A stretch of 64,000 bases of DNA from Alicyclobacillus sp. SO9 (GTDB lineage: Bacteria > Bacillota > Bacilli > Alicyclobacillales > Alicyclobacillaceae), in assembly GCF_016406125.1 (NCBI RefSeq), contig NZ_CP066339.1:3224001-3288000 (forward strand). The letters are read 5' to 3'. Both the position numbers and the translations under genes were made by a program. The notes under the pieces are model-generated. The model was given only the letters and a program-made list of their open reading frames with translations. It had not been told where the DNA came from and did no database searches. Positions 1-64,000 of the stretch are shown one piece after another. Numbering within the stretch: position 1 is the stretch's first letter; each line of letters begins with the position of its first letter.

Positions 1-381
1 AGACAAGAGCGGAACCCGGCCAATTTCTTTGAGATACATACGCACGGGATCGCTGATTTTCACACCAGGAGGCATGGTCAGATCGTTGAGGTCGATTTTT
101 TCATCTTCCTCCTCGGCTGCTTCCTCCTCATCTTCCTCATCTTCCTCATCGCTGAATCCTTCCGTGCGCTCGTTGGCGACCTCAACGCCTACGTCAGACA
201 ACTGATCGAAGAACTCATCCAGCTGATCCGGGTCTAAGTCGAACGGCGACAGGCGCTTTGCAATCTCAGCGTATGTGAGGGTCCCTCTTTGCTTCCCTAA
301 CGCAGTCAGGGCCGCTTTTACATCCTGAAGGGTGAGTCCAGCCTCTTCGCGGGCTTCTTCTTTTATATCTGTATTTTTCAT
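1..381 (-). CDS. sigA: RNA polymerase primary sigma factor SigA (N-terminal part)
   Basis: The first 127 codons of the housekeeping sigma factor; the gene runs off the left edge. The translation starts MKNTDIKEEA and shows region 1.1, then a very acidic linker (runs of E and D around residues 68-86), then the start of region 1.2 with the SDPVRMYLKEIG motif that is diagnostic of primary sigma factors. The ATG follows a GAAGGAGG ribosome site. It lies 31 bases after dnaG on the same strand, the usual dnaG-sigA order of Bacillales, so the two are probably cotranscribed. The core- and promoter-binding regions 2-4 are outside the window. Confidence 0.95.
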   Translation of the reverse strand, partial: MKNTDIKEEAREEAGLTLQDVKAALTALGKQRGTLTYAEIAKRLSPFDLDPDQLDEFFDQLSDVGVEVANERTEGFSDEEDEEDEEEAAEEEDEKIDLNDLTMPPGVKISDPVRMYLKEIGRVPLLS

Positions 382-412
382 TCCTTTTCCCGCCTCCTTC
401 ACCCCCGCAACC

Positions 413-2245
413 TTACAGTTCAGTACGGGGCAGTTTCAACTGCTGAATCTGTCTCTGCACTAGGACAATTTGCTTCTTCAACTCTTCAACCAAACTCCGG
501 TCTCCAGACTGAGTAGCCCGCAAGCTTTCATCCAGCAGAGCCTTATACTTGTGTTCCGCTTCCTGAAGCCGAATCGTCCGCAAATAATCCTTTAGTACAG
601 CTTCATCTGTACTTGGTGCATCCTCCATCAGCAAAGAAGATGCGAGGTCCACCAGTGGTGCGTCTTCCAGAGCCTCCAGTAAATCCGCTGAACTGTATTC
701 CTGGTGCTCTGCAAAGTACGCATAAAGGTGTGCCAGGAGGGCAGTCTGCTCAGGCAATACCAACTCCATGACCTCGTTGTTCATAAGGAACGTCGCAGCG
801 GCAGGACTTTGCAGAGCTGCCTGCAGCAGTCTGTTAGCCGCAATTACATTTCCTCGTTGCAACTTGCGGTGTTGACTTTGAGCAATCTCAAAGTTCCTCG
901 AAGTCTGTCGCACCTTGCGGTGTTCCCTGGTTGATCGCTTCGCTATAAGGGTGTACTCTTCCTTCAAAGTTTCGGCAGAAACGTGAAATTCTTTCGCCAA
1001 GGCTTTGATAATCGTCTCTTGTTCGATTGGAGTTGACCACTCGTGAAGCAGTTCCAGAGCCTTCCTGATAAATTCATTTACGCCAGCGGACGTACGTAAA
1101 TCAGAGTGGCTTCGAAGCCGGGAAAGCTGAAATTCAACTACGGTTAAGGTCTGCTCCTGCAGCAGCCTTTGGAAGGCTGCAGCACCATGTTCTCGAATGA
1201 ATTCATCGGGGTCTTTGCCGTCCGGGAGCGCAGCGACACGCACATCTAAATCCACTGCGGCTGCAATTTCTGCAGCACGAACTGTGGCTGATTGTCCTGC
1301 TTCGTCTCCGTCATATGCCAAGACAAGCCGATTTGCCCACCGTTTAATGATGGCTGCCTGTTCTTCCGTAAAAGCCGTACCGAGACTGGCCATTGCGTTT
1401 TGAACACCAGCCTGCTCCGCTGCAATGACGTCCATATATCCTTCCAGTAAAACCGCCGTTCCTGTTTGACGAATCTCTTTCCGTGCTACATACTGGTTGT
1501 AGAGAATCCTTCCCTTGTGAAAGATAGCCGTCTCAGGAGAATTTAAATACTTCGGTTTTGCGTCTGGACGGATTGCACGTCCGCCGAATGCAACAATTTG
1601 ACCTTTCGCGTTTGCAATTGGAATGATAAGTCGCCCGCGGAACCGGTCGGCCACCTGTTCCCCCATTTGTACGGCAAGACCTGCTTCTGTCAATACAGAC
1701 ACAGCAAACCCTCTTTTTTGCAAAAAAGAAGTTAGTGTACTGTTTGAAAAGGGTGCGAACCCCAGTTGATGCGCGACAGCCGTTTGCTTTGAAATTCCTC
1801 GTTCTTCGAGGTACTTCAGGGCTTGCACACCGGCACTGGTATTCATTAAAATATAGTTATACAGTTTTGCCGCCAATTCATGCGCATCTCTCATGCGCTG
1901 TAACGAATTTTTTTCCGAAGGAACTTGGACCTGTGTTCGTTCTTTGAGTTCAGCGGGAATCTCCAACTGGGCTCGCTCTGCCAAGAGCGTTACGGCCTGA
2001 GTGAACTCGACACCTTCGATTTCCATAACAAAGTGAATGACCGTTCCACCTGTACCACATCCAAAGCAATGATATAACTGCCGGTCTGCGGAAACAGAGA
2101 AGGACGGTGTTCGCTCGCTATGAAACGGGCATAGCCCTACGAATGACCTGCCTGTTCGTCGTAGTTGTACGTGCTCTGACACAACGTCTACTATGTCAGT
2201 CCGTTGTCTAACCTCGTCGACAAACCAATCTGGGATCAGAGCCAT
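413..2245 (-). CDS. dnaG: DNA primase DnaG
   Basis: Makes the RNA primers for lagging-strand synthesis at the replication fork and interacts with the replicative helicase. The N-terminal CHC2 zinc domain has Cys39, His42, Cys60 and Cys63. The central TOPRIM catalytic core shows the EGYMDVIAA glutamate motif and the YDGDEAGQ aspartates (roughly residues 260-340). The C-terminal part, after about residue 440, should be the helicase-interaction domain. The length of 610 aa is normal. The ATG is preceded by GAAGGTGATGGG. It directly precedes sigA, as in the Bacillus macromolecular-synthesis cluster. Confidence 0.97.
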   Translation of the reverse strand: MALIPDWFVDEVRQRTDIVDVVSEHVQLRRTGRSFVGLCPFHSERTPSFSVSADRQLYHCFGCGTGGTVIHFVMEIEGVEFTQAVTLLAERAQLEIPAELKERTQVQVPSEKNSLQRMRDAHELAAKLYNYILMNTSAGVQALKYLEERGISKQTAVAHQLGFAPFSNSTLTSFLQKRGFAVSVLTEAGLAVQMGEQVADRFRGRLIIPIANAKGQIVAFGGRAIRPDAKPKYLNSPETAIFHKGRILYNQYVARKEIRQTGTAVLLEGYMDVIAAEQAGVQNAMASLGTAFTEEQAAIIKRWANRLVLAYDGDEAGQSATVRAAEIAAAVDLDVRVAALPDGKDPDEFIREHGAAAFQRLLQEQTLTVVEFQLSRLRSHSDLRTSAGVNEFIRKALELLHEWSTPIEQETIIKALAKEFHVSAETLKEEYTLIAKRSTREHRKVRQTSRNFEIAQSQHRKLQRGNVIAANRLLQAALQSPAAATFLMNNEVMELVLPEQTALLAHLYAYFAEHQEYSSADLLEALEDAPLVDLASSLLMEDAPSTDEAVLKDYLRTIRLQEAEHKYKALLDESLRATQSGDRSLVEELKKQIVLVQRQIQQLKLPRTEL

Positions 2246-2556
2246 CCCATCACCTTCTAACTACCGCAAAAGGATTACGCCTGTCTCCGTCCACTGGATG
2301 ACACAACGTTGCTTGTGCATGTTTCAGCTTCATATGAAGTTGCTTTGAAATTATTCTACAGAAAGCGTCACTTTTCCTCCTTTTATTTTTAAAATCCTAA
2401 CTTTGAAGATGCGCCGTCGACCGAGAATCTATACACAGTCTGCATATTTTGCAGTAAACAACCTCTAGTATCGACGGCGCTAGTTAAATTTATCCACACA
2501 AGTATCTACGTTGAAGTATATGGCTTGCAAACGACACTTATGTTACACTGCTCAGG
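2246..2556. other. dnaG upstream region with a 10-bp inverted repeat
   Basis: A 311-base gap between ppdK and dnaG. It holds a perfect inverted repeat, GCGCCGTCGA (2411-2420) and TCGACGGCGC (2471-2480), separated by 50 bases. Inside that interval, on the minus strand, TTTACT and TGTATA are spaced 17 bases apart and could be a sigma-A promoter for dnaG-sigA. Further downstream an AGGAGG is followed by GTG and five codons before a stop, a possible minimal upstream ORF. No gene was recognised. The function of the inverted repeat is unknown. Confidence 0.5.
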
Positions 2557-5217
2557 TTATGCGCGAATCGCGGCTTGCGCTGCGGCTAATCTGGCCAGCG
2601 GTACGCGAAACGGAGAACAACTGACATAAGTCAGATTCTGTTCATGACAAAAGGCAATAGAGTGTTGCTCACCGCCGTGTTCACCGCAAATTCCAACCTT
2701 CAATTGAGGCTTGGCTTTCCTTCCTTCAGACGTCGCAATTTTAATCAACCGGCCGACGCCGTCCCTGTCCAACACTTCAAAAGGATTGTCTTGAAGCACC
2801 TTGTCGTTGAGATAGGTTTGCAGAAACTTGCCTTCTGCGTCATCTCTGCTGTATCCGAAGGTGGTTTGGGTTAAATCATTGGTTCCAAATGAGAAGAATT
2901 CTGCTTCTTGTGCCATTTCATCAGCGGTTAACGCTGCTCGTGGCACTTCAATCATGGTTCCTACAACGACCGGTACTGAACTTCCTCTCTCTGCTTGAAC
3001 TTCTCGTGCCGTGTCTTCCACTAATTTACGCATCCGCCGAAGTTCTGCCACATGTCCTGCTAACGGAATCATCACTTCAGGCACAGGATGATACCCGTCT
3101 TTGACTAAGTCCGCAGCAGCCTGATAAATGGCACGCACCTGCATTTCGTAGACTTCTGGGAAGGTCATCCCCAACCTGCACCCTCGATGACCCAGCATTG
3201 GATTCACTTCGTTCAGGGACCGAACAGTGGCAAGCATTTCGTTGGTCTCAGTCAAGTGTTGTCGGAGATCCGCATTGTCCGGGTTGTACTCCAGGCGCAC
3301 CTTGAGCTCTGTTTGCCTTGCAATTAACGTTTCTAGATTGGGTAGAAATTCATGCAACGGCGGGTCCAACAGCCGAATCGTCACAGGGTAACCATCCATT
3401 GCCTTGAGAATGCCGTAGAAATCTTCCTGCTGCATCGGCAACAACTTGTTCAGAGCTTCCTTCCGAGCCGATGTATCTCTAGACAAAATCATGGATTGGA
3501 CAACCGGCACCCGTTCCGGAGCCATGAACATGTGCTCTGTTCGACACAGACCAATCCCGACGGCACCAAAACCTGCCGCACGAGCAGCGTCTGCCGGATT
3601 ATCAGCATTGGCTCTCACTTCCAGACGCTTCACCTCTTCAGCCCATTCAAGCAACTGCGTAAACTCGTCGGATATTTTGGGTTCAATATGTTGTACCTCA
3701 CCAAGAATCACTCGTCCTGTCGACCCATCAATAGAGAGTGTATCTCCTTCATTGAATACGTGATTGCCCAGCGTACACGTCTTATCAGATGGATTAATAT
3801 ACAGACTGTCACAACCACAGACACACGGTTTACCCATGCCCCGCGCTACGACTGCAGCGTGACTCGTCATGCCGCCGCGACTGGTGAGAATCCCTTGCGC
3901 TGCGAGAATACCATGGATGTCCTCGGGTGTTGTTTCCGTTCGAACGAGCAGGATTTTCTTACCCAGTTTCGCCAGTGCCTCTGCATCGTCCGCATTAAAG
4001 ACAATCTGTCCAGATACCGCGCCTGGTGATGCAGGTAGGCCGGAGCCGAGGACCGTGACTTGTGCATCGGGATCGAGCCGGGGATGAAGCAATGCGGACA
4101 GGTGCTCAATATCGACGCGTGTCAGCGCTGTCTCGCGGTCGATAACACCGTCATTTACCATGTCCACTGCAATTTTAATGGCAGCGGCAGCGGTTCGCTT
4201 AGCATTTCGTGTCTGAAGCAAGAACAACTTCCCTTGTTCGATGGTAAATTCGATATCCTGCACATCTTTGTAGAAGCCCTCCAGGTGATTGCAGACGCCA
4301 ACAAATTCGTTGTAGGCCTCTGGCATTTCACGGGCGAGTTCTTGGATGCTCTTCGGTGTACGAATGCCTGCCACAACATCTTCACCTTGAGCATTCACCA
4401 GGTATTCTCCGTACAGTCCGTTCTCTCCGGTCGATGGGTTTCTTGTAAACGCCACCCCTGTTGCAGAATCATCCCCAAGATTGCCGAAGACCATGGATTG
4501 GACATTCACAGCGGTCCCCAGTTCGTCTGGAATCTTGTTCACCTTCCGATAGACGATGGCACGCTGGTTATTCCAGGAATCGAATACGGCTTCTATGGCG
4601 GAGAGCAACTGCTCTTTTGGATCCTGTGGAAATGGCTTTCCTGTTTCTCTTTCAACGAGCGCCAAGTGTCTTTGTACAACCATCTGCCAGTGCCCTGCAT
4701 CTAGTTTTTGGTCTTCCTGAACACCTGCATCTGCCTTAACATTCTCAATGTTCTGCTCAAATTTATAGTGTGGAATACCCTGAACGACATCGCCGAACAT
4801 TTGGATAAACCGGCGGTACGAATCATAAGCAAACCGGGAATTTCCCGTCTGCCGGGCAAGGGCTTCGACTGTGTCTTCATTGAGACCGAGATTCAGAATG
4901 GTGTCCATCATTCCTGGCATAGAGATGGGTGCACCGGACCTGACAGATACAAGGAGAGGTGAAACAGTGTCACCGAAACGCTTCTCCATTTTTGCCTCTA
5001 ACTCTGCCACAGCGGTTTCTATTTCCGCAATCATTTGTTCTGATAGTGCTCTCTGGTTATCGTGGAACACATGACAAGCGTCTGTCGTAATAGTGAAGCC
5101 AGGGGGGACAGGAAGCCCGCCCTGTGTCATGAGTGCCAGGCTGTGTCCCTTTCCTCCCAGTTGTTCTTTTCCAAGATTTGCAGCAGCAGCATCAGTAAAT
5201 GAATAAACCCAATTCAT
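2557..5217 (-). CDS. ppdK: Pyruvate, phosphate dikinase
   Basis: Interconverts pyruvate, ATP and phosphate with PEP, AMP and pyrophosphate; it usually supports gluconeogenesis in bacteria. At 886 aa it is full length. The N-terminal ATP-grasp half is followed by the swivelling phosphohistidine domain, whose catalytic His is in GGMTSHAAVVARGMGKP near residue 455. The C-terminal PEP/pyruvate-binding barrel carries the ICGEHGG cysteine motif. The start overlaps the stop of the upstream regulator gene by one base (TGATG), which indicates translational coupling. That neighbour is the known type of bifunctional regulator of this enzyme, which supports both assignments. Confidence 0.96.
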   Translation of the reverse strand: MNWVYSFTDAAAANLGKEQLGGKGHSLALMTQGGLPVPPGFTITTDACHVFHDNQRALSEQMIAEIETAVAELEAKMEKRFGDTVSPLLVSVRSGAPISMPGMMDTILNLGLNEDTVEALARQTGNSRFAYDSYRRFIQMFGDVVQGIPHYKFEQNIENVKADAGVQEDQKLDAGHWQMVVQRHLALVERETGKPFPQDPKEQLLSAIEAVFDSWNNQRAIVYRKVNKIPDELGTAVNVQSMVFGNLGDDSATGVAFTRNPSTGENGLYGEYLVNAQGEDVVAGIRTPKSIQELAREMPEAYNEFVGVCNHLEGFYKDVQDIEFTIEQGKLFLLQTRNAKRTAAAAIKIAVDMVNDGVIDRETALTRVDIEHLSALLHPRLDPDAQVTVLGSGLPASPGAVSGQIVFNADDAEALAKLGKKILLVRTETTPEDIHGILAAQGILTSRGGMTSHAAVVARGMGKPCVCGCDSLYINPSDKTCTLGNHVFNEGDTLSIDGSTGRVILGEVQHIEPKISDEFTQLLEWAEEVKRLEVRANADNPADAARAAGFGAVGIGLCRTEHMFMAPERVPVVQSMILSRDTSARKEALNKLLPMQQEDFYGILKAMDGYPVTIRLLDPPLHEFLPNLETLIARQTELKVRLEYNPDNADLRQHLTETNEMLATVRSLNEVNPMLGHRGCRLGMTFPEVYEMQVRAIYQAAADLVKDGYHPVPEVMIPLAGHVAELRRMRKLVEDTAREVQAERGSSVPVVVGTMIEVPRAALTADEMAQEAEFFSFGTNDLTQTTFGYSRDDAEGKFLQTYLNDKVLQDNPFEVLDRDGVGRLIKIATSEGRKAKPQLKVGICGEHGGEQHSIAFCHEQNLTYVSCSPFRVPLARLAAAQAAIRA

Positions 5218-6041
5218 CAGGCACCTTGCCCCTTCCGCTTAATGTATTCATAGATGAGACCTGCTGTTTCTTCCACAGCCTTATCACTGACATCAATGGT
5301 ATGGCACTTTAATTTTTTCATGATGGATTCCGAATAATCGAGTTCCATCAAAATCCGTTCCAGTGTGGCGTAATTGGCTGACGCGGTCAGACCCAGGGAT
5401 TTCAGCCGTTCTTGCCGAATCGCGTTCAACTTATCTGCGCGAATGGTCAGACCAATAATTTTTCCGGGATTACCTAAATGGAAGAGTTCTTCAGGAGGTG
5501 TGACTTCAGGAACCAACGGGACATTGGCAACGCGTATGCCGCGGTGCGCCAGATACATACTCAGAGGCGTCTTGGAGGTTCTTGAGACACCCACTAAAAT
5601 AATGTCCGCTCTTTCCAGTCCCCTGGCATCTCGTCCGTCGTCGTATTTGACGGCGAACTCAACGGCGTCTACCCGACGGAAGTAGTCTTCGTCCAATTGA
5701 TGAACCAACCCGGCCTGACGGATAGGGGGTTCACCGACAACACTTTCAAATGCATCAAGCATCGGGCCCATGATGTCAACGGTTTGAAGACCAGCTGTTT
5801 GTGCTTCCGTCATCAAGTATTCACGCAGACTCGGCAGCACAATGGTAAAGGCAATCATCGCATTATCATCGACTGCAGATTGAACGACTTCATCAATGAC
5901 ACCTTTGTCCTGCACATGGGAGACCCGCCGCAAATCACAGTGTCCACCGTCAAACTGACTAGCGGCCGCACGCACGACAAATTCTGCAGTTTCTCCTACT
6001 GAGTCGGATACAACATAAACTATTGGGGTTTCGTCTGTCAT
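5217..6041 (-). CDS. PPDK regulatory protein, kinase/pyrophosphorylase (DUF299)
   Basis: A 274-aa member of the PPSR/PDRP family. These proteins inactivate pyruvate phosphate dikinase by ADP-dependent phosphorylation of an active-site threonine and reverse it by phosphate-dependent dephosphorylation. The nucleotide-binding motif GVSRTSKTPLS is present in the middle of the protein, and the N-terminal IVYVVSDSVGETAE is typical of the family. I chose the ATG at 6041 because AGAGGAGAG lies just upstream; ten extra residues are possible from 6071. Its product probably acts directly on the enzyme encoded by the coupled downstream gene. In B. subtilis the relative yqfL sits beside ccpN, as here. Confidence 0.93.
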   Translation of the reverse strand: MTDETPIVYVVSDSVGETAEFVVRAAASQFDGGHCDLRRVSHVQDKGVIDEVVQSAVDDNAMIAFTIVLPSLREYLMTEAQTAGLQTVDIMGPMLDAFESVVGEPPIRQAGLVHQLDEDYFRRVDAVEFAVKYDDGRDARGLERADIILVGVSRTSKTPLSMYLAHRGIRVANVPLVPEVTPPEELFHLGNPGKIIGLTIRADKLNAIRQERLKSLGLTASANYATLERILMELDYSESIMKKLKCHTIDVSDKAVEETAGLIYEYIKRKGQGA

Positions 6042-6092
6042 GAACAACTCTCCTCTGTCCATCGTCACCATAAGCAGTCAAGCTTCAGGTGA

Positions 6093-6722
6093 TCATACTT
6101 CTCGATAGTCGCCGAGTTCTGCAAATGCCCGCGTGATAGTGGTTTTCGAGACACGCCCCACAATCTCTTGTTCGTCAGAGCTTTCTCCTCGGACAACCGG
6201 CAAAGCATCCACTTCGTGCCGATTCATCCGATTGGCCGCCTCAATCAACGTGTCTTCCGGACCTACCGTAATGACATGGGGTACACGCGTCATGGCCATA
6301 TTCACCGGTATTTCGTGAATATCCCCGCCGCCCACAGCAACTTTAAGCAGGTCTTTTCTGGAAATCACACCGACGAGCACCTTGTCTCTGGCTGCGAACA
6401 ATGTCCCGACATCCTCCATAAACATCATGACAATGGCGTTATAGACAGATTCGGTCTCGGAAATGACAGCTGGTATGGATTTGTAGTCTTTGACCTTCAT
6501 TCGACGCAACGAATCTCCAAACAAGTCTGCATTTCTTTTGCCGCTGTAGTAATAACCCACGCGGGGTCTTGCGTCAATAAAGCCTGCCATTGTAAGAATT
6601 GATAAGTCTGCACGCAGTGTGGCACGGGTCAACGAAAGCTTTTCTGCGATTTGTTCACCTGTGATAGGACCGTTACTCTTGACGATTTCCAGAATCGTCT
6701 GTTGCCGCTTTGTTAGTTCGAT
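6093..6722 (-). CDS. ccpN: CcpN-type catabolite repressor, HTH plus two CBS domains, ATC start proposed
   Basis: Transcriptional repressor family that controls gluconeogenic genes in B. subtilis. The N-terminal winged helix-turn-helix (about residues 1-60) includes GPITGEQIAEKLSLTRATLR; two CBS domains follow (about 75-205). The longest frame with a standard start begins at TTG 6632, inside the recognition helix, and would delete half the HTH. The homologous frame is open upstream to a TGA at 6729-6731. The only sensible start is ATC at 6722, six bases after GGTGGTGA (6729-6736), giving 209 aa. A sequencing indel near the start is the alternative. The ppdK cluster downstream is a plausible target. 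Confidence 0.85.
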   Translation of the reverse strand: MELTKRQQTILEIVKSNGPITGEQIAEKLSLTRATLRADLSILTMAGFIDARPRVGYYYSGKRNADLFGDSLRRMKVKDYKSIPAVISETESVYNAIVMMFMEDVGTLFAARDKVLVGVISRKDLLKVAVGGGDIHEIPVNMAMTRVPHVITVGPEDTLIEAANRMNRHEVDALPVVRGESSDEQEIVGRVSKTTITRAFAELGDYREV

Positions 6723-6822
6723 TGTCTCTCACCACCAAAAATGTGCCATACTAATTCGTTTCATACCACAAATAATATACACTATTCAAACGATGTTTGC
6801 ACAGTATAACCAAAATTTAAGG

Positions 6823-7686
6823 TCAATTTTTGTCGTCACATTTTTCCTGTACGCCACGCTTTGATACCTTGGACGCCTTTGACACCCTGTCCGAACTGAC
6901 AGGAGTTTTTTCGGTAGATAAAAATTCTTCAAGTAAGTTGTCTGATTCTAAGTCATCGAGGAATTTTTGCGACTTCAGATGAATTCCGCCGTACTCCTGC
7001 AACTGCATCCGAAGCACCAATGCTGCGGCTTTCGTCACTTCTTCGGATAGACGGATAGAGCCAATTCTCTGTGCGGGAACCTTGCGGAGGTTTTCTAAGA
7101 CATTGGGCAATTTAGCCGGGGTAACAATACTATGTTCAGACTTGGTTGCAAAACAAGACTCACAGAGCAATCCACCCTCGCTGGGACTGTATGCCACTAG
7201 TGTGTTATCCTCATGGCCGCAATGGATACATTTCGTCCATTGCGGACTTGCTCCGACCTGCATAAGAACTTTTACTTCCCACAAGATACGCGTGGTGAGG
7301 GCTTCGTCAGGTAGGTTCGTGAGCCTGTCCAAAACTGTTTCAAAAGTGCGGTACAGACCTTCACTGCCATCCGGCCTGTCAGCGGCAACCGCCAGCACCA
7401 GCTCACAAAAATAGGAAGCGTACGCAGCCAAAAAAAGGTGCTCGCGCAGACCTCTGCGCGAGTTGGTGACTTCCGCTTGTTGTAAAGTGCCCATACCTGT
7501 ATTTTGATATATGGAATACTTACCTTGTGCGCAAAGCTGAATAGAGGCAGCCAAACGGCTTTGCGGCTTCTTTGCACCTCGGGCCATCGCAGCGACCAAA
7601 CCAGTCGGTGTCAATAGGTTCACAATGGCGTGAGTTTCTCCATAAGTGAGATTCCGAACTACAATCGCATCTGTGTTGTAGAGCAT
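6823..7686 (-). CDS. recO: DNA repair protein RecO
   Basis: Recombination mediator that works with RecF and RecR to load RecA on SSB-coated single-stranded DNA. It has the N-terminal OB fold, a helical middle, and a four-cysteine zinc site: CIHCG followed about 20 residues later by CESC. The ATG at 7686 is preceded by GGAG at a good distance, so I prefer it to the GTG at 7695. The C-terminal tail is basic and variable. It follows yqzL by 15 bases, as in B. subtilis, where yqzL and recO are adjacent between era and ccpN. Confidence 0.94.
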   Translation of the reverse strand: MLYNTDAIVVRNLTYGETHAIVNLLTPTGLVAAMARGAKKPQSRLAASIQLCAQGKYSIYQNTGMGTLQQAEVTNSRRGLREHLFLAAYASYFCELVLAVAADRPDGSEGLYRTFETVLDRLTNLPDEALTTRILWEVKVLMQVGASPQWTKCIHCGHEDNTLVAYSPSEGGLLCESCFATKSEHSIVTPAKLPNVLENLRKVPAQRIGSIRLSEEVTKAAALVLRMQLQEYGGIHLKSQKFLDDLESDNLLEEFLSTEKTPVSSDRVSKASKVSKRGVQEKCDDKN

Positions 7687-7701
7687 TGACTCCACTCCGA
7701 T

Positions 7702-7857
7702 TCATATCTGCGTCGAATCAATCAACGCCTGTACTACCTCTGTATCCTCCTCTTCATTGTGAACAGCGTGCGGTTGCACTTCGGCTTGTCTGCGATACAG
7801 TAAATACGCTTCGATATTACCGGTTAATGTGAAGTAACGCCATGAAAACTCGCGCAC
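7702..7857 (-). CDS. yqzL: YqzL family small protein
   Basis: A 51-aa reading frame starting GTG and reading MREFSWRYFTLTGNIEAYLLY, which is the conserved core of the YqzL family; the C-terminal half is acidic. GGGGTGA lies upstream as the ribosome site. Its function is unknown. It sits immediately upstream of recO and downstream of era, the usual position for this family in Bacillales, which supports it being real despite its size. Confidence 0.85.
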   Translation of the reverse strand: MREFSWRYFTLTGNIEAYLLYRRQAEVQPHAVHNEEEDTEVVQALIDSTQI

Positions 7858-7963
7858 TCAAATCACCCCTTAGAGTTTTGACTTGAGCTGCGTGGTTCGT
7901 CGGGTGCCTCACTTATATAGTGCCGCCGTCCCGTTGCTGTATACTATGAAGAAGTTGGGAAAG

Positions 7964-7981
7964 AGGTGCTTAAACCTCTAC
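7964..7981 (-). terminator. Possible weak terminator after era
   Basis: On the minus strand AGAGGT and ACCTCT pair across a six-base loop and are followed by a short run of T. It lies in the 167-base gap between era and yqzL. The short stem makes it uncertain. Confidence 0.35.
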
Positions 7982-8024
7982 TCTATGATGCAGACTATAT
8001 AAAAGTGTCTACACAAGCGCCCAA

Positions 8025-8927
8025 CTACATGTCGTCAAAGCCAAACTTGTGCAAAAGCCCTTGCTGATTGCGCCAGTCCTTCTTCACTTTCACCCATAAA
8101 TCCAGGTATACTTTGCTCCCAAACAGAGCCTCCAAGTCCTGGCGAGCCAGTTGTCCCACTCGCCGAAGTACGTCTCCGCGTTTTCCAATGAGAATGCCTT
8201 TTTGGCTCTCCCGTTCGCAGTAAATCACAGCATTCGCATAGACAACACCGTTGGAGCGATACTCCAATTGTTCAATATCAACCATGACGGAATGAGGAAC
8301 CTCTTCTCTTGTCAGCCGCAAAACCTTTTCGCGCACAAATTCCGCAATTACGAACTGCTCAGGGTGGTCCGTGACCATGTCGTCCGGATAGTATTTTGGG
8401 CCTTCCGGCAGAGCACCCGCAATCAGATGTTTGAGTTCCTCAAGTTGGGTTCCGTCTTTCGCCGAAACAGGAATAATTTCCTTGAACAAGTGTTGTTGAT
8501 TCATTTTATCAATCATCGTCAAAACTGCCGTTTTGGGCACAGCATCCACTTTGTTGATAATTAGAAAGGCCGGAGTTTTGGTCTTTTTCAGTCGTTCAAG
8601 AATAGCCTTGTCGCCTGGATGGTTCGGTTCTGTAGCATCACATACAAACAGCACCAAGTCGACCTCGTTCAGGGTGGATTCGGCAGCCAGCACCATGTAC
8701 TGCCCCAACTGATGCTTCGGTTCGTGAATACCTGGTGTATCAATGAACACAATCTGTACTTCATCTGTCGTCAATACGCCCCGGATACGATTTCGTGTTG
8801 TTTGCGGGCGATTAGACATAATTGCAACCTTTTGTCCGACCAAAGCATTTAGCAAGGTCGATTTCCCCACATTTGGTCTCCCAATCAATGCAGCAAACCC
8901 GGAGTGGTAAACCGATTTTTCACTCAC
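8025..8927 (-). CDS. era: GTPase Era
   Basis: Essential GTPase that binds the 3' end of 16S rRNA and helps mature the small ribosomal subunit. The 300-aa protein has the P loop GRPNVGKST near residue 17, the switch motif DTPGIHEP, the NKVD base-recognition motif, and a C-terminal KH RNA-binding domain with GKRGDVLRRVG. It starts with GTG, after GGAGG, overlapping the end of dgkA by eight bases. The dgkA-era-recO order matches Bacillus apart from the missing cdd. Confidence 0.97.
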   Translation of the reverse strand: MSEKSVYHSGFAALIGRPNVGKSTLLNALVGQKVAIMSNRPQTTRNRIRGVLTTDEVQIVFIDTPGIHEPKHQLGQYMVLAAESTLNEVDLVLFVCDATEPNHPGDKAILERLKKTKTPAFLIINKVDAVPKTAVLTMIDKMNQQHLFKEIIPVSAKDGTQLEELKHLIAGALPEGPKYYPDDMVTDHPEQFVIAEFVREKVLRLTREEVPHSVMVDIEQLEYRSNGVVYANAVIYCERESQKGILIGKRGDVLRRVGQLARQDLEALFGSKVYLDLWVKVKKDWRNQQGLLHKFGFDDM

Positions 8928-9447
8928 CTAAATTTCCTCCCTTGCTCTTGTCACCATCTATTCCGTATTTCCTGTACTCTCTATATTGCCTCTCCGACAA
9001 CACAATTGTCGTCAGCGTCGTACAGGCAATGACTACATTAATCAATGCCCCGCCCAGATGGCGGAGTGATAACATGCGAAACTGCCACGGCCACATCTGC
9101 ACGAGGAACAAAATGCCAACCATGACGGCCGCAAAGGACGCAACCAAGGTTGCACCAGCGGCTGCATCTTTCGCCGCTTTGGCAAGGGGATGGTACTGCT
9201 GCCCAATCATTAAATCAACGGCATTTTCAATTGCAGTGTTCATCACTTCAGCAGCAATGACAAACGAACTGGCACCAATAACCATAACCACAGTAGACAG
9301 TGTCGGGCGCAACACAATCTCAAGTATGGATACCACTGTCAGCATCCACAAGTGAATTCTCATATTGCGCTCATGACATACTGTTCCCCAGATGCCCGCT
9401 AGCGCGAAGTGGGCAGCCTGGGGCCAGGTGGAATGGGTTCTACTCAT
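8920..9447 (-). CDS. dgkA: DgkA-family undecaprenol/diacylglycerol kinase
   Basis: Small integral membrane kinase that phosphorylates undecaprenol or diacylglycerol for cell-envelope lipid recycling. The family signature is clear in EVMNTAIENAVD with its catalytic and metal-binding acidic residues, preceded by the amphipathic HERNMRIHLW segment. At 175 aa it is longer than the roughly 120-aa Bacillus protein; the extra length is an additional C-terminal hydrophobic segment (about residues 130-150) and a charged tail. Substrate preference cannot be read from the sequence; Gram-positive members mostly favour undecaprenol. It lies between ybeY and era, as in Bacillus. Confidence 0.9.
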   Translation of the reverse strand: MSRTHSTWPQAAHFALAGIWGTVCHERNMRIHLWMLTVVSILEIVLRPTLSTVVMVIGASSFVIAAEVMNTAIENAVDLMIGQQYHPLAKAAKDAAAGATLVASFAAVMVGILFLVQMWPWQFRMLSLRHLGGALINVVIACTTLTTIVLSERQYREYRKYGIDGDKSKGGNLGE

Positions 9448-9450
9448 AAA

Positions 9451-9963
9451 TCAGTCTGACGTCCTCTGCTCTGCAGTTCGTCCAGCATCCGCCGAACGAG
9501 TAAGGCCTAAATCGGTAAGTACTTGTTCCTGAATTGCGAACATCTCTGTTTCATCTTCGACAGTCTGATGATCATATCCGACTAAATGCAGAAAACCGTG
9601 CACCAACAGGAAGGCAAGTTCCCGTTTCACACTGTGGCCGTATTCTTCTGCCTGCCTGAGTGCCGCAGGCCAGCTAATCACAATGTCTCCCAGCATCTGG
9701 GCAGCAGGTATGCCGACATCTACATCATTACCCTCCAGCATAGAAAATGAGAGCACATCTGTGGGGCGATTGACATCTCTGTAGTCCCGATTCAAAGTAT
9801 GAATCTCTTCGTCAGACACCAAAGAGACTGAGACTTCACCAAACTGTTGAACGGACTCAGCCGCCGCGGATAGCACCTGCTCTACAAAAACACTATCAAA
9901 ACCCGTATCTGCAGGAAGTGGATAGCGAACATCCAAATCTGCGGTTAAGGTTCCTTCACTCAT
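9451..9963 (-). CDS. ybeY: Endoribonuclease YbeY
   Basis: Metal-dependent RNase of the UPF0054 family, involved in 16S rRNA 3'-end maturation and ribosome quality control. The metal-binding triad H-x3-H-x5-H is seen in HGFLHLVGYDH near residue 120. At 170 aa it has the normal size. The start overlaps the stop of the upstream pgpH gene (TAATG), so the two are probably translationally coupled. Confidence 0.95.
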   Translation of the reverse strand: MSEGTLTADLDVRYPLPADTGFDSVFVEQVLSAAAESVQQFGEVSVSLVSDEEIHTLNRDYRDVNRPTDVLSFSMLEGNDVDVGIPAAQMLGDIVISWPAALRQAEEYGHSVKRELAFLLVHGFLHLVGYDHQTVEDETEMFAIQEQVLTDLGLTRSADAGRTAEQRTSD

Positions 9964-12083
9964 TATTTCGCTACTTCCTTCCTTATCTTATCCATATCTG
10001 GATACTCAATCCGTGAGTGATATATACCTTTGAGCGTCTTCATGAAGGCACCCACCATCACATCCAGGTCTTGCAAGGTCAAATCGCATTCATCCAACTG
10101 ACCATCTTCAAGTCTGTCCCGTATAATCTTCCGAATGACGCCCTCTACTCTGTTGGGTGTAGGCCGAGACATACTCCGCACAGCGGCTTCAACAGCGTCA
10201 CAGATCATCACAATTGCATTTTCCCGGGTCTTTGGTTTCGGACCTGGATAACGGTAGTCATCCACCTTCACGGTACCGTTTTTGTCCTGTTCCCGAGCCT
10301 TGTTGTAGAAGTACCACAAAATTGTAGTCCCGTGGTGGGTCGCACAAACATCCCGAATCGGTTTCGGCAGTCCTGCCTCTTTCAGCATGGCCAGCCCGTC
10401 CGACACGTGAGAGGTAATAATTAAGTGACTCAAGCTGGGGGCTATTTTGTCATGCGGGTTTTCCTTTGTCATTTGATTCTCAACAAAGAACAGCGGCCGG
10501 CGCGTTTTCCCGACGTCGTGGTAATACGCACCTACGCGGCAAATAAGGGGATCGGCCCCGACAATCTCTGCAGCGGCTTCTGCCAAGTTCCCGACAATCA
10601 GACTGTGGTGATAGGTACCAGGCGCTTCCATCAGCACTTTTTTCAGCAACCGATGGTTTGGATTGGATAGTTCAAGTAAACGAATAGCCGTTAACAAACC
10701 AAACGCGCCCTCAAAAAACGGTAAAATGCCCATCGTCAGAACGGCACTGAAGATCCCGTTTAATGCACCGAGACCAAAGTGCAAAGAAAAGGTCTTCAGC
10801 CCGGAGCCTGCATCATTTTGCACAAGGTGCATCGAAGTAATTGCGAGCACGTTGACCATTGCCACGAGAAACCCGGCACGCATAAAGGTACCGCGGTGCA
10901 TGACCTTAGCAACACCGTACGCACCCGTCAGAGAACCTACGAATCCAATCAAAGAAAACCAGTAGTTGTAATCCAGGGCCGCACCAAAGAACAGCGAAAG
11001 AAAGAACGAAGCCACAACGGCCAGTGATGAATCCATTAAGACGGTAATTAACATGGCTCCCACCGAGATGGGCGCCAAGTAGGCAATCCACTGCGGTCCG
11101 CCAGCATTGATGACACTTTTGACAATGGCGATTAAGACACCCATTAGCACGATAATAATAGCAAGCAGTAACAACATCAGATTATCCAAATTTCGTCGCG
11201 GTGACCGCCGTTCGATATAGGACGCCAGCAGTCCCTCGGAGAGAGCAACGAACAGCGCAAATCCGATGGCCATTCCATACCTTGGCTGGGTTCTGAGCAA
11301 CCCGACATCTTTCAACCGATCGAGGACTCGCTGTGTAATCACACCGTTCTTCGAAACAATCAGTTGCCCTTGATGAATCATAATGTTCGACACAGACTGT
11401 GCAGCTGCTTGCCGTGCCTGATCGGTCTTTTTCTGTTGATAGACCATATTCGGTTTGAGCACGCTGACGACTAGGTTCTGCACCAGAACCCGATTTGCAC
11501 GGTTCAAATCGTAATTACTCACAAGCTGCCTGTCCACCAGCAAGTTAGACTGAGCTGCAGACTGTTCATTAAAAGGGGCACCCAAGAGATTTGACACAAT
11601 CTTGTCTGATACACTCTTGACTTGCGTAATTTCCCTGGGATTCATACTGGCCAGCGTCTTTAATGACGCAGTCGTCACCTGTCTTGGAGCTACTTGACCG
11701 AGTGCCTTGATTTTGTTGGCAGCCGACATGGATTTGGTAGAATCCACGGTCACTGCCTTCGCAAACAGCGTGTCCAAGCTCTTGACTGCATCTTTCTCAA
11801 CATTGGGATCCATCGCGTACTGCTTTGCAACCTTGTTCTCCGCTGCTTGTTTTGCAGATTGGGTAGCTTGCGTATCAACAGCCGTCATTGGAGCTCGTAC
11901 CGTTACCGGACTCGTCTGCCCAACTTCAAAGTTATAGCTTGGAGGCAATATGCTTCCAATTAACACCAAGTAGAGTGCCAATCCAAGCCCTACAAAAATA
12001 CCGATTCGAATACGCCTGTTCAATCGGAATTTTTCATTATCTAAAAAATCGCGAATGGATTGGCCCCACTTGCGGAAATTCAT
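9963..12083 (-). CDS. pgpH: 7TM-HD family cyclic-di-AMP phosphodiesterase (PgpH/YqfF)
   Basis: Membrane enzyme that degrades cyclic di-AMP. It has one N-terminal transmembrane helix, a long extracytoplasmic domain (7TMR-HDED, about residues 50-270), seven transmembrane helices, and a C-terminal cytoplasmic HD domain. The HD domain is recognised by HHSLIVGNLAEAA and YYHDVGKTRRP. I place the start at ATG 12083, after AAGGGGAT, giving 706 aa; the longer frame from 12113 has no ribosome site. Its place between phoH and ybeY is as in B. subtilis. Confidence 0.95.
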   Translation of the reverse strand: MNFRKWGQSIRDFLDNEKFRLNRRIRIGIFVGLGLALYLVLIGSILPPSYNFEVGQTSPVTVRAPMTAVDTQATQSAKQAAENKVAKQYAMDPNVEKDAVKSLDTLFAKAVTVDSTKSMSAANKIKALGQVAPRQVTTASLKTLASMNPREITQVKSVSDKIVSNLLGAPFNEQSAAQSNLLVDRQLVSNYDLNRANRVLVQNLVVSVLKPNMVYQQKKTDQARQAAAQSVSNIMIHQGQLIVSKNGVITQRVLDRLKDVGLLRTQPRYGMAIGFALFVALSEGLLASYIERRSPRRNLDNLMLLLLAIIIVLMGVLIAIVKSVINAGGPQWIAYLAPISVGAMLITVLMDSSLAVVASFFLSLFFGAALDYNYWFSLIGFVGSLTGAYGVAKVMHRGTFMRAGFLVAMVNVLAITSMHLVQNDAGSGLKTFSLHFGLGALNGIFSAVLTMGILPFFEGAFGLLTAIRLLELSNPNHRLLKKVLMEAPGTYHHSLIVGNLAEAAAEIVGADPLICRVGAYYHDVGKTRRPLFFVENQMTKENPHDKIAPSLSHLIITSHVSDGLAMLKEAGLPKPIRDVCATHHGTTILWYFYNKAREQDKNGTVKVDDYRYPGPKPKTRENAIVMICDAVEAAVRSMSRPTPNRVEGVIRKIIRDRLEDGQLDECDLTLQDLDVMVGAFMKTLKGIYHSRIEYPDMDKIRKEVAK

Positions 12084-12133
12084 CCTTCTATCCCCTTCAA
12101 ATTTCCAATACACAACGTCACCAGCGTGGCAGC

Positions 12134-13111
12134 TTATCTATTTTCGGGCCCGTTGTCTGGTTTCCCCTCATATGCATCAATAATTCTCTGTACTAAGTGG
12201 TGACGCACGACATCATGTGCGGTGAAGTAATGAAAACCCACACCGGATACACCCGTTAAAACCTGTGCAGCATCAATGAGTCCGGACAACCTGCCGCGCG
12301 GCAAATCGACCTGTGTCACGTCTCCAGTGACAACCATTTTTGAGTCAAAGCCAAGCCTCGTAAGAAACATCTTCATCTGCTCTGGTGTGGTATTCTGGGC
12401 TTCGTCAAGAATCACAAACGACGATTCCAAGGTACGTCCCCGCATATAGGCCAACGGGGCAATCTCAATATTATTTCGTTCCATCGCTCGGATTACCTGC
12501 TCCGGTCCGTATACGTCGTACAATCCGTCGTACAGCGGTCGCAAGTACGGATCAACCTTTTCCTGCAGATCTCCCGGCAAAAAGCCCAAGCTTTCACCCG
12601 CTTCAACGGCAGGTCTGGTTAAAATGATGCGCTTGACATCTCCGCGTTTTAGAGCCATTACAGCCATTGCTACAGCCAAATAGGTTTTTCCTGTTCCCGC
12701 AGGACCAATCCCAAATACAACATCCAGCTTGTTAATCGCTTCAACGTAACGCCGCTGCCCCAAGGTTTTGGCCCGAATAACTTTACCTTTAAACGTCGTT
12801 GCGATTTCTGCAGAGTACACTGCAGGCAACTCTTCTATTTGATGATTCTTTGCCAAGTCTATTGCGTAGCGGTAGTCATTATCAGACAAACGCACACCCA
12901 TTTTGGTTAGTTTCGCGATGACCTGAACCAAGGCGTACATTTGATTGACTTCGTCTTCATCACCGCTAAAAGACAATTCTGTTCCACGAATGACCACTTT
13001 TGCCTGATAGGCTTTGTCCAGCAAACCAAGTAACACATCATGTGGACCAAGAACAGACATAGACTCTTCATTGTTGGCAAATGCCCACTTACGAACCGCT
13101 TGGTTCTGCAT
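12134..13111 (-). CDS. phoH: PhoH family ATPase
   Basis: Cytoplasmic P-loop ATPase of unknown exact role, thought to act in RNA metabolism together with YbeY. The Walker A motif GPAGTGKTYLA is near residue 140 and the Walker B region FVILDEAQN near residue 235. An N-terminal KH-like region precedes the ATPase core. The ATG at 13111 lies 14 bases after AGGAG; a TTG one codon upstream is possible. At 325 aa the length is typical. It is followed by pgpH and ybeY in the same direction. Confidence 0.94.
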   Translation of the reverse strand: MQNQAVRKWAFANNEESMSVLGPHDVLLGLLDKAYQAKVVIRGTELSFSGDEDEVNQMYALVQVIAKLTKMGVRLSDNDYRYAIDLAKNHQIEELPAVYSAEIATTFKGKVIRAKTLGQRRYVEAINKLDVVFGIGPAGTGKTYLAVAMAVMALKRGDVKRIILTRPAVEAGESLGFLPGDLQEKVDPYLRPLYDGLYDVYGPEQVIRAMERNNIEIAPLAYMRGRTLESSFVILDEAQNTTPEQMKMFLTRLGFDSKMVVTGDVTQVDLPRGRLSGLIDAAQVLTGVSGVGFHYFTAHDVVRHHLVQRIIDAYEGKPDNGPENR

Positions 13112-13174
13112 CAAACAACAACCATCTCCTCAGTGCATACACAATTAATCAGGGTTTTCGTTTTCATCGATTCG

Positions 13175-13216
13175 GTCTTCAGTTCACATCTTCAGTTCAC
13201 ATCTTCAGTACGCATT
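13175..13216. repeat. Short tandem repeat between yqfD and phoH
   Basis: Two and a half copies of a 13-base unit (TTCAGTTCACATC) lie in the 172-base gap between phoH and yqfD. It is one of several short tandem repeats in this genome. No gene is seen in the gap. Confidence 0.6.
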
Positions 13217-13283
13217 TATGTCGCTTTCATGTGCTACGTCGCTTTCGCTTCGCTGCCCGGTGGCCTTTTAATTGCCCCGAACT

Positions 13284-14525
13284 TCAGCCCTGCTTTGCTT
13301 TGTTGGAAGTGGGCTGATTACCTGTCTTTGTCTTATCTTCGCTCTGCTGTGGAATCGGCTTTGCGACGCCGATATCCTCCTCTGCGCGAATCCATACTTT
13401 TGCGTATAGCTTACCACGGGAGACTTCGGTGTGTAAAACTGTCTTAGACAAAAGCGATCCATCCGATCCTATTTTACTCCGCACATCCTGCTCCGCCAAC
13501 TTGATTGCCTTCGCCTTTGCCGCCTTCTCAGAGTCCGTAAAAGCCAATTTCTGAACCTGATGGTGTGTAACGATGCTCCATTGCAGAGGCAGTTGATATT
13601 TTCCCAGATGCCAAGATGTCGATTCAGTTGTTTGTAACTGCTCTGCGTAATGAGGCGTTTTCCAGCCCCACAAGTGCAATCCTAGCCCACCTATCATTAA
13701 ATAGTCCTGCTTGTATTTCGATCCGGTGAGCCCCTTTCTCGCAACCTTCAACGGCACCGTCACATCCGAGGTGTACCATACCTCAGCCATGACTTTGCCG
13801 GCTGCGGGCACCTGAGCAGCCCCATCCCCCATCGCACCAGAGATAATGACTTCACCGGAATGGACAACCTGCCCCGGTTTTACGAGAACTTGTCCTCTGG
13901 TAGCTAGAACCCGTTGAATAACCGCTGGCTTGGATGCCACAATGTTATGCGGTTGAGTCGACTTTTCGTCAACGCCTTTAATTTTTTCAATTGCCTTTAT
14001 CGTAGCCTTACTGCCGCGAACATCGACACCAACCCAAATCAGCGACGGAACTTGATTTAATATACTGTCTTGAACTTTCTCTAATCTACCTTTCGTCAGA
14101 CCTTTCCAAGCACCCGTATACAACCCGGTCTTTGCGGCTGCCTGACGGACCGCGGGTACTGTGTCTTCTTTCACACCCGAGATTGAAATCTGCCAGATTG
14201 TCGAACTCAGTCCATAGATGATAGCAAAAAATAAGACAGGCCCCATCAGCATTGTTTTTCTGCGTAACAGCCGTTTCAGCAGAAACGGGAGACCGAGCCG
14301 CTCAAGAAAGCGGATGCGCACGTGGAAATGTCGGCATGAAGTATAGACCGTGTCAAAGTCGCGCAATCCAAATACTAATCGAACAGAGGATTGACCATAC
14401 TGAATCTGCCGCAGCACGACCCCTTTTCGGTGAAGGTCTGTAATTACAGAATGCGTCTCGTCGCCCCGAAGCTCGACATACAGTGCTCCAAACCAAGTGT
14501 ATTCAAATCCGCCCCATCCGTTCAC
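13284..14525 (-). CDS. yqfD: Sporulation protein YqfD
   Basis: Membrane protein of the YqfD family, made in the mother cell under SigE in B. subtilis and needed for efficient sporulation. The N-terminal cytoplasmic part is followed by a transmembrane segment near residues 88-105 and an extracytoplasmic region with the conserved GxVVHSGEVIISG-like biotinyl/lipoyl hairpin (about residues 215-235). At 413 aa it is slightly long; the last 25 residues are a Lys/Gln-rich tail. The GTG start overlaps the yqfC stop (GTGA). Confidence 0.93.
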   Translation of the reverse strand: MNGWGGFEYTWFGALYVELRGDETHSVITDLHRKGVVLRQIQYGQSSVRLVFGLRDFDTVYTSCRHFHVRIRFLERLGLPFLLKRLLRRKTMLMGPVLFFAIIYGLSSTIWQISISGVKEDTVPAVRQAAAKTGLYTGAWKGLTKGRLEKVQDSILNQVPSLIWVGVDVRGSKATIKAIEKIKGVDEKSTQPHNIVASKPAVIQRVLATRGQVLVKPGQVVHSGEVIISGAMGDGAAQVPAAGKVMAEVWYTSDVTVPLKVARKGLTGSKYKQDYLMIGGLGLHLWGWKTPHYAEQLQTTESTSWHLGKYQLPLQWSIVTHHQVQKLAFTDSEKAAKAKAIKLAEQDVRSKIGSDGSLLSKTVLHTEVSRGKLYAKVWIRAEEDIGVAKPIPQQSEDKTKTGNQPTSNKAKQG

Positions 14526-14815
14526 TTGGACGCACCTCTGGAACTGTAGGATAAACTGGACACACTGCCTCGCAGATGCACCTCTGTAGTCGATGCCAAC
14601 GTCACGACAAAAGACTCACCGTGAACATGTAAAACCGCGTGACCCACGTCAATATCCACCTGTGTGTCTGAGACCCGCAACAAGGACTCTATGTTCTCAA
14701 CGATGACTTCATTCCCGTTCAGACAGGTTACACGGGAGACATCCTGTAACGCGTCCGGCGGCAACGAGAGCCATTCTGTAGCAAGCTGCTTCCACCGTCG
14801 TTTCATTGAAGGCAT
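14522..14815 (-). CDS. yqfC: Sporulation protein YqfC
   Basis: A 97-aa member of the YqfC family, found almost only in spore formers and cotranscribed with yqfD under SigE in B. subtilis. It reads as a small beta-rich protein with the conserved VTCLNGNEVIVEN segment. It is coupled to yqfD by a four-base overlap. In B. subtilis, rpsU, yqeY, yqeZ and yqfA lie upstream; here the yqeZ-yqfA pair is missing and a repeat-rich insert takes its place. Confidence 0.93.
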   Translation of the reverse strand: MPSMKRRWKQLATEWLSLPPDALQDVSRVTCLNGNEVIVENIESLLRVSDTQVDIDVGHAVLHVHGESFVVTLASTTEVHLRGSVSSLSYSSRGASK

Positions 14816-14856
14816 GGCTGTCCCTCCTCAAGTCCATTTTTATGATGGAATGAGCC

Positions 14857-14889
14857 AAGCTATGCCGGTACGGAGTGTCAGTAATCTGA
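14857..14889 (-). promoter_or_regulatory. Possible SigE promoter for yqfCD
   Basis: On the minus strand TCAGATT (14883-14889) and CATAGCTT (14857-14864) resemble SigE -35 and -10 elements. The 18-base spacer is at the long end of what is usual. It sits about 40 bases before yqfC, and SigE control is known for this pair in B. subtilis. The match is imperfect. Confidence 0.3.
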
Positions 14890-14939
14890 GGGCCGCGCTT
14901 TGCCCTTAGCCCCCTGTCCCTGTTGTGCTGCCAACTCCG

Positions 14940-15657
14940 GTGCTTATTCACTCTTTTGAGCCACAATTCGCCCGAATAAGCTCCTCTGGGATCTCTATTG
15001 TCGCACCCCGCACGCGCCCCGCTTGATTTCGGGGAGCCGTCGAGAATTTTGCGTAAGCAGACATGTAAGGTTCCATGCGTTTTACAGTCGTTTGTATTAA
15101 AAATAGATTTGGAGGAAGGCGTCCCTTCGGACGCCTTCATACCTTTTCCTACGTATTGTCATTGTCCCTTCGGTTCCCCGTGCGTCTCCCAACCTCATTT
15201 CCGGGGGCCAACAAACCCGCGCGGGCCTGGCTAATGTGGGGCCAACTGGGCAATAGACCCCTGACAGGTGCTTATTCACTCGCTCAAGCCACAGTTTGCC
15301 CGAATAAGCTCCTCTGGGATCTCTATTGTCGGTCTCCACCCCGGTTTTCGGGGGCCAAGTGGACAATAGACACTTGGCAGGTGCTTATTCACTCTCTTGA
15401 GCCACAGTTTGCCCGAATAAGCTCCTCTGGGATCTCTATTGTCGGTCTCCACCCCGGTTTTCGGGGGCCAAGTGGGCAATAGACACTTGACAGGTGCTTA
15501 TTCACTCTCTCGAGCCACAGTTTGCCCGAATAAGCTCCTCTGGGATCTCTATTGTCGGTCTCCACCCCGGTTTTCGGGGGCCAACTGGGCAATAGACACT
15601 TCGCAGGTGCTTATTCACTCTTTTGAGCCACAGTTTGCCCGAATAAGCTCCTCTGGG
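14940..15657. repeat. 113-bp structured tandem repeat array, left part
   Basis: One isolated unit begins at 14943. It is followed by a 228-bp block and then by four units beginning at 15271, 15384, 15497 and 15610, exactly 113 bases apart. Each unit contains three palindromes: GCTTATTC paired with GAATAAGC across about 28 bases, a CCCCG-GTTTT-CGGGG hairpin, and imperfect hairpins of about 28 bases bounded by AATA and TTATT. The last unit is cut by the insertion sequence at 15658. Open frames through the array are not conserved, because 113 is not a multiple of three, and no gene is supported here. Confidence 0.92.
14984..15211. repeat. 228-bp direct repeat, copy 1
   Basis: This block recurs at 17615-17842 with only three differences by eye. 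It contains a CCCCG-CTTGATTT-CGGGG hairpin and a strong 10-bp stem with a CTTC loop (GAAGGCGTCC ... GGACGCCTTC, about 15117-15140). Together with the flanking 113-bp units it forms a higher-order duplication with a period of about 670 bases once the insertion sequence is removed. Neither copy is supported as coding. Confidence 0.92.
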
Positions 15658-15670
15658 AGACAGTCTATTA

Positions 15671-15697
15671 ACAGGAGCTGTAAGGCTCCTGTTTTCC
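15671..15697 (+). terminator. Terminator inside the left end of the IS
   Basis: ACAGGAGC and GCTCCTGT pair across a six-base loop and are followed by TTTTCCTT on the plus strand. It could stop transcription entering the element from the left, and the stem may also end the transposase transcript. Confidence 0.7.
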
Positions 15698-15813
15698 TTC
15701 GTTAGGGAATTTTTTCAAAGGAATTGGATGCAAATGGTATATTTTTGGTTGTCAGTAACAGAAATCGTGGGATTTCCACTGTCAATCCCTCCATTTTTTA
15801 CTCTCGCTTTCTT

Positions 15814-17481
15814 CTAAGAGCAGACGGGGGCCTCTAACGGTTTACAACGTTCCACCAGGGTCTTTACCATGACTTTGACGTTGACGACCATGGACGTAAT
15901 TTTGACGTCAATTCGCAATTTCTTTCGGCCACGGGTTCGCGGTCTTTCGAGCCCGTGGTGGCGTTTCATCTCGTTATTGGTGCGCTCAATTTCGTACCGA
16001 GCTCGTAACGCCTCTTGCCCTTGCGCGCTCGCATTATACTTCTTTGCCTCTTGCAGCAGTGCCCAATAGTCACTTACAAATACAGTGCGACCTTTGGCAT
16101 GGTCGGTACACTGCCCACGTAGAGAACATTGTCCACAAACTTGTTCGGCAAATCCATATTGCGAACCCTTAGATTTCTTAATGTGAGTCCTGCGAACCGA
16201 TCTCTGCCCTTCAGGACACACGACCACGTCATCTTCCGGTAAATATGTGAAGTCCTCCGTTCGAAATGCCTTGCCAGAAGGGTTGGTGACTTTAGTCAAT
16301 GGTGCGGTCAGATGAATGTGTAACCCGTTGACAAGTTTATCGCGATTCTCCCCGCTTCCGTAAGCTGCGTCTGCCACCACTTCCTTGGGGCGTTTGTCGA
16401 ACTGCTCCACGACCGTCTTCACCACGTTTTCCAGTGTAACCCCATCCGCTTCATTACCAGGGATCGGCTCTGCATTGAGGACTAAGTGAGAGCTTGCAGA
16501 TTCCACTACTTGCGTCTTGTCACCCAGAAACGCCAGCTTCTTGGATTTGTGCCCTATACGTACCTCTGGGTCATGGGCACTGACTACGCGGTCGGCGGGT
16601 TTCTCCTTTTGACCCAGTTCAGCGTATTGAAAGCCTCTATTCTGTGGTCCACTGCTGTCAGATGAACCGGATGAGTCCTCATCCTGTTCCTTTGAGTCCA
16701 CATTTTCACGCAAAATGCGCAGCAGCACCTCGCATTGTTGCTCTGCCGTCTCCTGTTCACTGGGGTCTTCCCATTTTGTAACCCCCTCGTCAGCCTCTGT
16801 GCGTTTCATCCATGCCACCAATCCAAACCCTAAAACGCATAGGTTACTGAAGGCGAGATTCCTTTCAGTCCCCCGAACATCACGTTTGAGCTTGCGGAAG
16901 AACACCCCCACATCCATGTCTGCTTTCAGTTGTGCATAATGTGCTGGGCTCCTACGTTTCAGGTGACGTACAAGCTTTTGGGCAGCCTGTTGAATAAGCT
17001 CGTATGTACTTGGCGCGGCAACATTGGCATAGGTGTGGAACGCATCCACCAACCAACGGTCATCGTCTTGGCCCCACATACCGTGGTTTAGGGCTTGAGC
17101 AAGGATGTTCATATGACAGGCATGAAATATGTCCGCCCCAAGTCGACTCCTGTCTAATGCAATTGTGCTATGGTCAAATTTGGCGAGCGAAACCGGAACA
17201 CCCAAGAATCGCTTGATAAAGATGTCACCGACGATCTTTAATTCCATCTCTCGGTCGGAAATATTGTAGTATCGCTGTATGAGATGGATTTTCAGTTTCA
17301 ACGACGGGGCGTAGGGGTGCTGGCCGAGCGGCGAGTACAAAGGAGCACACAGCTTATTTGCGAAGGAAAAGTCAATGTGTTTCGCCACCATATCCCAGAA
17401 TGGGTGAGGTGGTATCGCCGAGTACACCATTAGGTCTTCGAAGGAAGCCTGCTCAAAGTTCTTGTACTTAACCCCGCTCAT
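15814..17481 (-). CDS. Transposase, IS1182-like DDE family
   Basis: A 555-aa intact transposase. The N-terminal DUF772-type region includes the LKIHLIQRYYNISDREME segment; a charged, Ser/Gln-rich linker lies around residues 225-300; the DDE catalytic domain follows, with ADAAYGSGENRDKL carrying an acidic residue and the late ERTNNEMKRHHGLERPRTRG segment carrying the glutamate. A cysteine cluster, CGQCSLRGQC, lies before the last third. Size, layout and a 1.9-kb element fit the IS1182 family. The start is followed downstream by no frameshift, so the enzyme may be active. Confidence 0.88.
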   Translation of the reverse strand: MSGVKYKNFEQASFEDLMVYSAIPPHPFWDMVAKHIDFSFANKLCAPLYSPLGQHPYAPSLKLKIHLIQRYYNISDREMELKIVGDIFIKRFLGVPVSLAKFDHSTIALDRSRLGADIFHACHMNILAQALNHGMWGQDDDRWLVDAFHTYANVAAPSTYELIQQAAQKLVRHLKRRSPAHYAQLKADMDVGVFFRKLKRDVRGTERNLAFSNLCVLGFGLVAWMKRTEADEGVTKWEDPSEQETAEQQCEVLLRILRENVDSKEQDEDSSGSSDSSGPQNRGFQYAELGQKEKPADRVVSAHDPEVRIGHKSKKLAFLGDKTQVVESASSHLVLNAEPIPGNEADGVTLENVVKTVVEQFDKRPKEVVADAAYGSGENRDKLVNGLHIHLTAPLTKVTNPSGKAFRTEDFTYLPEDDVVVCPEGQRSVRRTHIKKSKGSQYGFAEQVCGQCSLRGQCTDHAKGRTVFVSDYWALLQEAKKYNASAQGQEALRARYEIERTNNEMKRHHGLERPRTRGRKKLRIDVKITSMVVNVKVMVKTLVERCKPLEAPVCS

Positions 17482-17614
17482 ATCTCCAACTCCCGCTTGT
17501 TTTTTGATAATTCAATTATACACGAAAACAAGCGAATTATGGATAAATATCAAGATATAACGAGTTAAATTCAAAAATTGGAGACTCTTATCCTATCTAG
17601 TTCATCGACAGTCT

Positions 17615-17842
17615 CTCTGGGATCTCTATTATCGCGCCCCGCACGCGCCCCGCTTGATTTCGGGGAGCCGTCGAGAATTTTGCGTAAGCAGACATGTAAG
17701 GTTCCATGAGTTTTACAGTCGTTTGTATTAAAAATAGATTTGGAGGAAGGCGTCCCTTCGGACGCCTTCATACCTTTTCCTACGTATTGTCATTGTCCCT
17801 TCGGTTCCCCGTGCGTCTCCCAACCTCATTTCCGGGGGCCAA
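17615..17842. repeat. 228-bp direct repeat, copy 2
   Basis: The second copy of the block at 14984-15211, with three visible substitutions. The near identity implies recent duplication or ongoing recombination between copies. Confidence 0.92.
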
Positions 17843-18151
17843 GTGGACAACAGACACTTGACAGGTGCTTATTCACTCCCTCAAGCCACAGTTTGCCCGA
17901 ATAAGCTCCTCTGGGATCTCTATTGTCGGTCTCCACCCCGATTTTCGGGGGCCAACTGGGCAATAGACACTTCGCAGGTGCTTATTCACTCTTTTGAGCC
18001 ACAGTTTGCCCGAATAAGCTCCTCTGGGATCTCTATTGTCAGTCTCCACCCCGGTTTTCGGGGGCCAAGTGGACAATAGACACTTGGCAGGTGCTTATTC
18101 ACTCTTTTGAGCCACAGTTTGCCCGAATAAGCTCCTGCGGGATCTCTATTT
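17615..18151. repeat. 113-bp structured tandem repeat array, right part
   Basis: The continuation of the array after the insertion sequence. The second 228-bp block (17615-17842) comes first; units then begin at 17868, 17981 and 18094, again 113 bases apart. The last copy decays at about 18150 into a different short repeat. The units differ from one another mainly in the bases of the hairpin loops. No gene is supported in this stretch. Confidence 0.92.
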
Positions 18152-18282
18152 CATCCTGACGCTTTTCATCCTGACGCTTTTCGTCCTGACGCTTTTCATC
18201 CTCTCCTCTTCATCCTGACCCTCTTCATCCTGACCCTCTTCAGCCTGACCCTCTTCAGCCTCTCCTCTTCAGCCTGACCCTC
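18150..18282. repeat. 15-bp tandem repeat, nine units
   Basis: Seven 15-bp and two 14-bp units of the type TTCATCCTGACGCTT, drifting to TTCAGCCTGACCCTC. They directly abut the last 113-bp unit. The drift from left to right suggests stepwise expansion. Confidence 0.9.
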
Positions 18283-18320
18283 GTTCTTTTCGCCCCGTGA
18301 AGATGTACGGTGCACGGTTC

Positions 18321-18355
18321 GTCACCGAGTTTCACCGAGTTTCACCGAGTTCACA
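18321..18355. repeat. 10-bp tandem repeat
   Basis: Three copies of TTCACCGAGT (the first begins GTCACC), in the gap between the repeat array and the yqeY terminator. Confidence 0.85.
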
Positions 18356-18432
18356 ATGAACATGAACGGCAGGTTCGGCTGCCGGGGAGCTCCACAAGGT
18401 ACCACAAAGCAGCGTGCTACAAACCAGCACAC

Positions 18433-18468
18433 CACAAAACAGCCTGCTCCCATTGGGGGCAGGCTGTT
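18433..18468 (-). terminator. Terminator of the rpsU-yqeY transcript
   Basis: AACAGCCTGC (18438-18447) pairs with GCAGGCTGTT (18459-18468). Read on the minus strand, the stem is followed by TTTTG. It is a strong 10-bp stem placed about 70 bases after the yqeY stop. Confidence 0.75.
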
Positions 18469-18535
18469 CTACATGTGAGAGGGAAAAGATGTTGGAGCTA
18501 TAAGTGGAAAACCACTTCATGCAGGTCGGCTATGC

Positions 18536-18976
18536 TTAGAGTAACTTCTGCACAACGGACTGAACGGCCTTGCCATCAGCCCGACCCCGGACCTTTGGCA
18601 TCAACTGGCCCATGACTTTACCCATGTCCGCCTTGGAGCTGGCGCCTACTTCCTGTATGATTTCCGCAGCCAATTTGGATAGTTCCTCTTCGGTCATCTG
18701 CTGCGGCAGGTATTCGTTTAATATAGCAATTTCCTGGTGCGCCTGCTCAATCAAATCAGTTCGCTGCGCTTGCTCGAAGGAAGCTAGGGAATCTCTGCGC
18801 TGCTTTAGCTCCTTTTGGAGTACGGCGAGAGTTTCATCATCTGTTATGGCCTGGCCGTGCTCTAGTTCCTTGTTTCGTACAGCCGACCGAACCATCCGTA
18901 AGACAGACAGGCGAATCTTGTCCCGGTCCTTCATTGCTTGTTTCAAATCCTCTGCTAACCGTTCCGACAAATTCAT
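18536..18976 (-). CDS. yqeY: YqeY / GatB-like domain protein
   Basis: A 146-aa protein of the YqeY family, which resembles the tRNA-binding C-terminal domain of GatB; its own role is not established, though transamidase-like tRNA binding is inferred. Conserved features are the N-terminal LKQAMKDRDKIRLSVLRM helix and the C-terminal MGKVMGQLMPKVRGRADG segment. The ATG at 18976 has GGGAGG upstream. It follows rpsU, as in Bacillus. Confidence 0.92.
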   Translation of the reverse strand: MNLSERLAEDLKQAMKDRDKIRLSVLRMVRSAVRNKELEHGQAITDDETLAVLQKELKQRRDSLASFEQAQRTDLIEQAHQEIAILNEYLPQQMTEEELSKLAAEIIQEVGASSKADMGKVMGQLMPKVRGRADGKAVQSVVQKLL

Positions 18977-19046
18977 CCTGTCGCAGCCTCCCTGCATCAA
19001 CTAATATTACAAGATTAGTATGCACACCTTGCGAGTGCACGCCTTA

Positions 19047-19226
19047 TTAGTATGCACGCTTTTTCTTGCGTGCAGCTTCTGCCTTTTTCTTTCGTGCAAC
19101 GCTTGGCTTCTCATAGTGCTTGCGTTTCTTTGCTTCAGCCAAAACACCGTCTTTGGCTGTGGCCTTTTTAAACCGGCGAAGTGCACTGTCCAAAGACTCA
19201 TTCTTTCGAAGTTTGATTTCGGACAT
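19047..19226 (-). CDS. rpsU: 30S ribosomal protein S21
   Basis: Small basic ribosomal protein near the anti-Shine-Dalgarno region of the 30S subunit. The 59-aa sequence opens [20 protein letters not shown] and ends in a Lys/Arg-rich tail, as the family does. The ATG at 19226 follows GGAGGGAAAGAG. It is the first gene of the rpsU-yqeY unit, with a clear promoter upstream. Confidence 0.96.
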
Positions 19227-19269
19227 CTCTTTCCCTCCCTCCGACCCTTGCAATCATCAATCAGACGTA

Positions 19270-19299
19270 ATTATATTACAGCCTAATAATGCAGGTCAA
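19270..19299 (-). promoter_or_regulatory. Sigma-A promoter of rpsU
   Basis: TTGACC (19294-19299 on the complement) and a perfect TATAAT (19270-19275) are spaced by 18 bases on the minus strand, about 45 bases before the rpsU start. Confidence 0.65.
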
Positions 19300-19351
19300 A
19301 CCTGTCATGATTTGCATTCGGGTTCATAAGTGTAGATTGGGGGTGTTGTCC

Positions 19352-20287
19352 ATGTTCTTCGGCTTGCTGTTTGCAGCTGCGTCTCTCGGTGCATTTCTTG
19401 CTGGTCTGCGCGTATTGAGGTACGGACTGGAACAGCTAGCATCAGGACGGTTGCCGCAACTCCTGCAATCTGCCGTTAAGACCCCGACGCGCGGGATTCT
19501 AACAGGCCTGATTACGACGGCCGCTGTACAGAGCAGTGCAGCAATTACAGCCATCACCGTTGGCATGACTGCGGCCGGAAGTATGGCATTCAAGGATGCG
19601 CTTGGCATTGTACTAGGATCCAATGTAGGATCTACTGTGACACCCCAGATACTTACTGTCAACCTATGGAGTCTAGTGTTTCCAGCTTTTGGACTAGGAC
19701 TCGTAGGATTAATCAGCCGAAAGCCCCGTTTTTTTCATCCTAGCCTCGTTTTACTCGGCTTTTCGGTAATTTTTATATCACTTCACACCTTGTCAAGCGC
19801 GTTACAGCCATTGAGTCGCTCTCCCTGGTTTGCAACTATGTTGCAAAGCGCAGGTTCGAATGCGCTCATTGCGATTCTGGCCGGCTGTATTGCCAGCGCC
19901 GCCATTCAGTCGTCGACGGCTACGACCGTCGTCACCATGGCACTGGCTGTGGATGGACTCATCCCGCTGTACGGCGGTATCGCAATTGTTCTTGGCGCAA
20001 ATATCGGAACGTGTTTTACCTCTGTCATCGCGGCCCTGGGACAGTCGCGCGCTGCACAGCAAGTCGCACTCTCCCACGTACTGCTGAATGTCGGCGGCGC
20101 AGTGCTGTTTCTTCCCATTATGGGGCCGTTTGGCCATCTGAATCAGTGGCTGTCAGGCAATCCAGCACAGCAGATTGCCAATGCTCATACAATTTACAAC
20201 ATTGTCTGCACATTGCTTGTATGGCCTGTCGTAGGGCCGTTTGGTAGACTTGTGCAGAGGTTGTTACCGGATCATCGATACGCCTGA
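19352..20287 (+). CDS. Na/Pi cotransporter family membrane protein
   Basis: An integral membrane protein of 311 aa with two inverted Na_Pi_cotrans (PF02690-type) repeats. The hallmark QSS motifs are present twice, QSSAAITA in the first half and QSSTATTVV in the second. It lacks the cytoplasmic PhoU-like domain of the long NptA-type members, so it is a short form. Sodium-coupled phosphate uptake is inferred from the family only. The ATG at 19352 follows GGGGGTG. It is one of the few plus-strand genes, and its 3' end overlaps the convergent Nudix-DeoC gene by 24 bases. Confidence 0.88.
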   Translation: MFFGLLFAAASLGAFLAGLRVLRYGLEQLASGRLPQLLQSAVKTPTRGILTGLITTAAVQSSAAITAITVGMTAAGSMAFKDALGIVLGSNVGSTVTPQILTVNLWSLVFPAFGLGLVGLISRKPRFFHPSLVLLGFSVIFISLHTLSSALQPLSRSPWFATMLQSAGSNALIAILAGCIASAAIQSSTATTVVTMALAVDGLIPLYGGIAIVLGANIGTCFTSVIAALGQSRAAQQVALSHVLLNVGGAVLFLPIMGPFGHLNQWLSGNPAQQIANAHTIYNIVCTLLVWPVVGPFGRLVQRLLPDHRYA

Positions 20288-21550
20288 ACTGGTTCCAAGC
20301 CGCGCAGCGCCAAAACGCAGATAGTTTTCAGCCTGTTCTTTCGAGCGAATACCTCCGGCGGCCTTTACCTTTGCGGTACCGCCGGCGATAACAGACAATA
20401 AGGCTACGTCCATTATCTTTGCTCCGCTGGGTGCGAATCCAGTGGACGTTTTCAGAAAGTCCGCCCCTGCCTCAAGGGCTGTCAGTCCTGCTTTGAGGAG
20501 TTGATCGGAGGTTAGAAAGTGAGCCTCCAGTATCACTTTCACCTGCGCCTGCAACTGATGGGCTTCATCACACACAGCCTTCACACGGTGGTAGACACTC
20601 CAGACATCGTCTTCTCGCATGGAGCCCACTGGGATGACCATATCGACTTCTCTTGCCCCAGCTTCCACGACAGCTCTAGCCTCTGCGGCCAAAGCTTCCG
20701 TAACTGTGGCTCCGAGAGGAAAGCCGACTACGGCACAAGGAATGGTCTCCGTTCCAGCCAGACCCTGTGCGACCAAACCTGCATATTGAGGGTTCACACA
20801 CACTCCGCCAAATTCGTAAGTTCTGGCTTCATCCACCAAGCGAAGGACATCAGGCACCCGTGCTTCCGGTTTCAGCAAGGTGTGTTCAATGGCTTTGGCA
20901 ATCTCAGGCACAGACCCAGATGCTTTTGGTAAGTCATAGTCGGTTTGCTTAGGTGCACCTCGTTTAGACCACTCTGGCGCGGTCACTGCCAATTCATGTA
21001 CGACGCTCTCCATCAGCCGAGTAACCAAGTCTTTGTGTGAAGACCACTCTTGGGCCAGGTCATCGAGGCTGGTAGATGCAGAAACCGATCTCCAGGCCTT
21101 CTCCATATCAAGCTCTGTCCATTCCCACAGAACCTTTGCCTTGGGCAGAACCCATGACCAGTTTTCGTATCCACTCTGGTGGTGCAGACTGTTTGCTTTC
21201 TCCCAGTCTGCGAAAAAAGCACCGTCTACCTCTTCCTCCTGTGCCACCGGACTTGCCGAGTTGTCTTCTGCGGCAAGCAGGAATAAACGGACCTGTTTGC
21301 GAACTTCCTCACCGTCTCGCGTAATGAGGTATTCAATTCGTCCCAATGGGGACACAATGCGAGAAGCTATGCCCGTCTCCTCACGAATTTCCCGAACTGC
21401 TGCCTCTTCCCACGTCTCGCCCGGTTCAAGGTGTCCCTTCGGAAACGTAACATGTCCGTAGGCATCGTGAATCAGCAGCACTTCAGGTCCGCTCTTCGTC
21501 GTCCTCACAACCAGTCCACCAGCTGCTCGCTCAACCCTTTTCTCCGCCAT
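20264..21550 (-). CDS. Nudix hydrolase - deoxyribose-phosphate aldolase fusion
   Basis: A 428-aa two-domain protein. Residues 1-145 are a Nudix hydrolase with a complete box, GHLEPGETWEEAAVREIREE followed by TG. Residues from about 205 on are a DeoC aldolase, with REVDMVIPVG, the Schiff-base lysine in FLKTSTGF, and the second lysine in KAAGGIR. DeoC cleaves deoxyribose 5-phosphate to glyceraldehyde 3-phosphate and acetaldehyde. The Nudix half resembles the MutT/Ap4A group. The two activities could serve linked nucleotide salvage, but this is inference. The start overlaps the mtaB stop (TAATG). No internal stop separates the domains. Confidence 0.92.
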   Translation of the reverse strand: MAEKRVERAAGGLVVRTTKSGPEVLLIHDAYGHVTFPKGHLEPGETWEEAAVREIREETGIASRIVSPLGRIEYLITRDGEEVRKQVRLFLLAAEDNSASPVAQEEEVDGAFFADWEKANSLHHQSGYENWSWVLPKAKVLWEWTELDMEKAWRSVSASTSLDDLAQEWSSHKDLVTRLMESVVHELAVTAPEWSKRGAPKQTDYDLPKASGSVPEIAKAIEHTLLKPEARVPDVLRLVDEARTYEFGGVCVNPQYAGLVAQGLAGTETIPCAVVGFPLGATVTEALAAEARAVVEAGAREVDMVIPVGSMREDDVWSVYHRVKAVCDEAHQLQAQVKVILEAHFLTSDQLLKAGLTALEAGADFLKTSTGFAPSGAKIMDVALLSVIAGGTAKVKAAGGIRSKEQAENYLRFGAARLGTSSGVSMIR

Positions 21551-23001
21551 TACAGAGCCTCCTGCCGTGATTTGGTGTCTGTGAAACGCTCCTCTGGGAT
21601 CCGCTCCTCTGGGGTGCGCTCCGCAGTAATGTTGTCCGCAGTGATGACTGAAGTAAATTGGCCAACTTGCAAGGTGCTTGAGGCTTCAGTCAGTGTTATG
21701 GCGCACACTTCCCCGATGAGGCTCTCTGGCATCATGCCATCGGGCACCGGGAAGGTAACTTTCAAATAATTGTCAGCATGGCCGGTCAGCCAGAATCCGG
21801 GTTTTGCACCGGGTCCTTCGCCTGGATTGGCATCTTCAAGATGAAGCGGTTCCTCTGGAATGACTTCAAGCACACGTCCGCTAAACTGATTGGCATAGTC
21901 CTTTGTCAGTTGATTGGACAGATCAATCAACTGTGAGACACGTCTTTCCTTGTCTTCCTCAGCTACTTGCTGTGTGAATTTCGCCGCCGGGGTGCCGGTC
22001 CTTGGCGAGTATGGAAAGACATGCAATTGTGAGAAGCGCTGGTTGCGGACAAACTGCTCAGTTGCTTCAAAATACTCGTCTGATTCTCCTGGGAAGCCGA
22101 CGATAATATCACTGGTTATGGCTAATTCGGGCAGAACCGTGCGAATCTTATCCAGCTTGGCCCCGAATTCTTCTACAGTATAATGCCGGTTCATCTTCTT
22201 CAGCACCTGATTATGGCCCGCTTGAAGCGGAATGTGCAGGTGCTTGCAGACTTTTGTGGACTGCCCGAGAACCTCAATCAACTCGTCATCAATCTCGCTG
22301 GCTTCGATGGAACTGATTCTTACTCTATAGAGTTCGTCAATCTGCTCCAAATCTCTTAATAAATTGGCAAGTCGGTAGTCTTGCAAATCGGCACCGTAGC
22401 CCCCGGTGTGAATGCCGGTAAGGACGATTTCCCGATAGCCAGCCGTAGCCAGTTTTCTTGCCTGGGCTACAATGTTCTCCGGTTTGCGGCTGCGAATTAA
22501 GCCTCTGGCATAGGGTATGATGCAGAATGTACAGAAGTTGTTGCAACCGTCCTGAATCTTCAGGTTGGCACGGGTTCTGTCTTCAAAATACGGCACGTCC
22601 ATTTCTTCAAAATCCCGCGTCTTAAGAATATTTCCCACGGCTTGATAGGGATGCTGCTCCTGCTGAACTTCCTCCACCAATTCTACAATTTTGGACTTTC
22701 TGTCGTTTCCCACAACGACATCGACTCCAGCAATTGCAGCGATTTCCTGCGGCGCAATTTGGGCGTAGCAACCTGTTACCGCAACCACCGCATCCGGGTT
22801 GGTCCGCACCGCACGACGAATCATTTGTCGCGACTTACGGTCACCCGTATTGGTCACGGTACACGTATTAATCACATAGACGTCTGCTTGTTCGTGAAAC
22901 TCCTTTTGCGCGTAGCCGGCGTGTTTGAACACCTGCCAGATGGCCTCTGTATCGTAGTAGTTGACTTTGCAACCAAGTGTGTGAAATGCAACGGTTGGCA
23001 C
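21550..23001 (-). CDS. mtaB: tRNA t6A37 methylthiotransferase MtaB
   Basis: Radical-SAM enzyme that adds a methylthio group to t6A at position 37 of tRNA. The N-terminal UPF0004 domain has Cys residues at HTLGCKVNYYDTE, NTCTVTN and GCYAQ, and the radical-SAM cluster is CNNFCTFC near residue 150. A TRAM domain follows at about 365-440. At 483 aa it is about 30 residues longer than usual, because of a C-terminal tail with the small repeat RTPEERIPEER. The GTG start follows GGAGG. In B. subtilis (yqeV) it is likewise near dnaJ-prmA-rsmE. Confidence 0.94.
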   Translation of the reverse strand: MPTVAFHTLGCKVNYYDTEAIWQVFKHAGYAQKEFHEQADVYVINTCTVTNTGDRKSRQMIRRAVRTNPDAVVAVTGCYAQIAPQEIAAIAGVDVVVGNDRKSKIVELVEEVQQEQHPYQAVGNILKTRDFEEMDVPYFEDRTRANLKIQDGCNNFCTFCIIPYARGLIRSRKPENIVAQARKLATAGYREIVLTGIHTGGYGADLQDYRLANLLRDLEQIDELYRVRISSIEASEIDDELIEVLGQSTKVCKHLHIPLQAGHNQVLKKMNRHYTVEEFGAKLDKIRTVLPELAITSDIIVGFPGESDEYFEATEQFVRNQRFSQLHVFPYSPRTGTPAAKFTQQVAEEDKERRVSQLIDLSNQLTKDYANQFSGRVLEVIPEEPLHLEDANPGEGPGAKPGFWLTGHADNYLKVTFPVPDGMMPESLIGEVCAITLTEASSTLQVGQFTSVITADNITAERTPEERIPEERFTDTKSRQEAL

Positions 23002-23008
23002 GCTTGAC

Positions 23009-23890
23009 TCAACCTCCTAAATCACCAAATTCATATAGTATTGCGGTCAGGGCCGCGACTCCGGCCGTCTCTGTACGCAGGATACGCGGTCCGAGTGTAA
23101 CGGCTCTCGCATTGGCTCCGACCCACGTACTCCGCTCCTCATCTGACCAACCGCCCTCCGGTCCAATCACAATCACCACTGGTGTCTCGCCGGAATTGGC
23201 TGCTGGTTTCAATTCTGCGTCGGCCTTTGAACGCGATGAGGCTCCGTCTGCCCGGGTGCGCCGCTCGCTCGACTCGCTGTGCAGCCCGTTCATCTCAGTG
23301 CGCAGGCCGCTCGACTCCCTGTGCAGGCCGTTCAGAACGCTTCGCAGACCGTTCACGGACTCACCTTCATCGAGCAGCAGCAGATGTGGTGCGTGCATGC
23401 TATGAACCCATTCAAGAACACCTGAGAAAGCAGATGCATACTTGATTACTGGTATTGTATCACGCTGGCATTGCACTGCAGCCTCCTTGGCCACCTTCTG
23501 CCATCGTGCAAGTTTACCGGGGATCTTATCCTTCTTCAGCCTTGCCACGGACCGCTCGCTTTCATACAGCATCACCCCGGCTGCACCGACTTCCGTGCAT
23601 TTCTGAATGACAGTATCCACTTTATCAGCTTTTGCCATGGCTTGCACTACGTAGACAGCATGCCTCGGATCCCGTTTCTGCAACTGCTCCTGAATCACAA
23701 GCACCACGCTTCCTGCCTGCTTGTCTACTGCCGTGACAACGGCCAGGTAGCCAGTTCCTGCCGCTGCTACAGTAGCCTGTTCACCTGGTTGTGCACGCAA
23801 GACACGCGCAAAATGGTGGCCGTCATCTCCAGCCACTGTAACTTTGTCTCCCACGGCAACTGCGCTATCCAAAAACACACGGGGCATCAT
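23009..23890 (-). CDS. rsmE: 16S rRNA m3U1498 methyltransferase RsmE with a repeat insertion
   Basis: SPOUT-family enzyme that methylates U1498 of 16S rRNA. The N-terminal PUA-like domain (1-75) and the C-terminal knotted domain with IGPEGGWSDEE and LGPRILRTETA are intact. At 293 aa it is about 50 longer than most relatives. The excess lies between about residues 175 and 225, just before the knot, and is low-complexity with two 14-residue repeats starting NGLHRESSGLR and NGLHSESSERR. The start is ATG 23890, overlapping the prmA stop (ATGA), with GGTGA upstream. Confidence 0.92.
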   Translation of the reverse strand: MMPRVFLDSAVAVGDKVTVAGDDGHHFARVLRAQPGEQATVAAAGTGYLAVVTAVDKQAGSVVLVIQEQLQKRDPRHAVYVVQAMAKADKVDTVIQKCTEVGAAGVMLYESERSVARLKKDKIPGKLARWQKVAKEAAVQCQRDTIPVIKYASAFSGVLEWVHSMHAPHLLLLDEGESVNGLRSVLNGLHRESSGLRTEMNGLHSESSERRTRADGASSRSKADAELKPAANSGETPVVIVIGPEGGWSDEERSTWVGANARAVTLGPRILRTETAGVAALTAILYEFGDLGG

Positions 23891-24831
23891 ACTGGTTTCA
23901 CCGCCAGTCCAGCAACCCAACCATCACGCTCCAGCACTTTGGTTAACTCCAGGTGAACTGCGCCAAGTGCTGCTTGTACGACTGGAACGTCGCGTTCCAA
24001 AAAGCCTGACATGACAAATTGACCGCCAGGCGCCAACTGCCTTGCGACTGCGGGAGTCAGACTGACAACGATATCGCGCAGAATGTTCGCAACCACAACG
24101 TCGTACGTATCAGGCTGCAGTTCCTTTAATAAGTCGCTTTGCTGCACCTTGAGTTCCTCTGCCACGCCGTTGTCGGCGGCGTTCTGTGTTGTTACGTGGA
24201 CGGCGACGGGATCGACATCGACAGCCATGACATCTGTTGCCCCCAACCGCAGCGCAGCAATGGATAAAACCCCGGTTCCGCAGCCCACATCCAGCACCTT
24301 TTTTTGCGGCTCAACAATCTCTTCCAAAAGTTCCATGCAGAGCTGTGTCGTTGCATGGACACCCGTTCCGAAAGCGCGCCCAGGTTCAAGGTAAATCGGA
24401 CGTCGTTCCGCAGGAACGGGCTTGTCTCTATCCCATTTGGGTACAACAATCAACTGCTGACCAACTGGTATGGCGGAAAAATCCTGCTGCCAGACACTCT
24501 GCCAAGCGGACTCATCAACAAGCATATAGGTCCAGGAAAGTGCACTGATTTCTGCCTCGGCCGTCTCCGCCGATGCGACCATGTTGGTAAGCCGCTGTTC
24601 AATTTGAACTTCGGTCACCCAGTTAGGGAGATAGACTTTCACCCGCGTCTCTGCGGCATCCTGGTTCTGTAATTCCTCCGAAAACCATTCACCGTATTCA
24701 GGATGCAAAGGACCTCCCGAGATGTAACCATCGTAAAATACCCCCTGTACCTCCGGCCATTCCATCAACAATGCCGCAACTGTCTCTGCGTCCTGCGGCA
24801 GACACTTCACCGAAACTTCCCACCACTGCAC
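23887..24831 (-). CDS. prmA: Ribosomal protein L11 methyltransferase PrmA
   Basis: Methylates ribosomal protein L11. The SAM-binding motif VLDVGCGTGVLSIAAL lies near residue 180, after the substrate-side FGTGVHATTQL, and motif IV reads VVANILRDI. The length of 314 aa is typical. GTG start after GGGAGGG. It follows dnaJ after a terminator-like hairpin and is coupled to rsmE. Confidence 0.96.
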   Translation of the reverse strand: MQWWEVSVKCLPQDAETVAALLMEWPEVQGVFYDGYISGGPLHPEYGEWFSEELQNQDAAETRVKVYLPNWVTEVQIEQRLTNMVASAETAEAEISALSWTYMLVDESAWQSVWQQDFSAIPVGQQLIVVPKWDRDKPVPAERRPIYLEPGRAFGTGVHATTQLCMELLEEIVEPQKKVLDVGCGTGVLSIAALRLGATDVMAVDVDPVAVHVTTQNAADNGVAEELKVQQSDLLKELQPDTYDVVVANILRDIVVSLTPAVARQLAPGGQFVMSGFLERDVPVVQAALGAVHLELTKVLERDGWVAGLAVKPV

Positions 24832-24891
24832 GACAGGCCCTCCCTTTTTCCGTTGATTTCAGTCAGCTTGCATGAGAACTGACAGCATAAA

Positions 24892-24930
24892 CTAAGAAAC
24901 GGGCAACCCACGACCGGGCCGCCCGTTCTA
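24892..24930 (-). terminator. Terminator after dnaJ
   Basis: AACGGGC (24898-24904) pairs with GCCCGTT (24921-24927) on either side of a 16-base loop. On the minus strand it is followed by TCTTAGTTT. It would end or attenuate the heat-shock operon before prmA. Confidence 0.6.
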
Positions 24931-24944
24931 TTCTTCAAGGTACC

Positions 24945-26072
24945 TCAGTTGTCGCCGAGAAAAGCACTGCGCATACGCTCCATAAAACTCCTGGTCTGCT
25001 CATTCGGGTTTTGACCGAGTTCCCTGCCGAGCTCACGGAGTAAGTCTCGCTGAGCTTCGTTCAAATTGGTGGGGGTGACCACATTCACGCGAACGTGCTG
25101 GTCTCCTCGGTGGGACGAGTTCGGGCGAACAACTCCCTTGCCGCGTAATCTAAACGAAGTGCCTGTCTGCGTACCTTCCGGGATTCGCAGTTCGACTTTT
25201 CCGTCCAACGTGGGAACTTCAATTTCATCACCCAGGGCCGCTTGGACAAAAGTAATGGGAACATCTACATATACATTCGTGCCGTCCCGTTCAAACAAGT
25301 CATGCTCTTTCACACGAATGAGAACGTACAAATCCCCAGGCTGACCGCCCGAAGCGCTGGTTTCACCGGCACCTGGCACGCGCAGGCGCATACCTGTGTC
25401 CACGCCCGCGGGAACATTGATTTTCACCTTGCGTCGCACGCGTTTTCGTCCATTGCCATGACAGTCGGTGCAAGGATGTTCAATCACTACACCTCGGCCG
25501 TGACAGGTGGAACAAACCTTACGATTCACCATTCTTCCGAAGGGCGTATTCACCACTTGCTGCTGCTCGCCGCTGCCGCCGCACACGGTACATTTTTCTA
25601 CTTTTGTGCCAGGTGTTGCACCGTTTCCTCCACAGGTTGGACAACTCTCAGTTCTCGGAATCTGAACTTCCTTCTCAGCTCCGAAAGCTGCTTCCTCAAA
25701 CTCAATTTGCAATTCGTACTCCAAGTCTTCGCCGCGTGCCGGACCGCGTTGACGCCCGCCGCCAAAAAACATATCGAAAATATCGCCAAAGCCGCCAAAG
25801 TCCTCGAATCCGGCACCACCGCCGAAACCGCCGCCACCCATGCCTTGGGATGGGTCTGCATGACCGAATTGATCGTAATTCGAACGCTTCTGCTGGTCTG
25901 ACAGGACATCGTACGCCTCTGAGACCTCTTTGAACCTGGTTTCAGACTCCGGATCTTCCTTGTTTACGTCCGGATGATACTTACGAGCGAGTTTTCGATA
26001 CGCTTTTTTTATTTCTTCGGGGGACGCATTCTTGTCCACGCCCAGCACTTCATAATAATCCCGCTTGCTCAC
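24945..26072 (-). CDS. dnaJ: Chaperone DnaJ
   Basis: Co-chaperone that delivers clients to DnaK and stimulates its ATPase. The J domain (1-70) contains YHPDVNK; a Gly/Phe-rich segment follows; the zinc domain has four CxxCxGxG motifs ([32 protein letters not shown]); then come the C-terminal substrate-binding domains. The GTG at 26072 has GGGAGGAGG six bases upstream; the longer frame from 26108 is not supported. At 375 aa it is standard. Confidence 0.97.
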
Positions 26073-26112
26073 GGACGACCTCCTCCCGCCTTGTACGCCT
26101 TGTAACAAGAGA

Positions 26113-26141
26113 CAGGGATACCGCTAGTGCGTGCATCCCTG
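26113..26141 (-). other. Hairpin in the dnaK-dnaJ intergenic region
   Basis: CAGGGAT (26113-26119) and ATCCCTG (26135-26141) can pair in the 104-base gap. It has no T run. It may stabilise or attenuate the mRNA between dnaK and dnaJ, which often differ in expression. Confidence 0.4.
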
Positions 26142-26176
26142 CCCATATATTTCTAAGCACTCAAGCCGTCAAACGC

Positions 26177-28024
26177 TTATTTCTTATCATCATCGACTAC
26201 TTTGTAGTCCGCGTCAACGACGTTGTCGTCATCGGACTTGCCAGACTGGCCGTCTGCGGCACCCGCACCGCCGTCTGCACCCTGGTCCTGACCTGCTTGC
26301 TCATACAGTTTGCTGGACAGCTTGTGCAGCACTTCTGTCAGTTCATCCGATGCAGTCTTAATAGCATCTGTATCGTCGCCGGATAATGCATCGCGAAGTT
26401 TTTGTTGTTTCTCTTCCGTTTCTTTCTTCAGTTCTTCATCTGCCTTGTCGCCCAAGTCTTTGAGAGACTTGTCAGTCTGGTACAAGAGCTGGTCTGCCTG
26501 ATTGCGAATTTCAACCTGCTCACGGCGCTTTTTGTCTTCCTCAGCGTGTTTTTCTGCTTCGTCCATCATGCGCTCGACTTCGTCATCTGACAAACCGCTG
26601 GAAGCTGTAATGGTAATCTGTTGGCTCTTACCTGTGCCCATGTCTTTTGCAGAGACATTTACAATACCGTTGGCGTCGATATCGAACGACACCTCAATTT
26701 GCGGTACACCGCGGGGCGCTGGCGGAAGGTCCGTCAGGCTGAACCGACCCAGTGTCTTGTTGCCGCTGGCCATTTCCCGTTCACCTTGGAGAACATGAAT
26801 TTCAACAGATGTCTGGTTGTCGGCCGCAGTTGAAAAGATCTGACTCTTCGATGTCGGAATCGTGGTGTTGCGATCAATCAAGCGTGTAAACACACCGCCA
26901 AGTGTCTCGATACCAAGAGACAGAGGGGTTACATCAAGAAGCACGACGTCTTTCACGTCGCCTGTCAGGACGCCTGCCTGAATGCCTGCACCAAGAGCAA
27001 CCACTTCGTCAGGGTTAACACCTTTGGAGGGGTCTTTTCCAATCAACTTTTTGATGGCCTCTTGGACGGCTGGAATACGGGTCGAACCGCCGACCAACAC
27101 AACCTTATCCACCTGGCTTGCAGAGAGACCGGCGTCTTTGAGCGCCTGGCGTGTCGGACCCAGGGTTTTTTCAACGAGATCGGCTGTAATTTCGTCAAAT
27201 TTTGCACGGCTGATATTGACTTCCAAGTGCTTCGGTCCGGTGGAATCTGCTGAAATAAACGGCAGAGACACAGTCGTTGTCAGGGTAGAAGACAATTCTT
27301 TCTTGGCTTTTTCACCAGCATCCTTCAAACGCTGCATCGCCATGCGGTCCTTGCTCAGGTCAATTCCGGTGTCCTTTTTAAAGGAATCAATCAGGTAATC
27401 CATAACACGTTGGTCAAAGTCATCGCCGCCCAAGTGGTTGTTACCGCTGGTGGCTTTTACTTCGAACACACCGTCGCCCAATTCGAGCAGAGAAACGTCA
27501 AAGGTACCGCCGCCAAGGTCGTAGACCAAAATGGTCTGATCGCCGTCCTTGTCAAGACCGTACGCCAGCGCTGCCGCCGTCGGTTCATTCACAATGCGGA
27601 GGACTTCGAGTCCTGCGATTTTACCGGCGTCTTTTGTAGCTTGGCGCTGGCTGTCACTGAAATACGCGGGCACCGTAATAACGGCCTGAGAGACAGTCTC
27701 GCCCAGGTACGCTTCTGCATCAGCTTTCAGCTTCTGCAGTATCATCGCGGAAATCTCCTGCGGTGTGTACTTGCTGTCGTCGATTGCAACCTTTCGGTCT
27801 GTACCCATATCCCGCTTAATGGAAATAATCGTACGGTCAGGATTGGTAATGGCTTGCCGCTTTGCAACGTCGCCCACCAATCTTTCTCCGTCTTTGCTGA
27901 ATGCAACAACGGACGGCGTCGTCCGATTTCCTTCTGAATTCGGAATTACGGTGGATTCTCCACCTTCCATAACAGCTACGCAAGAGTTTGTGGTTCCCAA
28001 GTCAATCCCAATTACTTTTGCCAT
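26177..28024 (-). CDS. dnaK: Chaperone DnaK (Hsp70)
   Basis: ATP-dependent chaperone. The 615-aa sequence has the N-terminal [14 protein letters not shown] phosphate-1 motif, [14 protein letters not shown] (phosphate 2), the connecting [11 protein letters not shown] linker before the substrate-binding domain, and a Gly/Asp-rich C-terminal tail ending in [13 protein letters not shown]. It lacks the 24-residue insertion of Gram-negative DnaK, as expected for a Firmicute. It is the third gene of the hrcA operon. Confidence 0.98.
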
Positions 28025-28086
28025 GTGACGATATCCTCCTCATGAAAAGTTGACGCTTTGCGCCAAATCTTGATGGCGTAATTTAA

Positions 28087-28782
28087 TTAGCTGGTCACTT
28101 TGACCATTGCAGGACGCAACACTTGCCCGTGAACTGTGTAGCCTTTCTGCAGTTCGGCTAGAACCACTCCCGGTTCTTTCCCTTCTGCGGGCTCCTGCAT
28201 GACTGCCTCATGTACCTTTGGATCAAAAGGCTGGTCCACAACATTCATCGGCTCTACGCCGTGTTTCTGTAAAACATCCACCAATTGTTTGTGAACCATT
28301 TCGATACCCGTCTTCAATTCAGATATATCGCTATCGCCGGCAACAGCGTCCAATGCACGCTCAAAATTGTCAACCACCGGCAGCAGCTCTTCAAGCAACT
28401 TTTTGGTTGCAAACTGCTTTAAATCTTCTTTTTCCTGGCGAGTCCGCCGACGGAAATTGTCAAAATCGGCTTTTGTACGCAGAAGTTGCTGCGTCAAATC
28501 ATTGATTTGAGCATCTTTCTCATCAGGCTGAGCAGACTTTTCTTCTGACGATTCACCAGTTTCATTCGACGCATCTGATCCGTTTTCTACACCAGCGCCC
28601 TCGTTCACACCCGACACATCGTCGGTATCGTCTGACTCAGTTACGATTTCTGCTTCGAAAACCTCAGCTTGCTCCTCTGTGGAGGCATTGTCATGTTCTG
28701 AGTCTACACTTTTTTCACCATTCACTGGCTGAGACGTTTTCTTCTCGGTGCCGGCGTCCTGCTTTTTTTGTTTGGATTTCAT
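28087..28782 (-). CDS. grpE: Nucleotide exchange factor GrpE
   Basis: Releases ADP from DnaK. The C-terminal half is classical: a long coiled coil, then LPVVDNFERAL and the beta domain ending VLRPAMVKV. The first 90 residues are disordered, very acidic and rich in Ser/Thr/Glu, longer than in many relatives (231 aa against about 190 in B. subtilis). It lies between hrcA and dnaK. Confidence 0.96.
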   Translation of the reverse strand: MKSKQKKQDAGTEKKTSQPVNGEKSVDSEHDNASTEEQAEVFEAEIVTESDDTDDVSGVNEGAGVENGSDASNETGESSEEKSAQPDEKDAQINDLTQQLLRTKADFDNFRRRTRQEKEDLKQFATKKLLEELLPVVDNFERALDAVAGDSDISELKTGIEMVHKQLVDVLQKHGVEPMNVVDQPFDPKVHEAVMQEPAEGKEPGVVLAELQKGYTVHGQVLRPAMVKVTS

Positions 28783-28844
28783 GAAAAGCCATTACCTCCC
28801 AAGACAAGTCATTGCCGCAAGAACAAAGACGGATACCTGCCTAT

Positions 28845-29867
28845 TTACAAGAATTCACGAAACAAGCGCGACAATGAACCAGACGTGTAGTTCAAAATCT
28901 GCATGACCCGCGAGTAATCCATGCGAGTTGGACCGACAATTCCGATTCGGCCTACCGGCACACCCGAGAGTGTATAGTCCGCTGAAATAACCGTACAGTC
29001 CTGCAGGGTCGGGAACGGATTCTCCTTACCAATTCGCACTTGGATTCCTGTTTGTTGCGGCAGCAATTGTTCAGCTGCTTCAGCCCGCTCGAGCAGTTCG
29101 AGCAAAGGCCTCACTTTTTCTACATCCCGAAATTCCGGTTGAGCCAAAATATTTGTGGTTCCATCCACGTACACCTTGGCATTCTGATCTGGAATATTCG
29201 TGAATCCATCCAAAAATTCCAGAGCCCCTTCATACCGCTCCATAACAGCTGATAGTTCGGCTGATAATTCACGGTACATTTTTGAGCGAACCTTTGACAG
29301 CGGCGTGTCTGAAATTTTGTCATTTAGCAGATTCATAATCTGGACCACATCGTCCATATCCATATCAGGTGGAATTCGGACATGCTTGTTCAGTACATTT
29401 CCCGTATTGGTAACCAAAATCGCCACAGCTTTCCCCGAAGCGAGAGGAATTAACTGCAACTCACGAATGGTTTCCTCCGACATTTTCGGACCTAATACAA
29501 TGGAAGTATACTGAGTCAACTGGGAAAGGACTGTCGCTGTCTGCTGCAAAAGCCGCTCAATCTCATCAATACGCTGACGAAACAATTCACGCAGAGCGCC
29601 TACGTTGACGATGTTCAACGTATCCTGAGCCAACAGGTTATCGACGTAGAACCGATACCCCTTCTGCGACGGAATGCGCCCAGCAGATGTATGAGGCTGG
29701 TCCAAGTACCCCAGTTCCTCTAAATCCGCCATCTCATTCCGAATGGTAGCGGCACTAAAATGAATTTGATGGTGCTTTGACAACGCGCGCGAGCCAATCG
29801 GTTCAGCGGAGAGCACATAGTCCTGGACAATGGCGCTCAAAATCAGTTTCTGGCGTTCTGATAACAC
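28845..29867 (-). CDS. hrcA: Heat-inducible repressor HrcA
   Basis: Represses class I heat-shock genes by binding CIRCE; its folding is aided by GroEL in Bacillus. The N-terminal winged helix (about 1-75) has RQKLILSAIVQDYV and the SAATIRNEMADLEELGYL recognition segment. A GAF-like core and dimerisation region follow. 340 aa. The GTG start is preceded by GAGGGGG. A perfect CIRCE element lies upstream, so the operon is autoregulated. Confidence 0.97.
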   Translation of the reverse strand: MLSERQKLILSAIVQDYVLSAEPIGSRALSKHHQIHFSAATIRNEMADLEELGYLDQPHTSAGRIPSQKGYRFYVDNLLAQDTLNIVNVGALRELFRQRIDEIERLLQQTATVLSQLTQYTSIVLGPKMSEETIRELQLIPLASGKAVAILVTNTGNVLNKHVRIPPDMDMDDVVQIMNLLNDKISDTPLSKVRSKMYRELSAELSAVMERYEGALEFLDGFTNIPDQNAKVYVDGTTNILAQPEFRDVEKVRPLLELLERAEAAEQLLPQQTGIQVRIGKENPFPTLQDCTVISADYTLSGVPVGRIGIVGPTRMDYSRVMQILNYTSGSLSRLFREFL

Positions 29868-29906
29868 CGCTGTTCCCCCTCACGTCAGCCGTCCCTTTTA
29901 CTTTCG

Positions 29907-29933
29907 TTAGCACTCTCTGTCGTTGAGTGCTAA
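29907..29933 (-). promoter_or_regulatory. CIRCE operator
   Basis: TTAGCACTC (29907-29915), nine bases, GAGTGCTAA (29925-29933): a perfect match to the CIRCE consensus. It lies 40 bases before hrcA and just after the promoter, where bound HrcA blocks transcription; as an RNA hairpin it may also affect stability. Confidence 0.97.
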
Positions 29934-29946
29934 GCTGACACTTTTG

Positions 29947-29975
29947 ACAATAGCAAGTCACTGGCAAATTGTCAA
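29947..29975 (-). promoter_or_regulatory. Sigma-A promoter of the hrcA operon
   Basis: A consensus TTGACA (29970-29975 on the complement) and TATTGT (29947-29952) are spaced by exactly 17 bases. The -35 box overlaps the hemW stop codon. The predicted start lies a few bases upstream of CIRCE. Confidence 0.8.
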
Positions 29976-31183
29976 TTGTCCAACAGGGCCCCCACAAATT
30001 CTTCAAAAACCAAATTTGCGATGGGCCAAGCCATGGGCGTGAGGCGGAGCGTATCGTCCGCCCATTCAAGCAAACCTTGACCTTCCAGTCGTTCAATCAC
30101 ACTGCGGAACAACTCCAACATGCCAGTTCCGTGTAAAGCTCGAAAGCGACTGTCTGAAACACCTTCTCGAAGCCGGAGACCCAGCATCATAGTGTTTTCT
30201 GCATACTCCTCCGCCGTAACCTCATGACTGTCTGCCACAGGGCGTTTCCCGTTTCTCACGGCATCAATGTACTGAGAGAGGTGTCTCGTGTTTTCATACC
30301 GCGTTTGCATCACATAACCGTGTGCACCCACACCGGCAGCCAGGTATGGTTCGTTGTGCCAATAGACCAAATTGTGAACAGAGGCTGCCCCAGGCAGAGC
30401 AAAGTTACTGATTTCATAGTGCTCGTACCCTGCGTCTGTGAGGAGTCTGCGCACCTCTTCATACATATCTGCTTCCGCATCTTCACCAGGCAAGGGCAGC
30501 ATCCCCTGCTCCTGCCAATCGTGAAAGGGTGTCCCTTTTTCAACCTTTAACCAATAGGCAGACACATGTTCAAGGTTGTAATCCAAAAAGCGCTGAATTG
30601 ATGCTCTTACATCCAACAAAGTCTGGTCCGGCAGACCGAACATCAAGTCGATGCTAATCCGTTTAAAACCGGCACTTTGCGCCATTCTGATGCTCTTGTC
30701 CACAGTGTCTGCATCGTGCAGCCTGCCAATGGCCAGAAGCAGTGTATCATTGAAAGTCTGCGCCCCAAAGCTGATTCGATTGACGCCGTACTGCCGCAGC
30801 ATCCGCAGTTTCTCTTCTGTGACTGTCCCTGGATTCGCTTCAATCGTAAATTCTGCGTCCTCCTTTAACTGAAAGGAGTCCTGAATCCCCTTCAACAGAC
30901 GCTCCAACTGCTCCACGGACAGCAAAGTGGGGGTTCCTCCCCCGATGAAAACCGACTTAAGGGGGGTTGTGTGCATTTCCGACAACCACTTCAACTCTTG
31001 AAGCAAAGCATCCAGATACGTCTCACGAACGGGATGGGGCGCGACAAAAGTAGCAAAGTCACAGTAGTGACACCGACTGCCGCAAAACGGAATGTGAACA
31101 TACAGGGCCGTGGGTGCGGCAGTTTGCTGAAGCAGTGTTGAACGTACAGAAGAAGACAAAATCACCACAATCCCTTGCTCCAT
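29972..31183 (-). CDS. hemW: Heme chaperone HemW (radical SAM)
   Basis: HemN-like radical-SAM protein that binds heme and is thought to insert it into respiratory enzymes; once misnamed coproporphyrinogen oxidase. The cluster motif is CGSRCHYCDF near residue 34, and the sequence has VFIGGGTPTLL and an HNLVYWHNEPYLAAGVGAHG segment that marks HemW. At 403 aa the N-terminus is slightly long; a GTG a few codons in is possible. It starts nine bases after lepA, the standard lepA-hemW-hrcA order. Confidence 0.94.
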   Translation of the reverse strand: MEQGIVVILSSSVRSTLLQQTAAPTALYVHIPFCGSRCHYCDFATFVAPHPVRETYLDALLQELKWLSEMHTTPLKSVFIGGGTPTLLSVEQLERLLKGIQDSFQLKEDAEFTIEANPGTVTEEKLRMLRQYGVNRISFGAQTFNDTLLLAIGRLHDADTVDKSIRMAQSAGFKRISIDLMFGLPDQTLLDVRASIQRFLDYNLEHVSAYWLKVEKGTPFHDWQEQGMLPLPGEDAEADMYEEVRRLLTDAGYEHYEISNFALPGAASVHNLVYWHNEPYLAAGVGAHGYVMQTRYENTRHLSQYIDAVRNGKRPVADSHEVTAEEYAENTMMLGLRLREGVSDSRFRALHGTGMLELFRSVIERLEGQGLLEWADDTLRLTPMAWPIANLVFEEFVGALLDN

Positions 31184-31192
31184 TTTGGGCTG

Positions 31193-32995
31193 TTACTCCA
31201 TTTTCAAGACAGCCATAAACGCCTCCTGAGGCACCTCAACGCGCCCCACTTGTTTCATGCGTTTTTTTCCTTCCTTTTGTTTCTCAAGCAATTTCCGTTT
31301 TCTCGATATATCGCCGCCATAACACTTTGATAGAACGTTCTTGCGCATGGCTCGAATGGTTTCACGAGCCACAACCCTGTTGCCGATTGCAGCCTGAATA
31401 GGAACTTCAAACATTTGCCGAGGAATCAAATCCTTCAGCTTCTCACATAAGGCTCTTCCGCGGTAAAAGGCTTTGTCCTTATGAACAATGAAAGACAGTG
31501 CATCCACAACCTCGCCGTTCAGCAAGATATCCATCTTCACAAGTTGGGATTCCTTATAGCCCACAAGCTCATAGTCGAAAGAAGCGTAGCCCTTGGTTGA
31601 CGACTTGAGCCGGTCAAAAAAGTCGTACACAATTTCGGACAGAGGCAGTTCATACACAATTGTAGCCCGATTCTCGTCCAGGTACTGCATATCCTTAAAC
31701 TGTCCGCGTTTCTCTTGGCACAATTCCATGACAGCTCCAACAAAGTCGTTGGGGACAATGACAGACGCCTTCACATACGGCTCTTCCACCATCAGAATTT
31801 TATCTGCACCAGGCATCTCGCTGGGATTATCAATCTCAATCCTGGAGTTATCAGTCAATGTGACACTAAATACGACACTCGGTGCTGTCGTAATCAGCGT
31901 CAAACCGTATTCCCGCTCCAGGCGCTCCTGAATAATCTCCATGTGTAAAAGACCCAGAAACCCGCAACGAAAACCAAAACCTAGAGCAGACGAAGTCTCG
32001 GGCTCAAAGGTCAGCGCTGAATCGTTCAAACCGAGTTTTTCCAAGGCATCGCGCAAGTCGTGAAAATCGTTGCTGTCTACCGGGTAAAGACCGCAAAAAA
32101 CCATTGGATTCACTTTTCTGTAACCTGGCAGAGGGAGTTTCGCCTGACGCGCAGCCTCTGTCACTGTATCGCCGACGCGAGCCTGCTTGACATCTTTGAT
32201 ACTTCCAAACAGGTAGCCCACTTCGCCCGCAGACAGGGTGTCAACACTTGTCATGGCCGGCCGAAAAACACCGACTTCGGCCACTTCGAACTCAGCTCCG
32301 GTTTGCATCATATGAACTTTCATGCCCGGTTTGATCGATCCGTTCATCACACGAATATACACAATGACCCCGCGGTAGGAGTCGTAGTGTGAATCAAAAA
32401 CCATAGCCTGCAGAGGCTCTTGTAAATCTCCCTGCGGCGGCGGCACTTTTGTAACAATTTGCTCAAGGATGTCTTCGATGCCAATCCCCGCTTTAGCCGA
32501 CGCAAGCACCGCATCACTGGCATCAAGCCCCACAATATCCTCAATTTCCTGACGGACCTTGTCAGGCTCGGCACTGGGTAAATCAATCTTGTTGATAACG
32601 GGCAAAATCTCCAAGTCGTTCTCCAGCGCCAGGTACACATTGGCAAGGGTTTGTGCCTCTATGCCCTGCGCGGCATCTACAATCAGCAGTGCACCTTCAC
32701 AAGCCGCCAGACTTCTCGAGACTTCATACGTGAAGTCCACATGGCCAGGCGTATCGATGAGATTCAAAATATATTCTTCGCCGTCACGGGCTTTGTAAAC
32801 AAGCCGAACCGCCTGCAGTTTAATGGTGATTCCCCGCTCTTGCTCCAACTCGAGCTGGTCGAGCAGTTGATCGTGCATCTCCCGCTCTGTCACCGTATGA
32901 GTATGTTCCAGGATGCGGTCTGCTAAGGTTGACTTTCCGTGATCGATATGCGCAATAATAGAAAAATTTCGGATGCGCTCCTGTCCACTCGGCAC
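31193..32995 (-). CDS. lepA: Translation elongation factor 4 (LepA)
   Basis: Ribosome-binding GTPase that can back-translocate or rescue stalled ribosomes. It shows the G1 motif [33 protein letters not shown]-like domains II, III and V, and the LepA-specific C-terminal domain with [21 protein letters not shown] choose the GTG at 32995 because AGGAGG lies eight bases upstream; the ATG at 33019 sits next to a terminator-like hairpin and has no ribosome site. This gives 600 aa. Confidence 0.95.
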
Positions 32996-33020
32996 GCACG
33001 CAGCCTCCTCACAAGTCATA

Positions 33021-33045
33021 AATAGGCCGCGCTCACAGGCGCGGC
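33021..33045 (-). terminator. Hairpin upstream of lepA
   Basis: GCCGCGC (33026-33032) pairs with GCGCGGC (33039-33045), followed on the minus strand by CTATTTATG. It may end the transcript of the upstream hypothetical gene. Confidence 0.5.
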
Positions 33046-33141
33046 TATCACACGTTTAAGGTCAACGGTCATTATATCATTGCCAGGTTCTCTAAACAAC
33101 AGATACAGCATAAATCTACTCGCAAGGACCCCTGCAACAGG

Positions 33142-33705
33142 TCACTGCAGAACATTTGTGCCTGAACCTTGCAATCCGGTGGACGTTCGCGTGTTGCCGG
33201 AACTCTGCGGTGTAGTGGAAGCCTGAGGGCGCTCAAGAAACAAAATCCGAATCATGCCCGACAAGACATTTCCGAAGGCCTGTTGAACGTGTTCTCCCAC
33301 CACGACGCCGCCCCGATCCAGAGCCTGCCCCACGGGACTTGTCATCGTCACAGCCTGACTTTGTTCTGATGGCACAGCACCGGTGTGAGAGGCTGACCCG
33401 ACACCGCTGGAAGTGCTGTTTGTCCCGCCAGAACCGGCTTGCCCTTGCCCCTGCGAAACGTGGTTGCCTGTTGAACCCGGGTACTGAGCGTTGGATCCGG
33501 TGGTCCCTGAAACCCCTGCGGCAATACCGGACGGACCCGTCGCTGCATGCACTGCTGACAACGAGGGCTTGGTCGACAGAGTGTTGAGACCTGCAGCCAA
33601 GACCGACAATACAGCCGCTGCACCGCCGGTCAGGAGCAGCAGAAACAAGCCCGCGGCTACCAGCTTTTTCGCAAATTCCGAAACCCGCCTAATCTCTTCA
33701 TTCAT
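33142..33705 (-). CDS. Hypothetical single-pass membrane protein
   Basis: A 187-aa protein not recognised as a known family. It has an N-terminal hydrophobic helix at about residues 14-40 (AAGLFLLLLTGGAAAVLSVL), a long Gly/Ser/Thr/Gln-rich region, a conserved-looking stretch GQALDRGGVVVGEHVQQAF around 130, a short hydrophobic MIRILFL, and a polar tail. The ATG follows GAGGGATG. In B. subtilis the space between lepA and gpr holds yqxA and spoIIP; this protein sits there but lacks the SpoIIP amidase features. It may be a remote YqxA-like counterpart, which is only a positional guess. Confidence 0.7.
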   Translation of the reverse strand: MNEEIRRVSEFAKKLVAAGLFLLLLTGGAAAVLSVLAAGLNTLSTKPSLSAVHAATGPSGIAAGVSGTTGSNAQYPGSTGNHVSQGQGQAGSGGTNSTSSGVGSASHTGAVPSEQSQAVTMTSPVGQALDRGGVVVGEHVQQAFGNVLSGMIRILFLERPQASTTPQSSGNTRTSTGLQGSGTNVLQ

Positions 33706-34016
33706 GGGATCATCCCTCTTCTAACGGATTTGACTTTCATCACATCACTGGGTCATATCATCATTGGGTCATTGCGTCATTGCGCCATCGCATCATCACA
33801 TCACTGGGGCATCGCGAACCAATCTGTCTATCAGAAAACCATCATCAAGAACTCATCTGTCAGCTGATTCATCTGTCAATGAATTTGTTGTTAAGCGATT
33901 TATTTTTAGCGGATTCATATCAGTGTTAGTCGAATATATGAATAGAACTCGTAGATTATGACTCATAGAAATGATAGACTGAGAGAGTAAAAATTAGGAA
34001 CAAAGAGGGGACGAGA
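33706..34016. other. Low-complexity intergenic region between divergent genes
   Basis: A 311-base gap. Its left half is built of TCAT-rich imperfect repeats (for example CATCACATCACTGGG twice). The right half is A/T-rich and must carry the promoter of the transglycosylase gene: TGAATA and CATAGAA (about 33940-33970) resemble SigG-type elements but are 19 bases apart, so the call is weak. No gene is seen. Confidence 0.45.
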
Positions 34017-34925
34017 GTGACAAACTCCGTAAACTGGCAAACGCCGGCAAATCTGTGGCCCAGCCAATCGAATCAGTTTCAGGCGGCCAAGACGAACAGT
34101 CTAAACAACACAAGCAACCCTAGCTCAACTGGATCTGCGTTCAACAACCTGCTAGCTACTTTGGTACAAGAGGAAACAGCTCTTCTGCAAACTGAGGCAG
34201 CAGCTTCAGGAAGCATGGGACTTGGCGCGGGATTAGCGTCCACATCGGCCCAATCCAGTGGTTCCCTCATGCCCGCAAGTTCCTTCATGCCCGCAAACAG
34301 TTCAACGGCGCTATTGTCTATGCTTTTAGGCCCTTCTTTTTCGTCCGGAACGACAACCGCAGTATCGCCGTTTACATCCGGAAACTTCGGAACAACCAGC
34401 CCAAGCTGGATTGGGAACGCATCCATTTCAGGTTTTCCTGTCACTTCGTCAAGCAACCCTGTCACTTCTTCTAGCAACAAAGCAATCAAGCAAGCTGTAA
34501 CAGCCGCTGCAAATAAATACGGATTGCCAGAGCAACTGCTAAATGCGGTCATTCATCAAGAATCCGGCTTTAATCCAACAGCTACCAGCAAAGTGGGGGC
34601 AATGGGATTGATGCAATTGATGCCAGGCACAGCGCAGGCACTTGGCGTACAGAATCCCTATAGCATCCAGGATAACGTCGACGGCGGTGCAAAGTACCTG
34701 TCCCAACTGCTCCATCAATTCAACGGAAACGTGCCTCTGGCATTGGCCGGTTACAACGCTGGCCCCTCAGCCGTAAAGCATTACGGCGGTGTTCCACCGT
34801 ATCCTGAAACTCAGCATTACGTTCGCAACATCTTGTCGGCCTTGTCTTCCTCCTCGTCCGTGTTATCTTCGTCGGCCATGTCATCTTCCTCGCCGTCTTC
34901 AACGCAAACGCCGGCCCAGTTATAA
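34017..34925 (+). CDS. Lytic transglycosylase (SLT domain)
   Basis: A 302-aa protein whose C-terminal part (about 155-275) is a soluble lytic transglycosylase domain that cleaves peptidoglycan. The catalytic glutamate is in [19 protein letters not shown] and [12 protein letters not shown] are the other signature motifs. The first 150 residues are Ser/Thr/Asn-rich and look disordered, and no signal peptide or membrane helix is visible, which is unusual for a wall enzyme. The GTG start follows GAGGGGA. A Ser-rich tail ends the protein. It converges on gpr; a role in the spore cortex or wall is possible but unproven. Confidence 0.9.
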
Positions 34926-34973
34926 CCAGTTATAATCAGGACATGCTATTGGGCCGTGCGTGTAACCAGCCTC

Positions 34974-36029
34974 TCAGTGTGTCAAAAGATTGGCTTCCTC
35001 CATGGACATTCCGCTGTGAAGGGCTAAATTCAGCCCTTTGGCAATAATGTTGGCAACGTCCTCCACGAATTCGTCAATTTCCTTCGGCGTGACCATCAGA
35101 TTGTTTCCCAGCGGTTCAAGCAGCTCCTTCACCATTTGACGCTTTTCCGGTCCGCTCAATTGGCCGAGGATCTCACTGGCACCGTTTCCCGGCACAGACT
35201 GCTGCAGTTGCTGTACGACTTTCTCAATCGCGTCGCCTGCAATCGTTGCGGCATCAAGCACGGTGGGTACGCCAATTCCTATCACAGGGACACCGAGGGT
35301 CTGCTCAGTAATGCCTTTGCGATGATTCCCGACTCCTGACCCAGGATGAATGCCATTGTCGGCGACTTGGATGGTTGCGTTAACGCGAGCGATCGATCGC
35401 GATGCCAACGCATCAATCGCCACCACCAACCCCGGCTTTACATGCTCAACAATTCCTCTGACAATCTCCAGCGTTTCAATCCCTGTGATGCCCAAGACCC
35501 CCGGAGAGACCGCCGAAACCACACGATATCCTTCACCCGCCAGTTCTGGCATCATGGACATCAAGTGTCTCGTCACAAACAGGCGCTCCACCGCTAACGG
35601 ACCCAATGAGTCCGGTGTGACTTGAGCATTGCCTAAGCCCACAACCAAGACCGGAGCCTCCTCGTCCGCGGGGATAAGCTTTCGCATTTCATCTGCGAAG
35701 CGTTCTACAACTCGGCCTTGCAAATCGGGATCATGGCGCCTCAACTTTGGTGCTTCCAGAGATATGTAGGTCCCCATCTCTTTGCCAATTTCCCGCTCAC
35801 CTTCAGGCGTCTCCACAGTGACACGAGTCACGGTAAGGTCCTCGTCGTCCGTATCCGTCGCCATCGTAACACCGTTAAACTCCCTGGCATCACGCTGCCC
35901 CCGAGCCAGTTCGTGTGCCTCAACAGCCAGGTCAAGCCGAGGACTGGCGAGTCTGTCCGCAGGCTCTCGCCACTTGTTGTTTTGGATGTTATGTGCAGAT
36001 TGGAACCAATGGTATTTGCTGTAGGCCAT
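34974..36029 (-). CDS. gpr: Germination protease GPR
   Basis: Aspartic-type protease that degrades the small acid-soluble proteins when spores germinate. The family core is clear: RLDLAVEAHELA at the zymogen processing region, then GLGNAQVTPDSLGPLAV and GIGVPTVLDAATIAGD. I choose ATG 36029 with GGAGGG upstream, giving 351 aa, close to the normal length. The longer frame to 36260 runs through a hexanucleotide repeat and encodes an Ala-Pro run that is not credible. It is normally SigF/SigG dependent; no convincing promoter was found. Confidence 0.95.
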   Translation of the reverse strand: MAYSKYHWFQSAHNIQNNKWREPADRLASPRLDLAVEAHELARGQRDAREFNGVTMATDTDDEDLTVTRVTVETPEGEREIGKEMGTYISLEAPKLRRHDPDLQGRVVERFADEMRKLIPADEEAPVLVVGLGNAQVTPDSLGPLAVERLFVTRHLMSMMPELAGEGYRVVSAVSPGVLGITGIETLEIVRGIVEHVKPGLVVAIDALASRSIARVNATIQVADNGIHPGSGVGNHRKGITEQTLGVPVIGIGVPTVLDAATIAGDAIEKVVQQLQQSVPGNGASEILGQLSGPEKRQMVKELLEPLGNNLMVTPKEIDEFVEDVANIIAKGLNLALHSGMSMEEANLLTH

Positions 36030-36127
36030 CATAAATCCCTCCGTAGAACCATGTTCAATCTCTGTGTAGGAGTAGTTATACCCAAATAGGCTTCGCTTCT
36101 TGTACACCTGCTTATACTGCAGCCAGC

Positions 36128-36226
36128 GGTGGTGCGGTGCGGGTGCGGGTGCGGGTGCGGGTGCGGGTGCGGGTGCGGGTGCGGGTGCGGAAGGGCGCAA
36201 GGGCGCAAGGGCGCAAGGGCGCAAGG
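36128..36226. repeat. GGTGCG-type hexamer and AAGGGCGC octamer repeats
   Basis: About ten copies of a GGGTGC hexanucleotide (36130-36190) are followed directly by four copies of AAGGGCGC (36191-36223). They lie between the divergent gpr and rpsT starts, upstream of both. Such runs are prone to slippage. Confidence 0.95.
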
Positions 36227-36331
36227 GAAAGAGGGAAAGCTTACTCAAGGCTTTCCGCACAGTTTATTTACCAATTGCGATAGAATCAGTCAGAGAATAA
36301 CGTCCAACCGTTAAGGCGGATTGAAAACTTG

Positions 36332-36360
36332 TTGCAGCACCTAGTACCGTGTGGTAAACT
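36332..36360 (+). promoter_or_regulatory. Sigma-A promoter of rpsT
   Basis: TTGCAG (36332-36337) and TAAACT (36355-36360) are spaced by 17 bases, about 35 bases upstream of the rpsT start. Confidence 0.6.
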
Positions 36361-36396
36361 AATTGCCGTCTGTATACGGAACAAGGAGGTGAGACT

Positions 36397-36666
36397 GTGC
36401 CAAATATTAAATCTGCTGAAAAACGTGTTCGCATCACGACTAAACGCAATCTTCACCAGGTTGCCCTTCGTTCTGCACTCCGAACTACTTTAAAGAAGTT
36501 TGAAACTGCAGTTGTAGGGAACGATGCCGAACAAGCTCGCCTAGCCTTGAATATTGCGACGCGCGCGCTCGACAAAGCAGCTTCCAAAGGCCTTATCCAC
36601 AAAAATAAAGCCAGCCGGAAAAAGTCTCGCTTGACGCGTCGATACAATACGATGGCTCAAGCATAA
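36397..36666 (+). CDS. rpsT: 30S ribosomal protein S20
   Basis: Small-subunit protein that binds 16S rRNA. The 89-aa basic sequence starts MPNIKSAEKRVR and ends with KNKASRKKSRLTRRYN, as in the family. The GTG start has a near-perfect AAGGAGGTGA. It is transcribed against its neighbours, as in B. subtilis, where rpsT is divergent from gpr. Confidence 0.97.
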   Translation: MPNIKSAEKRVRITTKRNLHQVALRSALRTTLKKFETAVVGNDAEQARLALNIATRALDKAASKGLIHKNKASRKKSRLTRRYNTMAQA

Positions 36667-36679
36667 ATGACAGCACACG

Positions 36680-36713
36680 AAACGACCCTGAACAGTTATC
36701 CAGGGTCGTTTTA
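36680..36713 (+). terminator. Terminator of rpsT
   Basis: AACGACCCTG (36681-36690) and CAGGGTCGTT (36701-36710) form a perfect 10-bp stem followed by TTTTA. It lies 14 bases after the stop codon. Confidence 0.92.
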
Positions 36714-36872
36714 TAGTGGAGAAACTTCATCACACTTAAGTTCTTTTACCATAGCAGGACTACGGTTTAGTTTCATAAGGAAATCTTGCGTGCGGGACGG
36801 TTCAACCGCCGATTGTACTAGGTACTGGGGCCTTCGAGAGTGCTGCCGCTTTAGCTGGCCGGCGCACTGGCA

Positions 36873-37402
36873 CCTTTGGACCGACACCTTTGGACCCCTG
36901 GCGCAAGTTAAGCTCCTTAGACGAGCTTATTCATTCCAAGGGTTTGCCTAGGGCACAAATAGGCACTCCACAAGCGCTTATTTGCTGCTTTGCAGCCGAA
37001 ATCCAACGAAAATCCCAGATTAAGCTCTTCTGAAGTGCTTATATGGCACAGAGCAGCGGAAAATTGTCAAATAAGCTCTTCTCGGATGCTTATTCTCCTC
37101 AATCCTCATGCTATTTCAACGTTTGGGTCCGCGCGAACCTGGCGCCAACCGCGCCAACCGTCGAGTTGCCGCTTTTGGACCGACTCCTTTGGACCGCTGG
37201 CTCAAGTTAAGCTCCTTAGACGAGCTTATTCATTCCAGGAATTTGCCTAGGGCACAAATAGACACTCCACAAGCGCTTATTTGCTGTTTTGCAGCCGAAA
37301 TCCAACGAAAATCCCAGATTAAGCTCTTCTGAAGTGCTTATATGGCACAGAGCAGCGGAAAATTGTCAAATAAGCTCTTCTCGAATGCTTATTCTCATCA
37401 AT
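36873..37402. repeat. 300-bp-period duplicated hairpin repeat
   Basis: Two copies of about 230 bp (36873-37104 and 37172-37402) lie 299-300 bases apart. Each holds several short palindromes built on AATAAGC and GCTTATT, for example AATAAGC-TCTTCTCGGAT-GCTTATT and TAAGCTC-CTTAGAC-GAGCTTA. The string AATAAGCTC[C/T]TCT[G/C]GGAT is shared with the 113-bp units near 15-18 kb, so the two patches belong to one family. Open frames crossing both copies are side effects of the duplication. No gene is supported between rpsT and holA. Confidence 0.9.
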
Positions 37403-37452
37403 CCTCAATCCTCAATCCTCAATCCTCAATCCTCAATCCTCAATCCTCAATC
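37395..37452. repeat. CAATCCT heptamer repeat
   Basis: About eight copies of a 7-bp unit directly after the second 300-bp repeat copy. The first copy ends in just one such unit (near 37098), so the run expanded after the duplication. Confidence 0.92.
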
Positions 37453-37539
37453 GCCCTCGCACACCTGCGCCCCCGCACCAATCCATACCCACCGCTGCGC
37501 CGTCTCTGCAGGCCTATCCGTCAGACTCATTCAGCCCTC

Positions 37540-38577
37540 TCATGAAACAGAAGCACCAAAGTTGCCTTCTTTGGCACCTCCGCAGCGCAAGACAATCCAG
37601 TCAATCGCCTGATCCAAAGCCTGCCGACCGCTTTTCACCATAAACTCGGTATCAGCGATCACACATAACAGGTCTTCAATCCTCGAAATCGACAGGTTTT
37701 TTGCTTGTTCTGCCGCCATTTTGACCGAGTACGGATGTGCCCCAACTCGGCGAGCAACATCTCGTTGACTTTCACCCTTCGCTAAATATACTTTGGCAAA
37801 CCACATTAATCTAAGCTGTCTTGCCAACAACGAAAACAAAGCAAACCCATCATACCCGCTAATCTCGATTTCCCTTAATGCCTGAAATGACAAAGACAGT
37901 TTTCCAGCAATGACACCTTCAATCCAACGAAAAACATTATCCTCAAGCGGCACAGGCGTAATTTCTGCCACGTCCCGTAACTGAATGACACCATCGGTGT
38001 AAGACGAGAGTTTTTCAATTTCTCGCTCAGCCTGCGTCACTGACTCTGTTCTTCGCCACAATTCACCGAGAGCTTCTCTGTCGGCCCTCAATCCGTGTTC
38101 TCGTACAAGAGCAGACAAGAATTTAGAGGCTTCATTCGCTTTCGGCGTATTACAGTTAATTACAGGGAACTTTTTTAGAGCCTTGACGGCTTTTTTGCGT
38201 TCGTCCAACTTTTCAGCAAGACAGGTAATGACAAGAGTGTGTTCAGGCACCGGACTTTCGAGGTACTTTTCCAACGCCGTCAAATCGTGTTTTCCTCTTG
38301 CACCTGCAGTTAGTCCCACACAGTTATCCAGTACAATCAGCGATTCCTGTGAGAAAAGAGATACGGTTTGACATTCTGCTAGGGCAGCGTCAACTCCAGT
38401 CTCTTCATAGTAGAAACGGTGTATATCGATGGAAGTGCCACCTGTTTGCTTCTCAAGTTGACTCTGCAACTGCTTCACAAACCTATGAATCAAGCTGAGT
38501 TCCGTGCCAACCAAGGTATATACTGCATGCTGCGGATTCTCCGCCATTGACTCCATCGCATAATTCCATTCGATCAC
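37540..38577 (-). CDS. holA: DNA polymerase III subunit delta
   Basis: Clamp-loader subunit that opens the beta sliding clamp. The family pattern is visible: VYTLVGTELSLIHRFV at the N-terminus, LVITCLAEKLDERKKAVKAL in the middle, and the C-terminal FSLLARQLRLMWFAK helix bundle. I choose the GTG at 38577, with GGGGCGGTG upstream, giving 345 aa; the frame can be extended seven codons. It lies near comEC, as in Bacillus. Confidence 0.94.
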   Translation of the reverse strand: MIEWNYAMESMAENPQHAVYTLVGTELSLIHRFVKQLQSQLEKQTGGTSIDIHRFYYEETGVDAALAECQTVSLFSQESLIVLDNCVGLTAGARGKHDLTALEKYLESPVPEHTLVITCLAEKLDERKKAVKALKKFPVINCNTPKANEASKFLSALVREHGLRADREALGELWRRTESVTQAEREIEKLSSYTDGVIQLRDVAEITPVPLEDNVFRWIEGVIAGKLSLSFQALREIEISGYDGFALFSLLARQLRLMWFAKVYLAKGESQRDVARRVGAHPYSVKMAAEQAKNLSISRIEDLLCVIADTEFMVKSGRQALDQAIDWIVLRCGGAKEGNFGASVS

Positions 38578-38594
38578 GTTTGCACCGCCCCTAA

Positions 38595-38699
38595 CCACTC
38601 AGTATACCAACCGCAGCACTGCTCCAACTGGGAACTCTGCAAAATGCCTCTATTGCGCAGCTCATAAAAACAGTGCAACGCCTCCCACTCAGTATACCA
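38595..38699. repeat. 15-bp direct repeat flanking the ndh terminator
   Basis: CCACTCAGTATACCA occurs at 38595-38609 and 38685-38699. One copy lies in the loop of the terminator hairpin, the other just upstream of the holA ribosome site. Confidence 0.85.
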
Positions 38700-38732
38700 G
38701 TCGTAACACCGATACCAAATGGGAGGCGCTGC
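38662..38732 (-). terminator. Terminator of the NADH dehydrogenase gene
   Basis: CGCCTCCCA (38679-38687) pairs with TGGGAGGCG (38720-38728) and is followed on the minus strand by GTTTTTATG. The 32-base loop is long. Confidence 0.6.
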
Positions 38733-38749
38733 AAACCGCATCAAATTTC

Positions 38750-38782
38750 GTTCAGTCGTTCAGTCGTTCAGTCGTTCAGTCA
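38750..38782. repeat. GTTCAGTC octamer repeat
   Basis: Four tandem copies of GTTCAGTC between the dehydrogenase gene and its terminator. Confidence 0.9.
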
Positions 38783-38859
38783 CGTACGAGTACACACGCG
38801 CCGCAAACACCTTTTGGGCAGACAACAGCAGCGCTCGCTTAGTAGATAAAAGCGGGGTG

Positions 38860-40041
38860 CTAGTGACTTACTATTTGTCCTGTTTTCTCTGCAGCCAGAC
38901 GAGCGCCGCCGAGTTCCCACAGGTATTTGACCTTTGTAGCTTCTTTTGCCAGGCCTGCGACCATGCCGCGTACCGGAAGCCCTGCTACATTTCCTACGCC
39001 AACCTCACGTCCAATGGACGCCAGCGTTCCTTTGAGACTTCCGTGAAATGGTTTCATTTCCTTATCGTGTATAGCTGAAATCAAATTATCTCCAATAAAT
39101 TTACCCATCTGTGTAGCAATCTGAGCTGTTGGAGGGAAGGAATTGCCGTCTTCTGTTTCAAACCAAGCAGTGTCTCCTCCAATAAATACATGACTGTCAT
39201 CCACAGATCGCAGATATTTATCTACCTTTGCACGACCGCGTCGGTCAACGGTAAAACCAGCCTCTCGCAACAAAGGATTTGCCTGCACACCACCGGTCCA
39301 GATAATCGTCTTAGCGTGGACTACATCTCCGCCTTCGAGATGAACCTCATTCTCTTCCACTTTGACAATCTTGGTATTTGTACGGAGTGTTGCTCCCTTT
39401 TCCCGAAGTACTTCTGCTGCATTTTCACGCAGCGACTCAGATACTTGCGGGAGGATGGTCGGCATCGCCTCAATATTTTGAAGGTCCACCTTGGATGCAT
39501 CAATACCGTATTTTACGCACAGTTCAGGAATCCAGTCGAGCAATTCTCCAGCCAGTTCTACTCCGGTTAAGCCCGCACCACCAATGGCGATACGCAACCG
39601 CTCTTCGTCACCGTCTTCCATATACGTCTGAAACTGTTCTTCTATATGCCTGCGAATGTGGATTGCTGAATCCACGTTGGTGAGAACCATGCTGTGTTGA
39701 TCCAAGCCTTCGATGCCAAAATAAGCAGGCACCCAGCCCAAGCTAATAATGAGCCATTCGTAGTCAAAGTCACCTTGTGTCGTGTGCACAGTCTTTTTGT
39801 CCCTGTCAATACCCGTTACTTCTGCAATTTCGAGTTCCGACGACGGCTCTTTCAGCAGTTCATCCAATGAGACGGTATAGTCCATCGGGGTTCCGCGTCC
39901 GCCTGCCGCTTCGTGTAACAATGTTGTGAAATAGTGATACTGATACTTGTTAATGAGAGTGAACGGTTCTGAATTTCTGTCTAATCGGGTCGCGGCCATG
40001 ATCCCTGCATAACCTGCTCCCAAAACCAATGTTTTTGCCAT
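38860..40041 (-). CDS. Type II NADH dehydrogenase (NDH-2-like flavoprotein)
   Basis: A 393-aa FAD/NAD(P)-binding oxidoreductase that probably passes electrons from NADH to menaquinone without pumping protons. Two Rossmann motifs are seen: VLGAGYAGI near residue 6 for FAD and IGGAGLTGVELAGEL near residue 152 for NADH. The late VFIGGDTAWFE and PTAQIATQMGK segments are typical of NDH-2. The C-terminal amphipathic part would attach to the membrane. Its position between holA and comEC is unusual for Bacillales. Confidence 0.9.
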   Translation of the reverse strand: MAKTLVLGAGYAGIMAATRLDRNSEPFTLINKYQYHYFTTLLHEAAGGRGTPMDYTVSLDELLKEPSSELEIAEVTGIDRDKKTVHTTQGDFDYEWLIISLGWVPAYFGIEGLDQHSMVLTNVDSAIHIRRHIEEQFQTYMEDGDEERLRIAIGGAGLTGVELAGELLDWIPELCVKYGIDASKVDLQNIEAMPTILPQVSESLRENAAEVLREKGATLRTNTKIVKVEENEVHLEGGDVVHAKTIIWTGGVQANPLLREAGFTVDRRGRAKVDKYLRSVDDSHVFIGGDTAWFETEDGNSFPPTAQIATQMGKFIGDNLISAIHDKEMKPFHGSLKGTLASIGREVGVGNVAGLPVRGMVAGLAKEATKVKYLWELGGARLAAEKTGQIVSH

Positions 40042-40206
40042 TGTAGACTCTCCCTCTCCAACGGTTTGTCCAGTGTGATTCGGCGTGTTGTCTCTAACGT
40101 ACGCCCAACCTCACTTTGCAATCCACCATCTTGGTGCCAATTGATGGTCCAATCGGTGTCTTCGATCCCTCATCAATAAATTATACCACTTTTCACGATC
40201 TACGCT

Positions 40207-42015
40207 TCACATATTCGTGTAGTCCAATATCTTTTTCGCAAGGTACGCAGTACCGAATATCACAATATAATATGACAAAACGTCAACAAACGGTAGTGGA
40301 CTGGTTTTGTAGAGTGCTTCAGGAAAGCTGCCCATAAACTTGGTCTCAGTCAGCAGCAAGTGCAACAGGTGAATTACAAAATTAGAAAGTGTCATCGCGA
40401 TGAGATGAAGGGCCTGCCCACCAATGAGGTTTGCCGTCGCTGCGCCTAACATAAGGAATGCAGTCGAAGGCAATAACAAAGTCACCAGAGGCTCTGCTAA
40501 CAAATTGGAGACCACTGACAATGGCGTTAGCTGCTGAAACCAATATAACAACAAAGGAAGCAAATAGATTTCTACAAAAATGGACGTCTTGAGAACTTCC
40601 ACAATGCGCATCAATGCCGTGAAGACCACTCTCACGATGAGGCTGCGTTGGGCAAATGGGGATCGCCTGATACTTCGGTTGCCTGGATACATTGAAGTCA
40701 TCGCTGTCTGAACTGCGGCGGTTGCCGCAAACGACAATACGGAAGCGGGATCCAACAGCGTGCCCGGATTTACAACGGACATGACAATACCAGCAAACAA
40801 CAACCCATTCCATGACGAGGAGACTCTGCCCGCTGCAGTGCCCAATGAGCGATAAGAGGACATGATAGCGGCTCTAACGATGGAAGCGTCAAGACCGCAC
40901 ATCCAGGCAAACACCCAGACAAATGCTACAGATGAAACCAACAGCGTGCGAGTATTTACCCGAAGGATTCGTTGCTGACGCAACGGCCATACTGCGATAT
41001 GAAAAAACCACTCCATAATAAACACATTGGCACCGCTGGCCGCGAGCACATGCAGTAGACCGGATCGCAGAAACGACTGTTTGGTCTGAAAATCCAAAGG
41101 CGCATTTGTGTCACCAAACACTATACTTAACAAAAGTCCTTTGTCGCTGGTATTGATGTTCCCGACTTTACCCATGGTGTAACTGATATACGATAACACT
41201 GCATCTCTGGCACTCTGTGTGGCGGAGCAGGTCTGAAGTGTCCGACCTTCAAACTCGTACTGAATCCCCAATTGATGAAGTACGGTTCGAACAGGACGTC
41301 CAGTTGAAGACTTTTTCGGCGGCAAATTGAGTACGCCGGCAAGAAGAACTTGGCTACCTTTCGCGATGGTCGTTGAAGCACCCCCGTGCATCCATTCTGC
41401 CTGAAAGTGAACACGAAAAAACTTCGATTCAGTGACTGGGGAAATTTTACTTACTTCCAGAACTATCTGCTGCCCATGTGAAAGCGGCTTCGTCCGAATA
41501 ACGGTCGCAACTAGATGAACCGCGGACCCCAGCGGATACGGTGTCAGTGTCGGGTCGGTTCTTTGCCGCACAGCTCCAATCCACGTCCCGGATGCAACAA
41601 GTATGAGCATTAATACGCCGCTTCCTAGAACTCGCTTGAAAAAATGGGTCGGTTCACGGTAGTCACGGTGTTCGCGTGCACTCGTATGACTGCCTCCATT
41701 CAGACCTCCATTCAGACCTCCATTCAGACCTCCGTTCAGACCTCCGTTCAGATTCAGGTCCGCGTCTTGGCCATCCGACTGGGCATCACGATGAGACTCA
41801 TGGTAGTTCGCCTTACTGAACTGCTGATGCGCGTTTGTGCCGCTTTTAGCAGTCCTGTTCCTGTAGTACCGTGCCGCCGGAATGGCAATGAAGAACATTA
41901 GAAGTGTGCACGTAGAAATTAGCACTGCGGGGAATTTTTGCTGAAGATAAAAACCACATTCTATGGTAACAATAAGAAGGCCTGCGAAGGCTCTCCATCG
42001 CAGGCTCCTTGTCAG
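40207..42015 (-). CDS. comEC: ComEC-like DNA uptake channel, lacking the C-terminal MBL domain; CTG start proposed
   Basis: Membrane channel for uptake of single-stranded DNA in competence. The Competence domain is present, with SGLLHVLAASGANVFIME and many transmembrane helices, after an N-terminal soluble domain. Standard starts allow only GTG 41925, but the same frame upstream encodes a typical hydrophobic ComEC N-terminus (RWRAFAGLLIVTIECGFYL). The likely start is CTG 42015, eight bases after GGAG and overlapping the upstream stop (CTGA). The protein ends soon after the last helices, without the usual metallo-beta-lactamase-like domain. A 4-residue repeat (GGLN, five times) lies near residue 90. 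Confidence 0.78.
   Translation of the reverse strand: MTRSLRWRAFAGLLIVTIECGFYLQQKFPAVLISTCTLLMFFIAIPAARYYRNRTAKSGTNAHQQFSKANYHESHRDAQSDGQDADLNLNGGLNGGLNGGLNGGLNGGSHTSAREHRDYREPTHFFKRVLGSGVLMLILVASGTWIGAVRQRTDPTLTPYPLGSAVHLVATVIRTKPLSHGQQIVLEVSKISPVTESKFFRVHFQAEWMHGGASTTIAKGSQVLLAGVLNLPPKKSSTGRPVRTVLHQLGIQYEFEGRTLQTCSATQSARDAVLSYISYTMGKVGNINTSDKGLLLSIVFGDTNAPLDFQTKQSFLRSGLLHVLAASGANVFIMEWFFHIAVWPLRQQRILRVNTRTLLVSSVAFVWVFAWMCGLDASIVRAAIMSSYRSLGTAAGRVSSSWNGLLFAGIVMSVVNPGTLLDPASVLSFAATAAVQTAMTSMYPGNRSIRRSPFAQRSLIVRVVFTALMRIVEVLKTSIFVEIYLLPLLLYWFQQLTPLSVVSNLLAEPLVTLLLPSTAFLMLGAATANLIGGQALHLIAMTLSNFVIHLLHLLLTETKFMGSFPEALYKTSPLPFVDVLSYYIVIFGTAYLAKKILDYTNM
41693..41752. repeat. 12-bp tandem repeat inside comEC
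   Basis: Five copies of ACCTCCATTCAG (the last two with G for A) encode the GGLN repeats of ComEC, in frame. They lie in the linker between the N-terminal transmembrane helices. Confidence 0.9.
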
Positions 42016-43130
42016 CTCTTGCGCTCCGAAATGACGATTGTTCGCTGAGTCTGATGCGTTCGACTAAAGTGCGGCGGATCAAACCACTTGTCTTGGACTG
42101 CTCCCCAAGTTGTGTCAACCGGTATCCAGCCCTTCTGTTTACCCAAATACACCTGGTTCCAGGCATGGGGGCCATTTTCCGATGGCGTGCCGCCAATCCC
42201 TTCCACAATAGCTACTTTCAACCCCACAGAGTGGGCCATCTCCGCATACAACAGCGCATAGTCGGAACACACGCCTTTGCCTGTATGGAGCGTCTGAAGT
42301 GGGGTCTGAGCATCCCATTTGTGCTTGTTGACGTAGTCGTAATACTTTTTCCAATTGTAACTGACATGATGGATTTCCCATTCGTACAAGGCATAAGCCT
42401 TCGATCTCGGTGTTTTATCGTTAGCAGTTATCTTTTTCGCCAGTTGTGATATAGGTTTTGGTACAACCAACAGCCCTTGTTCCTTGCCGCCGTTGATGGA
42501 CGGTACAGCCACAAGATTAATGTTGTCCGTCAGCGGTTTGAGAGCACCGTTGGCAAGTACCGGCAGTTCCTTGTTTAACAGCGGATTTAGCCACGGTTTA
42601 TAGACAGTCTGTTTTAAATACTGGTATGGCTTCGAGTTTTGAACCGCCTTTGTCACGGCTGGTATCGAAAAGTATTGAACTACAACGTATACCAGCGCAC
42701 CCAGGACGAGCACCCGCGCAATCCCCATAGCGCCCCCGAGAACGGCGCCTAAGGACTTACTTCTGCCAATCACGGCAGGAATCAATCTGGCCGTCAATGT
42801 CGGGAAGATACGCAGCAGACTTTGAATAATGGTTGATACAACAAAGTACAACAGAACGAAGACAATCAAATGAGCAATGTTCGGTGCCTGCTGCCACGAC
42901 TGCACAAGTTGTGCCAGCCAGTGCGGAAGCTGCTTCGCTTTGGCATGCAAAACCGTTTGGCCTAATTTATCACTTGCCCACCATGCCGCGAGAATGGCCG
43001 TCAGACCAGCAACAATCGATACAAGCTGTGCTACCACATAGCCTGCTTCTGCCGCAAACCCGCGGCGCAGCCCATGTACAATCGGCCACAACACCAAAAC
43101 AATTGCTACTAGTGAAAACCAGTCAAACAT
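42012..43130 (-). CDS. CvpA-like membrane domain fused to a transglutaminase-like domain
   Basis: A 372-aa protein. Residues 1-165 contain four hydrophobic helices and resemble the CvpA (colicin V production) family, with the IGRSKSLGAVLGGAMGIARV loop. Residues about 240-365 form a transglutaminase-like fold: Cys in GKGVCSDYALLYAEMA, His in GPHAWNQVYLG, Asp in WIPVDTTWG. The domain is probably a peptidase or a cross-linking enzyme facing the cell exterior; the substrate is unknown. It lies between comEA and comEC, where comEB is found in Bacillus, and its stop overlaps the proposed comEC start. Confidence 0.88.
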   Translation of the reverse strand: MFDWFSLVAIVLVLWPIVHGLRRGFAAEAGYVVAQLVSIVAGLTAILAAWWASDKLGQTVLHAKAKQLPHWLAQLVQSWQQAPNIAHLIVFVLLYFVVSTIIQSLLRIFPTLTARLIPAVIGRSKSLGAVLGGAMGIARVLVLGALVYVVVQYFSIPAVTKAVQNSKPYQYLKQTVYKPWLNPLLNKELPVLANGALKPLTDNINLVAVPSINGGKEQGLLVVPKPISQLAKKITANDKTPRSKAYALYEWEIHHVSYNWKKYYDYVNKHKWDAQTPLQTLHTGKGVCSDYALLYAEMAHSVGLKVAIVEGIGGTPSENGPHAWNQVYLGKQKGWIPVDTTWGAVQDKWFDPPHFSRTHQTQRTIVISERKS

Positions 43131-43181
43131 GGAAGTATCTCCTTCCCGAATACACCCTCGATGTTATGGCTTTAGACCTAT

Positions 43182-43187
43182 TATACT
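43182..43187 (-). promoter_or_regulatory. Possible -10 box upstream of the CvpA-transglutaminase gene
   Basis: A perfect TATAAT on the minus strand about 50 bases before the gene. No convincing -35 box was found at the right distance (TTCGAC is the best). The rest of the 294-base gap to comEA shows no gene. Confidence 0.35.
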
Positions 43188-43424
43188 GACTCGCCGCCTT
43201 GAGTCGAAGGAAGAAAATGCTACTTTCCACAGGGAGGAAATGTTGCTTCCGAATTCGACCCAAAGTACAGCAGCGATACAGTCGCCGTTATAGTTAATTC
43301 GTAAACGCTGTGCAAATTACGTCGCAAAGCCTAATGCGGCCTCAAAAGATAGACAAAGAACTCTTTCATCCGGACTTGTTAGGAGTTCGCTATTACTTGT
43401 TTGTTAGTATGGGTTGTTTTTATC

Positions 43425-44210
43425 TTACTTGTTACTGACGAGCAAATAGGATTTCACATGGGAAAATATCTGCGGCCCAATGCCGTGTACTTGCTGCAGG
43501 TCTTGCACTCGATGAAACGGCCCATGTTGTTGCCGGAAGTCGACAATAGCCTTAGCTCTGCCCGGGCCAATCCCGGGCAAGGTCTCCAGTGTAGCAGTGT
43601 CTGCAGTATTGAGGTCAATGGTGCCGTGCACAGAAGTCGCAGAAGAGGGAGAACTCGAACCGTTGGAATCCCCGAGACCCTTACCCTGAACATGGGTAAC
43701 ACTCCCACCGTCGCCAGTAGTGCTGGGACTCTTGTTCTTGTGTGCCCCATAATCAGATATACTGTTCCCATCTCCCGAGTGGACCGCACTTGGGATCACA
43801 ATTTCCTGACCGTCGTCAACAGACGCTGCCAAATTCACAAGATTTGCATCCTCTGTATGCATAAACCCGCCTGCTGCCTTGACAGCGTCCTCGACTCTAG
43901 AGGTTTGAGCAAGATGATAAACACCTGGTTTATGTACGTCTCCATGAATATCCACCACGATGGATAGGCCTTTGGTTGCAGGCCCCTTGGCAGGCAGATT
44001 GGAAGATGACGCTGTTGAGTGAGATGAAGCAGTAGAGGAAGGTGTCGCTTTAGGGTGAAGTGTGAGAGCGGATCGTACAGCAAAGCCTGCGGCAAACATG
44101 ACAGCGCCCGTGATAATTAGTATCATCGCCAGGCTCCGGTGTTTACGGCCACTTTCGCCTTCCAGCACTTGTCCTTCCCACTGTATGTCCAGTTCCTGCG
44201 GCTCTTCCAT
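43425..44210 (-). CDS. comEA: Competence protein ComEA
   Basis: Membrane-anchored DNA receptor of the competence machinery. It has one N-terminal transmembrane helix (about residues 28-48), a Ser/Thr-rich linker, an SLBB domain (about 85-140, with VDIHGDVHKPGVYHL), a second flexible linker, and a C-terminal helix-hairpin-helix DNA-binding domain (about 200-260) with DLNTADTATLETLPGIGPGR. The length of 261 aa is slightly above the Bacillus value. ATG after GGAGGG. comEB is missing downstream. Confidence 0.94.
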   Translation of the reverse strand: MEEPQELDIQWEGQVLEGESGRKHRSLAMILIITGAVMFAAGFAVRSALTLHPKATPSSTASSHSTASSSNLPAKGPATKGLSIVVDIHGDVHKPGVYHLAQTSRVEDAVKAAGGFMHTEDANLVNLAASVDDGQEIVIPSAVHSGDGNSISDYGAHKNKSPSTTGDGGSVTHVQGKGLGDSNGSSSPSSATSVHGTIDLNTADTATLETLPGIGPGRAKAIVDFRQQHGPFHRVQDLQQVHGIGPQIFSHVKSYLLVSNK

Positions 44211-44472
44211 AGAGGACCCTCCAATGGCTCCGAGTGTACTTTACCAACTTCAATATTCGCTTTCGAGACGCCCTGTTCCTGTTGTCCATACATACTTTGG
44301 TTTACCGTTTTGGAGAAGGAAAAAATGGGCTGACCAGAGAAGAAGAGGGTACAAATGACGAAGCTTCAGTCCATCTGAAGACATGTGAGCGATGGATCAA
44401 AAGCCCAAACTTTCAATCTCAAGCCGATGCTCATTCATACTGGAATAAAAGCGGAAATCATTGTCAAAACCA

Positions 44473-44501
44473 TTGTCATTCAAAGGCGCACATTGTAAGA
44501 T
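44473..44501 (+). promoter_or_regulatory. Sigma-A promoter of mntR
   Basis: TTGTCA (44473-44478) and TAAGAT (44496-44501) are spaced by 17 bases. It lies in the 321-base divergent gap between comEA and mntR, which otherwise shows no gene and no recognisable MntR box. Confidence 0.55.
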
Positions 44502-44531
44502 AGAGAAGCACTTTATCGGAGGTTATGCGGA

Positions 44532-44948
44532 TTGTTAACGCCCAGTATGGAAGACTATTTGGAGAAAATATACGAACTAATGCAGGAAAAAGGGTATGCG
44601 CGTGTGTCCGACATTGCGTCATCTCTTGAAGTGCAGCCATCCTCTGTTACAAAAATGCTGCAAAAATTAGATGAAAACCAATATGTGACGTATGAGAAAT
44701 ACCGCGGCATTTTGTTAACGCACCGCGGACAAAGAATGGGAAAACTGATGAAGCAACGGCACTTGATGCTGGCGGAGTTCCTGCGGTTGTTAGGGGTAGA
44801 AGAAGACATCATACAGCATGACGTGGAAGGGATTGAACACCATGTCAGCCCGACCACGCTGGAGTCCCTGCAATCTCTGGTGCTCTTCTTTGAAGAGCAC
44901 GACGACTGCCGAAAAGTGTTTCAAAAGTTTCAGCAGGAACGAAACTAG
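44532..44948 (+). CDS. mntR: Manganese transport regulator MntR
   Basis: DtxR-family repressor that senses manganese and shuts off Mn uptake genes. The 138-aa protein starts at TTG, nine bases after GGAGG, reading MLTPSMEDYLEKIYEL. The metal ligands known for B. subtilis MntR are conserved: Asp8 and Glu11 in MEDYLE, a His in the QRHLML region, and the glutamates and histidine of VEGIEHH. The HTH (KGYARVSDIASSLEVQPSSV) lies at about 20-45. It is one of few plus-strand genes and is divergent from comEA. Confidence 0.95.
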   Translation: MLTPSMEDYLEKIYELMQEKGYARVSDIASSLEVQPSSVTKMLQKLDENQYVTYEKYRGILLTHRGQRMGKLMKQRHLMLAEFLRLLGVEEDIIQHDVEGIEHHVSPTTLESLQSLVLFFEEHDDCRKVFQKFQQERN

Positions 44949-45114
44949 AGAACCACGAAACTAGAGAACCAAACCGCTATTCAAATTTACAAATTTATGA
45001 ATTGACAACGAAGAACAAACTGCGAAATGGAAAAAGTCAAAAATCTGCGAAGACGGGGACCTAGCCCGCTGATATTGGTGATACTTGCAGACTGCCGTGC
45101 AAACCTGATGGATT

Positions 45115-45861
45115 TCACCCCGCTGAATCAAGAGGCTTCCTGGCTGAAAACACCATTCTGTTGGAACCTTCCAAGCTTGTCTCACCAAAGTCCCCCTGAA
45201 GGTACCACACCTCAAATCCTGTTTGTTCAAGCCACGCGGTAATATCAGAGGCTCGATAATACTGTTGCTGATGTGTTTCTTCAAATCTCTCATACAGCCC
45301 ATTCTCAGTTTCGATGAACGCATGCAGTTCATAAAATATCTTATCTTCCGGTTCAACCCTGGTTTCAAACAAGATGGCTTCGTTTTCTCGAAAGTCGTAT
45401 GACAGGCCGTTCTTCAGGTGCTCCAGACGTCCTGCTCCGATGACATCGAAGGCAACTGCCCCGCCAGGCTTCAGGCTCCTCCAGAAGTTTGAGAGCGCAC
45501 ACTTCACATCATTGCCGGTCAGCAAATAATTGAGTGCATCGCAAGTCGAGACAAGCAGGTCTACTGGCTGCGGTAATCTCAGAAATCTCGCATCCTGACA
45601 GAACCACTGGACTTTCCTGCGTTCCTCAAGTGCCCGTTCGGCTGCCACTCCCAGCATGTAGTCAGACGGTTCAACCCCAAAGACATTAGGGGAATGGGAC
45701 GCCAACTGTCTCGTTAACGTCCCTGTACCACATCCGACATCCGCAATTTGCATCGATGCCAGGTTTGGAAACTGACGCAGCAGCCACTTCAGCCACTGGT
45801 CATACGGAGCATCCTGCATAAAGTCTTCGTAAATGAGGGCGAACTTCTCATAACTGTTCAT
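45115..45861 (-). CDS. yqeM: SAM-dependent methyltransferase YqeM
   Basis: A 248-aa class I methyltransferase. The SAM-binding motif IADVGCGTGTLTRQL is near residue 40 and the acidic post-motif VFGVEPSDYML follows. The substrate is unknown. The ATG at 45861 overlaps the rsfS stop (ATGA); the longer frame to 46101 is a shadow of rsfS. The order nadD-yqeK-rsfS-yqeM is as in B. subtilis. Confidence 0.9.
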   Translation of the reverse strand: MNSYEKFALIYEDFMQDAPYDQWLKWLLRQFPNLASMQIADVGCGTGTLTRQLASHSPNVFGVEPSDYMLGVAAERALEERRKVQWFCQDARFLRLPQPVDLLVSTCDALNYLLTGNDVKCALSNFWRSLKPGGAVAFDVIGAGRLEHLKNGLSYDFRENEAILFETRVEPEDKIFYELHAFIETENGLYERFEETHQQQYYRASDITAWLEQTGFEVWYLQGDFGETSLEGSNRMVFSARKPLDSAG

Positions 45862-46205
45862 GAAACAGAATAGGGTACTTCCACCGCATCTCCCCACAGC
45901 CGTTCCAAGTTGTAAAATTCCCGCTCTTCTCGACGAAACACATGCACCACAACATCGCCAAAGTCCATCAGAACCCATCGAGCCTCTGCCAGTCCTTCCG
46001 TTGCATGACAGGGTGTACCGGCCGCCTCCATTTTTTCGCGTACGGCTTTGCTTACAGCCTCTACTTGTGTGCCGGAGTTCGCTGAACAGATGACAAAGCA
46101 ATCTGCAACCGGGGTTAAGTGATGAACGTCGAGAATGATGATGTTTTGTGCCTTTTTATCGTCTGCGGCACCCGCCGCTTCCTTTGCCAGTTCCTGAGAT
46201 GTCAA
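45858..46205 (-). CDS. rsfS: Ribosomal silencing factor RsfS
   Basis: Binds ribosomal protein L14 and blocks subunit joining when nutrients are short. The 115-aa sequence contains the conserved NIIILDVHHLTPVADCFVIC core and the WVLMDFGDVVVHVFRREERE end. The start is TTG, 11 bases after GGAGGG. It is coupled to yqeM. Confidence 0.95.
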   Translation of the reverse strand: MTSQELAKEAAGAADDKKAQNIIILDVHHLTPVADCFVICSANSGTQVEAVSKAVREKMEAAGTPCHATEGLAEARWVLMDFGDVVVHVFRREEREFYNLERLWGDAVEVPYSVS

Positions 46206-46273
46206 TGCCTACAATCCCTCCTGAGTATGCATAATGCTTCAATTTCAACTATTTGCGGGCTTCTTGCTCCTCA

Positions 46274-46849
46274 TTAATCATCATACCCATTTTCAACTTG
46301 CCGCCACAAATCGTTTCGGGTTGTTACTGTCAGCGGAAGGATAATTCGATGCTCCTCCAGCAAGAATCGAATCACTGAGTCGAAGCTCTCAGCCAAAGCA
46401 CGGTTAATATCCCTAGTTGCTAAGTCTCTGATTTTTGGAACGTCAGGAAAGTCTCTTCCCGGCTCAATGGCATCAGCAAGACAAACGACTTTCTCTAAAA
46501 GTGACATTCCCGCTCGACCTGTCGTATGGTACTTGACGGCATTAGCCGTATCTTCGTCTTTTAAACCAAAGCGATGCTGCAACATATAGGCAGCAATCGG
46601 GCCGTGCAGCAACGTTGGAACCTGTGAAAACCCTTGTGGAACATCAATTTTTCGAGCAAAGTCCTGTGCCCTGTCAACCGACCATTCTCTGGCGATATCG
46701 TGAATCCACCCGGCTGTTTTTGCTTTCTCTGGATCTGCCCCAAAGCGTACAGCGAGGGCTTCGGCTGTCTCTGCAACACCGCGGGTGTGTGCGAATCGCT
46801 GCACACTCAATTCATCCTTGACCGCGTCTATAATGTCTTCAAGTATCAT
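46274..46849 (-). CDS. yqeK: HD domain phosphohydrolase YqeK
   Basis: Metal-dependent HD hydrolase; B. subtilis YqeK is a symmetrical Ap4A hydrolase. The metal ligands are seen in HTRGVAETAE, GWIHDIARE and the later YHTTGRAGMS. 191 aa. Its start overlaps the nadD end by 11 bases, which suggests a polycistronic mRNA. Confidence 0.93.
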   Translation of the reverse strand: MILEDIIDAVKDELSVQRFAHTRGVAETAEALAVRFGADPEKAKTAGWIHDIAREWSVDRAQDFARKIDVPQGFSQVPTLLHGPIAAYMLQHRFGLKDEDTANAVKYHTTGRAGMSLLEKVVCLADAIEPGRDFPDVPKIRDLATRDINRALAESFDSVIRFLLEEHRIILPLTVTTRNDLWRQVENGYDD

Positions 46850-47483
46850 CGCCCGCAGTCTCTCCTTTACGCGAAAGCTGTGTCCTCCTCCACACTTCGA
46901 GTACCCTTTCCGGGACCAGACCGCACAGAGACAACCCCTGTTCCGTCCGATCGCGAAGCCACGTCGAGGAGACGTCCAAAATAGGCATCTCCAAAGCCCG
47001 AGCGCGTAAGTGAGGCAGCTCTCGCCGTGCCGCGGCGTAGGTTTCGTGAAACGGGAACCCTTGCCGAACAGCTACCAGAAAATCAATTGCTTGCGTCAAC
47101 TGCGCTGCCCTCTCCCAAGTACTCAGCGCTGCCAAGCTGTCGGATCCGATCAAAAACTCAAAATATGTATTCGGCTTCTTGTGTTGAAAGGTCTGCACAG
47201 TATCCACGGTGTAGGACGGTTCAGGCAAGTCCCTTTCAACACTTGATACAACGAAGTTTTCATTGTCTGCCACTAGCGTTTTCACCATGTTTACGCGCAC
47301 GTCATAGTCAACGGCTGTTGAATCCTTGTGCGGCGGAACCCAGGCTGGAACAAACCACACTTCATCCGCTCCGGACTGTTCCAACGCAAGTGTCGCCATA
47401 GATAAGTGGCCGACGTGAGGCGGATCGAAGGTGCCGCCGAACAAGATAACATGCGATTGACAGTCTTTTTGCAACACTCGCAT
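46839..47483 (-). CDS. nadD: Nicotinate-nucleotide adenylyltransferase NadD
   Basis: Joins nicotinate mononucleotide and ATP to deamido-NAD in NAD synthesis. The nucleotidyltransferase motif ILFGGTFDPPHVGHL lies at the N-terminus and the SSTWLRDR motif (ISxTxxR) near residue 180. I mark ATG 47483, with GAGG close upstream; a GTG three codons in or the ATG at 47504 are possible. About 214 aa. The small RNA-binding gene yqeI, between aroE and nadD in B. subtilis, is absent. Confidence 0.93.
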   Translation of the reverse strand: MRVLQKDCQSHVILFGGTFDPPHVGHLSMATLALEQSGADEVWFVPAWVPPHKDSTAVDYDVRVNMVKTLVADNENFVVSSVERDLPEPSYTVDTVQTFQHKKPNTYFEFLIGSDSLAALSTWERAAQLTQAIDFLVAVRQGFPFHETYAAARRELPHLRARALEMPILDVSSTWLRDRTEQGLSLCGLVPERVLEVWRRTQLSRKGETAGDDT

Positions 47484-47537
47484 CAACCTCGCAGTGCTGT
47501 ACATGAAAAGAAGGTTTCGTCCAAGTATATCACAGGG

Positions 47538-48389
47538 CTACACCTCATCATCCAAAAATGATTTTGCAGCCGCCATCATGACATCTGCAGGCGCAGGGGA
47601 TCTGAGCCAGTACTCCAAGGCTGCAGCCCCCTGACCAACCAACATATGCAATCCGTCCACGGTCTGGGCCCCCATTTTTTCAGCCTGTTGGAGAAAGCGC
47701 GTTTTCCGTGGACGATAAACCGCATCCTGTACTACCTGTCCCGAGTGAAATGCTTGTGTCCCATCGGGCAAAACAGATTGATGGCTATTCGGCCACATCC
47801 CTACCGACGTCGCATTGACAACCAGTGACGATTGCGCTACCCACCGCTCTCGGTCATCCCAAGATTTTGGAGTGACTTCAATTGTCTTGCAAAAATCTTG
47901 TGACAGTGCCTGTGCAGACTGCGGATTTCGCGCCAACACATAGACCTTAACCTGAGGCTGATGAATACTTAATGCAGCTAAAACAGCCCTGGCTGCTCCG
48001 CCTGAGCCAAATAACACGACTTCCGAAATCGGGTCTTGCAGATGGGGATGCACACTCTGCCACCAGCCCTCTACATCCGTATTATGGCCGATGCGAACAT
48101 TGGAGTCTGTCTCGAAGCGGATGGTGTTGACCGCCTTAGCCAGCGCGGCGGCTTGAGAGACTTCAGAAACGCTTTTCCAAGCCGCCTGCTTATGTGGAAT
48201 GGTTACATTAACACCTACTGCACCAAGCGCCGCCAGACCGTTTAGACCCACTTCAAATCTGTCCGGTGCCAAGGGGAACGGGAGGTAAACTGCATCTAAT
48301 TGAAGCGCTTTAAAAGCCGCTGCCATCATTACAGGAGAGGCAGAATGCCCAACCGGCCATCCAAGCAACCCGAATAATTTTGGTGCCAT
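47538..48389 (-). CDS. aroE: Shikimate dehydrogenase
   Basis: Reduces 3-dehydroshikimate with NADPH in aromatic amino acid synthesis. The substrate-binding motif LLGWPVGHSASPVM is N-terminal, the catalytic lysine is in NVTIPHKQAAW, and the NADP site has FGSGGAARAVLAAL near residue 130. The ATG at 48389 has GGAGGTGA five bases upstream. 283 aa. The order yqeH-aroE-nadD is typical of Bacillales. Confidence 0.95.
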   Translation of the reverse strand: MAPKLFGLLGWPVGHSASPVMMAAAFKALQLDAVYLPFPLAPDRFEVGLNGLAALGAVGVNVTIPHKQAAWKSVSEVSQAAALAKAVNTIRFETDSNVRIGHNTDVEGWWQSVHPHLQDPISEVVLFGSGGAARAVLAALSIHQPQVKVYVLARNPQSAQALSQDFCKTIEVTPKSWDDRERWVAQSSLVVNATSVGMWPNSHQSVLPDGTQAFHSGQVVQDAVYRPRKTRFLQQAEKMGAQTVDGLHMLVGQGAAALEYWLRSPAPADVMMAAAKSFLDDEV

Positions 48390-48420
48390 CCGCTTCACCT
48401 CCATTTCAACTGGTAAAGTC

Positions 48421-49719
48421 TTAGCTACGGCGGCTTAACTCCCCGACCAGACGCGGACGTACTTGAGCAACTAATTGTTGAGGCAGCCACAATGTCCCGG
48501 AAATCCATTCACCAGAGAAGGTCATCCACCCCAGGCCAGGCAAGGTGATATCCCCTCCGCCTGCGGGGATCTGAATCCATTCTGCACCTTGATGTTTGAC
48601 GGACTCGTTTGCTGGTGCACTCACGGGCTCCTTGACTGATGCACTCATGGACTCCCTCGCTGACTCCTGACCGTATCCAGCATTACGAAGTCCAGCATTA
48701 CGAACTCCAGCATAACGGCGGGAATTGCGGGCACTCGTCACACCTCGTTTTTGCAGAGGTCCCACCGCTTCTCTACACGAGGGGCACGGAACCGCCAGAA
48801 TGTCGTCTGCGTGGTCTTCCATGAAGTCGTCTGCCTTCTCCAGCTTTGTGCGATGTACAACCAGGTCGTTGCTCACATAGCACAAGACGGATTGAGAGGG
48901 TCCCTTTTCGAAATCGAAGCGAACGGCATTCCCCAAAAACAGCGTCTGTCCCTCATTCAACTGATAGACCCGAGGCCGAATTCTTGCAGAGGGTACCACG
49001 GTCTTCAAACAAGAGGGACACAGCATGTCACCAATGCGATTAGAGTGAATCAGTCCCGGGGTATCTGTTACTTTGACGTCTCGTTGTGACGGCAGGGCAA
49101 GAGTAAACTCCGTCAAACCAAGTGTTGTGCCAGGTACCTTCGAAACGGTAAAGACGGGCTTGTGTCCTTTGCCTCCATGCTGCAACAAACGATTGAGCAC
49201 GCTGGATTTCCCGACATTGGCCATGCCCACAACATAGACTCTGTCCGAACGGGACTCATCAATCGTGTCAATGACAGGATAGAAGCCTATATCGGAGTGA
49301 GCGCTTGTAAACAAGACGTCGCTCACATGAATTCCGGTCTTGTCCACCGTCCGTTCTATCCACTCGGTCAACCTTAAATAATTCACCTCAGCCGGCAGCA
49401 AGTCAACCTTGTTTACCAGCAAAACAACGGTGCTTCCTGAAACAAACCGCTGTAAATCAGGCACAAGTGAACCGCTTAAATCAAACACATCAAGAACGTA
49501 CAGAACAAGACCCGGTTGTTCTTTAATGCGGCTTACCTGCCGCTGGTATTCCTCATCCGGGACAACATTTCTCGAAAATTCTCCATAATGTGTAATCCGA
49601 AAGCAACGCCTGCAAACCGGTAGATCCCTGTTTAATGCCGACTCAGGAACATACCCCGGTCTGTCCTTATCCTCTGTTTGCAAAAGGGCACCACAGCCGA
49701 CACAAAATTGTTCAGCCAT
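48421..49719 (-). CDS. yqeH: Circularly permuted ribosome-assembly GTPase YqeH, with a C-terminal repeat insertion
   Basis: GTPase for 30S assembly. The N-terminal zinc finger has CVGCG and CRRC. The permuted order of motifs is visible: NKVDLLP (G4) precedes GMANVGKSSVLNRLL (G1) and DTPG (G3). It is 432 aa, about 65 longer than B. subtilis YqeH. The excess, around residues 335-385, includes a small repeat (YAGVRNAGLRNAGY) and a Ser/Glu/Ala-rich tract. The ATG at 49719 follows GGGAGGG and overlaps the yqeG end by eight bases. Confidence 0.92.
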   Translation of the reverse strand: MAEQFCVGCGALLQTEDKDRPGYVPESALNRDLPVCRRCFRITHYGEFSRNVVPDEEYQRQVSRIKEQPGLVLYVLDVFDLSGSLVPDLQRFVSGSTVVLLVNKVDLLPAEVNYLRLTEWIERTVDKTGIHVSDVLFTSAHSDIGFYPVIDTIDESRSDRVYVVGMANVGKSSVLNRLLQHGGKGHKPVFTVSKVPGTTLGLTEFTLALPSQRDVKVTDTPGLIHSNRIGDMLCPSCLKTVVPSARIRPRVYQLNEGQTLFLGNAVRFDFEKGPSQSVLCYVSNDLVVHRTKLEKADDFMEDHADDILAVPCPSCREAVGPLQKRGVTSARNSRRYAGVRNAGLRNAGYGQESARESMSASVKEPVSAPANESVKHQGAEWIQIPAGGGDITLPGLGWMTFSGEWISGTLWLPQQLVAQVRPRLVGELSRRS

Positions 49720-50278
49720 TGTTGTCCCTCCCGTCCGGCTCGTGACGTCTCGTCGGGCCTTCAGGCGGTTGCAACGAATGTCTGAGCACTGTACGCATGA
49801 CAAGTCTTTCTATCATCCGATTGATTCTCGTTCCCCACCATTCCTTCTTGTTGATTGGTACAACAAGAATCGTATAAATACCGCAGCGATTGCCGCCGCG
49901 GATGTCTGTAAACAGTTGATCTCCAAGCATCACGGTCTGCTCTGAGGGAAACCCAAATCGATTCATTGCCTCTTGAAAAGCATCCGGACGAGGTTTACGG
50001 GCTGTACCAATCGCTTCAATCCCCATCAGCTCCCCGAACTCGCTGACGCGTTTTCCTCTGTTGTTGGACACGATGCACAGTCGAAACCCGATGTCTGTTG
50101 CTTGTTTGTACCAGCGTACCAGACTGTCAGGTACGTGGGGGTGGTTCCAGGGAACAAGTGTATTATCGAGATCGCTTAAAATCAATCTCTTACCCGATGC
50201 CCACAACTTGTCCAAATCGATGGTGAATACAGACTCTACATATTCATCCGGCAGTATTTCGTCAAAAATTTTTCTCAT
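49712..50278 (-). CDS. yqeG: HAD family phosphatase YqeG
   Basis: Haloacid dehalogenase-type phosphatase of the YqeG family (IIIA). The nucleophile motif is SDLDNTLVPWN near residue 35; motif II lies in CIVSNNRGKRV; motif III/IV in MLGDQLFTDIRGG. Its substrate is not established. 188 aa. It is the first gene of the yqeG-yqeH-aroE cluster. Confidence 0.92.
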   Translation of the reverse strand: MRKIFDEILPDEYVESVFTIDLDKLWASGKRLILSDLDNTLVPWNHPHVPDSLVRWYKQATDIGFRLCIVSNNRGKRVSEFGELMGIEAIGTARKPRPDAFQEAMNRFGFPSEQTVMLGDQLFTDIRGGNRCGIYTILVVPINKKEWWGTRINRMIERLVMRTVLRHSLQPPEGPTRRHEPDGRDNNG

Positions 50279-50338
50279 GAGAGCCTCCGCGTAACTGTGT
50301 GTCCAAACTGTACCACAGTACGCGGCAGCTCGCCAATG

Positions 50339-51046
50339 TTAACCAATTCGACTTCCCGTCTTCATGTGAGTATTCAATTTATCCAGAGCCTTCCGCTCAA
50401 TGCGCGACACGTAAGACCGGGATATCCCGAGTTCCTTGGCAATTTCCCTTTGTGTGTACTCCCGGCCGTTCGGTAATCCATAACGCTTGCACAGCACCTC
50501 TCGCTCTCGCGTAGCAAGCATAGGCAAAATTTCATACATTTTTTGTTTTTCCCAAGACAAATCCACCGTGTCGACAACATCGTCTGGGTCAGATCCCAGC
50601 AAATCCGATAAGGTCATCTCATTTCCTTCCTTGTCAGCGCCAATCGGGTCTTCCAGGGAAACATCCTTTTTCCGCTTCTTATTGCTTCGCAAGTACATGA
50701 GAATTTCATTGTCAATACACCTGGCTGCAAATGTAGCCAGCTTTGTGCCCCTGTCCGGAGTGTAGCGTTCCACAGCCTTTATCAGGCCGATAGTACCGAT
50801 AGAAATCAGGTCTTCCGAGTCTTCTCCAGTTGTATCAAATTTTTTTGCCAGGTGTGCTACGAGGCGCAGGTTGTGTTCTATGAGATTGTTGCGTGCAGTC
50901 TCGTCTCCCTGCTGCATCCGCTCAACCAACTTTGCCTCTTCTTTACCAGAAAGGGGCTGTGGAAAAGCATTGTGCTTGACATACGAAACAAACAGCGAGA
51001 TGTCCTTCAAAATCATTGTCAGCACCGCAAATAGTCCAGTCAGAAT
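50339..51046 (-). CDS. sigK: Late mother-cell sigma factor SigK precursor; ATT or CTG start proposed
   Basis: Sporulation sigma factor of the mother cell. Regions 2 and 4 are intact ([35 protein letters not shown], and the C-terminal [19 protein letters not shown]), and no skin-like element splits the gene. The first standard start (GTG 51025) would shorten the pro-sequence. The upstream frame reads [20 protein letters not shown] before YVKHNAF, aligning position by position with the 20-residue B. subtilis pro-peptide. A perfect GGAGGTGA (51050-51057) precedes ATT 51046 and CTG 51043. About 235 aa. Confidence 0.92.
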
Positions 51047-51173
51047 CGTTCACCTCCGTCGCTGAACTGACACAGGCCGGGACTTCTCTTTACATTCGTC
51101 CTCTTCTTCTCGCCCTTGCACTCTTTTTCGGATGTTTTTGGCACACGGCCGGCGCAAAAAAGGGGCGCTCAGT

Positions 51174-52850
51174 TTAGCCTATGACGTGAGGTGCTTGAAA
51201 CTGCCTGTACGATGCCAATAAATCTTTTATCATGGCGTGAACCTGGCGATGGGCAGTGCTGTCTTCTTCAGACCCGACGAATATGCAAAAGGCGATTTCC
51301 GGCCGACGATAGGGAGCATATCCGGTTAGCCACGCATTGACCATGCCTCCGCTCACTTGTGCCGTTCCTGTTTTTACGGCCGGATTCGCTGCGTTGTCTG
51401 CAAGGTCAAAAGCCGTTCCGTTTTTCCAGTGAGCAGTCATGTACATGGCCCTGCCAATCCACGCTGCCGTGTTCTGTGAGACGGCGCGTTGGTTCCTTTG
51501 TCCTCCAAAATACCGTTTCACCTTATGATTTTTCTCGGCGTCTGTGACGAGTCGGGCATCTCGGTAGACTCCGCCTGCTGCAATGGTGGCAGAAAGGTTG
51601 GCTGCCTGAAGGGGAGATATTTTGACATCCTGCTGGCCAATGGCTGTGTGAGCAATCGCACCTTTCTCGGCCGGCCGATGCTTACCGCCAATGAATACAT
51701 GCGCAGACTCCGCTTCAATCAGAACACTCTTTCCGTTCACGTGCTGCAACCCGTTGCCTAAGAGTCCAAAATTTCTGGCTGTCAAAGCCAGCGCCTTCTC
51801 ACCGGCACTGATTCCAAGCTGTGCAAAGACCACGTTGCAGGAGCCTGCAAAGGCCTGTAACAGTGTCTCATGACCGTGCTTTCTCCAGCAATTGAGCGTA
51901 ATTCCAGGCTCACTGAGACGTCCGTCACAATAGAAACTGTCTTGCGGGGAATTGCGATAAGAGTCCAAGGAGGCGGCTGCTGTAATCAGTTTGAATATCG
52001 ATCCCGGAGTATGCACCTTTACAGCTTCATTACTTTCGGGTGCCAAAGTGTTGCGCGATGCCATCGCTAACACATCTCGAGTTTTCACGTTTAAGACAAC
52101 CACTGCGCCACTTTTTATGCCATGTTTGTGCAGAGTGGATTCAGCGGCTTGTTGCCATGCGGGATCGACAGTCGTTCGAACGTCAATACCAGACCTGACT
52201 GGGAGCCAGAACAAACGGTGTGCCCAGTTCGTGTTCTCAGCCTCCGTCATTTCGCCCAAATAACCGGGATGACCCTGGCGCAAAAGATAGTCGAAAGTGT
52301 ACTCGAGGCCGCTTCGTCCCTGCTCAGCCACACTTCGCACGCGGCTTGGCCAAATATCAGGCAGACCTACTCTGCCAACGACCAGAGCAGGTCTTGAAAG
52401 CGGAGCCGTTCTCTCGCTGTGGATGACAAAAGGCCCGCTTTTCGCCGATTTAACCTCCGCGACGTTGCCATTTCTCAATTTATGATTTCTGGACTTATCA
52501 TTTGCAGGTTTGTGATTTCCAGCCTTGTCAGTTGTGGGTCTGTCGGCTGCAGATACAGGGCTGATATGGCCTGCAGACAGCCGGCTGATAGGAGAAACAG
52601 GTGAAGACGTAACTGTGCCGGACCATGGCAGTCCGTTTCTGTACAAGATGCGACCGCGACCGTCATCGATACGCAGGACACGCAGATGTTCCAAATCCGC
52701 TTGAATCCGCGGTGTGTGGCGGAGTGAATGCCGAACTACCTTCTCAGGAAACAGCATCAAGACAGCCAGACGGGTACTGAGAAGAAGCAGGACAAAGAAG
52801 AAAAGAAGTACGATTCTTGTAATTCTTGCTGACACCAGACTCATCCCCAC
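51174..52850 (-). CDS. Penicillin-binding transpeptidase (class B type)
   Basis: A 558-aa peptidoglycan transpeptidase with one N-terminal transmembrane helix (about 12-33). The penicillin-binding motifs are complete: SIFK (SxxK) near residue 285, SCN (SxN) near 340, and KTGTA near 490. There is no glycosyltransferase domain and no PASTA domain. A low-complexity linker at about 105-140 has repeated Asn/Lys/His pairs (GNHKPAND, RNHKLRNG). It is near mltG and alaS, as pbpI is in B. subtilis, so an elongation or sporulation role is possible. Confidence 0.88.
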   Translation of the reverse strand: MGMSLVSARITRIVLLFFFVLLLLSTRLAVLMLFPEKVVRHSLRHTPRIQADLEHLRVLRIDDGRGRILYRNGLPWSGTVTSSPVSPISRLSAGHISPVSAADRPTTDKAGNHKPANDKSRNHKLRNGNVAEVKSAKSGPFVIHSERTAPLSRPALVVGRVGLPDIWPSRVRSVAEQGRSGLEYTFDYLLRQGHPGYLGEMTEAENTNWAHRLFWLPVRSGIDVRTTVDPAWQQAAESTLHKHGIKSGAVVVLNVKTRDVLAMASRNTLAPESNEAVKVHTPGSIFKLITAAASLDSYRNSPQDSFYCDGRLSEPGITLNCWRKHGHETLLQAFAGSCNVVFAQLGISAGEKALALTARNFGLLGNGLQHVNGKSVLIEAESAHVFIGGKHRPAEKGAIAHTAIGQQDVKISPLQAANLSATIAAGGVYRDARLVTDAEKNHKVKRYFGGQRNQRAVSQNTAAWIGRAMYMTAHWKNGTAFDLADNAANPAVKTGTAQVSGGMVNAWLTGYAPYRRPEIAFCIFVGSEEDSTAHRQVHAMIKDLLASYRQFQAPHVIG

Positions 52851-52925
52851 TCACGTGATGGTCTGCTATAGCTTGCTTCAAAAGGTGGGGATATATGAGT
52901 GCTGGCGGATAAACAAAGGTAAGCC

Positions 52926-54026
52926 TTAGCCGTTCTTCTTATAATTTGCTCTGCTCTTCGCTTCGTTTTTCAGCTGCTGCTTGTAGGTTTTTGCAAAGTA
53001 GTGCTCTCCAGTGCCGTTGTATTTGGCTACGTAGTACAGGTACTGAGTGTGAGCAGGATGAATCACTGCGAGAATCGACTGCATACCCGGACTGGCAATG
53101 GGACCAGGCGGCAAGCCCGTATGAAGGTATGTATTATAGGGACTCTTAACCTTTAAATTCTTGTCTGACAGTTGTGCGCGATAACCAATGATGTATTCAA
53201 TTGTGGAGTCAATCTGAAGCGGCATAGGAGGCTTGTGGTGTAAGCGATTGTTGATAACACTGGCAATTACGGGCCTCTCTGTTTCAACTTTCGCTTCTTT
53301 CACTACGAGAGAAGCTTTCGTTATCACTGTCCACAGAGGCTGATTTTGGGCCTGAATTGTCTTCATGTAGGGCTGAAGGTGTTTTTGAAAGTCCTGCAGC
53401 ATCTCGTTCACAATGCGATGCGGGTCTTCATTTTTGTAAAACTGGTATGTATCCGGAAACAGGTAGCCTTCAAGGCGGTACCTGACGCCGCTTCGCTGCG
53501 GTAAATTCTTAACAAACGACTCGGTAAAAGTGCCGTGTTGAACTTGGTTGATAAAAGCGCTCTTTGAACAGATGCCGTCTTTTTGCAGTAAAGCACTCAT
53601 CTGACTAACGGTATAGCCTTCAGGAATTGTGACTTTGATGGACCGGGTGTCGCCAGCCACCAGTTTGTTTAGAATTTCAGACAGGCTTGTCCCTTGGGAA
53701 ATTTGATAGTCCCCTGCTTTAATTGCCGATCCCGCTTTAGACAACCGCACCCTAACCTCAAACATCAGCGCACTTTTGACTAGTCGCTTACTTTGCAAGT
53801 CTTTTGCTAGTTGCTTCACCGTTTCCCCACGCTTGACCGCAAACTGAATGGGCTTGCTGCCGGGCTCTGGCCGAGAAGCCTGATACGCCCAAACAAGGCC
53901 GGTCGCAACGGCCACTAAGACAACTCCAACCAGTATGAGGAGCCATTTTATCCATCTGCGTCTGCGGCGGCTGTGTTTCGGGCTATTGTTATTTTCCGGT
54001 GCATTTGCTGTCGTCTCGTCAGACAA
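52926..54026 (-). CDS. mltG: Endolytic transglycosylase MltG
   Basis: Membrane-anchored YceG-family enzyme thought to cut nascent glycan strands. It has an N-terminal cytoplasmic Arg-rich stretch, a transmembrane helix (about 26-50), a LysM-like subdomain, and the catalytic domain (about 140-355) with SGVRYRLEGYLFPDTYQF and the final LPPGPIASPGMQSILAVIHP. The active-site segment reads ASLVVKEAKVETERPVIASV; most relatives have Glu-Lys-Glu where this has Val-Lys-Glu. 366 aa. Its place near ruvX-ireB-alaS is typical. Confidence 0.93.
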   Translation of the reverse strand: MSDETTANAPENNNSPKHSRRRRRWIKWLLILVGVVLVAVATGLVWAYQASRPEPGSKPIQFAVKRGETVKQLAKDLQSKRLVKSALMFEVRVRLSKAGSAIKAGDYQISQGTSLSEILNKLVAGDTRSIKVTIPEGYTVSQMSALLQKDGICSKSAFINQVQHGTFTESFVKNLPQRSGVRYRLEGYLFPDTYQFYKNEDPHRIVNEMLQDFQKHLQPYMKTIQAQNQPLWTVITKASLVVKEAKVETERPVIASVINNRLHHKPPMPLQIDSTIEYIIGYRAQLSDKNLKVKSPYNTYLHTGLPPGPIASPGMQSILAVIHPAHTQYLYYVAKYNGTGEHYFAKTYKQQLKNEAKSRANYKKNG

Positions 54027-54155
54027 ACCACTTCTCCCCTTATTCTGTCAGACTCGTCCTCACGGCCTTGTGCCCAATGGGTTTGTGCCTGACGGTTTCG
54101 CGAACAGGTCGTCCGGTTTGTCCAAATCGCAAAGTTTGCGGTGAAGCCTTGCCGG

Positions 54156-54587
54156 TTATTTGTGTGCGGCTGCGTCAAGGTAACTCTGCAGCAGAACCGT
54201 TGCAGCGACCGCGTCCACTACCTTGCGTCTCTTCTTACGGCTCATGTCCGCTTCAATGAGCACTCGCTCTGCTGAAACCGTTGTCAATCGCTCGTCGTAC
54301 ATCTCTACGGGGAGTTGACTCTTGGCCCGAAGCACATCAGCAAACTGTTGGCACTGTAGAGCCCGCTCCCCCAGCGATCCATCCATGTTCTTCGGAAGTC
54401 CGACAACGATTTCTGTGACTTGTTCCGCTTGAACAACTTGCAAAATATCTTCTATTGCTTGGTTATCAGAACGTCGACGAATCACGCCGTAGGTCTGTGC
54501 TAAAATCCCCATAGCATCACTCTTCGCTAACCCTATTCGTGCCAAACCGTAGTCAATTGCCAGAATCCTCTTTGGCGTATTCTGCAT
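54156..54587 (-). CDS. ruvX: RuvX/YqgF family pre-16S rRNA nuclease
   Basis: RNase H-fold enzyme (YqgF) involved in 16S rRNA 5'-end processing, earlier annotated as a Holliday-junction resolvase. It shows RILAIDYGLARIGLAKSD at the N-terminus, VVGLPKNMDGS, and the late VEMYDERLTTVSAERVL and KRRKVVDAVAATVLLQSYL segments with the acidic residues. The ATG at 54587 lies inside the end of ireB (35-base overlap). 143 aa. Confidence 0.92.
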   Translation of the reverse strand: MQNTPKRILAIDYGLARIGLAKSDAMGILAQTYGVIRRRSDNQAIEDILQVVQAEQVTEIVVGLPKNMDGSLGERALQCQQFADVLRAKSQLPVEMYDERLTTVSAERVLIEADMSRKKRRKVVDAVAATVLLQSYLDAAAHK

Positions 54588-54825
54588 ACGCACGAACCAA
54601 CTCCTCAATGAGTTCGTCTCGTTCAATACGGCGAATGGTATTGCGAGCATCCATATGACTCGTAATGTATGCAGGGTCACCGGAAATCAAGTAGCCTGCA
54701 ATTTGATAGACAGGGTTATAACCCTTCTCGACAAGTGCGTTGTAGGCTAAAATAAATGCTTCCCGTGCGGCGTCATTTTCCGATCTGGCTTCAAATCGCA
54801 TGGTCTCATCTGATCGAAAACCCAT
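54553..54825 (-). CDS. IreB family regulatory phosphoprotein (UPF0297)
   Basis: A 90-aa member of the IreB/YrzL family, in Enterococcus a phosphorylated regulator of cephalosporin resistance. The sequence ALVEKGYNPVYQIAGYLISG and DPAYITSHMDARNTIRRIER is strongly conserved. The ATG at 54825 follows AAAGGAGTGA. It lies between alaS and ruvX, the standard place. Confidence 0.93.
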   Translation of the reverse strand: MGFRSDETMRFEARSENDAAREAFILAYNALVEKGYNPVYQIAGYLISGDPAYITSHMDARNTIRRIERDELIEELVRAYAEYAKEDSGN

Positions 54826-54964
54826 GGTTTTCACTCCTTTGTTCGAAGCCAAGCACTGCAACAAGAATGTTGCAGCGCCATACTTCATGATACATTCTCT
54901 ATATCCCTTCGAAATTCCTCTATCTCAGACCCGAACTGGTCCTCACGACACCCATTTGCGAGAA

Positions 54965-57595
54965 CTATACGACTGCTGCCTGCTGCACCAGGCTTGGTAC
55001 TAATTCCACCGCTTCAGGAAGCTTCGACTCGTCTTTTCCGCCCGCTTGAGCCAAATCGGGACGACCACCGCCGCCGCCGCCCGTTACAGCAGCGACCTGC
55101 TTCACGATGTTGCCAGCGTGCAGTCCTTTTGCATGCAAGTCCTTCGACACCGCCGCCACGAGTTTCACTTTGTCACCACCGCTTCCTAACACAATTACGT
55201 AGCTTGGCATAGCAGATTTCAATTCATCCACTAGTTGCCGCAGCTCATCCATGTCTGTATCGGGAACAATGGCAGTCAGAACTGGTATGCCGCTCACGTC
55301 CTGAACCTGGTTTCGCAAATCGGTTGCTAAATTACGATTGAGTTGTGCCTTTAAGCTGGCAACTTCCCGGTCTAACTGTTTGTGTTCATCGAGGAGTCGT
55401 TCGATTCTCGCAACCAGTTCTGGCCTGGTTGTCTTCAAAAGCTCGGCGGCATCATTCATCACTTGTTGTTGTTCCAACGCATACCGATATGCGCCCTCAC
55501 CTGTCACTGCCTCGATTCTGCGAACTCCTGAGCCAATTCCGGTTTCAGAGACAATGCGAAATTGTCCAATCAAACCGGTTCGAGCCACGTGGCAACCGCC
55601 GCAAAGCTCCATGCTGTAGTCTCCAGCTTTCACGACACGAACTCGACTGCCGTATTTCTCACCAAAGAGAGCCATGGCGCCAAGTTCTTTCGCGGTTTCC
55701 AAGTCTGTCTCAAGTGTCTCTACTTCATCATCCCGCCACACCGCTTGGTTCACGCGCAGTTCAACGTCAGCCAATTCCTCTTTACTTAATGTACCAAAGT
55801 GCGAGAAATCAAACCGCAGCCGGTTGGGCGTAACCAACGACCCTGCCTGCGTTACATGAGTGCCCAGCACCTCTCGCAACCCTTTGTGCAACAAATGCGT
55901 GGCTGTGTGGTTTTTAACTGTCCCGCGGCGAGCGCTTGCGTCCACCGAGGCTGTGACCCTGGACGCGGATGAAAGTGTGCCAGTTTCAACTTTCACTCGG
56001 TGCAGATTTTGTCCATGGGGTGCTTTCTGCACATCAAGAACGACGACTCGCAAGCCGTCTGCTTCCATCACACCCGCGTCAGCCACCTGTCCGCCGCTTT
56101 CAGCGTAAAACGGAGTCGTATCCAGTATGACATACGCTTCGTCGCCAGGGGAAACCGATTCGCAAAACTCTCCGTTCTGGACCAGAGCTGTCACAACACT
56201 CTCCGTATTTAAGGTGGTATAGCCCACAAACCGGCTTTCATCCGTAAAGGACTCGAGTACCCCCCGGTCCGTATTCATACCCTCAGTTGTCACTCTGGCA
56301 TTGCGCGCGCGGCTGCGCTGCGCCTCCAGTTCTGCTTCAAATCCTGCTCTATCCACTTCTATACCTTGTTCTCGGGCCATTTCCTCTGTAATGTCCAGCG
56401 GAAAACCGAAGGTGTCATAAAGCTGAAAAGCATCTTTCCCCTCAAGCCTTCCCTTGCCACTGTTGCGGACTTCCTTAAGCCATTTTGTGAGCAGATTCTC
56501 GCCTTCCTCAAGTGTCTCGTGAAAGCGTTCCTCTTCGGTACGAATGACCTTTGTGATAAAGCTCAGTTTCTCGCGCACATCTGGGTAGTCGGCCCCCATT
56601 AGCTCGGATACCACGTCTGCTAGTTTATACAAAAACGGTTCATTCAAGCCAAGTTTGCGGCCGCTTCGTACGGCTCTTCTCAACAACCGGCGAATGATAT
56701 AGTGACGGCCTTCGTTACCAGGCAAGACCCCGTCACCGATGGCAAAGGCCACTGTGCGAACGTGATCGGCAATAATTTTAAAATGTACATCCTTACCGTC
56801 TTCAGAAGTAAACTCCTGACCTGTGAGCTTCTGCGTTTCTCGAATCAGCGGCAGAAACAAATCCGTTTCGAAATTAGTATCGACGTCTTGCAGGACAGAG
56901 GCGACGCGTTCGAGCCCCATGCCCGTATCAATGTTCTTTTTCGGCAAGGGAGTGTATTCACCGCTGGCATCCTTGTTGTACTGAGTGAAAACCAGGTTCC
57001 AAATTTCCAGATACCTGTCACAATCACAGCCAGGCTGGCAAGTAGATTCACCGCAGCCGTATTTTTCGCCCCTGTCGTAAAAAACTTCAGAACAAGGTCC
57101 ACATGGCCCTTCCCCAATCTCCCAGAAATTATCTTCTTCGCCTCTGTAGATGTGCTCGGCTGGTACACCCACGTCGTCGTGCCAGTGATGAAACGCCTCA
57201 TCGTCCGAGACATGGATTGTGACAAACAGCCGTTGTGAATCCATCTCCAGATACTTGGTCAGAAATTCCCACGCCCAAGCAATGGCATCTTTTTTGAAAT
57301 AGTCGCCAAAAGAGAAATTCCCCAGCATTTCAAAGAATGTCTGATGTCTCGCTGTGTGTCCCACATTCTCAATATCATTTGTACGGATGCATTTTTGCGA
57401 ACTGACAATCCGAGGATTCTCAGGGATTTCTCGTCCGTCGAAGTAGGGCTTCAGCGGCGCCATACCGGCGTTGATCCAAAGCAATGTTGGGTCATCTTTT
57501 GGCACAAGACTTGCACTTGAAAAAACGGAGTGACCCCTCTCCTCGAAAAATTGTTTATAAAGCCTTCTGAGTTCCTGTCCTGATAGACTCTTCAA
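54965..57595 (-). CDS. alaS: Alanyl-tRNA synthetase
   Basis: Charges tRNA-Ala. The 876-aa protein has the class II core (residues 1-460, with ARHQTFFEMLGNFSFGDYFK), the editing domain with the zinc-binding HTATHLLH and CGGCH, and the C-terminal oligomerisation part ending in a Gly-rich GGGGGGRPDLAQAGG. The start is TTG after GAGGGGTG. Expression should be controlled by the T-box leader directly upstream. Confidence 0.97.
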   Translation of the reverse strand: MKSLSGQELRRLYKQFFEERGHSVFSSASLVPKDDPTLLWINAGMAPLKPYFDGREIPENPRIVSSQKCIRTNDIENVGHTARHQTFFEMLGNFSFGDYFKKDAIAWAWEFLTKYLEMDSQRLFVTIHVSDDEAFHHWHDDVGVPAEHIYRGEEDNFWEIGEGPCGPCSEVFYDRGEKYGCGESTCQPGCDCDRYLEIWNLVFTQYNKDASGEYTPLPKKNIDTGMGLERVASVLQDVDTNFETDLFLPLIRETQKLTGQEFTSEDGKDVHFKIIADHVRTVAFAIGDGVLPGNEGRHYIIRRLLRRAVRSGRKLGLNEPFLYKLADVVSELMGADYPDVREKLSFITKVIRTEEERFHETLEEGENLLTKWLKEVRNSGKGRLEGKDAFQLYDTFGFPLDITEEMAREQGIEVDRAGFEAELEAQRSRARNARVTTEGMNTDRGVLESFTDESRFVGYTTLNTESVVTALVQNGEFCESVSPGDEAYVILDTTPFYAESGGQVADAGVMEADGLRVVVLDVQKAPHGQNLHRVKVETGTLSSASRVTASVDASARRGTVKNHTATHLLHKGLREVLGTHVTQAGSLVTPNRLRFDFSHFGTLSKEELADVELRVNQAVWRDDEVETLETDLETAKELGAMALFGEKYGSRVRVVKAGDYSMELCGGCHVARTGLIGQFRIVSETGIGSGVRRIEAVTGEGAYRYALEQQQVMNDAAELLKTTRPELVARIERLLDEHKQLDREVASLKAQLNRNLATDLRNQVQDVSGIPVLTAIVPDTDMDELRQLVDELKSAMPSYVIVLGSGGDKVKLVAAVSKDLHAKGLHAGNIVKQVAAVTGGGGGGRPDLAQAGGKDESKLPEAVELVPSLVQQAAVV

Positions 57596-57599
57596 CTTT

Positions 57600-57954
57600 T
57601 ACACCCCTCATTTTGGCCGGTATTTTGCACAACCGCGGATTCACAACCCATAAAAGAACAAAAAAACCTCTTCATCCCAACAGGGACGAGAGGTATTTCT
57701 CGCGGTACCACCCTGGTTCAGAAACTGCTGAGGCCGCTCACCACCAACGGGCCCTTTGCAGTTGCTGCAACTCACAATCGCTGTAACGGGCGTACCCGGC
57801 GCTTTAGGCGCACTCCGGACTGGCTTCGATTTCCTCTACTCCGGAGCACCTCTCAGCCTTGGGTTTATATCCCGCTGGTACTCTCTCTGAACGGAGTCGC
57901 GTCAAGAAACCTACTTGGATCCGTCAACGTTCTCAACAGTTTAGATTGTACATC
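57600..57954 (-). promoter_or_regulatory. T-box riboswitch of alaS
   Basis: The leader of alaS contains the T-box sequence AGGGTGGTACCGCG (57701-57714 on the complement), a long structured 5' part (Stem I region, with AGAGAGAGTACCAGCGG), and a terminator. Uncharged tRNA-Ala would pair with the T-box and specifier loop and stop termination. I could not place the specifier codon with confidence. Confidence 0.92.
57660..57694 (-). terminator. T-box terminator
   Basis: CCTCTCGTCCC and GGGATGAAGAGG form a stem with a short loop, followed by a run of seven T on the minus strand. The 5' arm competes with the antiterminator. Confidence 0.9.
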
Positions 57955-57984
57955 ATTGTAGCCAAGTGCAAATCAGTTTGTCAA
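57955..57984 (-). promoter_or_regulatory. Sigma-A promoter of alaS
   Basis: TTGACA (57979-57984 on the complement) and TACAAT (57955-57960) are spaced by 18 bases, just before the T-box leader. Confidence 0.75.
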
Positions 57985-58060
57985 ACACACCAACGGACAA
58001 CCCCAACATCTTCAACTGAGTAACAGACAAAGTCACAGACTGAGTCACAGCAGTAGGTTC

Positions 58061-58378
58061 TTATACTGGGTGTCCGCCTACCACTTTCAACACTGCAATC
58101 AGCAGCGCTACGGCGGGAATGAAAGCAAACAGTACGAGCAGACCTGCACGACGCATGGTAGATTCTCCGCCCTTTGCCAAAACAACGAAACCGTACACCG
58201 ACAGAATAAATCCAACGGCACCCAGCACAAAATACAGGGTGTCAGTAATTAGCGCAACAGGTTGTGACAGGGCTCTCCATACCCAAACGGCCAGAAAGGC
58301 AACCAAGTCTAATCCCGATGCAATCACTAAAAAGGCAGAGATACGCACGAATACACCTTCTCTTTGAGGTGTTGTCAA
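58061..58378 (-). CDS. Hypothetical small membrane protein
   Basis: A 105-aa protein with three predicted transmembrane helices (about 12-33, 42-65 and 78-100) and basic residues between the second and third. I do not recognise the family. It lies between the exporter gene and the alaS leader, in the same direction. Hydrophobicity and position make it likely to be real. Confidence 0.65.
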   Translation of the reverse strand: MTTPQREGVFVRISAFLVIASGLDLVAFLAVWVWRALSQPVALITDTLYFVLGAVGFILSVYGFVVLAKGGESTMRRAGLLVLFAFIPAVALLIAVLKVVGGHPV

Positions 58379-58495
58379 AATCGTTTTTTATTCTGCCACG
58401 TGCCAGCCGGTCTGTCCAGCACCCGGGGAAGAAATGTGCTGGTTTCAGTCCACTACGACTGCCAGTTTCGTCAGAACGCCTCAATCGCCTGCATC

Positions 58496-59569
58496 TTATT
58501 CGATGTGCAAGCGCTCTTCCCGAATCTCCTTAACCTGACGAATCACAACTTTCACCACAGCGACAATCGGAATTGCAACAATCAATCCGAGTACCCCGCC
58601 AAGGTTTCCAGCAACCAGAAGAGCGGCCACAATCAGCATGGGATGCATATCCATAGTGCGCCCCATAATCTGCGGTGACACGAGATTTCCCTCCAATTGT
58701 TGCACAATGATATTGACAATCAGCACCTTAATGGCCATTTGCGGGCTGATAAAAAGCGCGAGAATAACGGCGGGAACCGCCCCAATAAAAGACCCTATAT
58801 ATGGAATCAAGTCAGCGATACCCATGAAGGAAGCTAGTGTAATGGCGTATGGCATTCGAATCACCAGCAATCCTGCATAGGTCAAAATTCCGACTATCAA
58901 CATAATTAAAAGTTGACCTCTAACATATCGGCCCAACATTTCATCAATGCCGATGAGCACCCGCTTCACGTCATCCTGGTAGTGCTTTGGCGCTAAATGA
59001 ACTACGACTCTCCCTAGTGCTCGAGCATCCTTCAGCATGTAGAACACGAGGAAAGGAATGACGAACGCAATGAAAATCGCGTTGACGGTGCTTGTAATCA
59101 TTTGCAGAATTTGCCCGGTCTGTTTCGTGATGCTGGTCTCAACTTGATTGATTGCGCCTTCTACACCCTGCCGCAGAGAATCAGGAAGGTACTGCTTTTG
59201 CGCTGTCAAATTGTCAATCCATTTGTCTGCCTGATGCACGAAGACAGGTGCGCGGTTTATCAGTTCTGTAACCTGGCGGCTTAACAACGGGATCAAGTTC
59301 ATGACGACAACGACAAAGAATAACGCGAAAGAGAAATAAATGAGAAGGATAGCCACACTGCGAGGAACCTTTCGTTTCACCAAAAGCTCAACCACAGGGC
59401 GCAGAATATAAGCGACAACAAGTGCTCCGACAAAGGGAATGACCAGCACTTGCAAAACCGCCCAGATATCCGAAAAAAAGCCGCGGAGCAGGCCCACCAG
59501 ATACAGGCAGACTAACGTCACCAGCACCGAAATGAGAACGCGAAAGTAACGGTGCGAGAACAGTTCCAT
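58496..59569 (-). CDS. AI-2E family transporter
   Basis: A 357-aa polytopic membrane protein of the AI-2E (TqsA/PerM) family. It has two N-terminal helix pairs, a central polar stretch (about 105-150), and the family motif AFVIPFLVFYMLKDA, followed by MGIADLIPYIGSFIGAVPAV. The substrate cannot be inferred; members export diverse small molecules or ions. In B. subtilis the related yrrI also lies upstream of alaS. Confidence 0.9.
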   Translation of the reverse strand: MELFSHRYFRVLISVLVTLVCLYLVGLLRGFFSDIWAVLQVLVIPFVGALVVAYILRPVVELLVKRKVPRSVAILLIYFSFALFFVVVVMNLIPLLSRQVTELINRAPVFVHQADKWIDNLTAQKQYLPDSLRQGVEGAINQVETSITKQTGQILQMITSTVNAIFIAFVIPFLVFYMLKDARALGRVVVHLAPKHYQDDVKRVLIGIDEMLGRYVRGQLLIMLIVGILTYAGLLVIRMPYAITLASFMGIADLIPYIGSFIGAVPAVILALFISPQMAIKVLIVNIIVQQLEGNLVSPQIMGRTMDMHPMLIVAALLVAGNLGGVLGLIVAIPIVAVVKVVIRQVKEIREERLHIE

Positions 59570-59660
59570 GGCCTGAATCCCTCCTTGGCCAAAAAGTCTC
59601 TATATTCCTTCAGTATATGCAGACAAGCCGCATTTCATTTGTAAGCCGTGCGACGATTCA

Positions 59661-59690
59661 TTGATACTCTGGGACAATCTCACGTATACT
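59661..59690 (+). promoter_or_regulatory. Sigma-A promoter of crcB1-crcB2
   Basis: TTGATA (59661-59666) and TATACT (59685-59690) are spaced by 18 bases, about 35 bases before the first crcB gene. Confidence 0.6.
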
Positions 59691-59724
59691 GTTGCAATGA
59701 GTATAAAAAAGGGGGAGAGGCGCG

Positions 59725-60129
59725 ATGCCTTATCTTGCAGTTGCCGTCGGCGGGTTTATCGGTGCCATCCTTCGCTATGGTATTGGGGAGTGGATTGGTA
59801 CTGTACAGGGATTTCCCATTGCAACCTTACTAATCAACGTTTTCGGGTGCTTTGCTCTGGCCTGGTTTTACACGATTACACTGGAACGCTATTTCATCCA
59901 TCCGCACATTCGGCTGGGAGCAGGTACTGGACTCGTCGGTGCCTTTACCACCTTTTCTACCTTTTCCGTTGAAACCTGGGCATTGATACAAGGCGGGCTC
60001 TATGACCTCGCAGCAATTTACATCGTTGCCAGTTTTGTGCTCGGGCTGACTTTTGCCTATTTCGGATACGGTTTGGCCCGGCGTCAGGCACGCCTGCGCT
60101 TTGTCGGCAACCCGGAACGGGAGGGCTGA
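59725..60129 (+). CDS. crcB: Fluoride channel subunit CrcB/Fluc (1)
   Basis: One of two adjacent Fluc subunits; Fluc channels expel fluoride and act as dual-topology or heterodimers. The 134-aa protein has four transmembrane helices, GGFIGAILRYGIG at the N-terminus, INVFGCFALAW, and the channel-lining GAFTTFSTFSVE with its phenylalanines. The ATG follows GGGGGAGAGG. It is three bases from the second subunit, as expected for a heterodimer pair. Confidence 0.94.
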   Translation: MPYLAVAVGGFIGAILRYGIGEWIGTVQGFPIATLLINVFGCFALAWFYTITLERYFIHPHIRLGAGTGLVGAFTTFSTFSVETWALIQGGLYDLAAIYIVASFVLGLTFAYFGYGLARRQARLRFVGNPEREG

Positions 60130-60132
60130 CAC

Positions 60133-60504
60133 ATGGCGTTTTTGCTGGTGGGCCTGGGTGGTTCCATAGGTGCACTGTTGCGCTACCAGATTTCCAGATG
60201 GATTGACATGCGGGGTTTTTGGCTTTCATTTCCCACGGCCACTTTGATTGTCAACATTACAGGGGCGTTTTTACTTGGCTGGTTGACAAATTCTATAGCA
60301 GGATTGTTTCCAAGTCTGGGATCGGCGCCAATGCTCTTTTTGGGTACGGGCGTATGCGGTGCGTACACCACCTTCTCGACGTTCACTTATGAAGCACTCA
60401 TGTTGTTTCAGGAAGGACGGGTGCTCGCAGGAATCACCTATATGTCCTTATCCTTCTTACTCGGAACGGCAGCAGCGGCAGTGGGACTCTTTGGATTCAA
60501 GTAA
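60133..60504 (+). CDS. crcB: Fluoride channel subunit CrcB/Fluc (2)
   Basis: The second Fluc subunit, 123 aa, with GGSIGALLRYQIS, VNITGAFLLGWL and the conserved GAYTTFSTFTYEA. The ribosome site GGGAGG lies inside the end of the first gene. The two proteins differ enough to suggest opposite membrane orientations in one heterodimer. Confidence 0.94.
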   Translation: MAFLLVGLGGSIGALLRYQISRWIDMRGFWLSFPTATLIVNITGAFLLGWLTNSIAGLFPSLGSAPMLFLGTGVCGAYTTFSTFTYEALMLFQEGRVLAGITYMSLSFLLGTAAAAVGLFGFK

Positions 60505-60518
60505 AAAATAAGCAATAA

Positions 60519-60543
60519 ATAGGGCACCGCAAAAGCGATGCCC
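60519..60543. terminator. Terminator between crcB2 and the zinc-ribbon gene
   Basis: GGGCACCGC (60522-60530) and GCGATGCCC (60535-60543) pair with one mismatch around AAAA. The minus strand has a T-rich tail (TATTTATTGCTTATTTTTT), so it mainly ends the convergent gene; it may work both ways. Confidence 0.65.
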
Positions 60544-60595
60544 CGAATGTCGTCCACAAAGCACTTCAACTATGTGTACCTTGCAACACTATGTT

Positions 60596-60787
60596 CTAAA
60601 TAACTTCGCTTCCACACTCCATACAATCAGTCATCTCATCCACCGAGACCAGCGACCCATCCTCAGCGACCTCGTAGACTTTGACTTCTTCACCGGCTAC
60701 GTTGAATTCCATGAAACAACCCCAGCAATAGTACTGGTTTGCACCGATTTTGCCGATGTCGCGGCAGTTGCACTGTGGACATCTCAT
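60596..60787 (-). CDS. Small zinc-ribbon protein
   Basis: A 63-aa protein with three CxxC pairs: CPQC at the start, CWGC near residue 22, CMEC near the end. The first two would form a zinc ribbon. The middle is acidic. The family is not recognised by me beyond this. ATG after GGAGA. A promoter and a strong inverted repeat lie upstream, so expression may be specifically regulated. Confidence 0.8.
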   Translation of the reverse strand: MRCPQCNCRDIGKIGANQYYCWGCFMEFNVAGEEVKVYEVAEDGSLVSVDEMTDCMECGSEVI

Positions 60788-60884
60788 ATTTCCCGTCTCC
60801 TTTTTTCATAAAGACTTGAACTACAAGTATCATTTCCAACGGCGTCCAACCGTAAACAAGCCATGGACCAAATAGTATCCCATC

Positions 60885-60921
60885 CCACAAAAATTTTCGT
60901 GTGCAGAAATAATTTTTGTGG
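60885..60921 (-). promoter_or_regulatory. 11-bp inverted repeat, possible operator of the zinc-ribbon gene
   Basis: CCACAAAAATT (60885-60895) and AATTTTTGTGG (60911-60921) are a perfect inverted repeat with a 15-base centre. It lies just downstream of candidate promoters on the minus strand: TATAAT (60928-60933), and TTGCAT with TACAAT spaced 17 bases. It could be an operator or an RNA hairpin. Confidence 0.55.
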
Positions 60922-61009
60922 ACAACTATTATAATGAAATTGTATCGAAACCGCAGTATCGATGCAATGCAACAATTGTCAATGATATCTTCAATACCGT
61001 TATTGAATT

Positions 61010-62143
61010 TCAAACCAGTTGGTCTACGACTGATTGGACCACCTGTGCTGCTTCCCTTGCTTCGTCTGTCGTAGTCATGCCGGAAAAACTAAAGCGCACC
61101 GATTCACGCAGAACGTCCTCTGAAAAGCCGCATGCTTTAAGAACGTGACTTGGCTGTAAACTTCCGGCTGTACAGGCCGATCCCGCTGATGCCTCAACAC
61201 CTTCCAAATCAAGCCTCATCAGCAGTACATCGTTTGCCACGCCGCGAAAGCCCACATTCAGAATTGACTTGGCCCCGCTTTCCGGACTGTTCCGGTACAC
61301 ACCTGGTATTTTACGAATTGCGTCCCAAAAAGCCAGATTGGCCTGCTCCATCTGCTGAAACTCGCGTTGTCGACCTGCTTTTAATTGACGCGCCGCTTCG
61401 CCAAAGCCTGCAATTCCAGGGACATTCTCCGTACCTCCGCGCCTTCTCCGTTCCTGATTTCCACCGCGAGCAATCGGTTTAAAAGTCCTGTCATTTCGGA
61501 TGTACAAGGCTCCCACACCCTTTGGACCATGAATCTTATGAGAAGAAAAGGAGGCAAAGTCCATATGTATCTCTGCGACGTTCACTTCCTGAACTGGAAG
61601 TGCTTGTACCATATCTGAGTGGAACAGTACCTCAGGATGCTCCGTCTTAATCTGCTGAGCCAACTCAACGATGGGTTGGACAGCGCCAGTCTCATTATTG
61701 ACTGCCATAACCGAAACGAGCAGGGTGTCTGTTCGAACGGCCTCCAGCACTGCCCTCGCGTTCACGCTGCAATCGTTCCCGACGGGGATGTAGGTGACCT
61801 CGACGCCAAGTTCCTCAAGCAGTTCACAGGTCTGCAGCACAGCATGATGCTCTATGGCTGTGGTAACCATGTGGCGTTTTTTCGGATTTGCCAGAAAGGC
61901 GCCGAGCAAGACCTGCTGCACCGATTCCGTACCGCTGCTGGTAAACACAATTTGGCTGCGTTCGGCCCCAATCAGGTTAGCGAAGTGTCCGCGAGCCGAT
62001 TCAACAGCTGCCTTTGCCCCCCGGCCGCGGCTGTGCAGACTGGACGGATTGCCATACTCACCCTCCAAGTGCCGTCGCATCACCTGTACCACAGAAGGAT
62101 ACATCTCCGTCGTGGCTGCGTTGTCTAAATAGATGGCTTTCAT
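61010..62143 (-). CDS. Cysteine desulfurase (IscS/NifS-like)
   Basis: PLP enzyme that releases sulfur from cysteine for iron-sulfur clusters or tRNA thiolation. The PLP lysine is in SFSSHKIHGPKGVG, a histidine in TTAIEHHAV, and the catalytic cysteine in SAGSACTAGSLQPSHVL near residue 325. The ATG at 62143 follows GAGGT. 377 aa. In B. subtilis the equivalent yrvO follows cymR and precedes mnmA; here mnmA is not adjacent, so its sulfur acceptor is not shown. Confidence 0.94.
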   Translation of the reverse strand: MKAIYLDNAATTEMYPSVVQVMRRHLEGEYGNPSSLHSRGRGAKAAVESARGHFANLIGAERSQIVFTSSGTESVQQVLLGAFLANPKKRHMVTTAIEHHAVLQTCELLEELGVEVTYIPVGNDCSVNARAVLEAVRTDTLLVSVMAVNNETGAVQPIVELAQQIKTEHPEVLFHSDMVQALPVQEVNVAEIHMDFASFSSHKIHGPKGVGALYIRNDRTFKPIARGGNQERRRRGGTENVPGIAGFGEAARQLKAGRQREFQQMEQANLAFWDAIRKIPGVYRNSPESGAKSILNVGFRGVANDVLLMRLDLEGVEASAGSACTAGSLQPSHVLKACGFSEDVLRESVRFSFSGMTTTDEAREAAQVVQSVVDQLV

Positions 62144-62228
62144 ATGCTTAACCTCATCACCTGCCAAATTTCAATATCCGGGTCAAGTGGCTGCCGTGCA
62201 TCACGTTGCAACAGTGAGGCGGCAACAC

Positions 62229-62639
62229 CTAGATATAATACATAAAAGCACCGTCATATTCTTGCTTCATACCAACCAAGTCCTCAAGTGTGATGGATTC
62301 CATCACATTCAGCAGGGACTTTCGTAAACGTCTCCATAACTCATCTAGTCCGTCTTCTACATCTTCGTCTACCAAAGTCAGGGGACCTTCCAGTGTAAGA
62401 ATCAGGTCTGCCACGGTAATTTCCTGCTGGCTCTTCGCTAATACGTAGCCTCCGTAAGCCCCGCGAATGCTGCGCACAAACCCCGCATTGCGCAAAGGAG
62501 CAATGAGTTGTTCAAGGTAGTGTTCAGACAAGTGTTGGCGTTCCGCGATTGATTTCAAGCTGACAGGAGAGGTCCCTTCATTCATGGCCAGATCCACCAT
62601 TAGCATAAGTCCATAGCGGCCTTTGGTCGAAATCTTCAT
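62229..62639 (-). CDS. cymR: Rrf2 family regulator, CymR-like
   Basis: A 136-aa Rrf2-type transcription factor. The N-terminal winged helix contains STKGRYGLMLMVDLA and the recognition helix SEHYLEQLIAPLRNAG, then GAYGGYVLAK. It has no cysteine cluster, so it does not bind an iron-sulfur cluster the way IscR does. B. subtilis CymR, which works with CysK to control cysteine metabolism, has the same neighbours (a desulfurase gene and rarA). Its start overlaps the end of rarA (ATGA). Confidence 0.88.
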   Translation of the reverse strand: MKISTKGRYGLMLMVDLAMNEGTSPVSLKSIAERQHLSEHYLEQLIAPLRNAGFVRSIRGAYGGYVLAKSQQEITVADLILTLEGPLTLVDEDVEDGLDELWRRLRKSLLNVMESITLEDLVGMKQEYDGAFMYYI

Positions 62640-63928
62640 CCCTGTGACTCCCCTTTATCCTTGGATTCCTCTGTGTAATAATGACGCGGTTCAAGGTCCT
62701 GAGGCCAATAGCTCTGCTCTACATAGTGCCCTGGGTAATCGTGAGGATACAAGTAGCCCTCGCCATGCCCTAACCGAGCAGCGCCGCTGTATCCTGTGCC
62801 TCGTAAGTGCAGCGGAACGGATAAGGAAACACCGGATTCAACATCTTCAAGGGCTTTGTTAATAGCAGTATACGCCCGATTGGACTTTGCAGTCGACGCT
62901 AAATAGGCCGTCGCCTCTGCCAACGGGATGCGTCCTTCCGGCATCCCAATTGCCTCAATTGCGTGATAGGCGGCCACAGCAATGGACAGTCCTTGCGGAT
63001 CGGCCATACCAATATCCTCACTGGCAAGGATAATCAACCTTCGTGCAATGAATTTCGGGTCCTCTCCACCCGCTATCATTTTGGCAAGCCAAAACATTGC
63101 CGCATCGGGATTGGATCCTCGAACAGATTTAATGAACGCTGAAATTGTATCGTAGTGTTCATCGCCTGATTTGTCATACAACACTTGCTTTTGCTGCAAA
63201 ATGGACTGAACCTGTTCCAGAGACACATCCACGCCGCCGTCCGCTCCAACGGGCGCTGACAATGCTACCATTTCCAGAGCATTGAGCGACCTCCGCGCGT
63301 CACCGCCGCTCATTTGAATGAGCCAGTTTTCGGCTTCCTCACTTAGACGAACGTGCAGCTTTCCGAGACCGCGTTCCTCATCTGCCAAAGCCCGGTGCAG
63401 GAGGCTGCGAATGCCGTCAACGCTAATGTGACGAAGCCGAAAAATATGCGATCTCGATAAAAGCGCGTTATTAACCGACGTATATGGATTTTCTGTCGTT
63501 GCCCCAATCAGGGTTATCAGGCCCGCTTCGACGTGAGGCAAAAGGGCATCCTGCTGCATTTTATTAAAGCGGTGGATCTCGTCGATGAACACAATGGTTT
63601 TACGACTATACATAGCCTGTGCTTCCCTAGATTCTTCTACGGCCTTGCGAATATCAGCGACCCCGGAGGTCACCGCATTGATGACTTCAAAGCGGGCTTT
63701 GGTCAGATTGGCAATGACCTTTGCCAGAGAAGTCTTTCCGGTACCTGGGGGTCCCCAAAAAATCAACGACACGAGCCTGTCAGTTTCTATCACACGCCGC
63801 AACATGGTTCCGGGTCCAACGACATCCTCCTGACCTACCAACTCATCCAGCGACTGCGGTCGCATTCGATATGCCAGCGGAGCCGTCTCTTCTGCTTCTC
63901 TTTGCGCTTGATAGCTGAACAAGTCCAT
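62636..63928 (-). CDS. rarA: Replication-associated recombination protein RarA (MgsA)
   Basis: AAA+ ATPase that acts at stalled replication forks. Walker A is FWGPPGTGKTSLAKVIA near residue 55, Walker B IVFIDEIHRFNK, sensor 1 IGATTENP, and the C-terminal tetramerisation region contains RGSNPDAAMFWLAKM. The length of 430 aa is standard. It is coupled to the regulator gene downstream. Confidence 0.95.
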   Translation of the reverse strand: MDLFSYQAQREAEETAPLAYRMRPQSLDELVGQEDVVGPGTMLRRVIETDRLVSLIFWGPPGTGKTSLAKVIANLTKARFEVINAVTSGVADIRKAVEESREAQAMYSRKTIVFIDEIHRFNKMQQDALLPHVEAGLITLIGATTENPYTSVNNALLSRSHIFRLRHISVDGIRSLLHRALADEERGLGKLHVRLSEEAENWLIQMSGGDARRSLNALEMVALSAPVGADGGVDVSLEQVQSILQQKQVLYDKSGDEHYDTISAFIKSVRGSNPDAAMFWLAKMIAGGEDPKFIARRLIILASEDIGMADPQGLSIAVAAYHAIEAIGMPEGRIPLAEATAYLASTAKSNRAYTAINKALEDVESGVSLSVPLHLRGTGYSGAARLGHGEGYLYPHDYPGHYVEQSYWPQDLEPRHYYTEESKDKGESQG

Positions 63929-63935
63929 TCTTGCT

Positions 63936-64000
63936 TTATCTCTCCTCTGTCATCACTCTCTGAACAACCTGTTTAGCGGCGGCAATATCAACTGTAGACA
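63936..64000 (-). CDS. C-terminal end of an unidentified gene
   Basis: The last 20 codons of a frame entering from the right edge, ending STVDIAAAKQVVQRVMTEER. A GAGGAG inside this end serves as the rarA ribosome site, which is consistent with a coupled upstream gene. Too little is visible to name it. Confidence 0.5.
   Translation of the reverse strand, partial: STVDIAAAKQVVQRVMTEER

What the first reader, a model, noticed from the sequence alone, without database searches (positions are those of the whole stretch)
36873..37402. A second repeat patch shares the hairpin core of the first
Seen: two 230-bp copies with a 300-bp period contain hairpins such as AATAAGC-TCTTCTCGGAT-GCTTATT. The string AATAAGCTC[C/T]TCT[G/C]GGAT is shared with the 113-bp units 20 kb away. 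Similar arms recur in both orientations with variable loops. Inference: a genome-wide family of about 25-base palindromes that is assembled into different composite repeats.
Basis: seen in the sequence. Interest (0 to 1): 0.62.

Follow-up and report, generated by a model that had tools for sequence, protein, structure and literature searches.

The report
Four evenly spaced palindromes in bacilli
Between genes of this bacterium, and of distant relatives, lie about 190-base DNA elements built of four 25-base mirror sequences set whole turns of the DNA helix apart; two kinds of jumping gene land at their exact centres, but what the elements are for is not known.

Summary
The window lies in a 5.29-Mb member of the family of Alicyclobacillus acidiphilus. 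AATAAGC-N(6-16)-GCTTATT occurs 31 times in that genome, always with an 11-base gap, and never in the reversed control. With up to 2 mismatches there are 182 sites against 12 in the control. The sites come in fours, start to start 51, 61-63 and 51 bp apart, making an element of about 188 bp. The window holds two such elements (36907-37094 and 37206-37393). The 113-bp units 20 kb away have the same geometry (51+62).

The same geometry occurs in A. acidiphilus, and in Cytobacillus, Rossellomorea, Neobacillus and (51/72/51) Paenibacillus. In this genome spacer sequences are near random between elements (27-34% identity), yet spacer lengths hold within 1-2 bases. Spacings of 51, 61.5 and 72 are 5, 6 and 7 helical turns.

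All 8 copies of two unrelated insertion sequences sit exactly on the dyad of such a 25-mer. In Alicyclobacillaceae the flanks carry locus-specific short tandem repeats, G-rich to the left and C-rich to the right.

Most likely a DNA-level, helically phased binding-site element. It is not a RAYT-type REP: the genome has no Y1 transposase. The binding protein and the benefit are unknown.

The parts
36907..36931 (.). element 1, palindrome 1 (GTTAAGC-N11-GCTTATT)
   Evidence: 2 mismatches to AATAAGC-N11-GCTTATT
36958..36982 (.). element 1, palindrome 2, 51 bp after palindrome 1
37019..37043 (.). element 1, palindrome 3, 61 bp after palindrome 2
   Evidence: exact match
37206..37393 (.). element 2: palindromes at 37206, 37257, 37318, 37369 (51/61/51)
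   Evidence: 93% identical to element 1 over 250 nt
37398..37452 (.). (TCAATCC)x7.9, pyrimidine-rich short tandem repeat on the right flank
   Evidence: such repeats flank 75 of 124 element sides against 9 of 134 background stretches
15252..15656 (.). tandem 113-bp units (palindromes at 15252, 15303, 15365, 15416, 15478, 15529, 15591 and the left 15 bases of one at 15642): the same 51/62 geometry
15657..17615 (-). IS1182-type insertion sequence (ends GAGACAGTC / GACAGTCTC), inserted on the dyad of a 25-mer with a 5-bp target duplication (TCTGG)
   Evidence: transposase ORF 15814-17481 (-), Pfam PF13751, PF05598, PF01609
17616..17630 (.). right half (15 bases, including the TCTGG duplication) of the palindrome split by the insertion sequence
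17849..18150 (.). second part of the 113-bp array (palindromes at 17849, 17900, 17962, 18013, 18075, 18126), followed by a C-rich short tandem repeat
36400..36666 (+). rpsT (ribosomal protein S20), gene to the left, running towards the elements; 5' end not determined
   Evidence: PF01649, E 1.8e-28
37540..38598 (-). holA (DNA polymerase III delta), gene to the right, running towards the elements: convergent intergenic region

Best explanation
The patch is two tandem copies of a non-coding intergenic DNA element of about 188 bp. Each is made of four 25-bp near-palindromes whose start-to-start distances (51, 61-63, 51) are whole numbers of helical turns. Shown: the architecture, its conservation across Bacillales genera, its absence from most close relatives, and insertion of two unrelated ISs at the dyads. 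Inferred: it works at the level of double-stranded DNA, as a row of binding sites for a symmetric protein (dimer or pair of dimers per palindrome) that must sit on one face of the helix to assemble over the four sites. The protein is unknown. As side effects (inferred), the symmetric, exposed dyads attract transposases, and repeated breakage or synthesis near the complex leaves short tandem repeats of fixed strand polarity on both sides.
For: Fixed 11-base gap in 31/31 exact sites. Spacing classes in several lineages: 51 +/- 1, 60-63 and 72, with one 55 and nothing else between; 51/5 = 10.2, 61.5/6 = 10.25, 72/7 = 10.3 bp per turn. In 19 non-redundant elements of this genome the 26-nt spacers are at random identity (0.27, 0.29) but 17/19 keep length 26. 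In A. acidiphilus, palindromes 1 and 2 form more inner pairs within a site than shuffles (z 3.1, 3.2), more than any between-site pairing. Element direction does not follow the neighbouring gene: 4 of 11 co-directional in one-way settings (hand count). 8/8 copies of two IS families lie exactly on the dyad. Left flank G-rich in 55/62 loci, right flank C-rich in 51/62, 44 both and 0 the reverse, whatever the gene orientation.
Against: No binding protein was identified and no binding data exist. The inner 11 bases are poorly palindromic in this genome (no within-site covariation). Insertion at dyads could reflect sequence preference of the transposases rather than an unusual DNA state. The strongly polarised flanks are confined to Alicyclobacillaceae; elsewhere the trend is weak, 12 loci with it and 4 against (hand count). 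The searches fixed the arms and some spacings beforehand, so rarer geometries could have been missed.
Confidence: 0.5

Rival explanations
1. A non-autonomous mobile element (MITE-like or REPIN-like): the four-palindrome unit is moved by a transposase or recombinase acting in trans, and its geometry is that of a transpososome, not of a host function.
For: Patchy occurrence: 240 sites (<=1 mismatch) in A. acidiphilus and 0 in the other sampled species of its genus. One locus between two conserved gene stretches has 451 bp in A. acidiphilus where a relative has 114 bp and no element. Tandem and dispersed copies. Inverted ends AATAGAGATC...GATCTCTATT in many copies of this genome.
Against: No Y1 (HUH) transposase gene in this genome. 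No target-site duplication defined at an element end. Dispersed copies in A. acidiphilus average only 58% identity, so no recent burst is seen. Spacer length is kept where spacer sequence is random, so constraint continued after dispersal. None in viral contigs.
Confidence: 0.3
2. A structured RNA: the elements are transcribed as 3' regions and act as hairpin arrays (stabiliser, terminator or small RNA).
For: In this genome they prefer convergent intergenic regions (12 of 23 against 33 of 186) and some lie downstream of what look like rRNA operons. Single folds are more stable than shuffles (z -2.7 to -8.2). A C-rich flank after the hairpins could suit Rho.
Against: Consensus folding is weak on either strand. 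No Rfam match. Mispairs at inner position 10/16 are more often A-C than G-T on the oriented strand. Element direction does not follow gene direction. Loose spacers between hairpins should not need fixed lengths. Flank polarity holds for every gene arrangement.
Confidence: 0.12
3. The elements are dedicated landing sites for insertion sequences: kept because they soak up transpositions outside genes.
For: 5/5 copies of the IS1182-type IS (5-bp duplication) and 3/3 copies of the IS4-type IS (9-bp duplication) sit exactly on palindrome dyads. The chance expectation per copy is about 6e-5.
Against: Other genomes rich in the elements lack a close relative of the IS1182-type transposase, so this IS cannot maintain them there. 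Target use explains neither fours nor spacing.
Confidence: 0.08

Closest known systems
REP / BIME / REPIN elements mobilised by RAYT transposases (PMC2817692, PMC3116915, PMC3733652)
   Same: Short intergenic imperfect palindromes in high copy, regularly spaced, singly or in tandem clusters; species-specific abundance; can be IS targets.
   Different: No GTAG or CGTC tag next to the palindrome, no Y1 transposase in this genome, four sites in fixed helical phase, and spacing kept without spacer sequence.
dRS3 repeats and neisserial intergenic mosaic elements (PMC3898611: ATTCCC-N8-GGGAAT)
   Same: Short palindrome with fixed arms and a fixed-length variable core, genome-wide, in intergenic arrays with other repeats, and a target for an incoming mobile element.
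   Different: Other sequence and gap (7-11-7 rather than 6-8-6), no RS cassettes, fixed 51/61/51 geometry, other phylum.
REP sequences as specific insertion targets of ISs (PMC1525189) and IR-targeting IS1272 of the IS1182 family (PMC5678879)
   Same: Several ISs insert into one palindromic repeat family; IS1182-family members are said to target palindromes.
   Different: Here the palindrome is kept and split on its dyad with a 5- or 9-bp duplication, whereas IS1272 replaces the inverted repeat and leaves no duplication; two unrelated IS types use the same dyad.
bcr1 and stem-loop repeat families of Bacillus (PMC2267715)
   Same: Interspersed stem-loop repeats in Bacillaceae; Bhal-1 (74 bp) is near the length of a palindrome pair (76 bp).
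   Different: Sequences of Bhal-1 and Bant-1 were not available to compare; bcr1 was listed there as 167 bp with no such geometry described in the passages read.

Membership tests
RAYT-type REP/BIME | Intergenic, high-copy, imperfect short palindrome | tested here: met
RAYT-type REP/BIME | GTAG (or CGTC) tetranucleotide at one end of the palindrome | tested here: not met
   GTAG in 4 and CGTC in 11 of 776 palindrome ends; definition from PMC3733652
RAYT-type REP/BIME | Cognate Y1 transposase (RAYT) in the genome | tested here: not met
   no PF01797 match in this genome, while 25 of 41 sampled genomes have one
dRS3/NIME | ATTCCC-N8-GGGAAT palindromes between RS elements | tested here: not met
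   AATAAGC-N11-GCTTATT, other arms and gap; definition from PMC3898611
MITE | Terminal inverted repeats | tested here: inconclusive
   AATAGAGATC...GATCTCTATT in part of the copies of this genome, not in A. acidiphilus
MITE | Target-site duplication at insertion | tested here: inconclusive
   empty site found, but flanks too diverged and repeat-filled to define ends
Known structured RNA family | Match to an Rfam model | tested here: not met
CRISPR array | Identical repeats with unique spacers of near-constant size | tested here: not met
   repeats differ within one element, spacers alternate 26/36/26 and recur between copies
ParB parS or Noc sites | parS or NBS core sequence | tested here: not met
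   0 of 97 elements; core sequences recalled from memory

The most novel reading that the evidence does not exclude
A previously undescribed class of chromosomal DNA element spread through Bacillales: a four-site, helically phased palindrome array that assembles an unknown protein complex. In Alicyclobacillaceae the complex provokes symmetric local DNA synthesis, which builds new short tandem repeats, G-rich on the strand whose 3' end points at the element (the polarity seen at telomeres), and its dyads serve as exact landing sites for unrelated transposons.
Probability: 0.25. Interest if true: 0.85.

Novelty: new variant of a known kind. Interest (0 to 1): 0.62.

Why it matters
Intergenic palindromes are usually dismissed as REP-like debris. 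Here the spacing between four palindromes is kept across genera while the sequence between them is random, which is strong evidence of function or of a nucleoprotein machine that can be tested directly. The exact, two-family insertion of transposons at the dyads offers a natural assay of the state of these palindromes in the cell. The polarised tandem repeats beside the elements suggest a repeat-generating process that could be studied in a culturable bacterium.

Tried and rejected
RNA reading: RNAalifold on 43 non-redundant A. acidiphilus elements gave only the four short stems on one strand and almost nothing on the other; Rfam gave nothing. Cloverleaf reading (right arm of one palindrome pairing with left arm of the next): between-site pairing is not above controls in A. 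acidiphilus and only weakly so in this genome (z 1.6 and 2.4). RAYT/REPIN: no Y1 transposase in the genome. Flanks as complementary arms of a large hairpin: left and right flanks of one locus pair no better than flanks of different loci (mean rank 0.54 and 0.61). Replication-fork model for the flank repeats: in this genome repeats lie on either side in both chromosome halves (read from then on the assumption that the origin is near coordinate 0; not tested formally). Transcription as cause of flank polarity: same polarity in ++, --, +- and -+ settings. Prophage origin: no match in viral contigs. Literature: text searches for the arms, for palindromic repeats in Bacillales and in Alicyclobacillus found no description; the library is open-access only, so this is weak evidence of novelty. 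One pattern search had a miscounted gap and was repeated correctly.

Full report
What is in the window. It holds two copies of about 250 nt, 93% identical, period 299. Each copy contains four 25-bp near-palindromes of the form AATAAGC-N11-GCTTATT at start-to-start distances 51, 61 and 51: 36907, 36958, 37019, 37070 and 37206, 37257, 37318, 37369. The '113-bp units' 20 kb away are the same thing in tandem: palindromes alternate at 51 and 62 bp (51+62 = 113), at 15252-15656 and 17849-18150.

Chance. In the 5.29-Mb genome the pattern AATAAGC-N(6-16)-GCTTATT has 31 exact matches, every one with a gap of 11, and none in the reversed control. With up to two mismatches there are 182 against 12. Of 200 palindromes in elements I read out, 118 are within two mismatches, so the genome holds roughly 300 palindromes, or about 70 four-site units. 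This is an estimate from loci chosen for having a good site.

Geometry. A scan of 84,980 species genomes for two exact sites 51 bp apart gave 44 stretches, all but one in Bacillales: Alicyclobacillus acidiphilus, Paenibacillus, Cohnella, Cytobacillus, Rossellomorea, Neobacillus and Pseudoneobacillus; the exception is a metagenomic Solirubrobacterales bin. Reading those loci, the Bacillaceae have 51/61/51 with arms AATAAGCGGA...TCCGCTTATT, Paenibacillus lemnae has 51/72/51, and other Paenibacillus and Cohnella have pure 51-bp arrays; another family member has 52-bp arrays. The allowed distances 51, 61.5 and 72 are 5, 6 and 7 turns of 10.2-10.3 bp. In this genome the two 26-nt spacers of different elements are no more alike than random (0.27, 0.29), yet 17 of 19 have length 26 and two have 25; the middle spacer (0.34) is 36-38. 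Length is kept where sequence is not.

Distribution. In a sample of 101 relatives A. acidiphilus has 240 sites (<=1 mismatch), this genome 82, one further genus 25, and most others, including all other sampled species of the genus of A. acidiphilus, none. In one locus the 451 bp between two conserved gene stretches of A. acidiphilus correspond to 114 bp in a sister species, with neither element nor flank repeats. So elements come and go. The copies within A. acidiphilus average 58% identity, so dispersal was not recent. None were found in viral contigs.

Which symmetry is kept. In A. acidiphilus the inner positions 8-11 and 15-18 of palindromes 1 and 2 pair more often than shuffled columns (z 3.1, 3.2); pairings between neighbouring palindromes stay at or below 1.8, like control pairings. 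Palindromes 3 and 4 show no such excess, and this genome shows little. The unit kept is therefore the single palindrome in A. acidiphilus. Mispairs at 10/16 are mostly C-A rather than G-T on the oriented strand while those at 5/21 are mostly G-T, so there is no consistent sign of an RNA strand. RNAalifold gives a weak consensus. The direction of oriented elements agrees with the flanking genes in 4 of 11 one-way settings (my count).

Insertion sequences land on the dyad. An IS of 1959 bp with an IS1182-type transposase (PF13751, PF05598, PF01609; the family name is my reading of the domain set) splits the window's 113-bp array at 15657-17615. The genome has five full copies, and each lies inside one of these 25-mers, with a 5-bp target duplication that is exactly the central five bases: 10+5+10. 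A second, unrelated IS of 1568 bp (PF01609, DUF4372; IS4-type by my reading) has three copies, each on the dyad with a 9-bp duplication: 8+9+8. Eight of eight by chance, at about 300 dyads in 5.29 Mb, is about 1e-34. REPs as IS targets are known (PMC1525189), and an IS1182-family member, IS1272, replaces inverted repeats (PMC5678879), but two unrelated ISs with different duplication lengths on one dyad is a sharper case. Whether they read sequence or structure is open.

Flanks. Beside the elements of this genome and of A. acidiphilus lie short tandem repeats of mostly 7-15 bp units, different at each locus: TRF finds repeats in 75 of 124 flanks of 250 bp against 9 of 134 background stretches (p about 2e-21). 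They have a fixed polarity: the left flank is G-rich (55 of 62 loci), the right flank C-rich (51 of 62), 44 both and none the reverse, fading by about 150 bp. Polarity does not depend on the direction of neighbouring genes, and left and right flanks are not specifically complementary. In the other lineages the trend is weak. The strand whose 3' end points at the element is the G-rich one. I read this as the trace of local DNA synthesis or repair at the element; that is inference.

Gene context. In this genome elements lie between convergent genes in 12 of 23 scored loci against 33 of 186 other gaps (p 0.0006). ORF calling was crude: rRNA operons and short genes such as rpsT were not called, so the window locus itself was scored as not convergent. 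Several loci appear to lie downstream of rRNA operons (recognised from the spurious ORFs; not tested with an rRNA model).

Mechanism. Fixed phase, random spacers, symmetric sites and no strand preference point to a protein that binds double-stranded DNA at four dyads on one helix face. Shown: architecture, conservation, IS targeting, flank polarity. Inferred: the protein, the complex and its benefit. The chief rival is a non-autonomous mobile element whose geometry is that of a transpososome; the two are not exclusive.

Known relatives. It works like REP/BIME and like the neisserial dRS3/NIME system in being a genome-wide intergenic palindrome family with attached mobile elements. It is not a member of the RAYT-type REPs: no tag and no Y1 transposase. 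It is not dRS3, CRISPR, parS/Noc or an Rfam family. I found no description of it in the open-access literature searched.

Noticed in passing
window 15657-17615 (L197-L201): IS1182-type insertion sequence, five full copies in the genome, all inserted on the dyad of a 25-bp palindrome with a 5-bp duplication.
   Followed up: yes
L210, L211, L212 (G000:C1 about 699318, 1181516, 2308666): 1568-bp IS with an IS4-type transposase, three copies, all on the dyad of a 25-bp palindrome with a 9-bp duplication.
   Followed up: yes
window about 14980-15240 and 17610-17850: A stretch of some 230 bp beside the 113-bp arrays occurs twice (CCCGCACGCGCCCCGCTTGATTTCGGGGAGCC...), so the two arrays belong to one duplicated, IS-split patch.
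   Followed up: no
L001, L006, L009, L010, L011, L015: Near-identical elements that share at least 150 bp of upstream sequence and seem to follow rRNA operons, as expected for operons that evolve in concert.
   Followed up: partly
L057 and other A. acidiphilus loci: Locus-specific G-rich/C-rich short tandem repeats of fixed polarity on both sides of the elements; cause unknown.
   Followed up: partly
L150 (G015), 52-bp arrays: The 52-bp unit holds a second palindrome, GGCGCGATCGCGCC, about three helical turns from the first.
   Followed up: no
window 36131-36190: (GGTGCG)x10 hexamer repeat inside the N-terminal part of the ORF at 34974-36260 (-), perhaps upstream of the true start of that gene.
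   Followed up: no
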